This document shows, piece by piece, positions 1-44,397 of a DNA stretch of 44,397 nucleotides. Position numbers and translations under genes: made by a program. This DNA comes from Ruminococcus sp. GTDB lineage: Bacteria; Bacillota; Clostridia; Oscillospirales; Acutalibacteraceae. The notes below the pieces were generated by a model. The model made no database searches. It saw nothing but the letters and a program-made list of their open reading frames with translations, and was not told the DNA's origin. Location of the stretch: positions 1 to 44,397 of the forward strand of contig JAFTYK010000029.1 in assembly GCA_017464765.1 (NCBI GenBank), written 5' to 3'. Each line of letters opens with the position of its first letter. Positions within the stretch are counted from its first letter, which is position 1.

Positions 1-1
1 A

Positions 2-283
2 GAAAAAATTATTGAGCTATGTCCTGGTTTTGTAGAAGCGATAGAAGAAAATGAAATTGGTCAGGCTTTTGGCGATGTGAATGATGACAAGGTTGTTGAT
101 ATTTTTGACGCAACATATGTTCAGCGACATATTGCTGGGATTAATAAAGATTATGACATCGAGATGAATTTTGGCATTATGACTAATGGTGGCTTTGTAG
201 ATCTTGGTGATTTCAATCGTGACGGCGAAACTACGGTTATGGATGCCACAATGATTCAACGCCACCTCGTAGGACTTGAATAA
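2..283 (+). CDS. C-terminal end of a secreted dockerin-like protein (5' end outside window)
   Basis: The reading frame is open from base 2 to the TAA at 281-283, so this is the last ~93 residues of a longer protein. It contains two dockerin-type EF-hand motifs: GDVNDDKVVDIFDAT around residues 24-38 and GDFNRDGETTVMDAT near the end, each followed by an IQRH/VQRH helix. The Asp/Asn at loop positions 1, 3, 5 and 12 that bind calcium in dockerins are all present. In the known family, dockerins attach secreted proteins to cohesins. The same DATxIQ signature recurs in three other proteins of this window. The upstream domain cannot be seen, so its function is unknown. An internal ATG at 77 lies inside the first EF-hand and is not a credible start. 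Confidence 0.85.
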   Translation, partial: EKIIELCPGFVEAIEENEIGQAFGDVNDDKVVDIFDATYVQRHIAGINKDYDIEMNFGIMTNGGFVDLGDFNRDGETTVMDATMIQRHLVGLE

Positions 284-350
284 AGCGTAAATTTTGAAAG
301 GGACGACTTTTGTTCTCTTTGCTGAAACTAAAAAATCATTTAAGCTAAAA

Positions 351-386
351 ATGGGCTGCCTCACTAATAAAAGTGAGACAGCCCAT
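351..386 (-). terminator. Intrinsic terminator, probably bidirectional
   Basis: Arms 351-365 and 372-386 pair over 15 positions with one G-T wobble around a 6-base loop. On the minus strand the hairpin is followed by a T-rich stretch, fitting the end of the operon that stops at 414. It also lies between two convergent genes and may stop the dockerin-like gene from the plus side. Confidence 0.8.
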
Positions 387-413
387 ACTTATTGTATGAG
401 AATATTCAGTTTA

Positions 414-2003
414 TCAGCTTAGCTTGTTCATCGGGTGGGAATTGCGGGAAAGCGCTTCGCACAAAGCGATGAAGATGAACAAAAACGGTGTAACAACAGG
501 GGTGTAGATATTAACTACAGCTTGCGCGCAATAAGCGATGATAGGGAAGATGAATAGAAGAATCAGCTCGTTGTTTTTTGAGGTTTTGAACGCTCTGACT
601 AAAGCTGAAATAACTACAGTCAGGTAGGAAAGAAGACCGACAATTCCCTGAGTGACAAGGTAGTTTAAATATTCACAGTGAATGGAGTTTGTCGATGTGT
701 TTGAGAAACGACGGTTTAGTTCCTCAAAATGAGGTTCAAACACGTGGTAGAATGTGTCACAACCACTTCCGAACATCAGGTGGTATAAATCATTTTTAAA
801 GAAGTCCTTAGTACCCTCAATCCACATAAAGCCTCGGTGAGTACCCCAAGCATCATTGAAACGCAAAAGCTGGGAAAGAGAGCCGATATCTGTTTTGGTA
901 TCAACTACGCTGTAGTAGTAGAAAAGGTAGGACACCACCCCAGCAACACCTATGCCGATGACACTTAGTATAATGGTGAGTACGTTCTTGAACGCGTTTG
1001 AATTAACAAATTTCTTGTCCTTGAAAAGGTAAAGCAAAAGTGTTACTAAACCGCACGAGGCGATGATAACGAAAAGCAGGTTGCTGTAAATGAGCTTTTC
1101 GCCGATTTTCTCAAAGCCCTTTGACTTGTCATTCATAATAGACGAGAAAAGTCTCAAAACTAAACCTGACGAGAACATTATGGTGATTGCGAACATAAAG
1201 TTTCTGAGTAGATGAGGCTTTCTCACGCAAGCTAAAGCCATAAAGAACAGCATCAAAGCGAATCCTATGTAACCGCTGTTTGAGCCTGAAACCAAAAGAC
1301 CGCAGTAAGCAAAACCGATGGAAAATGCTGAAAGGATTTTAACGTACTTGTCTTTTTGCAGGACAAACATCATTATTGCACTCGGCAGGAAAATACACAT
1401 ATACGATGCAATTGTGTTTTTGTTGCCAATGGTAGTACCGAAGTTGTTTATTACGTGATCTGCGTAGCCACTGAAAAGACCAAGTGGGTCAATGTAGAAA
1501 AAGTGGAGTATAGCAAGCAGTGAAATAAGACTGCCGAAAACCATAAACGCTACGAAGATGTAGTTTTTAAAGTAGTAAAACCTGCTTAAGATGAAGTACA
1601 TCGCCGTGTACAGCGCAATCAGGATAAGGCCGTTGTTTCTGCCTGCGTTTCCTGTTAAGGAATCGAGCTTGTAGTCGCTGAAAATAGTACAGATAACCGC
1701 GCCAAGAAAGAATACTATCATAGCGATGTCGGTTATGGATAATTTGAAAAACGGTACGTTTTCGACTACTCTTTGTTCAAGTGGCGCGTTTTTGTCGAGT
1801 TTGTAGCTGATTGAGATAACTACTATGCTTATAAAAAGAATTGTTGTCAGTACAACGTATAAGATGTATTTGTCTGTTCTTGCGCGCGCATACTGCTCGG
1901 TCAGGAACATCTCAAAAAACGTGAACATAATCAGAAGATAGTAGTTCACTAACGAGTGACGCATATTATACGCTGATTTGACTGCTTTTGTGTTTTCTTC
2001 CAT
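414..2003 (-). CDS. O-antigen ligase/polymerase-like membrane protein
   Basis: This 529-residue protein is made largely of hydrophobic segments, about ten or more. The longest polar region, roughly residues 385-440, lies between late membrane segments, as in the O-antigen ligase (Wzy/WaaL, PF04932) family. Those enzymes transfer or polymerise lipid-linked glycans on the outer face of the membrane. The region includes GTHRGFMWIEG and a Cys/His-containing stretch (GSGCDTFYHVF), matching the family's typical RxxxW-containing large loop. It is the last gene of a four-gene operon, starting 3 bases after the preceding stop, with a GAAGG ribosome site before the ATG. A Gram-positive would use it for a cell-surface polysaccharide or glycopolymer. 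Family assignment is good; the substrate is unknown. Confidence 0.8.
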   Translation of the reverse strand: MEENTKAVKSAYNMRHSLVNYYLLIMFTFFEMFLTEQYARARTDKYILYVVLTTILFISIVVISISYKLDKNAPLEQRVVENVPFFKLSITDIAMIVFFLGAVICTIFSDYKLDSLTGNAGRNNGLILIALYTAMYFILSRFYYFKNYIFVAFMVFGSLISLLAILHFFYIDPLGLFSGYADHVINNFGTTIGNKNTIASYMCIFLPSAIMMFVLQKDKYVKILSAFSIGFAYCGLLVSGSNSGYIGFALMLFFMALACVRKPHLLRNFMFAITIMFSSGLVLRLFSSIMNDKSKGFEKIGEKLIYSNLLFVIIASCGLVTLLLYLFKDKKFVNSNAFKNVLTIILSVIGIGVAGVVSYLFYYYSVVDTKTDIGSLSQLLRFNDAWGTHRGFMWIEGTKDFFKNDLYHLMFGSGCDTFYHVFEPHFEELNRRFSNTSTNSIHCEYLNYLVTQGIVGLLSYLTVVISALVRAFKTSKNNELILLFIFPIIAYCAQAVVNIYTPVVTPFLFIFIALCEALSRNSHPMNKLS

Positions 2004-2006
2004 AAT

Positions 2007-3098
2007 TTAACCTTCTAATCTGAAATTCATAAATACCGGGTTGTGGTCTGAGTACTTGAACTCTAAGTCTATAACATCTGACTTTGATACAGTCACGTTA
2101 TCAGACACAATAAAACCGTCTAAAGTTACGTTGAACTGACCTTCTTCTTTATACGGTTCATCGGTGTTTCTGCAACTAGCAACAGGATTATTTTTATCAA
2201 AAGGAGCGATTAGGGAGAATCCGGTGTTGTTTAGCATATCAAGTGGGAAAGCCTGCGCCCAGGTGTAATCTTCTCCTGATACACCGAAGATTTTACCGCT
2301 GTTTTGAAGCAAATCCTTGTTGAAATCGCCGCCACAAATAACGTAGTTGCCTTTATCATATTCAGCTTTCATATCGTTTAAAAGAAGCTTGAGCTGTTCT
2401 GTGGCGATTGTGCCGTCTGAAGTATAGGCTGAAAGGTGGGCGTTGTAAAGCACGAGTTCTTTGTCGTTTTCGCACTTAAGCCTTGAAACAGCGTAGCAAC
2501 GGTCTAAGTCGAAGAATTTCATAATTGAATCTTCAACAGGGAGCGAACGACGAGTTGCACTTTCAATGTTGTATTTAGAAAAAGTCAGTATACCCGAGAG
2601 AGATTTTCCGTGAGGCTCTAAAAACGGGTAGAAAAGAAACGATGAATCAAAATTTGTAGCCGATACTGCGTCACAGGTTGCTACACTATCGATAAGATAC
2701 TGCTTTTGGTTTACGTGGTAGCTTCGTGTGGAGTTTTCGTCAACTTCCTGCATCAGCGTAATGTCAGCATCTTGTGAGTTAACAAACTCGCCAATATCCG
2801 CTAAAACCTCGCCTACTGATTCTTCGCTTTTTGCCCAACTGCTTTCTCCACCGTCCATAAAGAAGCTGAAGTCCTGAGTGTAGGCGCAAAAGCCGATGTT
2901 GTACGAAAGCGCTTTGAGGTCTTTGTTTACAGGGACTAAAGAACCAGTTTTGTCGACGACTTCGAGTGAAATGTTATCTTCAATTCTTTCGTAGTCAATG
3001 AAAAGATAGGCAATATACGAAAGAGCAACTATTAAAATGACCAGCAAAACGGAAATGACTGTTCTTAGTAAAATGCGCAAGAATTTGTTATTCTTCAT
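2007..3098 (-). CDS. Membrane-anchored endonuclease/exonuclease/phosphatase-fold protein
   Basis: This 363-residue protein has one N-terminal membrane segment (about residues 10-32), so the rest is probably extracytoplasmic. The body carries the signatures of the endonuclease/exonuclease/phosphatase superfamily (PF03372): LSYNIGF near residue 64, LMQEVDEN near 115 with the metal-binding Glu, YNAHLSAY near 217, GGDFN near 257, and a terminal YSDHNPVF with the catalytic Asp-His pair. The superfamily hydrolyses phosphodiesters in nucleic acids, phosphoinositides or sphingomyelin. Its location outside the membrane, in an operon with an O-antigen-ligase-like protein, argues for a lipid or glycopolymer phosphoester rather than DNA repair; that is inference. 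A GAGGTG ribosome site precedes the ATG and the gap from the upstream gene is 8 bases. Confidence 0.85.
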   Translation of the reverse strand: MKNNKFLRILLRTVISVLLVILIVALSYIAYLFIDYERIEDNISLEVVDKTGSLVPVNKDLKALSYNIGFCAYTQDFSFFMDGGESSWAKSEESVGEVLADIGEFVNSQDADITLMQEVDENSTRSYHVNQKQYLIDSVATCDAVSATNFDSSFLFYPFLEPHGKSLSGILTFSKYNIESATRRSLPVEDSIMKFFDLDRCYAVSRLKCENDKELVLYNAHLSAYTSDGTIATEQLKLLLNDMKAEYDKGNYVICGGDFNKDLLQNSGKIFGVSGEDYTWAQAFPLDMLNNTGFSLIAPFDKNNPVASCRNTDEPYKEEGQFNVTLDGFIVSDNVTVSKSDVIDLEFKYSDHNPVFMNFRLEG

Positions 3099-3106
3099 AT
3101 TTCACC

Positions 3107-3565
3107 TCAGAAAAGACCCCTTATTGAGCTTGCGAGCTGACACAAAGCTTCGTAAGGCAGGTTATGACCAAAAGAGAATTCTCCTGTGAAAGAGTCAGGC
3201 TTTAGCACTATATCGCCTCTTGTGTCGCCGTTAATAACGAGCTGAAGAGTAGGAAGTTCATCCATTGAGTTTATTATTTGAGTAGCGGCATCTGTTGTCT
3301 TTATTGTTATATAGCTGTCTTCGTCAGTTGTGCCGATTACAGCGAAAGTGGAAAAATCCTCGCCATAGAGAATGGTTGTATTTGTGTTTGGGTCAATGAG
3401 TGCTATATCACAGTTTACCTCTGCCCATTCAGGTTCAATTAGAGGTGGTTGAGTTGCAGGGATTGTGTGGGTTGTGGTTTCTTCAACTTCAACGTCGGGT
3501 TTGTTACACGCGCTGAAAAATACGCACATCAAAAGCGCTAATAATATAACAGTTAGTTTTTTCAT
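3107..3565 (-). CDS. Small secreted lipoprotein of unknown function
   Basis: This 152-residue protein has a lipoprotein signal peptide: two Lys, a hydrophobic core, then a lipobox FSAC that places the lipidated Cys at about residue 20. A Thr/Pro-rich linker (ETTTHTIPATQPP) precedes a compact domain of about 100 residues. I do not recognise that domain. It is the second gene of the operon, 12 bases after the DUF2079-type gene and 8 bases before the phosphatase-fold gene. It has an AGGTGA ribosome site. An accessory role in the same surface-polymer process is plausible but is only inferred from position. Confidence 0.75.
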   Translation of the reverse strand: MKKLTVILLALLMCVFFSACNKPDVEVEETTTHTIPATQPPLIEPEWAEVNCDIALIDPNTNTTILYGEDFSTFAVIGTTDEDSYITIKTTDAATQIINSMDELPTLQLVINGDTRGDIVLKPDSFTGEFSFGHNLPYEALCQLASSIRGLF

Positions 3566-3577
3566 AATATCACCTGT

Positions 3578-5383
3578 TTATTTTTTCTTGTGAATTTCAA
3601 CAAAGCTTGTGCGTCCGACACAAACATAGTCATCACGCATTACTTCTTTCATTTTCTGTGTGTTTTCTTCGTCACGAGTATCAAGTACAAAGTAGTCGGT
3701 CTGCTCGATTTCTTTGTAATACTCAGGTACTGTGTACAGCTCTCTGACAAAGTAGAGATGAGGCGCAATATGGTGATTAGCAGTGACGCTGTCTTCTCTT
3801 TTTATTTTATTGTGGAGAGTTTCTTCTATGCTCTCGGTAACGTTTTTGTAGCTCTCTTCGTAGCTGAGATTACGTTTGATTTTAGGCTGTACAAGGTGAG
3901 CGAAAACGGTAACGCATACGATAACGGACATTAAAAGTGCTACTCTTTTTGCGTTTGTTTTCATATTCTTTATACCTAAAATAGCTAAGAAAATAACGAG
4001 AGCAGCCACACCGTAGGTGTACTGGTAGTCGATGTCGTACTGGTACGGCCAAGACTGCATTAAGTTTATTGGAATGATAGGTAAAAGCAAGATTAGAGCC
4101 GATATTTTCTTCTGCATAAACGGTGTGAACATAAGCGGTAAAAACATCCAGATAATGAACGGGAATTTATCGGCAGTAAACATCATTTTGATGAGATAAC
4201 CCATATCAAAAAGAATGCTCTTGAATACCGAGAAGAAGCCTTCTTTTTCGTTGACGAAATAATCGGAAAGTCGCCACATCATAACACCCTCGCTACCTAA
4301 AGATGCGACAACTCTCTGAGCAATAATGAAGTAAACTACAGCTAAAGCGAGCATAATTGCGCCAATAAGCTTTTTCTTCTTATTGATAAGAACGTATATG
4401 GCGATTACGATGAGATAAATAGCTGCATCTTCTTTAACCGATAAGAGTAACAGCGACATAATAATCGTCGGAATATTTTTCTCACAAAGAATAAAGTAGA
4501 GCAGAAACAGAATGATTGTTGTTAGCATTTTATTCTCGTGGAAATCGTAGAAACAGCCGTTTAGAAGGCACGGATAAAAAGCGTATATAATCTCGAAAAT
4601 GAGAGTGACTTTCCCGGAAAGCTCGAGTTTTTTACAGATAAGAAAAATCGGGAAAATGCCTACGCAAACGACGAATGTCTGCGCACATATTAGATAAATA
4701 GGTGAGCGGAATATCATATATCCCGGAAGAAGTAAATAGTAAATCGGAGAGAAATGAACTCCGAAATGGCTCATCTCAACAGAGCGTTCAACAGTAGTCA
4801 GCGGAAGACCTGTCACTGCCATGTTCTCGTACATTTGTGTAAAAATACCGAAGTCAAAGGTCGCGTTGTAGAAGTTCTGGTATCTTAAGGATGTGAGATA
4901 TGAGAACAGCACTGTTGTGCTTAAAAACAGAACACAAGCGATGATGAAACACATCTTATAGCTTACGTCGATTTTAGAAATCTCGAGCTTGTCGTCTTTG
5001 ACACACCACATAACAACTATAAGGTCAACAATCACAAGTCCTATGATATAGTAAGCGTCTATGGTGTTGTAACTGGTAGCGTAAATTGTACTCAGCAAAG
5101 TACTGACTATAATAAGCGCTCGAGGAATCAGACTCTTAAGCTTTAAAACAAAGGTGAAAAAGCAGAGTGCCACACCTAAGAATATTGTGATAGTCCAGAA
5201 TGACGTAAAGTTGATGGAGTTATAGTACTCGTTGAGGTCATAAAAAATCGGATTTTTAATAAGCTGGAGAGCGTAGCCCAGCATAAAAGAGGTCACAAAA
5301 GCCGCTATGATACGCTCGCCTGATAAATGGGAAGTGCTAAGCTTCTCAAATATTTCTTTCAGAGTTTTTTTCTCAGTTTCCAT
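3578..5383 (-). CDS. DUF2079-type polytopic membrane protein
   Basis: This 601-residue protein has about 12 hydrophobic segments and a soluble C-terminal tail of about 100 residues. The segment around residues 165-215 (DFGIFTQMYENMA, then HFGVHFSPIYYLLLPGY) is typical of DUF2079 (PF09852), a family distantly related to GT-C-fold membrane glycosyltransferases. The conserved acidic and His residues after the second membrane segment fit that fold. It is the first gene of the four-gene minus-strand operon, with a good promoter at 5416-5444 and an AAGGAG ribosome site. Together with the O-antigen-ligase-like gene it suggests assembly or modification of a surface glycan. DUF2079 membership is confident; enzyme activity is inference. 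Confidence 0.8.
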   Translation of the reverse strand: METEKKTLKEIFEKLSTSHLSGERIIAAFVTSFMLGYALQLIKNPIFYDLNEYYNSINFTSFWTITIFLGVALCFFTFVLKLKSLIPRALIIVSTLLSTIYATSYNTIDAYYIIGLVIVDLIVVMWCVKDDKLEISKIDVSYKMCFIIACVLFLSTTVLFSYLTSLRYQNFYNATFDFGIFTQMYENMAVTGLPLTTVERSVEMSHFGVHFSPIYYLLLPGYMIFRSPIYLICAQTFVVCVGIFPIFLICKKLELSGKVTLIFEIIYAFYPCLLNGCFYDFHENKMLTTIILFLLYFILCEKNIPTIIMSLLLLSVKEDAAIYLIVIAIYVLINKKKKLIGAIMLALAVVYFIIAQRVVASLGSEGVMMWRLSDYFVNEKEGFFSVFKSILFDMGYLIKMMFTADKFPFIIWMFLPLMFTPFMQKKISALILLLPIIPINLMQSWPYQYDIDYQYTYGVAALVIFLAILGIKNMKTNAKRVALLMSVIVCVTVFAHLVQPKIKRNLSYEESYKNVTESIEETLHNKIKREDSVTANHHIAPHLYFVRELYTVPEYYKEIEQTDYFVLDTRDEENTQKMKEVMRDDYVCVGRTSFVEIHKKK

Positions 5384-5415
5384 TTCATATCTCCTTATTT
5401 TATGTATACATATTT

Positions 5416-5444
5416 ATAATAGCATAAAGGCATTTACTGTACAA
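5416..5444 (-). promoter_or_regulatory. Sigma-A-type promoter of the surface-polymer operon
   Basis: Read on the minus strand there is a TTGTAC -35 box (5439-5444), a 17-base spacer and a TATTAT -10 box (5416-5421) with an extended -10 TG one base upstream. It sits about 30 bases before the start codon at 5383. Confidence 0.65.
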
Positions 5445-5518
5445 GACTAAAGAAAGGAAAATATTGCTCTTTTCTTTTAGACTTTAATGTGTTAAAATAA
5501 ACGTTGGAGCGTGATAAA

Positions 5519-5974
5519 ATGATTAGAAGAATACGTGAATCTGACCGCGAGCTTTACTATAAATACGCGGACATGTTTTATAACAGTGATGTTGTAAATG
5601 CACCTGTTCCTAAGGAGAACTATAAAATAACTTTCGACGAGTTTATGAGGAGCGACGACTACGTCTGGTGCTATATTTTTGAGATTGATGAAAAACCGTG
5701 CGGATTTGCGATGTTGTCGAAGACTTTTTCTCAGGAAGCGGGCGGGGTTTCCGTTACTGTTGAAGAAATCTTCATTGAAGAGGAGTATAGAAACCGAGGT
5801 ATGGGAACTCGGTTTTTTGAGTATATGAAAGAAAACATTCCTGCCGCAAGGTATAGAATTGAAGTCGAAGCTGACAACGAAAAAGCCAAAGCTTTGTACG
5901 AGAGAATGGGCTTTGAGGTACTCCCGTATATCCAGATGGTAATTGATAAGCACAATAAAGAGTGTGGGGCTTAA
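5519..5974 (+). CDS. GNAT-family N-acetyltransferase
   Basis: This 151-residue protein has a full GNAT fold pattern: a beta strand ending VEEIFIEEEYRNRGMGTRFFEYM (residues ~80-102) containing the acetyl-CoA-binding R/Q-x-x-G-x-G/A motif (RNRGMG), then YRIEVEADNEKAKALYERMGF, the usual C-terminal signature. GNATs transfer an acetyl group from acetyl-CoA to an amine; the substrate cannot be told. I place the start at ATG 5519, which has GGAG at the proper distance, rather than at an in-frame TTG five codons upstream that overlaps that ribosome site. It overlaps the reading frame of the next gene by a few codons if the most upstream start of that gene is used. Confidence 0.85.
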   Translation: MIRRIRESDRELYYKYADMFYNSDVVNAPVPKENYKITFDEFMRSDDYVWCYIFEIDEKPCGFAMLSKTFSQEAGGVSVTVEEIFIEEEYRNRGMGTRFFEYMKENIPAARYRIEVEADNEKAKALYERMGFEVLPYIQMVIDKHNKECGA

Positions 5975-5976
5975 AA

Positions 5977-7056
5977 GTGAGTATGAGAAAAGCAATTTGC
6001 TTAGCTTTAGCGTTTATTATAATGGTTTCATCGCTTTGTGCTTGTTCAAATTCTGATAAAGTTACCGACGAAATGTTTGCGCTTGATACTATTATCACTT
6101 TCAGTGTTTACGATAATAATAAAGCACTCGCTAAAGAAACTATTGATAAATGTAAAAGAGAGATTACAAGACTCGAAAAGCTGTTTAGTGCTACGCTTGA
6201 GGGTTCAGATGTGTATAATATCAACCACTCAAACGGTGAAAAAATTGCGGTAAGCTACGAAACTGCTACTCTTATTAAAAGAGCGCTTGCTATGTCAAAA
6301 AGCTGTGACGGTGCTTTTGATATTTCTGTTTATCCGTTAGTGAAATTGTGGGGTTTTGACTCAAAAAAATACAATGTTCCCGATAAAAGTGAAATAACTG
6401 ACGCATTACGTTTTGTAAACTATCTGGATATTACGGCGGATAACAATGATAATTATGTTACCTTGAAAAAGGGAATGAGCATTGACCTTGGCGCTGTTGC
6501 TAAGGGCTATATTGCAGAGGTTGTGCAAGGCATTTTGCTGGAAAAAGATGTGCATCACGGTATCATTAACTTAGGTGGTTTGGTCGTTACGTATAGCGAC
6601 TCGGATAAAAATGATGAAGATTTTACTATCGGCATTGAGTATCCTGATACAGGCGAAGTGTTCGCTCAGTTTGATACACAGATACCGTTTACTGTAACAT
6701 CGGGTTCGTATCAGCGTTTTTTTGAGGAAAACGGAGTAAGGTACCATCACATTATTGATCCAAAGTTAGGAAGTCCTGCGGAAAGTGATATCTCGTCTGT
6801 TACCGTCATAGGTTTTGATGGTACGTATTGCGATGCGTTGTCTACTGCTTTTTTTGTGATGGGTATCGACAAAACCATTGAGTATGTAAAAACTCACACT
6901 GATGATGAGGATAATAAATACAGCTTGATAATTCTATCAAAGAACAAAGATGAGCTTTACATTACAAGTGATATAGCAGAAAGCGACTTTACTATATATA
7001 AAGAATTTGAGAATAAAATAAAAATCAACGTTATTGATGTTAATCGAATTAGTTAA
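5977..7056 (+). CDS. apbE: FAD:protein FMN transferase (ApbE), lipoprotein
   Basis: ApbE uses FAD to attach FMN covalently to a Thr/Ser of target flavoproteins such as Rnf/Nqr subunits, outside the membrane, with Mg2+. The ~359-residue protein has a lipoprotein signal peptide (hydrophobic core, lipobox SLCAC near residue 25). It also has the family motifs FDISVYPL, SIDLGAVAKGYIAE (flavin-binding region), NLGG, and DALSTAFFVMG near residue 290 with the metal-binding Asp. I prefer the GTG at 5977, placed 7 bases after a GGGG ribosome site; ATG 5983 is two codons further in. It begins 2 bases after the GNAT stop. No Rnf or Nqr genes are in the window, so its substrate flavoprotein lies elsewhere. 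Confidence 0.9.
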   Translation: MSMRKAICLALAFIIMVSSLCACSNSDKVTDEMFALDTIITFSVYDNNKALAKETIDKCKREITRLEKLFSATLEGSDVYNINHSNGEKIAVSYETATLIKRALAMSKSCDGAFDISVYPLVKLWGFDSKKYNVPDKSEITDALRFVNYLDITADNNDNYVTLKKGMSIDLGAVAKGYIAEVVQGILLEKDVHHGIINLGGLVVTYSDSDKNDEDFTIGIEYPDTGEVFAQFDTQIPFTVTSGSYQRFFEENGVRYHHIIDPKLGSPAESDISSVTVIGFDGTYCDALSTAFFVMGIDKTIEYVKTHTDDEDNKYSLIILSKNKDELYITSDIAESDFTIYKEFENKIKINVIDVNRIS

Positions 7057-7059
7057 TCC

Positions 7060-7089
7060 TTGACCAAAGGTGTTGAGGTTTGATATATT
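7060..7089 (+). promoter_or_regulatory. Promoter of the NSS transporter gene
   Basis: TTGACC (7060-7065), 18-base spacer, then TATATT (7084-7089) with TG one base upstream (extended -10). It lies between the apbE stop and the transporter ATG at 7119, which has a GAGAGG ribosome site. Confidence 0.6.
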
Positions 7090-7118
7090 TATTACATTAA
7101 ATTTATGAGAGGTTTATT

Positions 7119-8486
7119 ATGGAGAGAGAAAAACTTGGCTCAAGATTGGGCTTTATTCTGATTTCCGCCGGCTGTGCTATCGGTCTTGGTAACGTTTACC
7201 GTTTTCCGATTATCACGGGTGCATACGGTGGCGCGGCTTTCGTGCTTATGTACATTGCATTTTTGCTTCTTTTAGGTTTGCCTGTTATGGTAGCTGAGCT
7301 TGCTGTAGGACGAGCTAGCCAGAGAAGTATCGCTACATCTTTTGATGTGCTTGAAAAACCTAAACAGAAATGGCATCTTATGAAATATGTAGGTGTTGCT
7401 GGTAACTATCTTTTGATGATGTTTTACTGCACCATTTCTTGTTGGATGTTCGTTTATTTCTACAAGTATCTAAGCGGTTCTATTATTGATATCAAAGACG
7501 CTTCTGCTTTAGGTGAGGTGTTCGGCTCAGTCGTTTCTGACACTAACCTTAACCTTTTCGCGACTTTCGGCGTTATTCTTATTGGTTTTGGTGTTTGTGC
7601 GCTTGGTCTTCAGAAGGGTGTTGAGCGTATCACAAAGGTTATGATGGTAGCTCTGCTTGCACTTCTAATCGGTCTTGGAGTGTATTCTTGTACACTTTCA
7701 AACGCTGCTGAAGGTCTTAAGTTTTATCTCATTCCGTCATTCTCAAAAATGGCTGAAGCTGGCGTTGGTACTGTAATTTCTGCTGCTATGGGTCAGGCTT
7801 TCTTTACTCTTTCTCTCGGTATCGGCTCAGTTGCTATTTTCGGTAGTTACATTGGCAAAGAGAGAAGACTTATGGGCGAGGCTGTTACGATCATCTCACT
7901 CGATACTTTCGTAGCGCTTATGTCAGGTCTTATCGTATTCCCAGCTTGCTTTACATACAACAACGGTGTTACTGCTGACGCAGGTACTGTAGGCGCAGGA
8001 TTCTTGTTTACAACACTTTCTTCAATCTTCAACCAGATGCCCGGCGGTAGAATTGTAGGAACACTGTTCTTCCTCTTTATGATTTTCGCGGCACTTTCAA
8101 CTGTTATCGCGGTATTTGAGAACATCGTTTCATTCTGGCTTGAGCTTACAAAACTCCCTAGATGGGCAGTATGTCTTATCAACGTAGGTTTGATGGCTGT
8201 GCTTTGTTTACCTGCTATTCTTTCAGGTAATGTATGGGCTGATATCAAGGTTGCAGGCTTAAACTTCATGGATTTAGAGGACACAATCGTTTCCAAGTGG
8301 CTGTTACCTATCGGTAGTTTGGTTTATGTACTCTTCTGTACTACACGCTACGGTTGGGGTGCAAAGAACTTCTTTGAAGAGGTTAACACAGGTAAAGGAC
8401 CTAAATTCCCTAAGTTCTTTATCCCATATATGAAATATGTACTACCGCTTATTATTGTGGTAATATTCATAATATCAGTAATTTAA
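7119..8486 (+). CDS. Sodium-dependent transporter, NSS/SNF family
   Basis: This 455-residue membrane protein belongs to the neurotransmitter:sodium symporter family (LeuT/MhsT type), which imports amino acids or related compounds with Na+. The N-terminus has the family hallmark GSRLGFILISAGCAIGLGN followed by VYRFP, the unwound TM1 segment that binds Na+ and substrate. ELAVGRASQRS after TM2 is also typical. About 11 hydrophobic segments are visible, consistent with the shorter prokaryotic members; many bacterial NSS proteins have 11 rather than 12. It is monocistronic, with its own promoter and a terminator after it. Substrate cannot be predicted from the sequence alone. Confidence 0.9.
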   Translation: MEREKLGSRLGFILISAGCAIGLGNVYRFPIITGAYGGAAFVLMYIAFLLLLGLPVMVAELAVGRASQRSIATSFDVLEKPKQKWHLMKYVGVAGNYLLMMFYCTISCWMFVYFYKYLSGSIIDIKDASALGEVFGSVVSDTNLNLFATFGVILIGFGVCALGLQKGVERITKVMMVALLALLIGLGVYSCTLSNAAEGLKFYLIPSFSKMAEAGVGTVISAAMGQAFFTLSLGIGSVAIFGSYIGKERRLMGEAVTIISLDTFVALMSGLIVFPACFTYNNGVTADAGTVGAGFLFTTLSSIFNQMPGGRIVGTLFFLFMIFAALSTVIAVFENIVSFWLELTKLPRWAVCLINVGLMAVLCLPAILSGNVWADIKVAGLNFMDLEDTIVSKWLLPIGSLVYVLFCTTRYGWGAKNFFEEVNTGKGPKFPKFFIPYMKYVLPLIIVVIFIISVI

Positions 8487-8499
8487 TATTAGATAAAAA

Positions 8500-8530
8500 G
8501 GGCCTTTCGTTCACGGAAGGCTCATTTTAT
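8500..8530 (+). terminator. Intrinsic terminator after the NSS transporter gene
   Basis: A hairpin built from gggcctttcg and cggaaggctc with a 4-base loop is followed by ATTTTAT. One mismatch and one wobble are present in the stem. Confidence 0.65.
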
Positions 8531-8608
8531 GTTCAAAAATTGTTAAATATTTCATCAAACAGCCGTCAAAGCATAGGTTTATATTTTAGGCATACAATCA
8601 ATCATAAG

Positions 8609-8649
8609 TTGTATAAATATTGATTTTGGTGTATACTTGTTGTATACAA
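8609..8649 (+). promoter_or_regulatory. Promoter of the HtrA-type protease gene with repeated GTATAC boxes
   Basis: TTGTAT (8609-8614), a 17-base spacer and TATACT (8632-8637) form a plausible sigma-A promoter about 25 bases before ATG 8662. GTATAC occurs at 8631-8636, overlapping the -10 box, and again 11 bases later at 8642-8647 inside the 10-base palindrome TTGTATACAA (8640-8649). The spacing of one helical turn suggests an operator, but no regulator is identified. Confidence 0.5.
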
Positions 8650-8661
8650 GGAGGTATATTT

Positions 8662-10242
8662 ATGTCCGACGAATATAAAGATTTATTCTCTAGTGAAGAG
8701 AAAAACGAAAACAAAACTACCGGCAACGATCCTGTTGTTGGAGAGGTTAAAGTTGAAAACGAAGCTAAAACCACAACTGACAGCGAATACCACTACAAAG
8801 GAAACGGTGAGAAAGAGAATCTCTACTCGAATTCTTCATACACTTCGCCGTATTCAGGTAATGTGGGTGCAAATCAGACTGAGTACAACACAACTAAGCA
8901 AAACTACTCACAGTACAACTCATATCAGCCACAATATAATAGACAATATCAGAGTGCAAATCCCACACAGTATGGTTCAACAGGTGCAACTCCTTACGGC
9001 GGTGCTTACGGTAATCCTGCCGTTAATCCTTATGCTCACACCACTTCTAATGTTAAGCCTAAAAAAGAGAAAAAGGGCGTGTCTAAGGGCTTTGTAGCCT
9101 TGATGCTTGTTGTATGCATACTGCTTTCAACTAGCTTAGGATTTACGGGTGCTATGCTTTACACTAAGATGAAAGTTGCTGACGCTGAAATTTCTGATAA
9201 CGGTGCAATGATTATCAACAAAGTTGATATAGATGAGCAGACAGCCCAAAAGCTTTCTGATAAACCTACTTCACAGATTACTGAAGAGGTAGCCGACACG
9301 GTTGTTGAGATTACTACTGAGGTTATGTCTACAAACTCATTCTACGGTCAGTATATTTCACAGGGCGCAGGCTCGGGTGTTATTATTTCAAGCGATGGTT
9401 ATATTGTAACTAACAACCACGTTATCAATGGAGCTACTTCGATTACTGTAACACTGAGGGATAAGACTACTTACGAAGCTGAACTTGTCGGCACTGACAG
9501 CATTGTTGACGTAGCACTGCTTAAGATTGATGCTAAAAATCTAAAGGCTGCTACATTCGGTGATTCCGATAAATTAAAGGTTGGCGACAAAGCTGTAGCG
9601 ATTGGTAACCCACTAGGTCAGCTCGGCGGTACTGTAACTGATGGTATTATTTCAGCTCTTGACCGTGACGTTGTTATCGACGGCGAGACTATGAATTTAC
9701 TCCAGACTGACACAGCTATCAACCCTGGTAACTCAGGCGGTGGACTTTTCGATGGTCAAGGCGCATTAGTAGGCGTAGTTGTTGCAAAAAGTTCAGGTGA
9801 AGAAATCGAGGGCTTGGGTTTCGCTATTCCGATTAACGATGTTATCGATATTTTAGACGACCTGAAAGAACACGGCTATGTTCGTGGCAGAGTAGCCATG
9901 GGTGTACAGCTAATCGATTTAACTAACGAGATGTACGCTATGTATTACTATGGAAACGCTGAAGCAGGCTGTTACGTTTACTCTGTAGAATTTGACAGTG
10001 CTGCGTATAAGGCAGGTATTCAGCAGGGTGACAGAATCGTATCCGTTGATGGTAAGAAAATAAGCACTTCGTCAGAGGTAGAAGAAGCGCTTGAGGGCAA
10101 GAAAGTCGGCGACAAAGTGAAACTCGAACTCGAACGTGGCTCTAAAACTGCTACTATCGAGCTTGAACTCGGCGAATATATTCCTGAAAAGAACGCTCAG
10201 GTTCAGCAAAACCAAAACGACATTTTTAACCCATTCGGTTAA
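8662..10242 (+). CDS. HtrA/DegP-type membrane-anchored serine protease (trypsin + PDZ)
   Basis: This 526-residue protein has a cytoplasmic N-terminal region of about 140 residues, rich in Tyr, Asn, Gln, Ser and Thr. One membrane segment follows (residues ~144-167), then an extracytoplasmic trypsin-like domain. The catalytic triad is visible: His253 in TNNHVI, Asp283 in IVDVALL, Ser358 in NPGNSGG. A PDZ domain follows (about 400-510), including YVYSVEFDSAAYKAG. The family degrades misfolded secreted proteins. The start is ATG 8662, behind an AAGGAGG ribosome site; an in-frame upstream start would place that ribosome site inside the coding region. It is monocistronic, with its own promoter and terminator. 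The disordered, low-complexity N-terminus is unusually long but similar tails occur in Firmicute HtrA homologues. Confidence 0.93.
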   Translation: MSDEYKDLFSSEEKNENKTTGNDPVVGEVKVENEAKTTTDSEYHYKGNGEKENLYSNSSYTSPYSGNVGANQTEYNTTKQNYSQYNSYQPQYNRQYQSANPTQYGSTGATPYGGAYGNPAVNPYAHTTSNVKPKKEKKGVSKGFVALMLVVCILLSTSLGFTGAMLYTKMKVADAEISDNGAMIINKVDIDEQTAQKLSDKPTSQITEEVADTVVEITTEVMSTNSFYGQYISQGAGSGVIISSDGYIVTNNHVINGATSITVTLRDKTTYEAELVGTDSIVDVALLKIDAKNLKAATFGDSDKLKVGDKAVAIGNPLGQLGGTVTDGIISALDRDVVIDGETMNLLQTDTAINPGNSGGGLFDGQGALVGVVVAKSSGEEIEGLGFAIPINDVIDILDDLKEHGYVRGRVAMGVQLIDLTNEMYAMYYYGNAEAGCYVYSVEFDSAAYKAGIQQGDRIVSVDGKKISTSSEVEEALEGKKVGDKVKLELERGSKTATIELELGEYIPEKNAQVQQNQNDIFNPFG

Positions 10243-10266
10243 TGAGAAATTCCTAAATATATAAAG

Positions 10267-10298
10267 AAAAAGGGCGACACGTAAGTGCCGCCTTTTTT
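10267..10298. terminator. Bidirectional terminator between the HtrA-type gene and murC
   Basis: The stem pairs ggcgacac with gtgccgcc around a GTAA loop. It is preceded by an A-run and followed by TTTTTT, so it can act on both converging transcripts. Confidence 0.85.
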
Positions 10299-10310
10299 AT
10301 GTTAAGTAGG

Positions 10311-11684
10311 TTATTCTTCTTTGCTTAGTGCTTTTAAAATCATATTAGCGCACATATAAACGTTACCGCCACCCATTGTGAGGACTAAATCGCCTTCTTT
10401 TGCATTTTCGCAAATATACTTTGTGATGTCCTCGAAAGTATCGATACAAACTGAACCATCGACCTTTGCACCTAAATCTGTATTGTAAACACCGTAGGTG
10501 TTTGTTTCCCTAACGGGCAAGATTTCGGAAATGATAGCTTTGTCAGGGATTGAAAGAGCTTTGGCGAAATCGTCGAGTAACATTGCTGTACGTGAGAATG
10601 TGTGTGGCTGGAAAACTGCCCAAACGGTGTTAAAGCCCATATTCATAGCGGCGTTTAAAGTAGTTGTAAGCTCAGTTGGGTGATGAGCAAAGTCGTCAGC
10701 TACTGTGATGCCCTGTGGTTTACCTAAGATTTCAAAACGACGGTGAACGCCTGTGAATTTGTGGAGATTCTCTGCGATTTCCTTTGGAGTTGCACCGAGG
10801 TATGCAGCAGTTGCAGCAGCAGCGAGAGCATTGTAAATATTATGTGTACCCGGAACTACAAGCTCGATTTCGCATAGCTTTTCGCCTTTATGCATAAAAT
10901 CAAAGGTTGAGTAAGCACCCTGTGTTTTTAAGTTCTCAGCGTAATAGTCGTTGGTGTTATTAAAACCGAAAGTGACTTTTGGTAAATCAACGTCTTTTAC
11001 TGCATCAATAGTGTTTTCGTCGTCGCCGTTAATTACTAAAGCACCTGTAGTCTGCTTAGCGAATTTGTTGAAAGAACGTTTGATGTGGTCCAAATCCTTG
11101 AAGTAGTCAAGGTGGTCAGCGTCAACGTTTAAGATAATTGAAATGTACGGAGTAAGCTCCAAGAATGTGTCAACGTATTCACACGCTTCACAAACGATGA
11201 TGTCACTTTGACCAACGTAGGAGTTACCACCTAAGAACGGCAGTTTTCCGCCGATGATTGCTGACGGGTCAAAACCGCTTCCAATAAGAACCTGAGAGAG
11301 CATAGCTGTGGTTGAAGTCTTACCGTGGGTTCCTGAAACTGCGATTGAGCGGTTGTATCTGCGGGTTACTATGCCCAGCATAATAGAACGCTCAAGACAA
11401 GGGATACCCTTTCTCTTAGCTTCAACGAGTTCAGGATTATCTTTCTTTACAGCAGCTGTGTAAACAACTAATTCCTGGTCGGTGATGTTTTCTGCTTTGT
11501 GGCCCATAAAAACAGGAATACCGTAGCCTTTAATTCGCTCTAAAGTATCGCTTTCGTTGCAGTCGGAGCCTGTGAGGATAAAGCCTTCGCTGTGTAAAAT
11601 TTCAGCGAGCGGACACATACCCGAACCGCCGATTCCTATAAAGTGAAGTTTCTTAATATTATCAAGCAAGTTATCATAATTCAT
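10311..11684 (-). CDS. murC: UDP-N-acetylmuramate--L-alanine ligase (MurC)
   Basis: MurC adds L-Ala to UDP-MurNAc with ATP, the first peptide-stem step of peptidoglycan synthesis in the cytoplasm. The 457-residue length is standard. Visible motifs are the N-terminal nucleotide-binding loop FIGIGGSGM (residues 15-23), the ATP P-loop GTHGKTSTT (118-126), the central-domain Asn/His stretch near NVDADHLDYF, and the C-terminal ADDFAHHPTE and FQPHTFSRT segments typical of MurC. Its Cys and His arrangement and the HHPTE motif separate it from MurD/E/F. It is a single gene facing the HtrA-type gene. The start ATG has a GGGG ribosome site about 9 bases upstream. Confidence 0.97.
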   Translation of the reverse strand: MNYDNLLDNIKKLHFIGIGGSGMCPLAEILHSEGFILTGSDCNESDTLERIKGYGIPVFMGHKAENITDQELVVYTAAVKKDNPELVEAKRKGIPCLERSIMLGIVTRRYNRSIAVSGTHGKTSTTAMLSQVLIGSGFDPSAIIGGKLPFLGGNSYVGQSDIIVCEACEYVDTFLELTPYISIILNVDADHLDYFKDLDHIKRSFNKFAKQTTGALVINGDDENTIDAVKDVDLPKVTFGFNNTNDYYAENLKTQGAYSTFDFMHKGEKLCEIELVVPGTHNIYNALAAAATAAYLGATPKEIAENLHKFTGVHRRFEILGKPQGITVADDFAHHPTELTTTLNAAMNMGFNTVWAVFQPHTFSRTAMLLDDFAKALSIPDKAIISEILPVRETNTYGVYNTDLGAKVDGSVCIDTFEDITKYICENAKEGDLVLTMGGGNVYMCANMILKALSKEE

Positions 11685-11732
11685 AATCGTTGCCCCTTAC
11701 ACTATGTAAATTACATTAGTATTATAATTGCT

Positions 11733-11761
11733 TTTTTAGAAAAAATAAACATCTGTGTCAA
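11733..11761 (-). promoter_or_regulatory. Possible murC promoter
   Basis: On the minus strand a perfect TTGACA (11756-11761) is followed after 17 bases by TAAAAA (11733-11738). A TATAAT-like box also lies further downstream on the same strand, so the exact -10 is uncertain. Confidence 0.4.
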
Positions 11762-11864
11762 TTTTGTTACTACTTTTTTATTATATAGAAAAATAATCGC
11801 GGTTGTTACTGTATAATTTGAGTGTATTTATACTTTACTCACTATGTGAAAAAGGACTGATTTA

Positions 11865-13235
11865 GTGAATAAGAACGATATTATCAGATTAGAAATTGTG
11901 GATATGACTGCTGATGGTAGTGGTGTCGGAAAAGCTGAAGGAACGGTTGTTTTCGTGCCTGATACCGCCGTGGGTGATGTCTGTGATGTTAAGATACTGA
12001 AGGTTAAAAAGAATTTATGCTACGGAAAGATTGAGAGCATTGTTAATCCTAGCGGCGAAAGGGTAGACCCTGTGTGTGAAGTGTCATCTCGTTGCGGTGG
12101 CTGTGTTTATCGCCATATAAGTTACGAAGCTGAACTGAGTGTTAAGAGAAAGAAAGTGTTTGATGCGGTAACACGAATCGGCAAGGTTGACCCACAAAAG
12201 GTCAAAGATATCATCGGTGCGTATGAGTCGCATATTGACCGCTATAGAAACAAGGCGCAGATTCCTGTCGGTGTAAACAAAAACGGTGAGGTTGAGATGG
12301 GTTTTTATTCTCGCCACAGTCATAGAATTGCAGGTTGTGACGATTGTCTTTTGTCGCCTAAAATTTTCACACAGATTTCAGATACTTTTAAAGAGTTTGT
12401 CACAAAACACCCTTATCTTATTTATGACGAAGAAAAACACTCAGGTAAAATCCGTCATCTGTATTTGAGATATGGTGAAAAAACGGGTGAAGTGATGGTA
12501 TGTGTCGTAGTAAACGGCAGAAAATTTGACCATCAAGATGAGCTTTTTAATTCTATCATAGAAAAATACCCGCAGGTTGAAAGTATCGTAATCAATGTTA
12601 ATAAGGATAAAACCAATGTTATCTTAGGATATGAGAATATCGTGGTTTACGGCAAGGAAAGTATAAAAGACGTTCTCTGTGATTTAGAGTTCGAGCTTTC
12701 ACCACTTGCGTTTTATCAGGTGAACCGTACTCAGGCAGAGCGTCTTTACGAAAAAGCGAGAGAGTACGCAAGTCTTTCGGGGGACGAGGTGCTACTCGAC
12801 CTTTACTGCGGTACGGGTACGATAGGACTTTCGATGGCGAAAGACTGCAAAAGCCTTATCGGTGTCGAGATTATCGACAAAGCTATCGAAAACGCTAAGA
12901 AAAACGCTGAAAATAACGGTATTAAAAATGCTCGTTTTATCTGCGGTGACGCTACCAAAGCTGCTTTTGAGCTGAAAAAAGAGGGTATTACTCCCGACGT
13001 AATCGTAGTCGACCCACCGAGGAAAGGACTGACTCCTGAGCTTATAAATACAATAGTTGAAATGGCTCCAAAACGTGTTGTCTACGTTTCGTGCGACCCA
13101 GCGACTTTGGGACGAGATTTGAAACAGTTTGAAGAGTCTGAATATTCCGTAAAAGAAATAACACCTGTTGATTTGTTCCCACGCACCGCACATGTTGAAT
13201 CTGTATGCTGGCTTAGAAGAAGGGAGAATCGCTAG
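11865..13235 (+). CDS. 23S rRNA (uracil-5-)-methyltransferase, RlmD/RumA family
   Basis: This 456-residue enzyme would use S-adenosylmethionine to methylate a uracil C5 in 23S rRNA, or possibly tRNA as TrmA-like relatives do. Domain order is an N-terminal TRAM (residues ~1-60), then a [4Fe-4S] cluster set (Cys71, Cys77 and Cys80 plus a Cys near 158-161). The catalytic domain has the SAM loop LLDLYCGTGTIGLSMA, VVDPPRKGL, and the nucleophile in YVSCDPATLGRDL (about residue 414). The start is GTG 11865 behind AAAGGA. The last base of its TAG is the first base of the next gene's GTG, so the two are translationally coupled. Family is certain; the exact target base (1939-type or 747-type) cannot be decided here. 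Confidence 0.92.
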   Translation: MNKNDIIRLEIVDMTADGSGVGKAEGTVVFVPDTAVGDVCDVKILKVKKNLCYGKIESIVNPSGERVDPVCEVSSRCGGCVYRHISYEAELSVKRKKVFDAVTRIGKVDPQKVKDIIGAYESHIDRYRNKAQIPVGVNKNGEVEMGFYSRHSHRIAGCDDCLLSPKIFTQISDTFKEFVTKHPYLIYDEEKHSGKIRHLYLRYGEKTGEVMVCVVVNGRKFDHQDELFNSIIEKYPQVESIVINVNKDKTNVILGYENIVVYGKESIKDVLCDLEFELSPLAFYQVNRTQAERLYEKAREYASLSGDEVLLDLYCGTGTIGLSMAKDCKSLIGVEIIDKAIENAKKNAENNGIKNARFICGDATKAAFELKKEGITPDVIVVDPPRKGLTPELINTIVEMAPKRVVYVSCDPATLGRDLKQFEESEYSVKEITPVDLFPRTAHVESVCWLRRRENR

Positions 13236-14101
13236 TGGATATTAACTTTAACTATCTGATTTCTTCTTCTGATAGAATAGATGAAAGTTATGACATAAAG
13301 GGTAGACCCGACCCTGATAGTGCAAGCAAAAAGTTGTGCGATGACATAATCTTAGTGTATTTAACTGGTGGTGTAATAGCGGATAAAGGGCTTACTGTTG
13401 AGAATTTTGAGCAGCAGTATCAGTTTGACCACAAAAGCGATTGGAATCGACAGTGGGAAAACTACGAAAAGGTTAACAAAAATCCAAAGCCACGTGATAA
13501 GACTTTGCAACCACCTTTTTACACTATCAGGGTGAAAGAAGGAAAAGAGACGAAATGGCTTCTTTCAGCTGACTACATCGGACCATCGATTAACTGGGCT
13601 TTGAAAGAAGTTGAAAACGGAGTATTAAGTAATGATGATGTCATAGGTATTCTTAACACTTGTAGAACGATTGGTGGTCATATTGTGTGGCCTAGAGGGA
13701 GCTGTCTTGCACACAAAATCAATACTTCAAGAGGTGGCGAAAAAGCCGTTTTTGATAGAATTGATTGGACTTTATATTTAGTTAAGCTTTGCTATAAATA
13801 TGATTTTGATGTTTCTGCAATCAGTAAAATAATTTTAGAAACATACCAAAGAGAAGTTTATTGTAGAACTTATGGATTAATTCATGCGGTATGCGAAGTA
13901 GAGGATTGGTTTAAGGAGTTTGGGTCATTCGAAAATTTTTGTAATCAATTTATACTTAGAGGTTCGTTTGTTGACGAAAAATACGAAATTAAATGGTTTG
14001 CGAATCAATTACCTGTATTTCCTGAAGATTATAAACAATTCTTAATTAATAATACAGAGGCCGTAAACAAAAGAAATCAGAATATATGCTTGGCTGATTA
14101 A
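13235..14101 (+). CDS. DUF6994-like protein of unknown function
   Basis: This 288-residue soluble protein starts with GTG overlapping the stop of the rRNA methyltransferase gene by one base (TAGTG). No signal peptide or membrane segment is seen. The core stretch IGGHIVWPRG, then INTSRGGEKAVFDRIDWTLY, matches from memory the conserved block (GGH, INxxRG, DRxDxTL) of the DUF6994 family, whose function is unknown. A search with the protein would confirm this. The coupling suggests co-expression, but that does not imply a role in rRNA modification. The 3' half of the gene is more AT-rich than its neighbour, which may indicate separate acquisition. Confidence 0.7.
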   Translation: MDINFNYLISSSDRIDESYDIKGRPDPDSASKKLCDDIILVYLTGGVIADKGLTVENFEQQYQFDHKSDWNRQWENYEKVNKNPKPRDKTLQPPFYTIRVKEGKETKWLLSADYIGPSINWALKEVENGVLSNDDVIGILNTCRTIGGHIVWPRGSCLAHKINTSRGGEKAVFDRIDWTLYLVKLCYKYDFDVSAISKIILETYQREVYCRTYGLIHAVCEVEDWFKEFGSFENFCNQFILRGSFVDEKYEIKWFANQLPVFPEDYKQFLINNTEAVNKRNQNICLAD

Positions 14102-14162
14102 CGAAAATTAAAAATAACTCTGCACTTGTATGAGTTAAGATTTAAAAAGGTATAGGTGAATT

Positions 14163-14615
14163 ATGGATTATAAGATTATTAAAATAAGAGAAAATGCACA
14201 TCTGGTAGAAAAATGTGCTACATGGTTTAATCAAAAATGGGGGATACCTAAAGAAGCGTATCTTGATAGCATGAATGACTGCATAAAAAACGAGGGAGCT
14301 GTGCCACAGTGGTATGTTGCACTTGATGGTGAAAAAATCGTTGGCGGTTTGGGTGTTATCGAAAACGATTTTCATAACCGACCTGATTTAGCGCCTAACG
14401 TTTGTGCTGTTTATGTTGAAGAAGAGTACAGAAAACAGGGAATAGCAGGAGAGCTTTTAAACTACGTAGTCGAAGATATGAAATCTTTTTCTGTATCTCC
14501 GCTTTATCTTCTCACTGACCACACTGGCTTTTACGAGCGTTACGGTTGGGAATTTTTCTGCTATGCTTTAGGCGACGGCGAAGAAGAACAGTCGAGAATG
14601 TATATTCATAAGTAA
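14163..14615 (+). CDS. GNAT-family N-acetyltransferase
   Basis: This 150-residue protein shows the GNAT acetyl-CoA-binding region at residues ~78-98: AVYVEEEYRKQGIAGELLNY with the RKQGIA loop. The usual C-terminal pattern follows (LLTDHTGFYERYGWEF). Substrate is unknown. The ATG has an AGGTG ribosome site. The downstream ABC exporter genes follow after about 23 bases on the same strand, so co-transcription is possible. No functional link is implied by sequence. Confidence 0.85.
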   Translation: MDYKIIKIRENAHLVEKCATWFNQKWGIPKEAYLDSMNDCIKNEGAVPQWYVALDGEKIVGGLGVIENDFHNRPDLAPNVCAVYVEEEYRKQGIAGELLNYVVEDMKSFSVSPLYLLTDHTGFYERYGWEFFCYALGDGEEEQSRMYIHK

Positions 14616-14638
14616 TTTTAATTACGGAAGTGATTTTG

Positions 14639-16321
14639 TTGTATATTTTAAAAAATGCTTTGCGATGTATCAGTCGTTCTAAAGGCCGAAATGTGCTGAT
14701 AGGGATCATCGTGTTTGTTATTGCACTTTCTTCTTGTATCGGACTTTCTATTCGACAGGCTAGCGAAAACGCACGAGAAGAGACTATGAGTGGTCTTTCT
14801 ATTACGGCTACGCTGTCAGTAGATAGGCAGGCGATGATGGAAGAAATGGGTGGTATGAACAGAGGCGAAAATGGCGAGCCTCCTCAAAAACCCGACGGCG
14901 AGTTTGACCGCGATTCTTTCCGTGATATGATGGGCGAAATGCAAACGCTTTCACTTGACGAATATGAAACGTATGCTAAAGCTTCTACTGTAAAGGATTT
15001 TTACTACACAACTACCACCTACTTTAATGGTAGTGACAATTTCGAGGCTGTTAGCAATAGCTCAAGCGATGAGGGTGCTGATACTGAGAATACCCAAACA
15101 GAAACTCAAAATGCTGGTATGCAGTCTATTCCAAATGGAATGGGCGGTATGGATAATATGGGTGGCTTTGGCGGTAGAGGCGGTATGGGTTCAATGAATA
15201 TGGGCGACTTCACTGCTATTGGCTATTGATCAGATATCGCTATGACAGATTTTTCAGATGGAACAACCTCTATTGTAGAGGGAAAAGTTTTTACTGAGGG
15301 TACAGAAAAATTGGAGTGTATCATTTCTTCTGAACTTGCTACTTATAACGAACTGTCAGTTGGTGATGAAATTATACTTTCTAATCCGCAAAATGAGGAA
15401 GAAACATACTCTCTGAGTGTCGTTGGCATTTACAAAAAAGCGTCATCACAGGGTGATATGAGTTCACGTTTTGGTTTTACTATGAGTGACCCTGCAAATG
15501 AGATTTATTTAAGCTATAGCGCTTTAGATAGTATTGCTAAGAAAAGCGAAGAGAAGAATTCAGATGATACTTCTCTTTCTTTGAAAAACACTCTAAATGC
15601 TACATACACTTTTGCTGATGTAAAAGATTATGAAATATTTGAAGAAGAAGTTTACACGCTTGGACTTGACGAAAAATATACTGTTTCTTCTTCTGATATT
15701 ACAGCCTTCGAGAATAGTCTTGTACCACTTGAGACTTTAAGCACAACGGCTGGATATTTTCTCGTTGTAATTCTTTTGATCGGTGCAGTTATCTTGATTG
15801 TACTTAATATATTTAACGTAAGAGAGCGTAAGTACGAAATCGGAGTACTTACTGCTATGGGAATGAAAAAAGGCAAGGTAGCACTTCAGTTTATTGCTGA
15901 GATTTTTATCGTTACTATATGTGCGGTTATCATCGGAGTTATTGTCGGTGGTATATCGGCGGTGCCTGTCACAAATGCTTTGCTCGAAAACCAGAACTCA
16001 GCATCAACAATGCAGTCTCAACAGATAAAAGAGAATTTTGGCAGAGAAAGCAATATGGGTGGTATGACACCTCCTAATATGGGTGAAATTGCACCTGATG
16101 GTATGGGTGATAAAATGCCTGACAGCGGCTCGTTGATGGGAGGTTTCCCTGGTACTCAGGCGATGAGAAATTACGTCACAGAGGTTAATAGTGCGATGAG
16201 TTTTACGGTAGTACTGCAGATGCTACTTATAGCGCTTGGTCTGACACTTGTTTCGGGTGTGGTGTCTGCGCTTTTTGTAATGCGCTACGAACCGCTGAAG
16301 ATTCTTTCAAACAGGGATTAA
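14639..16321 (+). pseudogene. MacB/FtsX-type ABC exporter permease interrupted by one in-frame TGA
   Basis: The frame encodes about 560 residues: an N-terminal membrane segment (~22-42), a large extracytoplasmic domain, and three C-terminal membrane segments (FtsX fold, roughly residues 375-400, 425-450 and 520-545). A single TGA at 15227-15229 splits it. The frame is the same on both sides and the protein similarity reads straight through (TAIGY, stop, SDIAMTDFSDGT). The second half has no ribosome site before its first ATG at 15242, so independent translation looks unlikely. TGA ends other genes here, so recoding is not the default. The extracytoplasmic domain has two Met/Gly-rich stretches. 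The ATPase partner gene follows 12 bases later. I place the start at TTG 14639, eight bases after GGAAG; a GTG at 14630 is too close to it. A sequencing error, a recent nonsense mutation or readthrough are all possible. Confidence 0.8.
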
Positions 16322-16333
16322 GGAGGGGTTAGA

Positions 16334-16987
16334 TTGGCTTTATTATCACTTAGAAACATTGACTTTTCCTATGGAAAAACTCCTGTCTTAAAAGGTGTTA
16401 CGTTGGATTTTGAGGAAGGTAAAACCTACTGCATTGTCGGAAAATCAGGAGCAGGAAAAACAACGTTGCTCTCGATTTTGTCGGGTCTTGCTTCTCCTAC
16501 GGGCGGAGAAATTTTATATAATGGTGAGGATATCAAAAGTATAAATAAATATGAGTATCGCAGTAAGTATATAGGGGTTATTTTTCAAAGCTTTAACCTG
16601 ATTACAAAATTCACCGCACTTGAAAATGTTGTGCTGTCTATGGATATAGCATCTGTGAAAGGTAGCGTAAGAGACAAAAAGAATAAAGCACTTGAGCTTT
16701 TGAAATCAGTTGGTCTTGACGAAGATGAGGCTAACCGTAGAGTACTGAAACTCTCAGGCGGTCAGCAACAGCGTGTCGCTATTGCACGTGCGCTTTCGTA
16801 TGATGCTCAGATTATCTTAGCTGATGAGCCGACAGGAAACCTCGACGAAGAAACTCAAAAAGAGATTATGGATATCTTCAAAGAGCTTTCAAAACAAGGA
16901 AAATGTGTTATACTTGTCAGCCACTCTAAATCTGTGGCAGAGAGTTGTGACGTAAGATTTGAGCTGACACGTCTGGGCAAAAGATAA
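16334..16987 (+). CDS. ABC transporter ATP-binding protein (MacB/LolD type)
   Basis: This 217-residue ATPase has Walker A GKSGAGKTT (36-44), a Q-loop Gln in VIFQSFN (~85), the signature LSGGQQQRVAIARAL (140-154), Walker B IILADEP (160-166) with the exporter-type TGNLD, and the H-loop His in VSHS. It would power the FtsX-fold permease encoded just upstream. That family exports peptides or antimicrobials or acts mechanically on the envelope. The start is TTG 16334 after a strong AGGAGGGG ribosome site. The ATPase itself is intact even though the permease frame is interrupted, which favours a recent lesion or an error. Confidence 0.92.
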   Translation: MALLSLRNIDFSYGKTPVLKGVTLDFEEGKTYCIVGKSGAGKTTLLSILSGLASPTGGEILYNGEDIKSINKYEYRSKYIGVIFQSFNLITKFTALENVVLSMDIASVKGSVRDKKNKALELLKSVGLDEDEANRRVLKLSGGQQQRVAIARALSYDAQIILADEPTGNLDEETQKEIMDIFKELSKQGKCVILVSHSKSVAESCDVRFELTRLGKR

Positions 16988-17001
16988 TAGATGTTAACAA
17001 G

Positions 17002-17035
17002 AAAGGCTTCCCGTAATATTTTTACGGGAAGCCTT
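17002..17035. terminator. Bidirectional terminator between the ABC exporter and the GatD-like gene
   Basis: A long perfect stem (aaggcttcccgta paired with tacgggaagcctt) lies between convergent genes, with T-rich DNA on the plus-strand side. Confidence 0.8.
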
Positions 17036-17060
17036 AATTTGTTGCAAAAGTTTAAGCGGA

Positions 17061-17780
17061 TTAGCTTTTTATATCATCTGAAAGATTTGCTCTTTTATTC
17101 AGTTCATTAAAAGTTACTTCGTAGCTTAGCTGGTTGTATTTCAGTGAATCATCTGAAAGCTCTTTGTTGAGAATAAGCTCAGAGATATACAAAAGAAAAT
17201 GAGGATTCTTAACTAAAACAGGACCGATGAGATGTGTGCAGAACAAGTTTTTATATCGAACACCTTCGGTCTTAATAATATCTTTCTGACTGTTCTGATA
17301 CAAGACTTCAAACAAAGGAGACTCAACCGAGCTTATAACTCCGCGCTTGTTTCTGTAGCCCACAAGCGGAAGGCTAAGGTCATCAGCTTTAACGATAATA
17401 TCCTCAGAAACGCGATCACCTTCGACTACATCAAAATCGAGTAGTCCTAATCCATTGTGAACCTTGGTATTGTCTTTAATCGTTTTTCCAAGAATTTCGA
17501 AGGCGTTACCTGTAAACAACGCAACCTTGCCGCTGTCTACGTAATTTTTCAGTTGGTCGGAAAATCTTCTGAAATCTTCCAAAGCTACCTTTTGGTTTTT
17601 TTCTGTTGAAGAACCCATAAAAATAAAATCATATTGACTGAAATCAGCGTCTTCGCCTAAGCTGATTTTATCAACAGTACAGGAAACTTCGTTTGCTTGA
17701 GCGAGTCTTTTAATAGCTTCTACGTTAGCATAGTCGCCGTAAAGATTCAAAATATCATGGTATAAATGCAGTATTCTCAT
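17061..17780 (-). CDS. GatD-like class I glutamine amidotransferase lacking catalytic residues
   Basis: This 239-residue protein matches GatD, the glutaminase subunit of lipid II isoglutaminyl synthase (MurT/GatD). GatD supplies ammonia for amidating D-Glu of peptidoglycan. LNLYGDYANVEAI (residues 11-23), the GNAFEILGK segment (91-99) and YKNLFCTHLIGPVLVKN (176-192) align with S. aureus GatD as I recall it. The nucleophile Cys (in ICGGYQ) is Gly91 here, and the catalytic His (in TYLHGP) is Ile185; the equivalent of the Gln-binding Arg also appears changed. The glutaminase is therefore probably dead. The start is ATG 17780 with AAGGTG upstream; it shares one base with the murT-like stop (TAATG), so the two are coupled. 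Its role may be structural, or MurT may use free ammonia. Confidence 0.8.
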   Translation of the reverse strand: MRILHLYHDILNLYGDYANVEAIKRLAQANEVSCTVDKISLGEDADFSQYDFIFMGSSTEKNQKVALEDFRRFSDQLKNYVDSGKVALFTGNAFEILGKTIKDNTKVHNGLGLLDFDVVEGDRVSEDIIVKADDLSLPLVGYRNKRGVISSVESPLFEVLYQNSQKDIIKTEGVRYKNLFCTHLIGPVLVKNPHFLLYISELILNKELSDDSLKYNQLSYEVTFNELNKRANLSDDIKS

Positions 17781-19102
17781 TATTTCACCTTTTTTACACA
17801 AGGATTATTCAGAACTTTCATCTGGTCAGAAAAACATGTTATAACAAAAACAGGTTCTTGTGCTTCGTTATCCATAGATTCTATAGCGCTGTTGATGTCC
17901 TCAAAATGGCTGATTTTTTCCTGAGGGAAGTCACTAAAGCTCAGGCGCACTATAAGGTCGTTGACATATTTTCCTGCGAGAATCAGCTGGTTGACGTTTT
18001 TATCACATAGTAAATTGAAGTCTATATCCCACAGCCACGAAGTGTCACCTGTGAAATACTTTCGGCTGATTTGGTCTACAACTATCATAACGTCACAACT
18101 GCCTTCACTTGAAGTGACAAGTTGGAAGCACTGATTATATGCCGTGCTGTTTTCGTGTTTGGCGATTAAAAGAGTTCCCTCTCGGTTGTTAACACAAAAT
18201 CGGGTCAGTCTGCCGTTTTCTAGTTCATAGTTACTGAGCAGAGAAGCTGTTTTCTCGCTGTCAAAGTTAAGTAGCTTTGAAACAGTGAACGCTGCCAGAG
18301 TATTGTAAAAAGAAAACAGAGAACCTGTCATCAGAGAAATATCATACTGACCATCGATTGTTATCTTTTTATCTTTAAGACTTAATGAAGTGACCGCGCA
18401 ATCAGGGTCGTGGCGGTGGAAACCGCAAGAGTCGCAGGAATAATCGTTGCCCTCTAAGGTCATTTTGGACTTACAAGAAGGGCAGAGTACAGCGTCGTTG
18501 TAGACGTTGCCTACGCGTGTCTGAGTGTTCGGCGCAGAAATTCCATACCACGATGCTTTCTCTGTCTTTTCAGACAGAAGGGAAACGAGAATATCGTCAG
18601 TATTTAGCACCAGATGAGTGCTTGAAGGTATGTGTTCTCTGATAACATCGAAAACTTCTTCTGCGTGTCCGTTTCTGGTGAGCTGATCGCGATACAGGTT
18701 AGTAACTACGCAGTAGGTAGGCTTGATATATTTAAAAATGAATTTAGTATATCTCTCGTCACATTCAATCAAAAGAACATCATGCTTAAGCTTACCGGAT
18801 AAGGTAGCGTTTGTCAGCACGGTCGTTGTGACACCTTCGAGCTGATTGGAACCTTTGTTGTTACAAGCAATCGAAAGGCCGTTGTTTTCAAGAAGATGAT
18901 AAATCATATTTACAGTAGATGATTTTCCGTTGCTTCCTGTTACGGCGATAATTGTTTTTGGTAGTTTAATGTAATTTAGCACATCAGGAAGAATTTTCAG
19001 AGCAATCTGACCGGGTTTACTGGTACCTTTTCCGACAAACTTCCCGACAAAATGTGTGAGCTTTGCTGCGATTATAGAAAAAATCACTTTTATTCTGTTC
19101 AT
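17780..19102 (-). CDS. MurT-like Mur ligase family protein with zinc ribbon
   Basis: This 440-residue Mur-ligase-fold protein resembles MurT, which activates the D-Glu alpha-carboxyl of lipid II with ATP and amidates it using ammonia from GatD. Visible features are the P-loop VTGSNGKSS (54-62), the central TNLYRDQLTRNGH segment, and a four-Cys zinc ribbon (Cys207, 210, 223, 226) that is characteristic of MurT. The C-terminal DTSWLWD (353-359) holds the Asp implicated in catalysis. One MurT motif near the C-terminal domain (NPxGxN in the staphylococcal protein) reads HENSTAYNQ here, so the substrate may differ. The start is ATG 19102 behind AAGGTG; an in-frame TTG seven codons upstream would put the ribosome site inside the gene. 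It has its own strong promoter. Confidence 0.82.
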   Translation of the reverse strand: MNRIKVIFSIIAAKLTHFVGKFVGKGTSKPGQIALKILPDVLNYIKLPKTIIAVTGSNGKSSTVNMIYHLLENNGLSIACNNKGSNQLEGVTTTVLTNATLSGKLKHDVLLIECDERYTKFIFKYIKPTYCVVTNLYRDQLTRNGHAEEVFDVIREHIPSSTHLVLNTDDILVSLLSEKTEKASWYGISAPNTQTRVGNVYNDAVLCPSCKSKMTLEGNDYSCDSCGFHRHDPDCAVTSLSLKDKKITIDGQYDISLMTGSLFSFYNTLAAFTVSKLLNFDSEKTASLLSNYELENGRLTRFCVNNREGTLLIAKHENSTAYNQCFQLVTSSEGSCDVMIVVDQISRKYFTGDTSWLWDIDFNLLCDKNVNQLILAGKYVNDLIVRLSFSDFPQEKISHFEDINSAIESMDNEAQEPVFVITCFSDQMKVLNNPCVKKVK

Positions 19103-19149
19103 TTTTTCACCTTTTTTAAGCAAAAATTATGGTTGTCTTTAACATTAGT

Positions 19150-19178
19150 ATTCTACTTAACTTTAGATTGAATGTCAA
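19150..19178 (-). promoter_or_regulatory. Promoter of the murT/gatD-like operon
   Basis: On the minus strand: TTGACA (19173-19178), 17-base spacer, TAGAAT (19150-19155). This is one of the best sigma-A matches in the window, about 48 bases before ATG 19102. Confidence 0.75.
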
Positions 19179-19283
19179 TACTAAATAGCTTTGTGTGACT
19201 GTGCATATTATGCTGTTTGTATAGTTGCGGAAATGCCTTTATGCAGGCTTTCTTTTGTTGCTGTTGCTCCTGCATAAATGTAG

Positions 19284-19312
19284 TTGAAAAATTAGTAACG
19301 ATAGATTATAAT
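19284..19312 (+). promoter_or_regulatory. Promoter of the alr/ATP-grasp operon
   Basis: TTGAAA (19284-19289), a 17-base spacer and a perfect TATAAT (19307-19312). The predicted leader to ATG 19405 is about 85 bases. Confidence 0.75.
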
Positions 19313-19404
19313 ATAATATGGAGTAGGGTGTGTTCTGTGGTTGTTTCACAGGATTTATATACATCTGATGTAATTTCTTTTAAGGAAAATTGGAGAAAAT
19401 TATT

Positions 19405-20562
19405 ATGTTGGATTCTTATGTTCAGATAGATTTAACAAAGCTTAAAAATAACGCAAGCGCTATAATTAAGAAATATCCTGAGTACAAAAACTACATTGCC
19501 GTTGTTAAGGGTGATGCTTACGGTCACGGTATGAGCGCTGTTAAGGCTTTGTATGATGGTGGAATCAACTATTTTGCTGTATCTTCTCTTGAGGAAGCGA
19601 GAGCGTTGAGAGAAATTTGCAGCGATGTTCCTGTTTTGTATTTAGAGCCTGTGTCAGTTGACAGACTTGAAGAGGCAAAAGAGCTTGATCTGACTTTGGG
19701 AATCTGCGATATGACACACTTAAAGAGTGTACTTGGCGCTAAAACCGAACATAGTTTCAATCTTCACTTGCAGGTTGATGCTGGGTTTAATCGCCTGGGT
19801 TTTAACGATAAGGAAGAAATAAGCCTCGCCCAAAAGATGATAAAAGAATCACAACACCAGTTACAGGGAATATATCAGCACTTTGCGACAGCAGGGATTT
19901 TTGACCCTCATTATGATAACCAGATACGTAGATTCAAAGAGCTGACTTCGCTTATAGATTTAAGCGAAATTCCCATGGTGCATCTGGGAAGCGGAGTGGC
20001 GCTTTTGGCTCACCCTAAAATTGATGTGGCTAATACTACCAGAATGGGACTTTTAGTTTACGGCTACAACGTTGGTCCGCAGTCTTATGGTGGTGGTATT
20101 AAGAATAAAATCAGAGAAATGCGTGACAAGTACTATCAGAAAAAGTATAATCTCACACAAACTATCAAAGATGTAGAGATTGAGCTTTCTCCTGCAATGG
20201 AGTACAAGTGCCGTATACTTCAGCTCAAAAGGGTGAAGGCTGGGGAGTTTGTCGGCTACAATGCATCGTATAAAGCAGAAAGCGACATAACGCTTGCTGT
20301 TTTACCTGTCGGATATAACAACGGTATCGGACACGCGAATTTTTCAAGATGTGTTCAGATAGGGGAAAAGCTCTATCCTGTTGTTGGTGAGATTGGTATG
20401 AATATGTGCGCGGTTAAGGTGGACGAAAGCGTGAAAATCACTGACGAGGTTACACTTCTGGGTAAGAAAATCACGCTCGGAATGTTCTGCAGAGGAGCTA
20501 ATTTAGGCTTAGCTGAGGCACTTGTTAGTATCGGCAAAAACAACGAAAGAATTTATATTTAA
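19405..20562 (+). CDS. alr: Alanine racemase
   Basis: Alr interconverts L- and D-alanine with pyridoxal phosphate and supplies D-Ala for the cell wall. The 385-residue protein has the PLP Lys35 in VVKGDAYGHG, DAGFNRLGF around residue 130, the catalytic Tyr285 in VGYNASY, VGYNNGI, and IGMNMCAV for the usual CMDQ region. Here Met-Asn-Met replaces Met-Asp-Gln, a mild variation. An insertion of about 20 charged residues (after YGGGIKNKIREM) is unusual. The start is ATG 19405 with GGAG nine bases upstream; an in-frame TTG 15 bases earlier overlaps that site. The ATP-grasp gene follows 24 bases later, so the two probably form an operon. It may be the general alr or a dedicated one. Confidence 0.9.
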   Translation: MLDSYVQIDLTKLKNNASAIIKKYPEYKNYIAVVKGDAYGHGMSAVKALYDGGINYFAVSSLEEARALREICSDVPVLYLEPVSVDRLEEAKELDLTLGICDMTHLKSVLGAKTEHSFNLHLQVDAGFNRLGFNDKEEISLAQKMIKESQHQLQGIYQHFATAGIFDPHYDNQIRRFKELTSLIDLSEIPMVHLGSGVALLAHPKIDVANTTRMGLLVYGYNVGPQSYGGGIKNKIREMRDKYYQKKYNLTQTIKDVEIELSPAMEYKCRILQLKRVKAGEFVGYNASYKAESDITLAVLPVGYNNGIGHANFSRCVQIGEKLYPVVGEIGMNMCAVKVDESVKITDEVTLLGKKITLGMFCRGANLGLAEALVSIGKNNERIYI

Positions 20563-20586
20563 ATTATTTAGAGTGAGGGTATTGTT

Positions 20587-21615
20587 ATGGCAATGTCAGT
20601 AGGTAAGTGGTTACTGAATAAATTCAAGGATATCAACCACGACAGAATGAACAAGCACATCGAGATTATCAGTAAGAATTCGGGAAAGAGTAAGTTTTAT
20701 GTTCTGTGCAGTATCGGCTGGAACTTTTTAACTCAGGGTACAGGTTACACAGATTATTTCCGTGGTAACTTTATTGAGCTTACACGTTCTGAAAAAAAGA
20801 CTTTCGCTACCGCGAAGCGTTTTTACAGACTTCTTGAGTATATGAATGATGAACAGTATAGCATTGTGCTTTCGGACAAGCTTATCTTCAACGAGGTTTT
20901 CAAGGATTACTTAAAGCGTGATTTCATTAATCTTCGAAAAAGCACTGCGACAGATTTTGAGAACTTCTTGAGCGACAAAACTACAGTTTTCGCCAAGGAA
21001 GTAAACGGTGAAGGCGGTCACGGTATCAGCAAAATCAAGGTGGCTGAAATAAAGGACGTCGAAGCTTTATACAATAAGCTTGTTGAGAATAATCAGCTTT
21101 TGGTCGAGGACGCAATTATTCAGCACAACGACTTAAATCAGGTTAACCCTCACGTTGTAAACTCATTTCGAATCGTTACTGTATACAAGGACGGCAAGGC
21201 TAAGGTTATTAGCAATGCGCTTAGAATCAACCAGGACGAAAGTGATGTTATCGGCTGTACAAACGACCTTTACTTCAGTTTAGGTGCTGATGGTAAAATT
21301 GACAGTAATGTTATCGATGACTATGGTGATGTTTACGATACTCACCCGATGACAGGTAAGAAGTTTAAGGACGTTTACATTAACGGTGTTGACGAAGCTT
21401 TCAGAATGTGCGAAGAAGCACATTTAAGACTTCCTCAGTGCAGATATATCGGCTGGGATATTGCTTTTTCAGTTAATGGTCCTGTTATGGTTGAGGGTAA
21501 CGATTACCCCGGATACGGTATCTTGCAGTTTTATAAGCTCAAGGACAAACGTACAGGTCATCTTAAAGAAGTTGCCGATGTACTCGGCGATGAATTCAAT
21601 CAGATTAAGCTTTAA
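20587..21615 (+). CDS. Sugar-transfer-associated ATP-grasp family protein
   Basis: This 342-residue soluble protein has an ATP-grasp architecture: the Lys/Gly-rich loop FAKEVNGEGGHGISKI (~residues 138-153) that covers ATP, QLLVEDAIIQH (~170-180) for the nucleotide hinge, VNSFRIVTVY, and GWDIAFSVNGPVMVEGN (~290-306) with the Glu and Asn that bind Mg2+. This last pattern matches PF14397, ATP-grasp enzymes found in polysaccharide and cell-wall loci. Family members join a carboxylate to an amine or other nucleophile via an acyl phosphate, but their products are poorly known. It lies just downstream of alr with a GAGGG ribosome site, so D-alanine could be a substrate; that is inference. Confidence 0.82.
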   Translation: MAMSVGKWLLNKFKDINHDRMNKHIEIISKNSGKSKFYVLCSIGWNFLTQGTGYTDYFRGNFIELTRSEKKTFATAKRFYRLLEYMNDEQYSIVLSDKLIFNEVFKDYLKRDFINLRKSTATDFENFLSDKTTVFAKEVNGEGGHGISKIKVAEIKDVEALYNKLVENNQLLVEDAIIQHNDLNQVNPHVVNSFRIVTVYKDGKAKVISNALRINQDESDVIGCTNDLYFSLGADGKIDSNVIDDYGDVYDTHPMTGKKFKDVYINGVDEAFRMCEEAHLRLPQCRYIGWDIAFSVNGPVMVEGNDYPGYGILQFYKLKDKRTGHLKEVADVLGDEFNQIKL

Positions 21616-21623
21616 TAAAAGCC

Positions 21624-21656
21624 AAAAGGGGAGTGCAAAACTCCCTTTTATTTTTA
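21624..21656 (+). terminator. Intrinsic terminator of the alr/ATP-grasp operon
   Basis: The stem aaaaggggag paired with ctccctttt is followed by a T-rich run, just after the ATP-grasp stop codon. Confidence 0.85.
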
Positions 21657-21700
21657 TACTTTCTGTGGTAAACTAATGGAAAATAAACTAAGGTGATTTT

Positions 21701-22018
21701 ATGGAAAGTACATTTGATAAAATTTACTCGGTTGTGTCACAGATACCAAAAGGCAAGGTGGCAACCTACGGCTTGGTAGCAAAACTTGCGGGAAATCCTC
21801 GATGGGCAAGAGTTGTGGGTTATGCACTGCACAACAATCCTGATAGGAGTAAGATTCCGTGCCACAGGGTAGTGAACCGAGAGGGGAAAGTTGCTCAGTC
21901 GTTTGTTTTCGGTGGTAAAAATGAACAGATACGACTGCTGGAAAATGAGGGAGTCGAAGTTATTGACGGAAAAGTCGATTTAGAAAAATATCTATGGAAT
22001 GTGGGGGTTATACTTTGA
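21701..22018 (+). CDS. MGMT/alkyltransferase-like single-domain protein
   Basis: This 105-residue protein is just the winged-helix DNA-binding/active-site domain of O6-alkylguanine-DNA alkyltransferases, without the N-terminal domain of Ogt/Ada. It keeps the acceptor Cys54 in the PCHR motif, plus the Tyr and Arg around VATYGLVAKLAG. Alkyltransferase-like (Atl) proteins usually have Trp in place of that Cys, so this one could be a true methyl acceptor, but single-domain forms are often of untested activity. The ATG follows AGGTGA. Its stop overlaps the start of the SDR gene by 4 bases, so the two are coupled. Confidence 0.85.
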   Translation: MESTFDKIYSVVSQIPKGKVATYGLVAKLAGNPRWARVVGYALHNNPDRSKIPCHRVVNREGKVAQSFVFGGKNEQIRLLENEGVEVIDGKVDLEKYLWNVGVIL

Positions 22019-22770
22019 GAGCTTTAATTACAGGTGCATCTTCAGGAATAGGAAGAGATATGGCGAGATACTTGGCATCACTTGGCTGGGATTTGGTAGT
22101 AGTCGCAAGACGAAGCGAGCGACTGCTTTCTCTAAAAGAAGAGCTTAAAGACGTTGATGTTATGTGTATCACTGCGGACTTATCAGATAAAGATGAGTGC
22201 TACAGGGTGTATGAAGAAACCAAGGGCGTTGAGATTGATATGCTCATTAATAACGCAGGCTTTGGTTTAGCGGGTGAGTTTGTATCAACTGACCTTGATA
22301 CAGAGCTGAAAATGATTGATACAAATATCACGGCTCTTCATATCCTGACTAAGCTTTACTTAAACGATTTTGTGAAACGCGACAGCGGAATTATACTCAA
22401 CGTCGCATCTTCAGCTTCGTTTATGGCAGGCCCACTGCTTAATACTTACTACGCTACTAAAAACTATGTGTATAGACTTAGTGAGGCGATTTATCAGGAA
22501 CTCAGAGAGAAAAAGAGCAAGGTTAAAATCTCGATTCTCTGCCCAGGTCCGATTCAGACTGAGTTTTTAGATGTTGCGAATGTCGGCTTTGTGATTAAGG
22601 GACTCAAAAGCGAAGACGTAGCAAAACTTGCGGTTGATAAGGCACTCAAAGGCAAGCTGATTGTAATTCCAGGTGTGATGATGAAGATAGGAAAGTTCTT
22701 GCTAAGATTCACTCCTGAAAAGCTGATGCTTTTTGTGTCATATCGCATACAACATAAAAAGAAAAAATAA
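22015..22770 (+). CDS. Short-chain dehydrogenase/reductase (SDR)
   Basis: This 251-residue NAD(P)-dependent oxidoreductase has the Rossmann loop TGASSGIG (6-13), INNAGFG (~80-86), a catalytic Ser in the NVASSASF region and the Tyr-x-x-x-Lys pair in YYATKNYVY. After the nucleotide loop there is an Arg in VVARRSERL, favouring NADPH. The C-terminal tail is hydrophobic then Lys-rich, suggesting membrane association as in related DltE/SadH-type members. The TTG start at 22015 shares bases with the MGMT-like gene's TGA (TTGA) and has GGGGG at good distance; an ATG seven codons upstream lies deeper in the previous gene. Substrate unknown. Confidence 0.87.
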   Translation: MRALITGASSGIGRDMARYLASLGWDLVVVARRSERLLSLKEELKDVDVMCITADLSDKDECYRVYEETKGVEIDMLINNAGFGLAGEFVSTDLDTELKMIDTNITALHILTKLYLNDFVKRDSGIILNVASSASFMAGPLLNTYYATKNYVYRLSEAIYQELREKKSKVKISILCPGPIQTEFLDVANVGFVIKGLKSEDVAKLAVDKALKGKLIVIPGVMMKIGKFLLRFTPEKLMLFVSYRIQHKKKK

Positions 22771-22786
22771 TTTTTGTATAAAAAAG

Positions 22787-22807
22787 CTCCCCGAAAAAAT
22801 CGGGGAG
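22787..22807. terminator. Bidirectional terminator between the SDR gene and mreB
   Basis: A perfect 8-base stem ctccccga/tcggggag with a 5-base A loop, with A/T runs on both sides between convergent genes. Confidence 0.85.
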
Positions 22808-22838
22808 TTTCTTTGTATATGAAGATTGGATATGTGGA

Positions 22839-23852
22839 TTAATAAACCATCATCAGTGGATTTAAGCTGTTTTTCTGTGCTTCGGCTTCGTCTATGTAGT
22901 CAATTGCTTTGTACAGTCCGTTTACAACACAATCGGACGGATTATGCACTGTGTTTACTCTCATATTAGTAGCATTTTCGATGAGCTGTTTCATACCCCT
23001 GAGTTTAGCAAGACCACCTGTGATAGTGATGCCGTCGGTGTGAATGTCCGACAAAAGCTCAGGAGGTGTGTCCTCAAGCACGTCAGCAATAGCGATAGCG
23101 ATGTTCTTAGCTATATCAAAAATCACTTCCATAATTTCAGATGCTTTCACATCTACAAACTTCGGAAGACCTCTGAGACTATCTCTTCCTTTTAAGCGGA
23201 AAGTTTTTTCCTCGTTTTCGTACATAACGGTGCCGATAGCTTCCTTACAGCTTTTGGCCATAGCTTTTCCTATGACGAGATTGTGCTGGCGACGAGCGTA
23301 CTTGATGATTTCTTCGTCCATTTCGTTGCCGGCAATTTTGATGGTTTTTCCGACGGATACACCACCTAATGTCATAACAGCGATATCAGCAGAGCCAGCG
23401 CCCATATCAGCAACCATGGTGCCGTGTGGACTCATAATATTCAGTCCGCAACCGAAAGCGGCGGCTTTTGTGGATTCCAAAAGAAGAACTCGTCTTACAC
23501 CGAAACTCGAGATAGCGTTGACGATAGCACGTTTCTGCACCTCGGTTATCTCGCCGGGGATACAAGCAAGCACTCTCGGCATAACGACTTTACTTTTACA
23601 AACTTCGCACAAAAAGATGTTGACAAGCTCTTCGACAAGTCCCGACTGTGCGATAACGGAAGAGTCAAGCGGAAATACAACATCGATTCTGTTCGATGTT
23701 CTGCCTAGCATCTGATATGCTTCACTTCCGAAAGCTAAAATTTCGTTAGTAGTTTTATCGTAAGAAATGACGGATGGCTCGTCGATGATAAGACCGTCAT
23801 TTTCAACACGTATTCTGGTGTTAGCGGTACCTAAGTCCAAAGCAATATCCAT
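22839..23852 (-). CDS. MreB/Mbl-family rod-shape protein
   Basis: This is a 337-residue actin homologue. It has the phosphate-1 motif ALDLGTANTRI (~4-14), the phosphate-2 motif VADMGAGSADIAV (~147-159), and the adenosine motif ITITGGLAKLRGM (~280-292). MreB polymers under the membrane guide lateral wall synthesis in rod-shaped cells. The length is typical. It stands alone rather than in an mreBCD cluster, so it may be Mbl or MreBH-like. The start ATG has AAAGGTGG upstream and a good promoter, separate from the comF gene before it. Confidence 0.9.
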   Translation of the reverse strand: MDIALDLGTANTRIRVENDGLIIDEPSVISYDKTTNEILAFGSEAYQMLGRTSNRIDVVFPLDSSVIAQSGLVEELVNIFLCEVCKSKVVMPRVLACIPGEITEVQKRAIVNAISSFGVRRVLLLESTKAAAFGCGLNIMSPHGTMVADMGAGSADIAVMTLGGVSVGKTIKIAGNEMDEEIIKYARRQHNLVIGKAMAKSCKEAIGTVMYENEEKTFRLKGRDSLRGLPKFVDVKASEIMEVIFDIAKNIAIAIADVLEDTPPELLSDIHTDGITITGGLAKLRGMKQLIENATNMRVNTVHNPSDCVVNGLYKAIDYIDEAEAQKNSLNPLMMVY

Positions 23853-23889
23853 TTTCTAATACCACCTTTCGGTTTCCATTCTACCTTTC

Positions 23890-23918
23890 AGTATACATTG
23901 TATCATAAGATTTTTCAA
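23890..23918 (-). promoter_or_regulatory. mreB-type gene promoter
   Basis: On the minus strand: TTGAAA (23913-23918), 17-base spacer, TATACT (23890-23895), about 38 bases before the start codon. Confidence 0.65.
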
Positions 23919-23928
23919 GGCTTATAAA

Positions 23929-24591
23929 TTAGTACAGCCTTGCGGTTGTCAGTATTGTTTCGCAACATATAAGAGAGGGGGTGGCTTTCTGCAGAGTTTT
24001 AGCGCATTCTCCCAAAGTTGTACCTGTTGTTATGATGTCATCAATGATGAGTATGGATTTATCTTTGATGAGATTTTTATCAGTGATTTTGAAAACCCCC
24101 TTGAGGTTTTTCAGTCTTTCTTTCGATTTGAGTTTGTGTTGGGGTTTGGTGTGTTTGATTTTAGTTAAGGTTTCTACACAGGGGATACCGAGAATTTTTG
24201 AGAGTTCTTTTGCGAGAAGTTCGCTTTGGTTGTAGCCTCGTTTCTTTTTCGCTTTCTTGTGCATCGGAACGTAAGTGATATAGTCGAAAATCATATCCTC
24301 GTAGCTTCTTTTTACGTCTGTGGCTAAAAGCTGTGCGAATTTTTCTGCAAAACTGGTTTTGCCTTTGAACTTGAATCTCAATACAGCGTGCTTAGGTTTA
24401 CCGTGATAAATAAAAGCAGCACTGCACCGATAACCGCCTCTCGTTCCCTGACACACTCCGTGAACTGGTAGCTTTTTGTGACAAGATGCGCACAAAACTT
24501 TGTCTTCGTCGATGAGAGTTCGACAGAAAAGACATCGGTTAGGATAAATTTGTTTGTAGAAAAAATCCGCTATATAGCCCAGTTTTATCAA
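23929..24591 (-). CDS. ComF-family phosphoribosyltransferase-like protein
   Basis: This 220-residue protein has a four-Cys zinc finger at the N-terminus (CLFC ~20-23 and CASC ~34-37) and a PRTase fold with the PRPP-binding motif ILIIDDIITTGTT (~176-188). ComF proteins are needed for DNA uptake in competent bacteria and may help strand handling. The start is TTG 24591, nine bases after an AAGGAG that lies in the end of recD2. No ATG is well placed. The 4-base gap to recD2 indicates an operon, which links helicase and DNA-uptake or repair functions. Confidence 0.88.
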   Translation of the reverse strand: MIKLGYIADFFYKQIYPNRCLFCRTLIDEDKVLCASCHKKLPVHGVCQGTRGGYRCSAAFIYHGKPKHAVLRFKFKGKTSFAEKFAQLLATDVKRSYEDMIFDYITYVPMHKKAKKKRGYNQSELLAKELSKILGIPCVETLTKIKHTKPQHKLKSKERLKNLKGVFKITDKNLIKDKSILIIDDIITTGTTLGECAKTLQKATPSLICCETILTTARLY

Positions 24592-24595
24592 AATC

Positions 24596-26809
24596 TTAAT
24601 CTCCTTTTAGTAAGAAATGTTTCAGTCCTGAGAAACGGAGAATTCGTTTGTTGTTTTGTACCATTTTGAACAAAGAGTTTTGGTCGCCAACTAAAATAAG
24701 CATTTTCTTAGCTCGTGTGACCGCGGTGTAAAGAAGATTTCTATACATAAGTTGAGGAGCGAAGTTGTGAACAGGCATAACTACACATTCAAATTCGTTG
24801 CCCTGACTTTTGTGTACCGTACAGGCGTAACTTAGTTCTAAATCCGAGAGTGAGTCCTGGTCATAAAGAGCAACTTTGTCGTCGAATCTGACTTTGACGA
24901 GGTGGGAGGAGGTGTTGACTTCTTCCAGAATACCGATGTCACCGTTGAAAATCCCTTCGCCGAACTCACCATTTTCCTTAACCCAGTTGATGTTGTAGTT
25001 GTTTTTATTCTGCATCACCTTATCGCCCTCACGTAAGGTGTAATAGTTTACGCTTACTTCACGTTTAGAGCTGTCTTTTGGATTGATTATGCTTTGGATT
25101 CGGTTGTTTAGTTCGTACGTTCCAAGCATTCCTTTTTTAGTAGGGGAGAGAATCTGGATATCGTCTAAACATGAGTAAGAGTAGGTGTTCTTTAGCCTTC
25201 TTGTGCATAAATCGGCTATGGTGAAGGCGATGTCTTCAGTATTTAACTTTTGTATAAAGAAAAAGTCATTGTCAACAGTATTCAAAGTAGGATTTTCTCC
25301 GTTTACAATTTTGTGGGCATTGGTGACAATCAGACTTTTCATTGACTGACGGAAGATTTCAGTAAGCTTTACGACAGGAACAGTATTAGACGCTATTAAA
25401 TCAGACAGCACATTTCCTGCACCTACTGACGGGAGCTGGTCGCAGTCGCCGACTAAAATCAGTCTGCACGAGAGCGGTAGCGCTCGCATCAGTGACTCAA
25501 AAAGAACGCAGTCTACCATTGAAACTTCATCGACAATTATGGCATCGCAGTTAAGCATATTGTGTTCGTTTTTCTTGAAGACAGGGTTGTCCTCAATGTC
25601 AAAGTTAACTTCAAGCAGACGGTGGATAGTTTTAGCCTCTTCGCCCGTCAGTTCGCTCATACGCTGGGAAGCTCTACCTGTTGGAGCGCAGAGTATGACT
25701 TTTTGGCCGTTTTCTTTTAAAAGCCTGATGATAGCGTTAAGAGTGGTGGTTTTACCAGTACCCGGACCGCCTGTTAAAATCAGCATACCCTTTGTCAGCG
25801 CTTCTTTTATAGCTTCTTTTTGAAGTGCGGCATAGGAAATGTTTTCGCGCTTTTCGATATGCTCGATTTTTTCTTCTGCGTTTTCTATTCTCATCGCAGG
25901 AAAACGCATGAGCATATTGAGTCTTGCGCTAATGTAGTTCTCGCTACTATGCATTGAATTTGTAAAAATAAATTCTTTTTCAGAAAAATACTCGCTTACA
26001 AGAGTACCGTCTTCAACCATTTCTTCGAGTGCAGTTTCAACACAAAGAAGTTCTAAAGACAGCATTTGCGCTGTGACTTCAATAAGCTTTTTTGAAGGCA
26101 GGCAGGTGTGACCGTTTAACCTGTTGTGATTTAGCACGTGAATAAGCGCTGCTCTGACTCGAAAACGGTCATCTTCACTTCGGTTTTGGTGGCGGGCGAT
26201 AGAGTCAGCTGTGTCGAAAGAGATGTTAAGTCTTTCGTCGCATAAAATGAACGGGTTTTCCTCGATGTAAGATATCGCCTGATTGCCGAAATACTTCCAG
26301 ATTGCGACAGCACATTTTGCGTCTATGTTGAAGCTCTGCAGATATACCATTAGCTCTCTGATGCCCACTACCTGCTTAAGCTGAGAGCTTATGTCGAGAG
26401 CCTTGTCCATTGAAATACCTTTGATTTTTGAGACTCTGACAGGGTCGTTTTCGAGTACGGACAAGGTGTCAGCACCGAATTCTTTGACAAGTCTTTGAGC
26501 TGTGGCAGGGCCAACGCCTTTAATCGCGCCGCTAGAAAGGTATTTCAAGATGCCGTCCAAGTTTTCGGGCATACTGCGTTCACAGGCAGTAGCGGAAAAT
26601 TGCTGTCCGTAGGACGGGTGGTTTTTATATGTACCATAGAGCTTTAATTGCTCGCCAACGCTCACCATCGGCATTATGCCGACAGCGGTTATCATTTCAT
26701 CTTCACCAGCAAGTTCAATAACGGTGTAGCCGTTCTCGTCATTTCGGTAAACAATTGACTCAACCTGACCGGAAAGTTCGTAAAGCTCGTTTGTTTCATT
26801 AATGCTCAT
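24596..26809 (-). CDS. RecD-like ATP-dependent DNA helicase (RecD2)
   Basis: This 737-residue protein is the RecD2 form: a long N-terminal region of ~300 residues with helix-hairpin-helix-like motifs (GAIKGVGPATAQRL ~94-107, SKIKGISMDKAL), then superfamily 1B helicase motifs. Motif I is LTGGPGTGKTTT (~340-351), then APTGRAS, the Walker B DEVSMVD, GDCDQLPSVGAGN, and the C-terminal YACTVHKSQGNEF and LLYTAVTRAKK. RecD2 unwinds DNA 5' to 3' and acts in repair without RecBC. The gene is first in an operon with comF. The ribosome site (AGGAA) is weak. Confidence 0.95.
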   Translation of the reverse strand: MSINETNELYELSGQVESIVYRNDENGYTVIELAGEDEMITAVGIMPMVSVGEQLKLYGTYKNHPSYGQQFSATACERSMPENLDGILKYLSSGAIKGVGPATAQRLVKEFGADTLSVLENDPVRVSKIKGISMDKALDISSQLKQVVGIRELMVYLQSFNIDAKCAVAIWKYFGNQAISYIEENPFILCDERLNISFDTADSIARHQNRSEDDRFRVRAALIHVLNHNRLNGHTCLPSKKLIEVTAQMLSLELLCVETALEEMVEDGTLVSEYFSEKEFIFTNSMHSSENYISARLNMLMRFPAMRIENAEEKIEHIEKRENISYAALQKEAIKEALTKGMLILTGGPGTGKTTTLNAIIRLLKENGQKVILCAPTGRASQRMSELTGEEAKTIHRLLEVNFDIEDNPVFKKNEHNMLNCDAIIVDEVSMVDCVLFESLMRALPLSCRLILVGDCDQLPSVGAGNVLSDLIASNTVPVVKLTEIFRQSMKSLIVTNAHKIVNGENPTLNTVDNDFFFIQKLNTEDIAFTIADLCTRRLKNTYSYSCLDDIQILSPTKKGMLGTYELNNRIQSIINPKDSSKREVSVNYYTLREGDKVMQNKNNYNINWVKENGEFGEGIFNGDIGILEEVNTSSHLVKVRFDDKVALYDQDSLSDLELSYACTVHKSQGNEFECVVMPVHNFAPQLMYRNLLYTAVTRAKKMLILVGDQNSLFKMVQNNKRILRFSGLKHFLLKGD

Positions 26810-26936
26810 AATAATTCCTATAAAGAAAAATGTATTCGTATGATTTTTACACTTAGTGATTTATACTATACCATATTGTTGAAAATAAAGATATACATCG
26901 AAGAATAAAAAGCAATTTATTGGACGCTGCGCAGGA

Positions 26937-26971
26937 AAAAATAAAAGCAGGACTGTAGCTCACAGCCCTGC
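26937..26971 (-). terminator. Terminator overlapping the stop codon of the small membrane protein gene
   Basis: On the minus strand the stem gcagggctgt/acagtcctgc surrounds the TGA at 26960-26962 and is followed by TTTTATTTTTT. Confidence 0.8.
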
Positions 26972-27295
26972 TTGTTCTTTGAACTCTTCTTTTGTCACAA
27001 TCTTTAAGTACGGATAGTCTTTTTGTAAAAGCGCAAGCTCTTGTCTTTGCGCTTCGTAAAGGTCATCGCTTAGAACAAATATGTCGCCTTTTCCGTTTTT
27101 GAAAAGCTTTTTCAGTTTTGCTATGGCGCTTCGCACTTTGAATTCGATGTCGATTTCATTATTCTTTTTCGGAATAATAACGATAAACGAATCGTCGTCT
27201 TTTATTTTGAAAAAATGGTAGAAAATCTCAAAAATTAAATGCGCTATTCCTATTATCGCAAAAAACAAAACAATAGCTAAAAACACTGTTTTCAT
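26960..27295 (-). CDS. Small single-pass membrane protein, unknown function
   Basis: This 111-residue protein has one N-terminal hydrophobic segment (~3-28) and a Lys/Asp-rich cytoplasmic domain that alternates short strands and helices (FIVIIPKKN, DIFVLSDDLY, LKIVTKEEF). I do not recognise a named family. It is monocistronic, with an GAGGTGA ribosome site and a terminator that overlaps its stop codon. Many small proteins of this shape exist in Clostridia without assigned role. Confidence 0.7.
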   Translation of the reverse strand: MKTVFLAIVLFFAIIGIAHLIFEIFYHFFKIKDDDSFIVIIPKKNNEIDIEFKVRSAIAKLKKLFKNGKGDIFVLSDDLYEAQRQELALLQKDYPYLKIVTKEEFKEQAGL

Positions 27296-27416
27296 TTTAT
27301 CACCTCAGTATATGATATTGAAAATAAAAGATTTTGTGACGAATAATAAAACGCAAATAACTCATAATAAAAGTGGTGTATGAATACGTATGCCAAAAAT
27401 TAGAGAAGGTGAAATT

Positions 27417-27605
27417 ATGGACAACACTTACGCAAATCGTAGTATCCACTGCACAGTAAACAGCTGTAAGTTCCACAACGACAAGGAAAACTACTGTTCA
27501 CTCGAGAGCATCAACGTTTCAACTCACGAGCCGAACCCGACAAAGGTTGAGTGTACAGACTGTTCAAGCTTTATGTGCAAGGATAGCTGCAAGGGCTGTA
27601 ACTAA
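27417..27605 (+). CDS. DUF1540 Cys-rich small protein
   Basis: This 62-residue protein has eight Cys in the DUF1540 pattern: CTVNSCKFH, YCSLESINV, ECTDCSSF, then CKDSCKGC at the C-terminus. DUF1540 proteins of sporeformers are small metal-binding or disulfide proteins of unknown role. I use ATG 27417 with GAAGGTGA upstream; an ATG nine codons earlier would place the ribosome site inside the gene. It is followed by a terminator and is probably monocistronic. Confidence 0.87.
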   Translation: MDNTYANRSIHCTVNSCKFHNDKENYCSLESINVSTHEPNPTKVECTDCSSFMCKDSCKGCN

Positions 27606-27623
27606 AATTTAATAACAGATAAA

Positions 27624-27655
27624 AACGAGGATACGCTTGTGTGTTCTCGTTTTTT
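27624..27655 (+). terminator. Terminator after the DUF1540 gene
   Basis: The stem aaaacgag/ctcgtttt with a ~14-base loop is followed by a T run. Confidence 0.75.
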
Positions 27656-27721
27656 CTGTTGTCTTTTCTGGGCAGTAGCTTGGTGAAATATATATTTAAT
27701 ATCATCGACAGAGATTTTTGC

Positions 27722-27750
27722 TTTACAATAAGATGGAGAATTGTTATGAT
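27722..27750 (+). promoter_or_regulatory. Promoter upstream of the decayed subtilase
   Basis: TTTACA (27722-27727), a 17-base spacer and TATGAT (27745-27750) with an extended -10 TG. It may still drive the intact dockerin-like gene at 28843 through the pseudogene. Confidence 0.55.
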
Positions 27751-27835
27751 TGAATTGTAAATAAAAACAAGGTGAATTATTTGGTATTAAAAAATAGATA
27801 ATAATTATAAATTCGAAAGAGAAGGTGTTGATTAT

Positions 27836-28826
27836 ATCAAAAAATATACTTATTACATCATTTTGTTTTTTTCTTCGAATTAATTGCTATACTAAATTAT
27901 ACAAATAACCTTTACATAAGGGAGTAAATGCTATTAATTGTAGTTTTTCAGGTCATACCTTCAATTATTTTAATGCTTATGGGGATATTGCTAAATGGTA
28001 CGACCATATTGCTATTCAACACAATATTCATTTTATATTATCATCTGGAAATGAAGGTTCGTTGGGTGTTCCCACTAACACTTCCTATAATGCGATTGTT
28101 GTAGGTAATTGTAATAATGACGGAGTTATTGCGAGTAACTCGTCTTATATAAGTGAAGGCAACGTAAATTATAAACCAGATATAGTGGCACCAGGAGTTG
28201 ACATAAGAACTCCTTTTGATACGGATTCGGGTACATTGTTTGCAGCCCCAATGGTTACATCAGCAGTTATACAATTATCCCAAGCTAGCCCAATATTAGC
28301 AGCAAATCCAACTTTGATGAAGTCGTTGTTGTTATCATCTTCTACTATTACAAGTAGTATGCAAAGCGAACCAATGTATTCAGTTGTTAGCTCAGATGCA
28401 ATAGCTTTAAGCAGACAGTATGGAGCAGGAAGACTGAGTTTAACAAAGGCGTACGAATCTTTTGTGACAAAAGGAAATTACATAACAAGTTCATTTTCGA
28501 GTAATTCAACAGGTGCTATATTTAGTAGAAATATTACTAGGGCCGCTAACAAAACACTAAGATTTTGCTTGACTTGGGATAAATATAATACAGTTAACGG
28601 AGAACACACTGGCAACAATGTGAACTCCCCTGCTTTAGATAATTTAAGTTTAAGTGTAGTCACTCCAAGCGGTATTACCTATACATCTAATTATCTATAT
28701 GATAATAAGCAGGTGATAACATTTGAAGCAACAGAAAGTGGGTATTATTCTATTCGCGTTTATAGGGAAGGTACAGCTAATTCCAATAATGCTGTTGATT
28801 ATTCTATAACATACAGTGTTTATTAA
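27836..28826 (+). pseudogene. Decayed subtilisin-family (S8) serine protease
   Basis: From 27909 the frame reads as the second half of a subtilase: KGVNAINCSFSG, then HFILSSGNEG with the oxyanion-hole Asn, YKPDIVAPGV, and the active-site block GTLFAAPMVT. The catalytic Ser of GTS is Leu here. The regions with catalytic Asp and His are missing, and a TAA at 27906 closes the frame. A beta-rich C-terminal domain of ~110 residues follows. At 27836 an AAGGTG ribosome site precedes ATC where the homologous leader at 28843 has ATG; ATC then codes KKYTYYIILFF, a relic signal peptide in another frame, ending at TAA 27881. So the start is lost, the middle is deleted with a frameshift, and the active site is mutated. 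Base composition is AT-rich compared with neighbours. Confidence 0.82.
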
Positions 28827-28842
28827 GAAAGGTGTTGATTTT

Positions 28843-29577
28843 ATGAAAAGAGCGATTAGCTTTATGGTAGTATTGTCAATAGCGTTAACTTCTTGTGTGA
28901 TATATTCTACTGCACTAGATGTTGAAACATCAGCACAAACGTCAGACGTTGAAGCTCAGGTTATGGAGGAAGTCCAAAAAGCCTTTGATGAATTAGGTCT
29001 GGAATACGGCTATTCGCTAAGTGGCGGAATATTGGAAAAGTATGTTGATATATGGGATTATTACTGTCATTTTGTTGATGGAAATACAATAGATTACGTT
29101 TATGTTCACTGGTCTACGAATGGCGGTAGCGATGCCTGTGCTGGTGACAGATATTTAGATTATTGTGTATCCTCTCCTAGGATTCTTCGCCCCACTATCG
29201 GTCTGTATATATACGATGTAGAAAATAAAAAAATATATACATTCAAAGAAGCTGAGATATATGCAACAGATTATTTAAAAGATTTTTTGGATAATCACAG
29301 AAATGAAGTTGGACACTACTACACTGTTTACAAATGCGGTGATATGGATTTGGATGATGAGGTGAGTATTATAGACGCAACAATAATACAATGTGCTTTA
29401 GCTCAAACCGGCGAATTCCCTTGGTATGATGCTCAACGTGAACAATATAATAAAGAGTATGACGGTACTCATTATATAGCAAAAGTTTATTATGTTTCTG
29501 ACTTTGATTTTGACGGAGAACGTTCTGTTTTAGATGCGACTGCGATACAAATGCATCTCGCAGGTATTGATTGTTGA
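28843..29577 (+). CDS. Secreted dockerin-like protein with unnamed N-terminal domain
   Basis: This 244-residue protein has a signal peptide (residues 1-~26), a middle region of ~135 residues that I do not recognise, and two C-terminal dockerin-type EF-hands: GDMDLDDEVSIIDAT (~165-179) and SDFDFDGERSVLDAT (~221-235), each followed by an IQ helix. A ~25-residue spacer lies between them. Just before the first hand is GLYIYDVENKKIYTF, which resembles the matching part of the protein at 37849. Start ATG 28843 with AAAGGTG; an earlier in-frame start lies upstream of this ribosome site. The gene begins 16 bases after the subtilase remnant and ends at a strong terminator. Confidence 0.85.
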   Translation: MKRAISFMVVLSIALTSCVIYSTALDVETSAQTSDVEAQVMEEVQKAFDELGLEYGYSLSGGILEKYVDIWDYYCHFVDGNTIDYVYVHWSTNGGSDACAGDRYLDYCVSSPRILRPTIGLYIYDVENKKIYTFKEAEIYATDYLKDFLDNHRNEVGHYYTVYKCGDMDLDDEVSIIDATIIQCALAQTGEFPWYDAQREQYNKEYDGTHYIAKVYYVSDFDFDGERSVLDATAIQMHLAGIDC

Positions 29578-29601
29578 TAATTAAATAGAAATTAGTGTAG
29601 G

Positions 29602-29638
29602 GCAGACAGGGAAAACCTGTCTGCTCTTTTTTCTTTTT
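29602..29638 (+). terminator. Terminator after the dockerin-like gene
   Basis: A perfect 9-base stem gcagacagg/cctgtctgc with a GAAAA loop, followed by CTTTTTTC. Confidence 0.9.
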
Positions 29639-29656
29639 ATGGTAGGTGAGCGTTTC

Positions 29657-29683
29657 ACCATTTCAAAATTTATACATAAAATA
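29657..29683 (+). promoter_or_regulatory. Sigma-K-like sporulation promoter of dpaAB
   Basis: AC at 29657-29658 is followed after 16 bases by CATAAAATA (29675-29683). This fits the published mother-cell sigma-K consensus as I recall it (AC, 16-17 bases, CATAnnnTA). The distance to ATG 29713 is about 30 bases. In Bacillus dpaAB (spoVF) is a sigma-K operon, so the match is expected. Confidence 0.65.
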
Positions 29684-29712
29684 TGGTGTAGTATTTTTTG
29701 AGGGTGAAATAT

Positions 29713-30588
29713 ATGTATCAGAGCGTTTCTATAATTGGCGGGGATAAAAGACAGCTTTACTGTGCAAAGGCTTTTCTTAATGATGGGTTAAAGGTTACTT
29801 TGGGCGGTTTTGATAAACTCAAATCTGACGGAGAATTTACGATACTTTCTCCTATAGAAGCTATAAAAAACAGCGAGCTTTTGGTGTTTCCTTTGCCGTG
29901 TATCAAGGGCGGAAAACTTAACGCACCATTTTCAAAAGAAGATGTGTATTTTGATGAAGAATTGCTTTCCTCTTTGAGTGGTAAAAAGATATTCACCTCG
30001 ATGAAAGACAGACTTTTTGAGGTGGCTCCAAAGCTGAAAAACGAGCAGGTGTTTGACTACTCGACAAGGGAAGAGTTTCAGGTACTAAACGCTGTTTCCA
30101 CTGCTGAGGGAGCGCTCGAAATCGCCCTTAGAGAATACGAGGGTACTATAAGTAAATCAAGGGTCTTAGTCTGCGGATACGGCAGAATCGGAAAAGCGCT
30201 AAGCGAGATGCTCAGCTTTTTAAATGCTGATGTGACAGTCAGCGCAAGAAAGGAATCAGACCTTTCGTGGATAACTATGAGACGATGCAAGGCTGTGAAA
30301 ACAGAAAAACTTTGCGAGCAGAAGCCATTTGATATTATTTTCAACACAGTACCGGCGTTGATTTTAGATTCTTATTTGCTTTCCCATATAGCCAAAAATG
30401 CTATCGTCATAGATTTAGCTTCCGTGCCGGGCGGAGTGGATTTTGAAGCGTGTAGCAGAATGGATATTTTCGCTATTCACGCACTTTCTCTACCCGGAAA
30501 AGCCTCGCCTAAAACTGCGGGCGAAACAATAAAAGACACAATTACAAATATGCTTGAGGAGGATAAGGGGTGTCAAAAACTTGCATAG
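29713..30588 (+). CDS. dpaA: Dipicolinate synthase subunit A
   Basis: DpaA, with DpaB, makes dipicolinic acid from dihydrodipicolinate in the mother cell during sporulation; DPA then fills the spore core. The 291-residue protein has the N-terminal IIGGDKRQLYCAK block typical of DpaA and a Rossmann region VLVCGYGRIGKALSEML around residue 155-170. Later conserved parts are FNTVPALIL and SLPGKASPKTAGE. The start is ATG 29713 after GAGGGTGA. It overlaps dpaB by 19 bases. Its presence is direct evidence that the organism can form spores or descends from one that did. Confidence 0.93.
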   Translation: MYQSVSIIGGDKRQLYCAKAFLNDGLKVTLGGFDKLKSDGEFTILSPIEAIKNSELLVFPLPCIKGGKLNAPFSKEDVYFDEELLSSLSGKKIFTSMKDRLFEVAPKLKNEQVFDYSTREEFQVLNAVSTAEGALEIALREYEGTISKSRVLVCGYGRIGKALSEMLSFLNADVTVSARKESDLSWITMRRCKAVKTEKLCEQKPFDIIFNTVPALILDSYLLSHIAKNAIVIDLASVPGGVDFEACSRMDIFAIHALSLPGKASPKTAGETIKDTITNMLEEDKGCQKLA

Positions 30589-31142
30589 GTTACGCTTTGT
30601 GCGGTTCCTTTTGTACCTTTTCTAAAGCGATTAGAGAAATGAGAAATCTCAGGGATATGGGGTATGATGTGCTTCCGATTATGTCGAAAAACGCTAGCAC
30701 CATAGATACCCGCTTTGGAAAGGCTAAGGATTTTATAGAAGAAATTGAAGGAATTACCGAGAAAAAAGTTATAAATGAAATTACCACGGCTGAGCCAATC
30801 GGACCTAAGAAGATGTGCGATTTGATTTTAGTCTCTCCGTGTACAGGCAACACTTTAGGAAAGGTATGTCTTGGAATTACTGACACACCTGTGACTATGG
30901 CGGTGAAATCCCACCTGAGAGTTTTACGCCCTGTACTGCTATGCGTTGCGACTAACGACGCTCTGGGTGCATCGGCTCAGAATATCGGAAGGCTACTGAA
31001 TACTAAGAACATTTTCTTTGTGCCGTTTTCACAAGACGATCCTGAAAATAAACCGAACTCGCTGGTGTCGCATTTTGAGCTTATACCTAAGTGTGTTGAA
31101 TATGCACTGAAAAAAGAACAACTTCAGCCTGTTTTTAGGTGA
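30570..31142 (+). CDS. dpaB: Dipicolinate synthase subunit B
   Basis: This 190-residue flavoprotein-fold subunit of dipicolinate synthase has the N-terminal GYALCGSFCTFSKAI, then LILVSPCTGNTLGK and TDTPVTMAVKSHLR, which are characteristic of SpoVFB and the related flavin-dependent decarboxylase fold. The start is GTG 30570 behind a full AGGAGG ribosome site within the end of dpaA, showing translational coupling. A terminator follows. Confidence 0.93.
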   Translation: MSKTCIGYALCGSFCTFSKAIREMRNLRDMGYDVLPIMSKNASTIDTRFGKAKDFIEEIEGITEKKVINEITTAEPIGPKKMCDLILVSPCTGNTLGKVCLGITDTPVTMAVKSHLRVLRPVLLCVATNDALGASAQNIGRLLNTKNIFFVPFSQDDPENKPNSLVSHFELIPKCVEYALKKEQLQPVFR

Positions 31143-31170
31143 TATAATTCTAAAATAGAATAATGAATAT

Positions 31171-31202
31171 CAAGTCGGGCGGTTTTTTCGTCCGACTTCT
31201 TA
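31171..31202 (+). terminator. Terminator of dpaAB
   Basis: The stem aagtcgg/ccgactt with a T-rich loop is followed by CTTAATTTT. Confidence 0.65.
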
Positions 31203-31218
31203 ATTTTCTAAAGTTTTG

Positions 31219-31247
31219 TTGAAAAGAATATTTAACTGTGGTATATT
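31219..31247 (+). promoter_or_regulatory. Promoter of the zinc-ribbon/metY operon
   Basis: TTGAAA (31219-31224), a 17-base spacer and TATATT (31242-31247), about 38 bases before ATG 31285. Confidence 0.65.
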
Positions 31248-31284
31248 TATACTAGAAAAATATTAGTCGCAGGAAGGTGAAAAG

Positions 31285-31815
31285 ATGAAATACTGCGCAG
31301 AATGTAAAAAACTCTGTAATGGTGCAGATGCTATCTGTACTGACTGCAATAAAAAGTTCAAGGAAATAAAGGACATCAACGAACCTGTGCTTTTAGCGGT
31401 TATCGGCGGAGTTGACCGTAATATTGTAAGCGGCGCTTTGAAAGACGCGGACATTCCGTTTGTTGAGAAAAGCTTTGACAAGGGCGGAGTTTCTAACGAG
31501 ATAGTTACGGGCTATGACGCGAAGCTTTTAAACATCGCTGTTTTAGTTCCTTATTCAGCTATTCCTAAGGCATACGACGCTATTGTTTCTGCTGGTGTTG
31601 AGCCTAGATTTGACGAAATTATCTTAGAAGAAGTGAAAGCTGATATTGAAAAATATAAGCTTAAACTCAAAGCCGAGGAAGAAAAGCCGATGAGTGATGC
31701 TAAGCGCACTACTGTCAAGGTGCTTTCAGCTATCGCATTCATCATTTTGGTAGCTCTCGCTGTTTTCGGCACTGATTATGTAACAGGACTAATTAAGAAT
31801 TTATTCGGAGGTTAA
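31285..31815 (+). CDS. Zinc-ribbon protein with DUF2007-like domain and C-terminal membrane anchor
   Basis: This 176-residue protein begins with a four-Cys zinc ribbon (CAEC, residues 4-7, and CTDC, 18-21). It continues with a small alpha/beta domain (VLLAVIGGVDRNIVSGALKDADIPF, split over ~36-60) resembling DUF2007 and related putative signalling domains. It ends in a membrane segment (~150-168) with a few extracytoplasmic residues. Function unknown. metY starts two bases after its stop, and the GGAGG ribosome site of metY lies inside this gene, so the two are co-transcribed. The ATG has GAAGGTGA upstream. Confidence 0.75.
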   Translation: MKYCAECKKLCNGADAICTDCNKKFKEIKDINEPVLLAVIGGVDRNIVSGALKDADIPFVEKSFDKGGVSNEIVTGYDAKLLNIAVLVPYSAIPKAYDAIVSAGVEPRFDEIILEEVKADIEKYKLKLKAEEEKPMSDAKRTTVKVLSAIAFIILVALAVFGTDYVTGLIKNLFGG

Positions 31816-31817
31816 TT

Positions 31818-33083
31818 ATGAATATTGATACACTATGCGTACAGGCAGGATATGAGCCTAAAAACGGTGAGCCTAGAGTTTTACCGATTGTACAGAGTAC
31901 AACTTTCGCTTATGACAGCGCTGAAACTATGGGTAAGCTTTTCGACTTAGAGGCTGACGGCTTTTTCTACACACGTCTTGCTAACCCTACTTTAGACAAT
32001 GTTGAGAAGAAAATCGCCGCTTTAGAGGGCGGTGTGGGAGCAATGCTCACCAGTGCCGGACAGGCTGCGTCTTTGATTTCTATCACTAATATCTGCAAGA
32101 CAGGCGACCACGTAATCTGTGCTGCAGCTATCTACGGCGGTACTTTCAACCTTTTTAACAAGACTTTGCGTGATTTGGGAATTGAATTCACATTTGTTGA
32201 CCCTGCAGCTTCTGAAGAAGAACTTAATAATGCTTTTAAAGAAAATACAAGAGCTGTATTCACAGAAACTCTATCTAACCCGTCACTTGACGTTTGTGAT
32301 TTGGAGCTTTACGCTAAGTGCGCTCACGCTCACTCATGTCCGCTCATCGTTGACAACACATTTGCTACTCCTGTTAACTGCAGACCATTCGAGTTCGGCG
32401 CCGATATTGTTGTTCATTCTACTTCTAAATATATGGATGGCCACGCAGTAGCACTTGGCGGTTGTATCGTTGACAGTGGTAACTTTGACTGGAATAACGG
32501 CAAGTATCCAATGCTTACAACTCCTGACGAGACATACCATGGCGTAACATACACAGAACATTTCGGCAAAGCGGCTTATATCGCTAAAGCGAGAGTTCAC
32601 CTCATGCGTGATTTAGGCACACAGATGGCTCCTCAGAACGCTTTTCTGCTTAACTTAGGTCTTGAGACACTTCACCTTAGAATGGCTCGCCACTGTGAAA
32701 ACGCTATGAAAGTAGCAAAGTTCTTAGAAACTCACCCAAATGTTGATTGGGTAAACTTCCCGGGACTTGAATCAAACAAGTATTTTAATCTTGCTAAAAA
32801 ATATATGCCTAACGGTACTTGCGGTGTAATTTCGTTCGGTGTTAAGGGCGGTAAGGCTGAAGCTGCAAAAATGATGGAGGCGCTCAAACTTGCTAAAATC
32901 GTTGTACACGTTGCTGATGCTCGTACTTGTGTGCTTCACCCTGCTTCAACTACTCACCGTCAGTTAAACGATCAGCAGTTGATTGATGCTGGTATTATGC
33001 CTAATATGATTCGTCTGTCAGTAGGTATCGAGGACGTTGAGGATATCATCGCTGACCTTTCTCAGGCTTTAGAAAACGTATAA
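31818..33083 (+). CDS. metY: O-acetylhomoserine sulfhydrylase-type PLP enzyme
   Basis: This 421-residue Cys/Met-metabolism PLP enzyme would make homocysteine from O-acetylhomoserine and sulfide, or act on O-acetylserine. The PLP Lys204 lies in HSTSKYMDGHA, and the N-terminal QAGYEP, FFYTRLANPTLDNVEKKIAALEG (split across ~52-74) and LSVGIEDVEDI near the end are typical of the MetY group rather than of MetB/MetC. The short spacing to the zinc-ribbon gene indicates an operon. No SAM riboswitch or T-box was seen upstream, so regulation by methionine is not visible. Confidence 0.9.
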   Translation: MNIDTLCVQAGYEPKNGEPRVLPIVQSTTFAYDSAETMGKLFDLEADGFFYTRLANPTLDNVEKKIAALEGGVGAMLTSAGQAASLISITNICKTGDHVICAAAIYGGTFNLFNKTLRDLGIEFTFVDPAASEEELNNAFKENTRAVFTETLSNPSLDVCDLELYAKCAHAHSCPLIVDNTFATPVNCRPFEFGADIVVHSTSKYMDGHAVALGGCIVDSGNFDWNNGKYPMLTTPDETYHGVTYTEHFGKAAYIAKARVHLMRDLGTQMAPQNAFLLNLGLETLHLRMARHCENAMKVAKFLETHPNVDWVNFPGLESNKYFNLAKKYMPNGTCGVISFGVKGGKAEAAKMMEALKLAKIVVHVADARTCVLHPASTTHRQLNDQQLIDAGIMPNMIRLSVGIEDVEDIIADLSQALENV

Positions 33084-33092
33084 TTTTACTCT

Positions 33093-33120
33093 TATCCGCA
33101 GTACACTTGTATTGCGGATA
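33093..33120. repeat. Strong inverted repeat between metY and ispD
   Basis: Thirteen-base arms tatccgcagtaca and tgtattgcggata pair with one G-T wobble and leave almost no loop. It is not followed by a clear T run on either strand, so it may be a weak terminator, an RNA processing site or an operator. Confidence 0.6.
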
Positions 33121-33147
33121 AAATGTATGTGAAGATTTTGGTGTAGT

Positions 33148-33837
33148 ATGAAATATTTTACAAGTGCAATAATCGCCGCTTCGGGGAACTCTACCCGTAT
33201 GGGGCTTGATAAATCTAAACAGCTCATCGATTTGTGTGGAAAGCCTACGATTGAACATACGCTTTTAGCTTTTGAAAACTGTGACGTGATTGATGAAATT
33301 GTCGTTGTTTGTAGAGAGTGCGATATGGAAAGCATAAAAGCTATTGCGAAGAAGTTTTCTAAAGTTAAGGCAGTAGCAACAGGCGGTGACACCCGCGACA
33401 AATCGGTCAAAAACGGGGTGGATGCTTGCTCGAAAAATGCTCAGTTTTTTGCTATTCACGATGGCGCTAGACCGCTTGTGAAAGTAGAAGATATCAAAAG
33501 AGTAGTCGAACGTGCGTATGAAGTTAAGGCTTGCGCCTTAGGTACTGCTGTCACAGATACTATCAAGGTGGTGGACGACGAGAATGCTATTTTAAGCACT
33601 CCTGTTCGCTCGACACTTAAAGCGGTGCAGACTCCTCAGGTTTTTGAGCGTGAACTATATCTTCAAGCTATCAATAACGCGGTTGAAAAAGGATTGTCTG
33701 TTACTGATGACTGCTCGATGGTGGAAGCGCTTTCTGAAAGGGTTGAGATAGTTTTGGGAAGTGCTGAGAATATCAAGCTCACTACGGTTACTGACATAAC
33801 TTTCGCAAAGGCGATTTTAAGAAACAGAGAAGTATAA
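33148..33837 (+). CDS. ispD: 2-C-methyl-D-erythritol 4-phosphate cytidylyltransferase
   Basis: IspD joins CTP to MEP in the non-mevalonate isoprenoid pathway. The 229-residue protein has the N-terminal nucleotide loop IIAASGNSTRMGLDKSKQ (~8-25), VATGGDTRDKSV (~78-89), the substrate-binding HDGARPLV (~104-111) and TPQVFERELY late in the protein. The ATG is preceded by a weak GGTG ribosome site. ispF follows after about 95 bases, so both enzymes of the same pathway are neighbours although not strictly in one transcription unit. Confidence 0.95.
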   Translation: MKYFTSAIIAASGNSTRMGLDKSKQLIDLCGKPTIEHTLLAFENCDVIDEIVVVCRECDMESIKAIAKKFSKVKAVATGGDTRDKSVKNGVDACSKNAQFFAIHDGARPLVKVEDIKRVVERAYEVKACALGTAVTDTIKVVDDENAILSTPVRSTLKAVQTPQVFERELYLQAINNAVEKGLSVTDDCSMVEALSERVEIVLGSAENIKLTTVTDITFAKAILRNREV

Positions 33838-33884
33838 TTCTTAATTAGAATTACGATACAGAAAAACAAATATTAAATATTCTA

Positions 33885-33900
33885 CAAAAGAATTCTTTTG
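33885..33900. repeat. Perfect 16-base palindrome upstream of ispF
   Basis: caaaagaattcttttg is fully self-complementary. A second small inverted repeat, taattct/agaatta, lies at 33835-33853 around the ispD stop codon. Either may be an operator or transcript structure; neither has a T run typical of a terminator. Confidence 0.5.
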
Positions 33901-33932
33901 AAGAAATATGATGATACGAAGGAGGCTTTTTT

Positions 33933-34400
33933 ATGAGAATAGGACACGGATACGACGTACACAAACTGGTTGAAGAAAGACTGCTGATTCTAGGCGGTGA
34001 GCAGATTCCGTACAAAAAGGGACTGCTCGGACATTCCGACGCTGACGTACTGCTTCACGCGATTATGGACGCGCTTTTGGGTGCTGCAGCTATGCACGAT
34101 ATCGGCTACCATTTTCCTGATACAGACGAGCGATTCAAAGATGCTGACAGTATGATGTTACTAAGAGAAGTAGTGAAAATGCTCAAGGACAAGGGCTATA
34201 AGATAGTTAACATCGATGCTACCGTTATCGCTCAGGCGCCTAAGCTCAAGCCGTTCATCGAGAATATGCGCGAGAACATCGCTTATACCTGTAAAATTGA
34301 CGTTTCTCAGGTTAATGTTAAGGCAACTACCGAGGAGCATTTAGGCTTCACAGGGTCGGGCGAAGGCATTTCTGCTCACGCAGTTTGTCTGATTGATTAA
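33933..34400 (+). CDS. ispF: 2-C-methyl-D-erythritol 2,4-cyclodiphosphate synthase
   Basis: IspF cyclises CDP-ME-2-phosphate to MEcPP. The 155-residue protein has the metal-binding Asp8 and His10 in [29 protein letters not shown] (~33-52) with the third metal His, the [11 protein letters not shown] loop, and the C-terminal [20 protein letters not shown]. Length and motifs are fully typical for a homotrimer. A GAAGGAGG ribosome site precedes the ATG. Confidence 0.97.
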
Positions 34401-34418
34401 TTTAATATGAATAGTGAT

Positions 34419-34463
34419 AGCACCTTTTTCATACTTTTTAGTAAATGAAAGAGGTGCTTTTTA
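34419..34463 (+). terminator. Terminator-like hairpin that sequesters the ribosome site of the next gene
   Basis: Arms 34419-34432 (agcacctttttcat) and 34445-34458 (atgaaagaggtgct) pair with one wobble around a 12-base loop and are followed by TTTTT. The 3' arm contains GAGGTG, the ribosome site of the carboxypeptidase whose ATG is at 34463. Confidence 0.75.
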
Positions 34464-35608
34464 TGTTAAAGAAAAGAATTGTTGCGTTTTGCTTAAGTTT
34501 GTTTTTGATTTTTCCGATGTTTGTTGTGAATACACACGCGTTATCCGGGGAAGAGTTGAGTTCACCGTCAGCGGTTTTGATGGAACCACACTCAAAGAAA
34601 ATTCTTTTTGAGAAAAATCCGCATGAACAAAGAGCTTGTGCGTCCATCACAAAGGTTATGACGCTACTGCTTATAATGGAAGCGATAGAAGAGGGGGCAA
34701 TTTCCTACAGCGATGTTGTGACAACTTCGGAACACGCGAAATCGATGGGTGGGTCGGATATATGGCTAGAAGTGGGTGAGCAGATGACGGTGGACGAGAT
34801 GATAAAAGCTACTGCTGTGGCTTCCGCTAATGATGCAGCAGTGGCTTTGGCTGAGCATTTGTGCGGTAGCGAGAGCGATTTTGTGGGACTGATGAACGAG
34901 AGAGCCAAAGAACTCGGTATGGAAAACACGGTTTTCAAAAACTGTAACGGCTTAGATGAAGAAGGGCATATCACCACAGCTTACGATGTTGCGCTGATGA
35001 GCGTAGAACTTATGAAACACGAGAAGATTTATGACTACACTACCATCTGGATTGATACCTTGCGTGGTGGTGAAACACAGATAGTGAATACAAATAAACT
35101 TCTAAAATCCTACGATGGTATCACAGGACTAAAAACCGGTACAACAGGGGATGCGGGTTCGTGTATCTCGGCTACAGCTAAGAGAAATAATATGTCGCTT
35201 TGTGCGGTTGTGCTTGGAGCAACTACGGGAACTGACCGTTTCAAAGATGCGGCACAGCTACTTGACTACGGTTTTGCAAATTATGAGGTACTTGAGTTTA
35301 ATGCACAAGAAAATGACCTTACTGAAATTGAAGTCAAAAACGGAATGAAAAAAACGGTGAAAATCGAGTGCAGAGGGGCATCGGATATGGTCGTCACAAA
35401 GGGTAGCTCGAAGAAAATTGAGCAAAGCGTGAAGCTTGACGAATTTGCGAAAGCGCCTGTTAAAAAAGGTCAGAAAGTCGGAACGCTCACCTTTACACTT
35501 GATAAAGAAAAGGTGCAGAGTTTTGATATAATCACAACAGAAAGTGTGGAGCAGATGTCGTTTTCTGCGGTGCTGAATGTTCTCTTTTGCGCCCTGTTTA
35601 CTATGTAA
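34463..35608 (+). CDS. D-alanyl-D-alanine carboxypeptidase (PBP5/DacF type)
   Basis: This 381-residue secreted enzyme removes the terminal D-Ala from peptidoglycan stem peptides. It has a signal peptide (1-~27, ending near THALSG), the catalytic Ser61 in the SxxK motif SITK, the SxN motif in VASANDAAVAL (~residue 120), and the KTG box with Lys224 in LKTGTTG. A PBP5 C-terminal beta domain (~270-360) and a short amphipathic tail (VLNVLFCALFTM) for membrane binding follow. I choose ATG 34463 because GAGGTG lies six bases upstream; the ATG at 34445 lies before that site. The ribosome site is buried in a hairpin, noted separately. The enzyme could be vegetative or spore-associated (dacF). Confidence 0.93.
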   Translation: MLKKRIVAFCLSLFLIFPMFVVNTHALSGEELSSPSAVLMEPHSKKILFEKNPHEQRACASITKVMTLLLIMEAIEEGAISYSDVVTTSEHAKSMGGSDIWLEVGEQMTVDEMIKATAVASANDAAVALAEHLCGSESDFVGLMNERAKELGMENTVFKNCNGLDEEGHITTAYDVALMSVELMKHEKIYDYTTIWIDTLRGGETQIVNTNKLLKSYDGITGLKTGTTGDAGSCISATAKRNNMSLCAVVLGATTGTDRFKDAAQLLDYGFANYEVLEFNAQENDLTEIEVKNGMKKTVKIECRGASDMVVTKGSSKKIEQSVKLDEFAKAPVKKGQKVGTLTFTLDKEKVQSFDIITTESVEQMSFSAVLNVLFCALFTM

Positions 35609-35702
35609 ATAAGGGGGGTATTGACTCCTTTGAGTGACAGATTGCACAAAATTTCAGCTTCAAAATCGTTACTTTAAATAGCTAAAGAACGACTTATGCC
35701 TA

Positions 35703-35731
35703 TTGCAAAAAAACTCAATTTATTGTATAAT
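35703..35731 (+). promoter_or_regulatory. pgi promoter
   Basis: TTGCAA (35703-35708), a 17-base spacer and a perfect TATAAT (35726-35731), giving a leader of about 60 bases to ATG 35797. Confidence 0.75.
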
Positions 35732-35796
35732 AGTACCATCAGTATAACTATAACTTGTTATACTTCTTTTACGGAATTTTAAAAGGAGGATCACTA

Positions 35797-37134
35797 ATGC
35801 CAACAACACTCAGTGATAAACACTTACTTGGCTTTGTGAGCGAAGAGGAATACGTAGGTATTGCACCTCAGGTTAAAGCTGCTCACGAAGCACTTCACAC
35901 AGGAGAAGGACTCGGCAACGACTTCATCGGCTGGCTCACACTTCCTACTGACTACGATAAGGAAGAGTTTGCACGCATTAAGGCTGCTGCTGAAAAAATT
36001 AAGAAGGATACTGACATCTTTGTAGTTATAGGTATCGGTGGCTCATACTTAGGCGCCAGAGCTGCTATCGAGTTTATTAAATCCCCTAACTACAACGCAC
36101 TAGCAAAAGACACTCCTCAGATTTACTACGCTGGTAACTCAATCAGCTCAACTGCTTTGGCTGAGTTACTCGAAATCTGCGAGGGTAAAGATGTTTCAAT
36201 CAATATGATTTCGAAATCTGGTACTACTACTGAGCCTGCTATCGCTTTCAGAGTATTCAGAGAATTACTCGAGAAAAAGTACGGTAAAGAGGGCGCTAAA
36301 GAGCGTATCTACTGTACTACGGATAAAGAAAAGGGAACACTTAAACAGCTCGCTGACAAGGAAGGCTATGAGACATTCGTAGTTCCTGACAACGTAGGCG
36401 GAAGATACTCAGTTTTAACTGCTGTAGGTTTACTTCCAATCGCTGTTTCAGGTGCTGACATCGACGCTTTAATGAGCGGTGCTAAGGCTGCTCAGGATGA
36501 GTTTGATAATGCTGACCTTTTCACAAATGATTGCTACAAGTACGCTGCTATCCGTAACATCCTTTATCGCAAGGGTAAGTCGACTGAAGTTCTCGTTTCT
36601 TACGAGCCAGGGTTTACTATGATGAACGAGTGGTTCAAGCAGCTCTACGGCGAATCTGAAGGTAAAGATAACAAAGGTATTTTCCCTGCAAGTGTAATCT
36701 TCTCAACAGACTTACACTCAATGGGTCAGTATATTCAGGACGGAAGACGTAATCTTTTTGAGACTGTTGTTCTCTTTGATAAGTGCAAGAAGGAAATCAC
36801 TTTAGGCACTGACGAGGAAAATGTTGACGGCCTCAACTTCCTTTCAGGCAAGACAATGGACTTTGTCAACAGAAAAGCTTTTGAGGGTACAGTTCTCGCT
36901 CACAACGACGGTGGCGTTCCTAACGTTGTACTAAACGTTAATGAGATGAGCGAATATGAGCTTGGTTACCTTGTGTACTTCTTCGAGAAGGCTTGTGCTA
37001 TTTCTGGTTACATTCTCGGTGTTAATCCGTTTAACCAGCCTGGTGTTGAGTCTTACAAGAAGAACATGTTTGCTTTGCTTGGCAAACCTGGTTACGAGGA
37101 CGCTAAAGCTGAACTTGAAAAGAGATTACAGTAA
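35797..37134 (+). CDS. pgi: Glucose-6-phosphate isomerase
   Basis: Pgi interconverts glucose-6-phosphate and fructose-6-phosphate. The 445-residue length matches the shorter Firmicute type. Visible motifs are [14 protein letters not shown] (~78-91), [12 protein letters not shown] (~136-147) for phosphate binding, [17 protein letters not shown] (~197-213), the catalytic Glu region in [11 protein letters not shown] and [12 protein letters not shown] at the end. The start is ATG 35797 behind AAAGGAGGATC; a more upstream frame start is contradicted by this strong site. It has its own promoter. The small P-loop gene follows after 36 bases and may be co-transcribed. Confidence 0.97.
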
Positions 37135-37170
37135 TCTATCTAATTTATAAACACAGGAGGCTATATAATT

Positions 37171-37587
37171 ATGGTAACATTAATTATTGGTAAAAAAGGC
37201 TCAGGCAAAACAAAGAAACTCATTCAGCTTGCTAACGAGGCTGTTGCTAAATCTCAGGGCAACGTTGTTGTTATTGAGAAGGGCGCTAAGCTTACATACG
37301 ACGTAACTCACAAGGCAAGACTTATCGATACAGACGTTTACGGAATTAACGGCTACAATATGCTTTTAGGTTTCATCAGCGGTATCTGTGCTGGTAACTA
37401 CGACGTTACTGACATTTTCGTTGATTCAACTTTCAAGATTTGTGAAGAAGGCGTTGAGGGTATCGCTGCTTTCGTTGAGAAGCTCGATGCACTTTCAGAA
37501 GAAGCTCAGGCTAACATCACAATGCTTATTTCAGCAGCAGAGGCTGACCTTCCTGCTGACCTTAAAGCAGAATGTGTTGAGATTTAA
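37171..37587 (+). CDS. Small P-loop NTPase-like protein of unknown function
   Basis: This 138-residue protein starts with a beta strand and a Walker A motif, LIIGKKGSGKTKK (~4-16). A second hydrophobic strand ending in Asp (VTDIFVDSTF, ~residues 78-87) could be a Walker B. No Lid or sensor motifs are obvious and there is no membrane segment. Short P-loop proteins like this occur next to pgi in related Firmicutes and are often labelled only as hypothetical or ATP-binding. A strong AGGAGG ribosome site precedes the ATG, and the codon use resembles that of highly expressed genes such as pgi. Confidence 0.8.
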   Translation: MVTLIIGKKGSGKTKKLIQLANEAVAKSQGNVVVIEKGAKLTYDVTHKARLIDTDVYGINGYNMLLGFISGICAGNYDVTDIFVDSTFKICEEGVEGIAAFVEKLDALSEEAQANITMLISAAEADLPADLKAECVEI

Positions 37588-37617
37588 TCTCAGCTCTGAA
37601 TATTCTTTATAAGAACT

Positions 37618-37657
37618 AAACGGCAGGACTACTGAAAAATGTAGCTCTGCCGTTTTT
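37618..37657 (+). terminator. Terminator after pgi and the P-loop gene
   Basis: The stem aacggcag/ctgccgtt with an internal gacta/tagct extension is followed by TTTTG. Confidence 0.8.
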
Positions 37658-37788
37658 GTGTGTAGGGGTAGAAAATTTTTTATAATGAAACTTTTTGGGG
37701 CTTTGAAGTATTTTATTAGTGAAGGGGTTCATAGACGCATAAGACAATGTGAACAAAAGAACACCTCTAATTTCAGCTGTTGTGATAA

Positions 37789-37817
37789 TTGATGAGAATT
37801 ACGACTGCTGATAAAAT
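37789..37817 (+). promoter_or_regulatory. Promoter of the dockerin-like gene at 37849
   Basis: TTGATG (37789-37794), a 17-base spacer and TAAAAT (37812-37817) with extended -10 TG. Confidence 0.6.
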
Positions 37818-37848
37818 ATAAATGTAATAAGCTTTAGGAGGCGAGAAT

Positions 37849-39111
37849 ATGAAAAAATTACTATCATTATTACTGACTTTTGCTATACTTTTGAGTTGTG
37901 CATCTTTTAGTGCTTTTGCGCTTTATGAGGAAGTGACGGACGATTTTCTTAATGCTGTCAGGGTTTACTATGATAACGATGAAATTGATAAGAATCGGAT
38001 TCTTATTCTCTATCTTATAGAACTAGGTGAGGATAAGTATATAACACATTTTGATGCAGGTTACGCGCATACCGACGATATGCTTAGTATTAAAGTCGGC
38101 GATTATATTATAGAGTCATCTCGCCCTGCTCCTGTTATTTACGCAGACAAGTTTATGTATGACCTTGAAGATGCGTATGAAAAGGGAATCATTGATGACA
38201 GCGACCTTGATTATTTGCTTACTTTCGATGAAATTGATATACGCAAACCGAAACTCACAAAAGAACTAAGAGAAGTGAAATTCAATAGCAGTCCTGACGA
38301 TTTAGTTTATGTGCGCTTTGAGCTTGTTGGTAGCGACAAATGGATTGATGACTACGAAAACTGGATTGATGATGTCAGCGGTACTATCGAAAAACTCAAC
38401 GCTCATTACGAATCTTTGCACCAGAAACTGCTCGCAGAAGTGCTAAAAGATTACGAATACGTTGACTGCGCTCATAACAACGGCATCAGCGTTGTCGGTG
38501 TTAAATGTGGCGATTTGTATAAGATAGCAAGCAGTGATTTTATCGTTGAAATGGATTACATTTCCGATATCCACAAACGATTCATCGAAACATATAGCCC
38601 TGCTTTTGATGAGTATACATATAATGAGATTTACGTTGAAAATAATAATACCGACCATTCTTATGTAATACTCAACGCTTACGGCAACTGGTGTCAGGAA
38701 GCAGAAGCTTCTTTCAGACTCGGCGACGTCGTAATGCATTCGGACTCTATGTATGGCATTTTCACTTATCAATACGGCATTTATGACATAACTGAGGATA
38801 AGTTCTACAGCGCGTATGACTTGAAAGACATCTACCAAAGATACCATATGCTCGAAGATAACCTCATCAAATACGCGGGTGCTTATCCTGTTGGTGACAG
38901 CGACGGAGACAGGCTTGTTACTGTACTTGATGCGACAAAGATTCAACGTGTCTGCGCATTGATTGAGCGTCCTATTTATTATGACCATTTCGTTTCACAC
39001 CTTGGTGAAGAAGGCTACATTTCGGACGTCGATGGTGATGGCGAAAGAACTGTTTTAGATGCAACAGCTATCCAGAAATTGGTTGCAAACCCGTCTTATA
39101 ATAATATGTGA
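37849..39111 (+). CDS. Secreted dockerin-like protein with unnamed domains
   Basis: This 420-residue protein has a signal peptide (1-~25, SFSAFA then L). About 320 residues without a family I recognise follow, with a helical, charged middle (DDYENWIDDVSGTIEKL). Two C-terminal dockerin-type EF-hands close it: GDSDGDRLVTVLDAT (~349-363) and SDVDGDGERTVLDAT (~391-405). The region before the first hand (YGIYDITEDKFYSAY) resembles the corresponding part of the protein at 28843. A strong AGGAGG ribosome site precedes the ATG and a terminator follows the stop. It is likely exported, and may be anchored through cohesin-type partners not in this window. Confidence 0.85.
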   Translation: MKKLLSLLLTFAILLSCASFSAFALYEEVTDDFLNAVRVYYDNDEIDKNRILILYLIELGEDKYITHFDAGYAHTDDMLSIKVGDYIIESSRPAPVIYADKFMYDLEDAYEKGIIDDSDLDYLLTFDEIDIRKPKLTKELREVKFNSSPDDLVYVRFELVGSDKWIDDYENWIDDVSGTIEKLNAHYESLHQKLLAEVLKDYEYVDCAHNNGISVVGVKCGDLYKIASSDFIVEMDYISDIHKRFIETYSPAFDEYTYNEIYVENNNTDHSYVILNAYGNWCQEAEASFRLGDVVMHSDSMYGIFTYQYGIYDITEDKFYSAYDLKDIYQRYHMLEDNLIKYAGAYPVGDSDGDRLVTVLDATKIQRVCALIERPIYYDHFVSHLGEEGYISDVDGDGERTVLDATAIQKLVANPSYNNM

Positions 39112-39125
39112 AAGCTTTAAGTTAC

Positions 39126-39152
39126 GGCAGGGCGTTTGCTCTGCCATTTTTA
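39126..39152 (+). terminator. Terminator after the dockerin-like gene at 37849
   Basis: An 8-base stem ggcagggc/gctctgcc with a GTTT loop is followed by ATTTTTATTT. Confidence 0.85.
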
Positions 39153-39317
39153 TTTAGAGTGAACTAAAGGGAAAGCTCTTTCTTGGTGAAATTAACGAGG
39201 AATAAGACAAAGTGTATAAAATAAAAAGCTATATATATCACAATTGCTAATAGTTAGAAAAGCTCAAAAATGGTAAAATTATAACGTGGTGAAATACGTT
39301 TTACGGGAGGTAAGACT

Positions 39318-41048
39318 ATGAAAAAAACAATATCAGTTTTGATTGTTATTGCGATGATATTAGGTGTCTTTAGTGTTACTCATTTTGGTGCGCAGACATT
39401 AACATATAATGGTTTTACGTATGAAGTGTTGCCTGATGATACGGTAGAGATTACAGGATATCTGGGTTCACAAAGTGAAATAACTATTCCTGATGCGATT
39501 GACGGACATTCGGTCAGCAGTATAAAAGCGTATGCTTTCACTAATATCTATGACATAGCTGAAATAACTGTCCCTGATTCGGTGAAAAAAATCGGCGTGA
39601 ACGCTTTTTATGGCACGAAGTGGTACGATAATCAGAAAGATGGTGTGGTTTACGCGGGAAAGGTGTTGTACAAGTACAAGGGTAAAATGCCTTCAAATAC
39701 CAACATCACTATAAAAGATGGTACAGTTTCCATAACTGAAAAAGCCTTTGAAAATTACTCTAGCCTAAAAGCTGTTAGCATGCCGTCTTCTTTGAAAAGT
39801 ATAGGCGCTGAAGCTTTTTACTGCTGTAGCTCACTTACATCAGTAGTGATTCCTGATTCAGTAGTTGAGGTATGCGACGGAGCTTTTAACGGATGCCAAA
39901 GCTTAGAGAAAGCAACGCTTTCACAAACACTCAGATTTATCGGCGAGTACGCATTTTCGGGTACAGCTTTGAAAGAACTTGCTATCCCAAAGAGTGTGGT
40001 GAATATGGGTGCTAACGCTTTTTCAAGTTGTCTGAATCTTAAGAAAGCGGACATAAAAGGTAAGCTCAAGAAAATTCCAAACAGTGCATTTAGTGGTTGC
40101 TCGGCTTTGAGTTCGCTTACATTACCTGACACAGTTGAACACATCGGAAAATGGGCTTTCCAAAACTGCAGTGCGCTTTCTGACATCACTTTCCCACAAA
40201 GTGTTTCTTATGTTGGAAATGTTGCTTTTGATGGCACAAAATGGCTTCAAAATCAAAAAGACGGTATGGTTTATATCAATACTGTTCTGTACAAATACAA
40301 GGGTGAAATGCCTAAAAATATGGTAATCAGAATCGGCGAAGCAACTACCAGCATCAGCGCTTCGGCATTTTATATGTGTGATAACCTCAAGGAGATTACT
40401 ATCCCTGAATCCATTAGTACTATAGAAGATTTCACTTTCTATGGTTGCACATCGCTTGAAAAGGTAGAGCTTTCATTAAGCGTAAAAAGTATCGGTACAG
40501 AGGCTTTTCGTGAGTGTGGTAGTCTGAAAGATATAGTTCTTCCGTCATCAGTTGCAAAGATAAAGGGCGGAGCTTTCACATACTGCTATAATCTTAGTGA
40601 TATAACAATACTGAATCCTTACTGTGAAATTGAGCTTTACAACGCAGAGGAGTCTAAAACAATTCCGACTTCTGTGACCATTAACGGATATGAAGGCTCA
40701 ACCGCTGAAAAGTTTGCCACTGATTTTGGCTATGCTTTCGTGTCATTAGGCGAGATACCATCAGTTTTAGGCGATGTGGACGGCGACAACGAGGTTTCCA
40801 TTATGGACGCAACGGCTATTCAGCTGAGACTTGCGAACCTCGATGGCTTTGACGGTAATGAAAACAATGGCGAAGCTTCACCTGACGAGGCTACACCAGA
40901 TGAGGCTACATTTGATGAGGTTTCTCCTGAAGAAGAGAAAGTGGATTTAGTTTCCAAAAACGGTGATGTTGACTACGACGGAGTTGTTTCAATTATGGAT
41001 GCTACAAAAATTCAGTTTTTCTTGGCGGGTTTAATCTTTGAACTGTAA
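39318..41048 (+). CDS. Secreted BspA-type leucine-rich-repeat protein with split dockerin-like module
   Basis: This 576-residue protein has a signal peptide (1-~25), then ~14 LRR_5 (BspA-like) repeats from about residue 45 to 445. A typical repeat reads LTSVVIPDSVVEVCDGAF. The first dockerin-type hand, GDVDGDNEVSIMDAT (~485-499), is separated from the second, GDVDYDGVVSIMDAT (~553-567), by an acidic linker of ~35 residues with PDEAT-like repeats. Two repeats carry a matching insert (GTKWYDNQKDGVVY and GTKWLQNQKDGMVY, each followed by VLYKYKG), so a block has been duplicated. BspA-type LRR proteins of gut bacteria bind host or bacterial surfaces; the target here is unknown. Ribosome site GGGAGG. 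Confidence 0.9.
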   Translation: MKKTISVLIVIAMILGVFSVTHFGAQTLTYNGFTYEVLPDDTVEITGYLGSQSEITIPDAIDGHSVSSIKAYAFTNIYDIAEITVPDSVKKIGVNAFYGTKWYDNQKDGVVYAGKVLYKYKGKMPSNTNITIKDGTVSITEKAFENYSSLKAVSMPSSLKSIGAEAFYCCSSLTSVVIPDSVVEVCDGAFNGCQSLEKATLSQTLRFIGEYAFSGTALKELAIPKSVVNMGANAFSSCLNLKKADIKGKLKKIPNSAFSGCSALSSLTLPDTVEHIGKWAFQNCSALSDITFPQSVSYVGNVAFDGTKWLQNQKDGMVYINTVLYKYKGEMPKNMVIRIGEATTSISASAFYMCDNLKEITIPESISTIEDFTFYGCTSLEKVELSLSVKSIGTEAFRECGSLKDIVLPSSVAKIKGGAFTYCYNLSDITILNPYCEIELYNAEESKTIPTSVTINGYEGSTAEKFATDFGYAFVSLGEIPSVLGDVDGDNEVSIMDATAIQLRLANLDGFDGNENNGEASPDEATPDEATFDEVSPEEEKVDLVSKNGDVDYDGVVSIMDATKIQFFLAGLIFEL

Positions 41049-41085
41049 TATATAATTCGAAAATAGAATAATAACAGATATAAAT

Positions 41086-41116
41086 AACAGCTCCTCAGTA
41101 TTCGGGGAGCTGTTTT
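41086..41116 (+). terminator. Terminator after the LRR/dockerin gene
   Basis: The stem aacagctcc/ggagctgtt with an ~11-base loop is followed by TTCGTTT. Confidence 0.8.
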
Positions 41117-41124
41117 CGTTTACA

Positions 41125-41156
41125 TAAAGAAAAAAACCTCCGTAAAAACGGAGGCT
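41125..41156 (-). terminator. rpmB terminator
   Basis: On the minus strand the stem cctccgt/acggagg (arms 41037+100 and 41048+100, that is 41137-41143 and 41148-41154) is followed by a run of seven or more T. Confidence 0.88.
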
Positions 41157-41174
41157 TAACTCTCAAAACCTTAA

Positions 41175-41363
41175 TTAGATTGCGCGAGTAACTTTGCCTG
41201 AACGTAAGCAACGTGTGCAAGCGTGTACTCTCTTTGGAGAACCGTCAACGATAGCCTTTACACGCTGAACGTTTGGTTTCCAAGTTCTGTTTGAACGTCT
41301 GTGTGAGTGAGAAACCTTGATGCCGAACTTAACATCTTTACCACAGAAATCACATTTTGCCAT
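41175..41363 (-). CDS. rpmB: 50S ribosomal protein L28
   Basis: This 62-residue basic protein begins MAKCDFCGKDVKFG and has the family pattern SHSHRRSNRTWKPNVQ. Two Cys pairs (CDFC and CTRC) would bind zinc, so this is the Cys-containing (C+) form of L28. L28 is a component of the large ribosomal subunit. The ATG at 41363 has a perfect AAGGAGG ribosome site; a longer frame upstream runs through the promoter and leader and is not coding. It is monocistronic. Confidence 0.97.
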   Translation of the reverse strand: MAKCDFCGKDVKFGIKVSHSHRRSNRTWKPNVQRVKAIVDGSPKRVHACTRCLRSGKVTRAI

Positions 41364-41412
41364 TTTCCCACACCTCCTTGTGAATATTACAAAATGCTTT
41401 GTTAACTTGTCC

Positions 41413-41441
41413 ATAATAACAGAAAACAAATAAAAATGCAA
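41413..41441 (-). promoter_or_regulatory. rpmB promoter
   Basis: On the minus strand: TTGCAT (41436-41441), a 17-base spacer, TATTAT (41413-41418), extended -10 TG. Confidence 0.7.
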
Positions 41442-41466
41442 TACCTTTTTGAAAATTCTTTTTTAC

Positions 41467-41495
41467 TTGTTTTTTGTAGGGGATTGATGTATAAT
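41467..41495 (+). promoter_or_regulatory. Promoter of the M50 protease-scpAB cluster
   Basis: TTGTTT (41467-41472), a 17-base spacer and a perfect TATAAT (41490-41495), divergent from the rpmB promoter. Confidence 0.7.
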
Positions 41496-41546
41496 ATACA
41501 GTGATTAATTATAAGTGGTAGTTTGCCACTTTTGGAGGCTTGAAAA

Positions 41547-42245
41547 TTGTTTAGTGAGCTTGTTGCATTGTTCCATGGTAACGGGGACTTTATGTCCATT
41601 ATTATCCATATTCTTGCAATTTTAATGATTATTTTTCTGGTGTTGCCGTTTCACGAGTGGGCGCATGCGTGGGTAGCGTCTCTCCTTGGTGACACTTCGA
41701 TTAAATACAGGGGACGCTTGTCCTTAAACCCTTTGTCGCATATTGACTACATGGGCGCTTTGTGTCTTCTTTTGTTTGGTTTTGGTTGGGCGAAACCTGT
41801 TCCGATTAACGAGAGGAATTTCAAAAACCCTAAGGTAGGCATGGGAATTGTGGCTTTAGCGGGTCCTGTGGCTAACGTTGTCGCAGCGCTGGTTGGCGGA
41901 TTTGTTTTCTTTTCTGTTGCGTTTTTAGCGCCTAAGTTTTTGATGACAACTTTCGGCTCGTATGTGGGAATGTTTTTGCAGTACTACATCGTAATCAACT
42001 GTTCGCTCGCGGTGTTTAATCTGCTTCCTATTCCACCGCTTGACGGCTCGAAAATTTTGTTTGCGTTCTTACCTGACAAGTGGGTTTACAAGTTTTATCA
42101 GTATGAAAGAGTTTTTACAACTGTGTTGTTTGTGTTAATCATTGTTGGAGTGCTTGATATTCCGCTGATGTATCTGCAGTCGTTCCTGCTTGACTTTGTG
42201 AACACTGTGTGTTCATTCCCGTTCAAGCTTATACTGGGAGTTTAA
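41547..42245 (+). CDS. Site-2-protease-family (M50) membrane metalloprotease
   Basis: This 232-residue polytopic protein has the zinc site HEWAH (HExxH, ~37-41) in the first long hydrophobic segment and the third ligand Asp in NLLPIPPLDGSKI (~158-170). A conserved RLSLNPLSHID loop (~57-67) lies between them. It would cut within membranes. Bacterial members of this short type are widespread in Firmicutes but their substrates are mostly unknown. The start is TTG 41547, eight bases after GGAGG. It heads the cluster with scpA, scpB and the DUF2953 gene, the usual order in Clostridia. Confidence 0.92.
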   Translation: MFSELVALFHGNGDFMSIIIHILAILMIIFLVLPFHEWAHAWVASLLGDTSIKYRGRLSLNPLSHIDYMGALCLLLFGFGWAKPVPINERNFKNPKVGMGIVALAGPVANVVAALVGGFVFFSVAFLAPKFLMTTFGSYVGMFLQYYIVINCSLAVFNLLPIPPLDGSKILFAFLPDKWVYKFYQYERVFTTVLFVLIIVGVLDIPLMYLQSFLLDFVNTVCSFPFKLILGV

Positions 42246-42280
42246 TTTATCTTAGCAATTTAGTTTTGGGAGGGTAATGA

Positions 42281-43054
42281 ATGGACGAAAATAAGAATAT
42301 CGACAGCCTTTTGTTGCCCGAAACTCAGGACAAAACCGTTGTTGATGAAAACTTAAAGCTAACATATAAATTCGAGGCTTTCGAGGGTCCGCTGGATTTA
42401 CTTTTAAGCCTCATCACAAAAAACAAAATCGACATTTACGATATCTGTATCGAAGAGCTGCTTTGTCAGTATATGGAACAGATTGAAAAAATGAAAGAAG
42501 AAGATATGGATATTGCGTCTGAGTTTCTGGAGATGGCATCGCGCCTTGTTTACATCAAATCAGTGATGCTCCTTCCAAAATACGAGGAAGAGGCGCAGGA
42601 ACTCAAGAAAGAACTCACAGGACAACTGCTTGAATATCAGGAGTGCCGACGTGTTGCGAAGATGCTTTCTCCGCTCGTTTCTTTTGATACTTTTACAAAG
42701 GAACCGTCGCCTGTTGAGTTTGATTTAACGTATAATCGTATCCATGCTCCAAATGATATTGCACTTGCGTATGTCGGAGCGGTTGGCAGAGGAAAGAGAA
42801 GACTTCCTCCACCAAGGGACGCTTTCGCAGGAATTGTCTCGAGAAAAATCGTTTCGGTCAGCTCTCGTATTATCCACGTTATGCGTAGACTGTGGAGAGG
42901 AAATACCGTTACATACAAGGAGCTTTTCACAGCAAGTAAGGAGAAAAGCGAGCTTGTTGCGACTTTTCTTGCTGTACTCGAGCTTGTGAAAGGCAAGCGT
43001 GTTGTGATTGACGGAAACGGCGAAGACGCTAAAGTTTCGATGATTGAGAGGTAA
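42281..43054 (+). CDS. scpA: Segregation and condensation protein A
   Basis: ScpA is the kleisin of the SMC-ScpAB complex that organises and segregates chromosomes. The 257-residue protein has the N-terminal YKFEAFEGPLDLLLSLI (split ~29-45), KIDIYDICIEEL, and MASRLVYIKSVMLLPK (~87-102), and a winged-helix C-terminus with VVTF-like LAVLELVKG. It carries an extra ~20-residue N-terminal tail. The ribosome site is GGGAGG. The scpB ATG follows 3 bases after its stop. Confidence 0.95.
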   Translation: MDENKNIDSLLLPETQDKTVVDENLKLTYKFEAFEGPLDLLLSLITKNKIDIYDICIEELLCQYMEQIEKMKEEDMDIASEFLEMASRLVYIKSVMLLPKYEEEAQELKKELTGQLLEYQECRRVAKMLSPLVSFDTFTKEPSPVEFDLTYNRIHAPNDIALAYVGAVGRGKRRLPPPRDAFAGIVSRKIVSVSSRIIHVMRRLWRGNTVTYKELFTASKEKSELVATFLAVLELVKGKRVVIDGNGEDAKVSMIER

Positions 43055-43057
43055 GCT

Positions 43058-43744
43058 ATGACAAGAGAAGAATATAAATCCGCGATTGAGGCAATACTTT
43101 TTGCGTCGGGAAGTTCTGTTCCTGTAAGTAGACTTGCGCAGACCTTGGAGCTTACTGAAAATCAGGCAGGAAAAATTGCTGACGAGCTGTGCAAGGATTA
43201 CGAAGAAAGTGAAAGAGGCATCACTGTTATCAAGCTTGATAAAAGCTATCAGATGGTGTCTAAAAAGGAGTATGCAGTGCAAATCAGAACTGCGATGGAT
43301 TTAAGAAGAAACGTTCCGCTTTCGCAGGCTGCGATGGAAGTACTTGCTGTTGTTGCGTACAACCAGCCTGTTACTAAATCGTTTATTGAGCAGGTCAGAG
43401 GTGTTGACTGTTCAGGTGTTATCGGCTCGCTTACTACAAAAGATTTAATCGAAGAAAAGGGCAGACTTGAGCTTCCGGGACGTCCGCTTCTTTACGGCAC
43501 AACGGAAAACTTCTTAAGATGCTTTTCTATTTCATCACTTGATGAGCTTCCACCACTTCCTCAAAAGCAGGAAAATCCTGACGAAAACGCACTTAATGAG
43601 GACGATTCTCAGCTTTCGATTTTTGAAAGTGAGAATAGCACAAATGCTGAAACCGAGAACGCTCAGGATAAAAGCGGTGCGAACAGCGATGACACAATTA
43701 CTGCTACAGTTGGTGAGATTATTGAGCAGGCGACAGCCGAATAG
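43058..43744 (+). CDS. scpB: Segregation and condensation protein B
   Basis: ScpB is a dimeric winged-helix partner of ScpA in the SMC complex. The 228-residue protein has IEAILFASGSSVP (~9-21), two winged-helix domains, and the family signature LAVVAYNQPVTKSFIEQVRG (split ~102-121) followed by LIEEKGRLELPGRPLLYGTT. An acidic, Asn/Glu-rich disordered tail of ~55 residues follows the folded part, longer than in Bacillus. Start ATG 43058. Confidence 0.95.
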   Translation: MTREEYKSAIEAILFASGSSVPVSRLAQTLELTENQAGKIADELCKDYEESERGITVIKLDKSYQMVSKKEYAVQIRTAMDLRRNVPLSQAAMEVLAVVAYNQPVTKSFIEQVRGVDCSGVIGSLTTKDLIEEKGRLELPGRPLLYGTTENFLRCFSISSLDELPPLPQKQENPDENALNEDDSQLSIFESENSTNAETENAQDKSGANSDDTITATVGEIIEQATAE

Positions 43745-43759
43745 TTTTGAGGTTTCATT

Positions 43760-44392
43760 GTGATTGCTTTGTATATTGTGGCATTTTTAGTGCTGTTAAT
43801 AGTTTTTACGTGTTTTGTGAAGCTTAGATTTTTGGCAGTTTATGAAAATGAGCTTAGTTTACAGCTGAAGGTTTTGTTCCTTAGCTTCACTTTAGTTCCT
43901 TATAAGAAAACAGAAAAGAAAAAAACTAAAAAGAAAATTCCAAAAAAGAAAAAAGATGCAAAAAACAAAGATAAGAGCGACGAAAAGAAAAAGCCGTCCT
44001 ACTTAAAAAAACTCAGCGAAAAAAAGGGAGTTTCGGGACTGCTTTTGATGATAAGTGATTTAGCGAAGCTCTTCACTTCTACTTTCAAAGGAATTTTCGC
44101 TAACATAGTGGTTGAAAAATTCGACGTTAACATAAGTGTAGTAGGTGAGGATGCTGCTGACACAGCGCTCAGCTACGGCAAGATTTGTGGTGTTTTTTAC
44201 TCGGCTTTTTCCGTTATCTGCGATAATGTTAAAAAATGCGAGAATTACCACCTAAGCTTAAACCCTGATTTTGATGATGAGGCTAAAGCTAAAGCTTATG
44301 CGAATGTCGAGTTTTATATCCGCACTTTCTATGTGCTTAGATACGCGCTTAGTGCGTTAATCAAATTAGTAAGAATCAGATACAAGAGATAA
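43760..44392 (+). CDS. DUF2953 domain-containing membrane protein
   Basis: This 210-residue protein has an N-terminal hydrophobic segment (~2-22), a very Lys-rich stretch (~48-85), a region with FDVNISVVGEDAADTALSYGK, and a C-terminal FYIRTFYVLRYALSALIKL helix. This is the DUF2953 pattern, a family seen in spore-forming Firmicutes between scpB and the ytfJ/gerW spore gene. Its role is not known to me. The start is GTG 43760 after GAGG. Its stop is 5 bases before the window end, so the next gene is not visible. Confidence 0.87.
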   Translation: MIALYIVAFLVLLIVFTCFVKLRFLAVYENELSLQLKVLFLSFTLVPYKKTEKKKTKKKIPKKKKDAKNKDKSDEKKKPSYLKKLSEKKGVSGLLLMISDLAKLFTSTFKGIFANIVVEKFDVNISVVGEDAADTALSYGKICGVFYSAFSVICDNVKKCENYHLSLNPDFDDEAKAKAYANVEFYIRTFYVLRYALSALIKLVRIRYKR

Positions 44393-44397
44393 TATAA

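Follow-up and report, generated by a model that had tools for sequence, protein, structure and literature searches.

The window analysed here is a 44,397-bp stretch from a 1.5-Mb, 67% complete assembly of a genus to which Ruminococcus bromii is putatively assigned. A gatD-like gene for a protein of 239 aa (17061..17780, minus strand), recognised from its open reading frame, Pfam and NCBIfam profiles and alignment, lacks the codons for the catalytic Cys and His. In the same operon lies its upstream partner, a murT-like gene (17780..19102, minus strand) that encodes 440 aa from an ATG, or 447 aa from an alternative TTG start at 19123, and matches the MurT_C profile with 82.1 bits (cut-off 25). 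The ATG of the gatD-like gene at 17780 overlaps the murT stop codon by one base (TAATG), and both reading frames are intact. The divergent neighbour is an alanine racemase gene (19390..20562, plus strand), identified by profile matches and neighbourhood comparison, and its linkage to murT is common to the window, to L061/L099 (one genome) and to L104. Elsewhere in the window, an FtsX-like permease gene (14630-16321) is seemingly split by an in-frame TGA at 15227-15229 into two ORFs in one frame, and a three-domain Mur ligase is encoded on the minus strand at 10311-11684, approximately 5.4 kb from the gatD-like gene.

The GatD-like protein belongs to the GATase_3 family (PF07685; 57.8 bits, cut-off 27). 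Against the NCBIfam equivalogs applied to the pair (NF045636 and NF045635), it scores 110.5 bits with a GatD cut-off of 400, and the MurT-like protein scores 197.7 bits with a MurT cut-off of 800. The GatD cut-off is narrow and says little, because it was reached by none of 293 genomes, including those whose pairs possess both Cys and His. A phmmer search relates the protein to the solved chains 6fqb, 5n9m, 6gs2 and 9sq9 with E values of 8.6e-25 to 6e-24. In the alignment with these chains, GNAFE stands opposite the CGG(F/Y)Q elbow, which places Gly91 (codon 17508..17510, minus strand) in the column of the nucleophile, Cys94 of S. aureus GatD; likewise, Ile185 of HLIGP (codon 17226..17228, minus strand) stands opposite the His of YLHGP/YFHGP, the S. 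aureus His189 site. The initial annotation had named exactly these two residues, and its numbering is confirmed. The Cys nucleophile expected of a GATase_3 class I glutamine amidotransferase is thus replaced by Gly91. Arg123 (codon 17412..17414, minus strand) is kept at the site of S. aureus Arg128, to which glutamine capture is ascribed in the accessible part of PMC5871853.

These features are shared by the clade to which the window belongs, designated type A (the subtype labels A, A-prime, B and C were coined in this analysis). Among 102 distinct type A GatDs examined, one of them incomplete, Gly occupies the Cys94 column in 101/101 readable sequences, Arg123 is kept in the same 101/101, and His never occurs at the His189 column. 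The clade-wide pattern, obtained by aligning homologues next to murT in Clostridia, bears out the earlier suggestion that the glutaminase residues were lost under continued selection. The initial annotation had also allowed for a Cys and His elsewhere in the same active site, and the alignment speaks against such a shift, as no column of the 102 distinct rows is an invariant Cys or His. Cys34 of the window protein is Cys in 11 of the 102 rows and Cys181 in 3. His183 precedes the lost His by two residues and is found in 76/102 type A rows, against Tyr in 27/30 rows with a canonical MurT; it might occupy the site as a shifted active-site His, but no Cys accompanies it. His5, present in 86/102 type A GatDs, also occurs in canonical GatD. 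An NKCS motif provides a Cys in 75/102 type A rows, and this Cys was rejected as a replacement nucleophile, the window protein departing from the clade with NKRG (Arg146). According to the accessible parts of the S. aureus studies, the GatD variants C94A, H189A and R128A have no glutaminase activity (PMC5871853), and C94G or C94S abolishes glutamine-dependent amidation (PMC3266927, PMC6113224). From the sequence together with these mutants, the GatD-like protein is very likely not a glutaminase.

The MurT-like partner, whose own departure from the canonical motifs the initial annotation overlooked, exceeds the Pfam cut-offs for PF08245 and PF08353 and possesses the P-loop (GSNGKSS, 18917..18937, minus strand) and the four Cys of the CxxC...CxxC zinc ribbon (18425..18484, minus strand); no N-terminal Mur_ligase domain was found in it with Pfam. 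In common with MurT/GatD of S. aureus and S. pneumoniae, the window pair has the two-gene operon, the family matches, the P-loop, the acceptor Asn, the Asp-Glu pair, the zinc ribbon, the hinge Arg, the GatD Arg128 and an equivalent of MurT Asp349. In contrast to those systems, the GatD nucleophile Cys and the His are lost and the KNPAG, DNxADG, DR(Y/F)GE and NYTA-like loops are replaced. All four replacements were located on the minus strand by MurT alignment. KNPAG has become KHENS (18146..18160) with a two-residue insert, HE, and DNxADG has become SRKY (18056..18067) within ISRKYFT; TRNGH (18665..18679) forms the end of the interface loop in place of DR(Y/F)GE, and TCFSD (17825..17839) near the C terminus stands for the NYTA-like loop.

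The kept residues and the replacements are both fixed in the clade. Lys60 of the P-loop, Asn86, Asp115, Glu116, Arg298 and the four zinc Cys are invariant in the readable type A MurT rows and occur in nearly all canonical rows, and the S. pneumoniae equivalents of the P-loop Lys, Asn86, Asp115-Glu116 and Arg298 are described in the accessible text of PMC6085368 as essential or inferred for ATP or acceptor. On this alignment, MurT retains the residues expected to bind ATP, magnesium and the acceptor carboxylate. The HE insert is present in 102/102 type A rows and is a gap in 30/30 canonical-MurT rows; Arg347 and Asp426 each occur in 102/102 type A rows versus 0/30; and site 348 is Lys or Arg in 102/102 versus Asp in 30/30. 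In the interface loop, the Thr of TRNGH is found in 96/102 type A rows versus Asp in 30/30 canonical rows, and the His in 100/102 versus Glu in 28/30. The equivalent of Asp349, the third residue of the putative triad, is Asp353 in the window and, over the 102 type A rows, Asp in 49, Glu in 52 and Ala in 1.

The C-terminal domain of MurT contains the majority of the new fixed motifs. The rewriting is not confined to this domain, as had been supposed early on, since the middle domain has a changed interface loop. Mur ligases are ATP-dependent, and the incoming amino acid is bound by their C-terminal domain. The window MurT shares with MurC-MurF the ATP-dependent ligation and a profile match to MurE; in contrast to them, it lacks the N-terminal Mur_ligase domain by Pfam and has a GatD subunit. 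In a loose profile alignment, KHENS falls on the DYAHTPD loop of MurE and SRKY falls near its GGDRD..KRP motif, which is a lead, not proof. The MurT loops that changed are expected to lie opposite the incoming nucleophile and at the contact with GatD. The accessible text of PMC6085368 places the S. pneumoniae interface loop at the GatD interface, where it is proposed to form a wall of the ammonia channel, and reports only minor effects for D139A and E143A, which affect two of the sites changed in type A.

A search of the genus and order covered 59 genomes and gave 26 matches. Seventeen of these, the window and 16 relatives, constitute alignment A1, in which the Cys94 column is Gly and the His189 column is never His; five keep Cys and His (G015, G019, G022, G033 and G044), two are of a more distant kind lacking both residues and two are fragments. 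Both residues are also missing from 80 loci of named genomes, the best of at least 594 stretches (581 relatives) in a scan with two patterns. One pattern contains TGN, which favours Gly, and one of the two can fit canonical GatD as well; the His189 column lies outside both patterns and is never His in these 80. A class-level survey of 293 genomes gave a match in 152, and, in the part of which sequences were read, confirmed a Cys/His-less GatD with a rewritten MurT (one whose canonical motifs are replaced) in 32 of the 293 and a dead GatD with a canonical MurT in four. An order-level survey around G350 covered 118 genomes, 55 of them with MurT_C. In the class and order surveys, poor canonical scorers were fetched on purpose together with some canonical pairs.

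In total, 182 pairs were tabulated, of which 175 are distinct (145 rewritten, 22 with Cys and His and 8 mixed); the sample was chosen rather than random, some genomes enter twice through two collections, and GatD rows lacking a MurT partner (G039 and the second copy of G170) were left out. A rewritten MurT occurs in 152 of the 182 pairs, and neither Cys nor His is present in their 151 readable GatDs, that of G034 ending before the active site. Cys and His together with a canonical MurT are found in 22 pairs, and the eight mixed pairs all have a canonical MurT: four lost both residues, two lost only the Cys and two carry Asp for the His. Consequently, no pair among the 151 readable combines Cys or His with a rewritten MurT. 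The four pairs that lost both residues come from one genus (L198, L276, L277 and L278 in G110, G155, G196 and G213) and their MurTs keep KNPAG and NDxxSDG. L274 and L275 (G134 and G177) keep the GatD Cys and carry Asp at the His189 site (TYLDGP and TYMDGP) beside a canonical MurT.

The loop motifs differ between the rewritten subtypes: A-prime has KNENS or KNETP, B has mostly KQENPET/DT and C is heterogeneous. In a MurT tree built from the region before the C-terminal domain, with 16 type A rows and with G400 and G015 left out on purpose, rewritten and canonical sequences are split by one branch with one change, whose SH-aLRT support of 90 falls below the mark of 95. In a MurT-region tree with 29 type A rows, type A forms one side of a branch (support 99) and the Cys state changes four times. 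Judged from these sequence data, the pair is a representative of a conserved and widespread MurT/pseudo-GatD subfamily.

Within the genus, 20/36 genomes possess MurT_C: type A occurs in 15 (in one alongside type C, and in one with an incomplete GatD), four have a canonical pair and one has type C only. The other 16 of the 36, several of them 98-100% complete, gave no MurT_C match, so that the modification is dispensable in the genus. Of the 16 genomes that were reached via type A or A-prime loci, 14 contain a single MurT_C gene, whereas G348 and G349 contain three each; none has a canonical MurT by motif. The possibility of a second standard gatD/murT pair, raised by the initial annotation, finds no counterpart in the window's assembly, which is 67% complete. 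Among genomes whose copies were read, apart from the second copies of G070 and G094, a canonical pair and a rewritten copy occur together only in G341 and G512. The three MurT/GatD pairs in G348 (L133, L267 and L268) and in G349 (L144, L269 and L270), one type A and two type C in each, all lack Cys and His, and successive or different additions are possible.

Clustering of ORFs at the window and 24 further loci, some of them canonical or type C, revealed no constant type A neighbour besides murT and gatD, and these two genes were again the only constant ones at the window and 100 further loci. A recurrent gene near some rewritten pairs encodes an ATPgrasp_ST protein (PF14397 by Pfam; 20587..21615, plus strand, in the window). 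The distance between an ATPgrasp_ST-like gene and the rewritten murT is at most 1.5 kb in five type A genomes (the window, G023 and those of L097, L103 and L104) and five type C genomes (G141, G473, G348, G349 and G480), with such genes on both sides of murT in G473; PF14397 identity was checked for the window, L349, L351 and L352. In a scan of 197 murT-bearing loci, many of them overlapping or with short flanks, one weak match was found near a canonical pair. The ATPgrasp_ST gene overlaps murT in L349 and is present on both sides of the pair in L351. As a speculation, the ATPgrasp_ST-like protein could add a second residue.

The sister subtype B offers a link to wall chemistry. Its family was surveyed in 40 genomes, 36 of them with MurT_C. 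Weak MurT_C matches of 56-67 bits, one per genome, characterise 28 genomes (genus-level groups g100, g203, g174, g144 and g202), and strong matches of 125-141 bits characterise eight (groups g204, g205 and g200), two of which, G341 and G512, carry a second, type B-like copy; this divergent second pair (L395 and L396, with KQENAETLQS) occurs beside the canonical pair in the genome. Thirty loci and the two second copies were read; six weak places lie outside this set, of which G214 and G231 were read separately. The weak matches read are type B, with a GatD lacking Cys and His where readable, and the strong matches read have a canonical MurT and a GatD with both residues. E. limosum (G501) and A. 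woodii (G136) are putatively among the type B hosts, and in the E. limosum-like G501, a putative host name, the type B pair is the sole MurT/GatD of the genome. DNPA is the MurE loop of G231 and of those g100 and g203 genomes that were read; the loop is of another form in g174 and g202 and is DNSR in the canonical-pair genomes of this family. Some genomes with a type B or C pair have a MurE with the unusual loop EDPS or EDPG (L411, L266 and L265), which, as far as loop sequence can indicate, points to non-standard residues at stem position 3.

An ornithine-racemase-like protein was found in 13/13 type B genomes tested versus 0/6 canonical-pair genomes of the same family, with NF040742 at E values of at most 1.2e-120, below the curated cut-off; in this count, G505 is typed by score only and G341, among the canonical six, also has a type B-like copy. 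Ornithine racemase (Orr) can also serve ornithine catabolism. The type B gatD adjoins a glmM-like wall-precursor gene, named by eye, in G231 and G281 and lies one gene away from it in G136, G214 and G310. We take the group B wall of E. limosum and A. woodii to mean a diamino acid on the D-Glu alpha-carboxyl, and the A. woodii wall to be of group B. The accessible parts of two papers report Ala, Glu, Lys, Orn and Ser in the wall of E. limosum ATCC 8486 (PMC4791908) and list Eubacterium with the B 2alpha wall type in a review table (PMC11382707). A type B ligase for D-Orn or D-Lys on D-Glu fits these observations, which amount to a correlation in one family; the racemase, MurE and MurT of type B may also reflect joint inheritance. 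In the MurT tree, type A falls with type B on the rewritten side, but it has neither the DNPA MurE nor the racemase. The MurE loop of the window genus is DNSR in genomes with a variant pair, a canonical pair or none (14 genomes read), and no ornithine-racemase-like gene was found in any of seven of its genomes. A link of type A to the amino acid at stem position 3 was accordingly rejected, and the type B argument reaches type A only through kinship. No chemistry of any type A host wall was found in the literature, and Table 1 of PMC11382707, in its accessible part, is blank for Ruminococcus.

The likeliest interpretation of the pair is that MurT uses a new nucleophile. With about an even chance of being right, we propose that the pseudo-GatD is structural and that the group which MurT attaches to D-Glu is not ammonia derived from glutamine but a different amine, probably an amino acid. 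In the proposed mechanism, MurT would act as an ATP-dependent ligase of the Mur type, in complex with GatD as a pseudo-glutaminase. The carboxylate that MurT activates would belong to a peptidoglycan precursor and would most likely be the D-Glu alpha-carboxyl on lipid I/II. The amine serving as nucleophile would most likely be an amino acid, bound, as other Mur ligases bind theirs, by the C-terminal domain, here through the rewritten loops. GatD may persist because MurT needs it physically, and its Arg123, together with the acidic Glu60 and Glu95, may bind the amino acid without hydrolysis. Mammalian CPS1 similarly has a glutaminase-type domain that lost its Cys and is still part of the enzyme, although CPS1, unlike the proposed pair, uses ammonia and is an unrelated synthetase. 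An analogy is also provided by S. aureus, where, in the accessible part of PMC3266927, GatD is needed for MurT activity and none of the nitrogen donors tried supports activity of MurT by itself. The natural Cys-to-Gly change reproduces the C94G mutant described there and would, by this analogy, leave a non-hydrolysing but required subunit; in contrast to the natural protein, the mutant retains His189 and a canonical MurT (PMC3266927).

The initial annotation had listed free ammonia, a structural subunit and a different bond without choosing among them. The latter two are now favoured together, and free ammonia is less favoured. A MurT that makes D-isoglutamine from ambient ammonia with GatD only as a scaffold is an unlikely, though serious, alternative for type A. 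The S. aureus MurT with GatD C94G, whose glutamine-dependent activity is lost, still uses NH3 at pH 8.5, but at pH 7.5 neither the wild-type nor the C94G complex uses NH3 or NH4Cl (both from the accessible part of PMC3266927). The retention of Asp or Glu at the Asp349 equivalent in 101/102 type A rows is compatible with ammonia chemistry, but the equally invariant new type A motifs in place of KNPAG, DNxADG and the interface loop, and the other replacement motifs of A-prime, B and C, are left unexplained by it. The explanation suits G110, G155, G196 and G213, which combine a dead GatD with canonical MurT loops as it predicts for them and are candidates for plain free-ammonia lipid II amidases. 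Since the MurT loops of these four genomes are untouched, glutaminase loss alone does not drive MurT rewriting.

A different acceptor, such as meso-DAP, a wall polymer or a soluble metabolite, with the MurT resemblance reflecting only ancestry, appears improbable. The DN-Asp-rich motif of S. aureus lies close to the modelled MurE product in the accessible part of PMC6113224, so that loss of the motif could reflect a different acceptor. The constancy of murT and gatD alone at type A loci agrees with this possibility, as do the three MurT-like genes in each of G348 and G349, whose copies may therefore differ in substrate; yet the acceptor-side Asn86 and Asp115-Glu116 are as invariant as in canonical MurT, and type B lies beside or one gene from the by-eye-named glmM-like gene in five genomes. 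That the pair is merely losing its function is scarcely credible. Its patchy presence in the genus (20/36 genomes) and the departure of the window GatD from NKCS to NKRG would agree with decay, but this is largely contradicted by conservation, the new motifs being fixed across many genera (102 distinct type A pairs) and the overlapping window frames being intact.

Extending the preferred reading, in which MurT joins an amino acid to D-Glu beside a structural pseudo-GatD, we tentatively suggest, at somewhat less than an even chance, that the MurT/pseudo-GatD pairs make up a superfamily not recognised so far, with each of the subtypes A, A-prime, B and C adding a particular amino acid to the D-Glu alpha-carboxyl of lipid-linked precursors. 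In Eubacterium and Acetobacterium, type B would be the as yet unassigned ligase for the first step of the (2-4) bridge between D-Glu and D-Ala in group B walls. The product of type A would be a D-Glu-substituted wall of a kind not yet described, in R. bromii-like bacteria and further gut Clostridia. In the accessible open-access literature, neither a named enzyme for the bridge amino acid on D-Glu nor a report of GatD without Cys as a natural family was found. An annotation as isoglutaminyl synthase would assign the wrong reaction for many gut bacteria. If the ligase reading is true, the pair provides a candidate gene for the bridge amino acid on D-Glu in group B peptidoglycan. D-Glu is a residue of muramyl dipeptide, and the ligase reading predicts a modified D-Glu in R. 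bromii-like and Flavonifractor-like bacteria.
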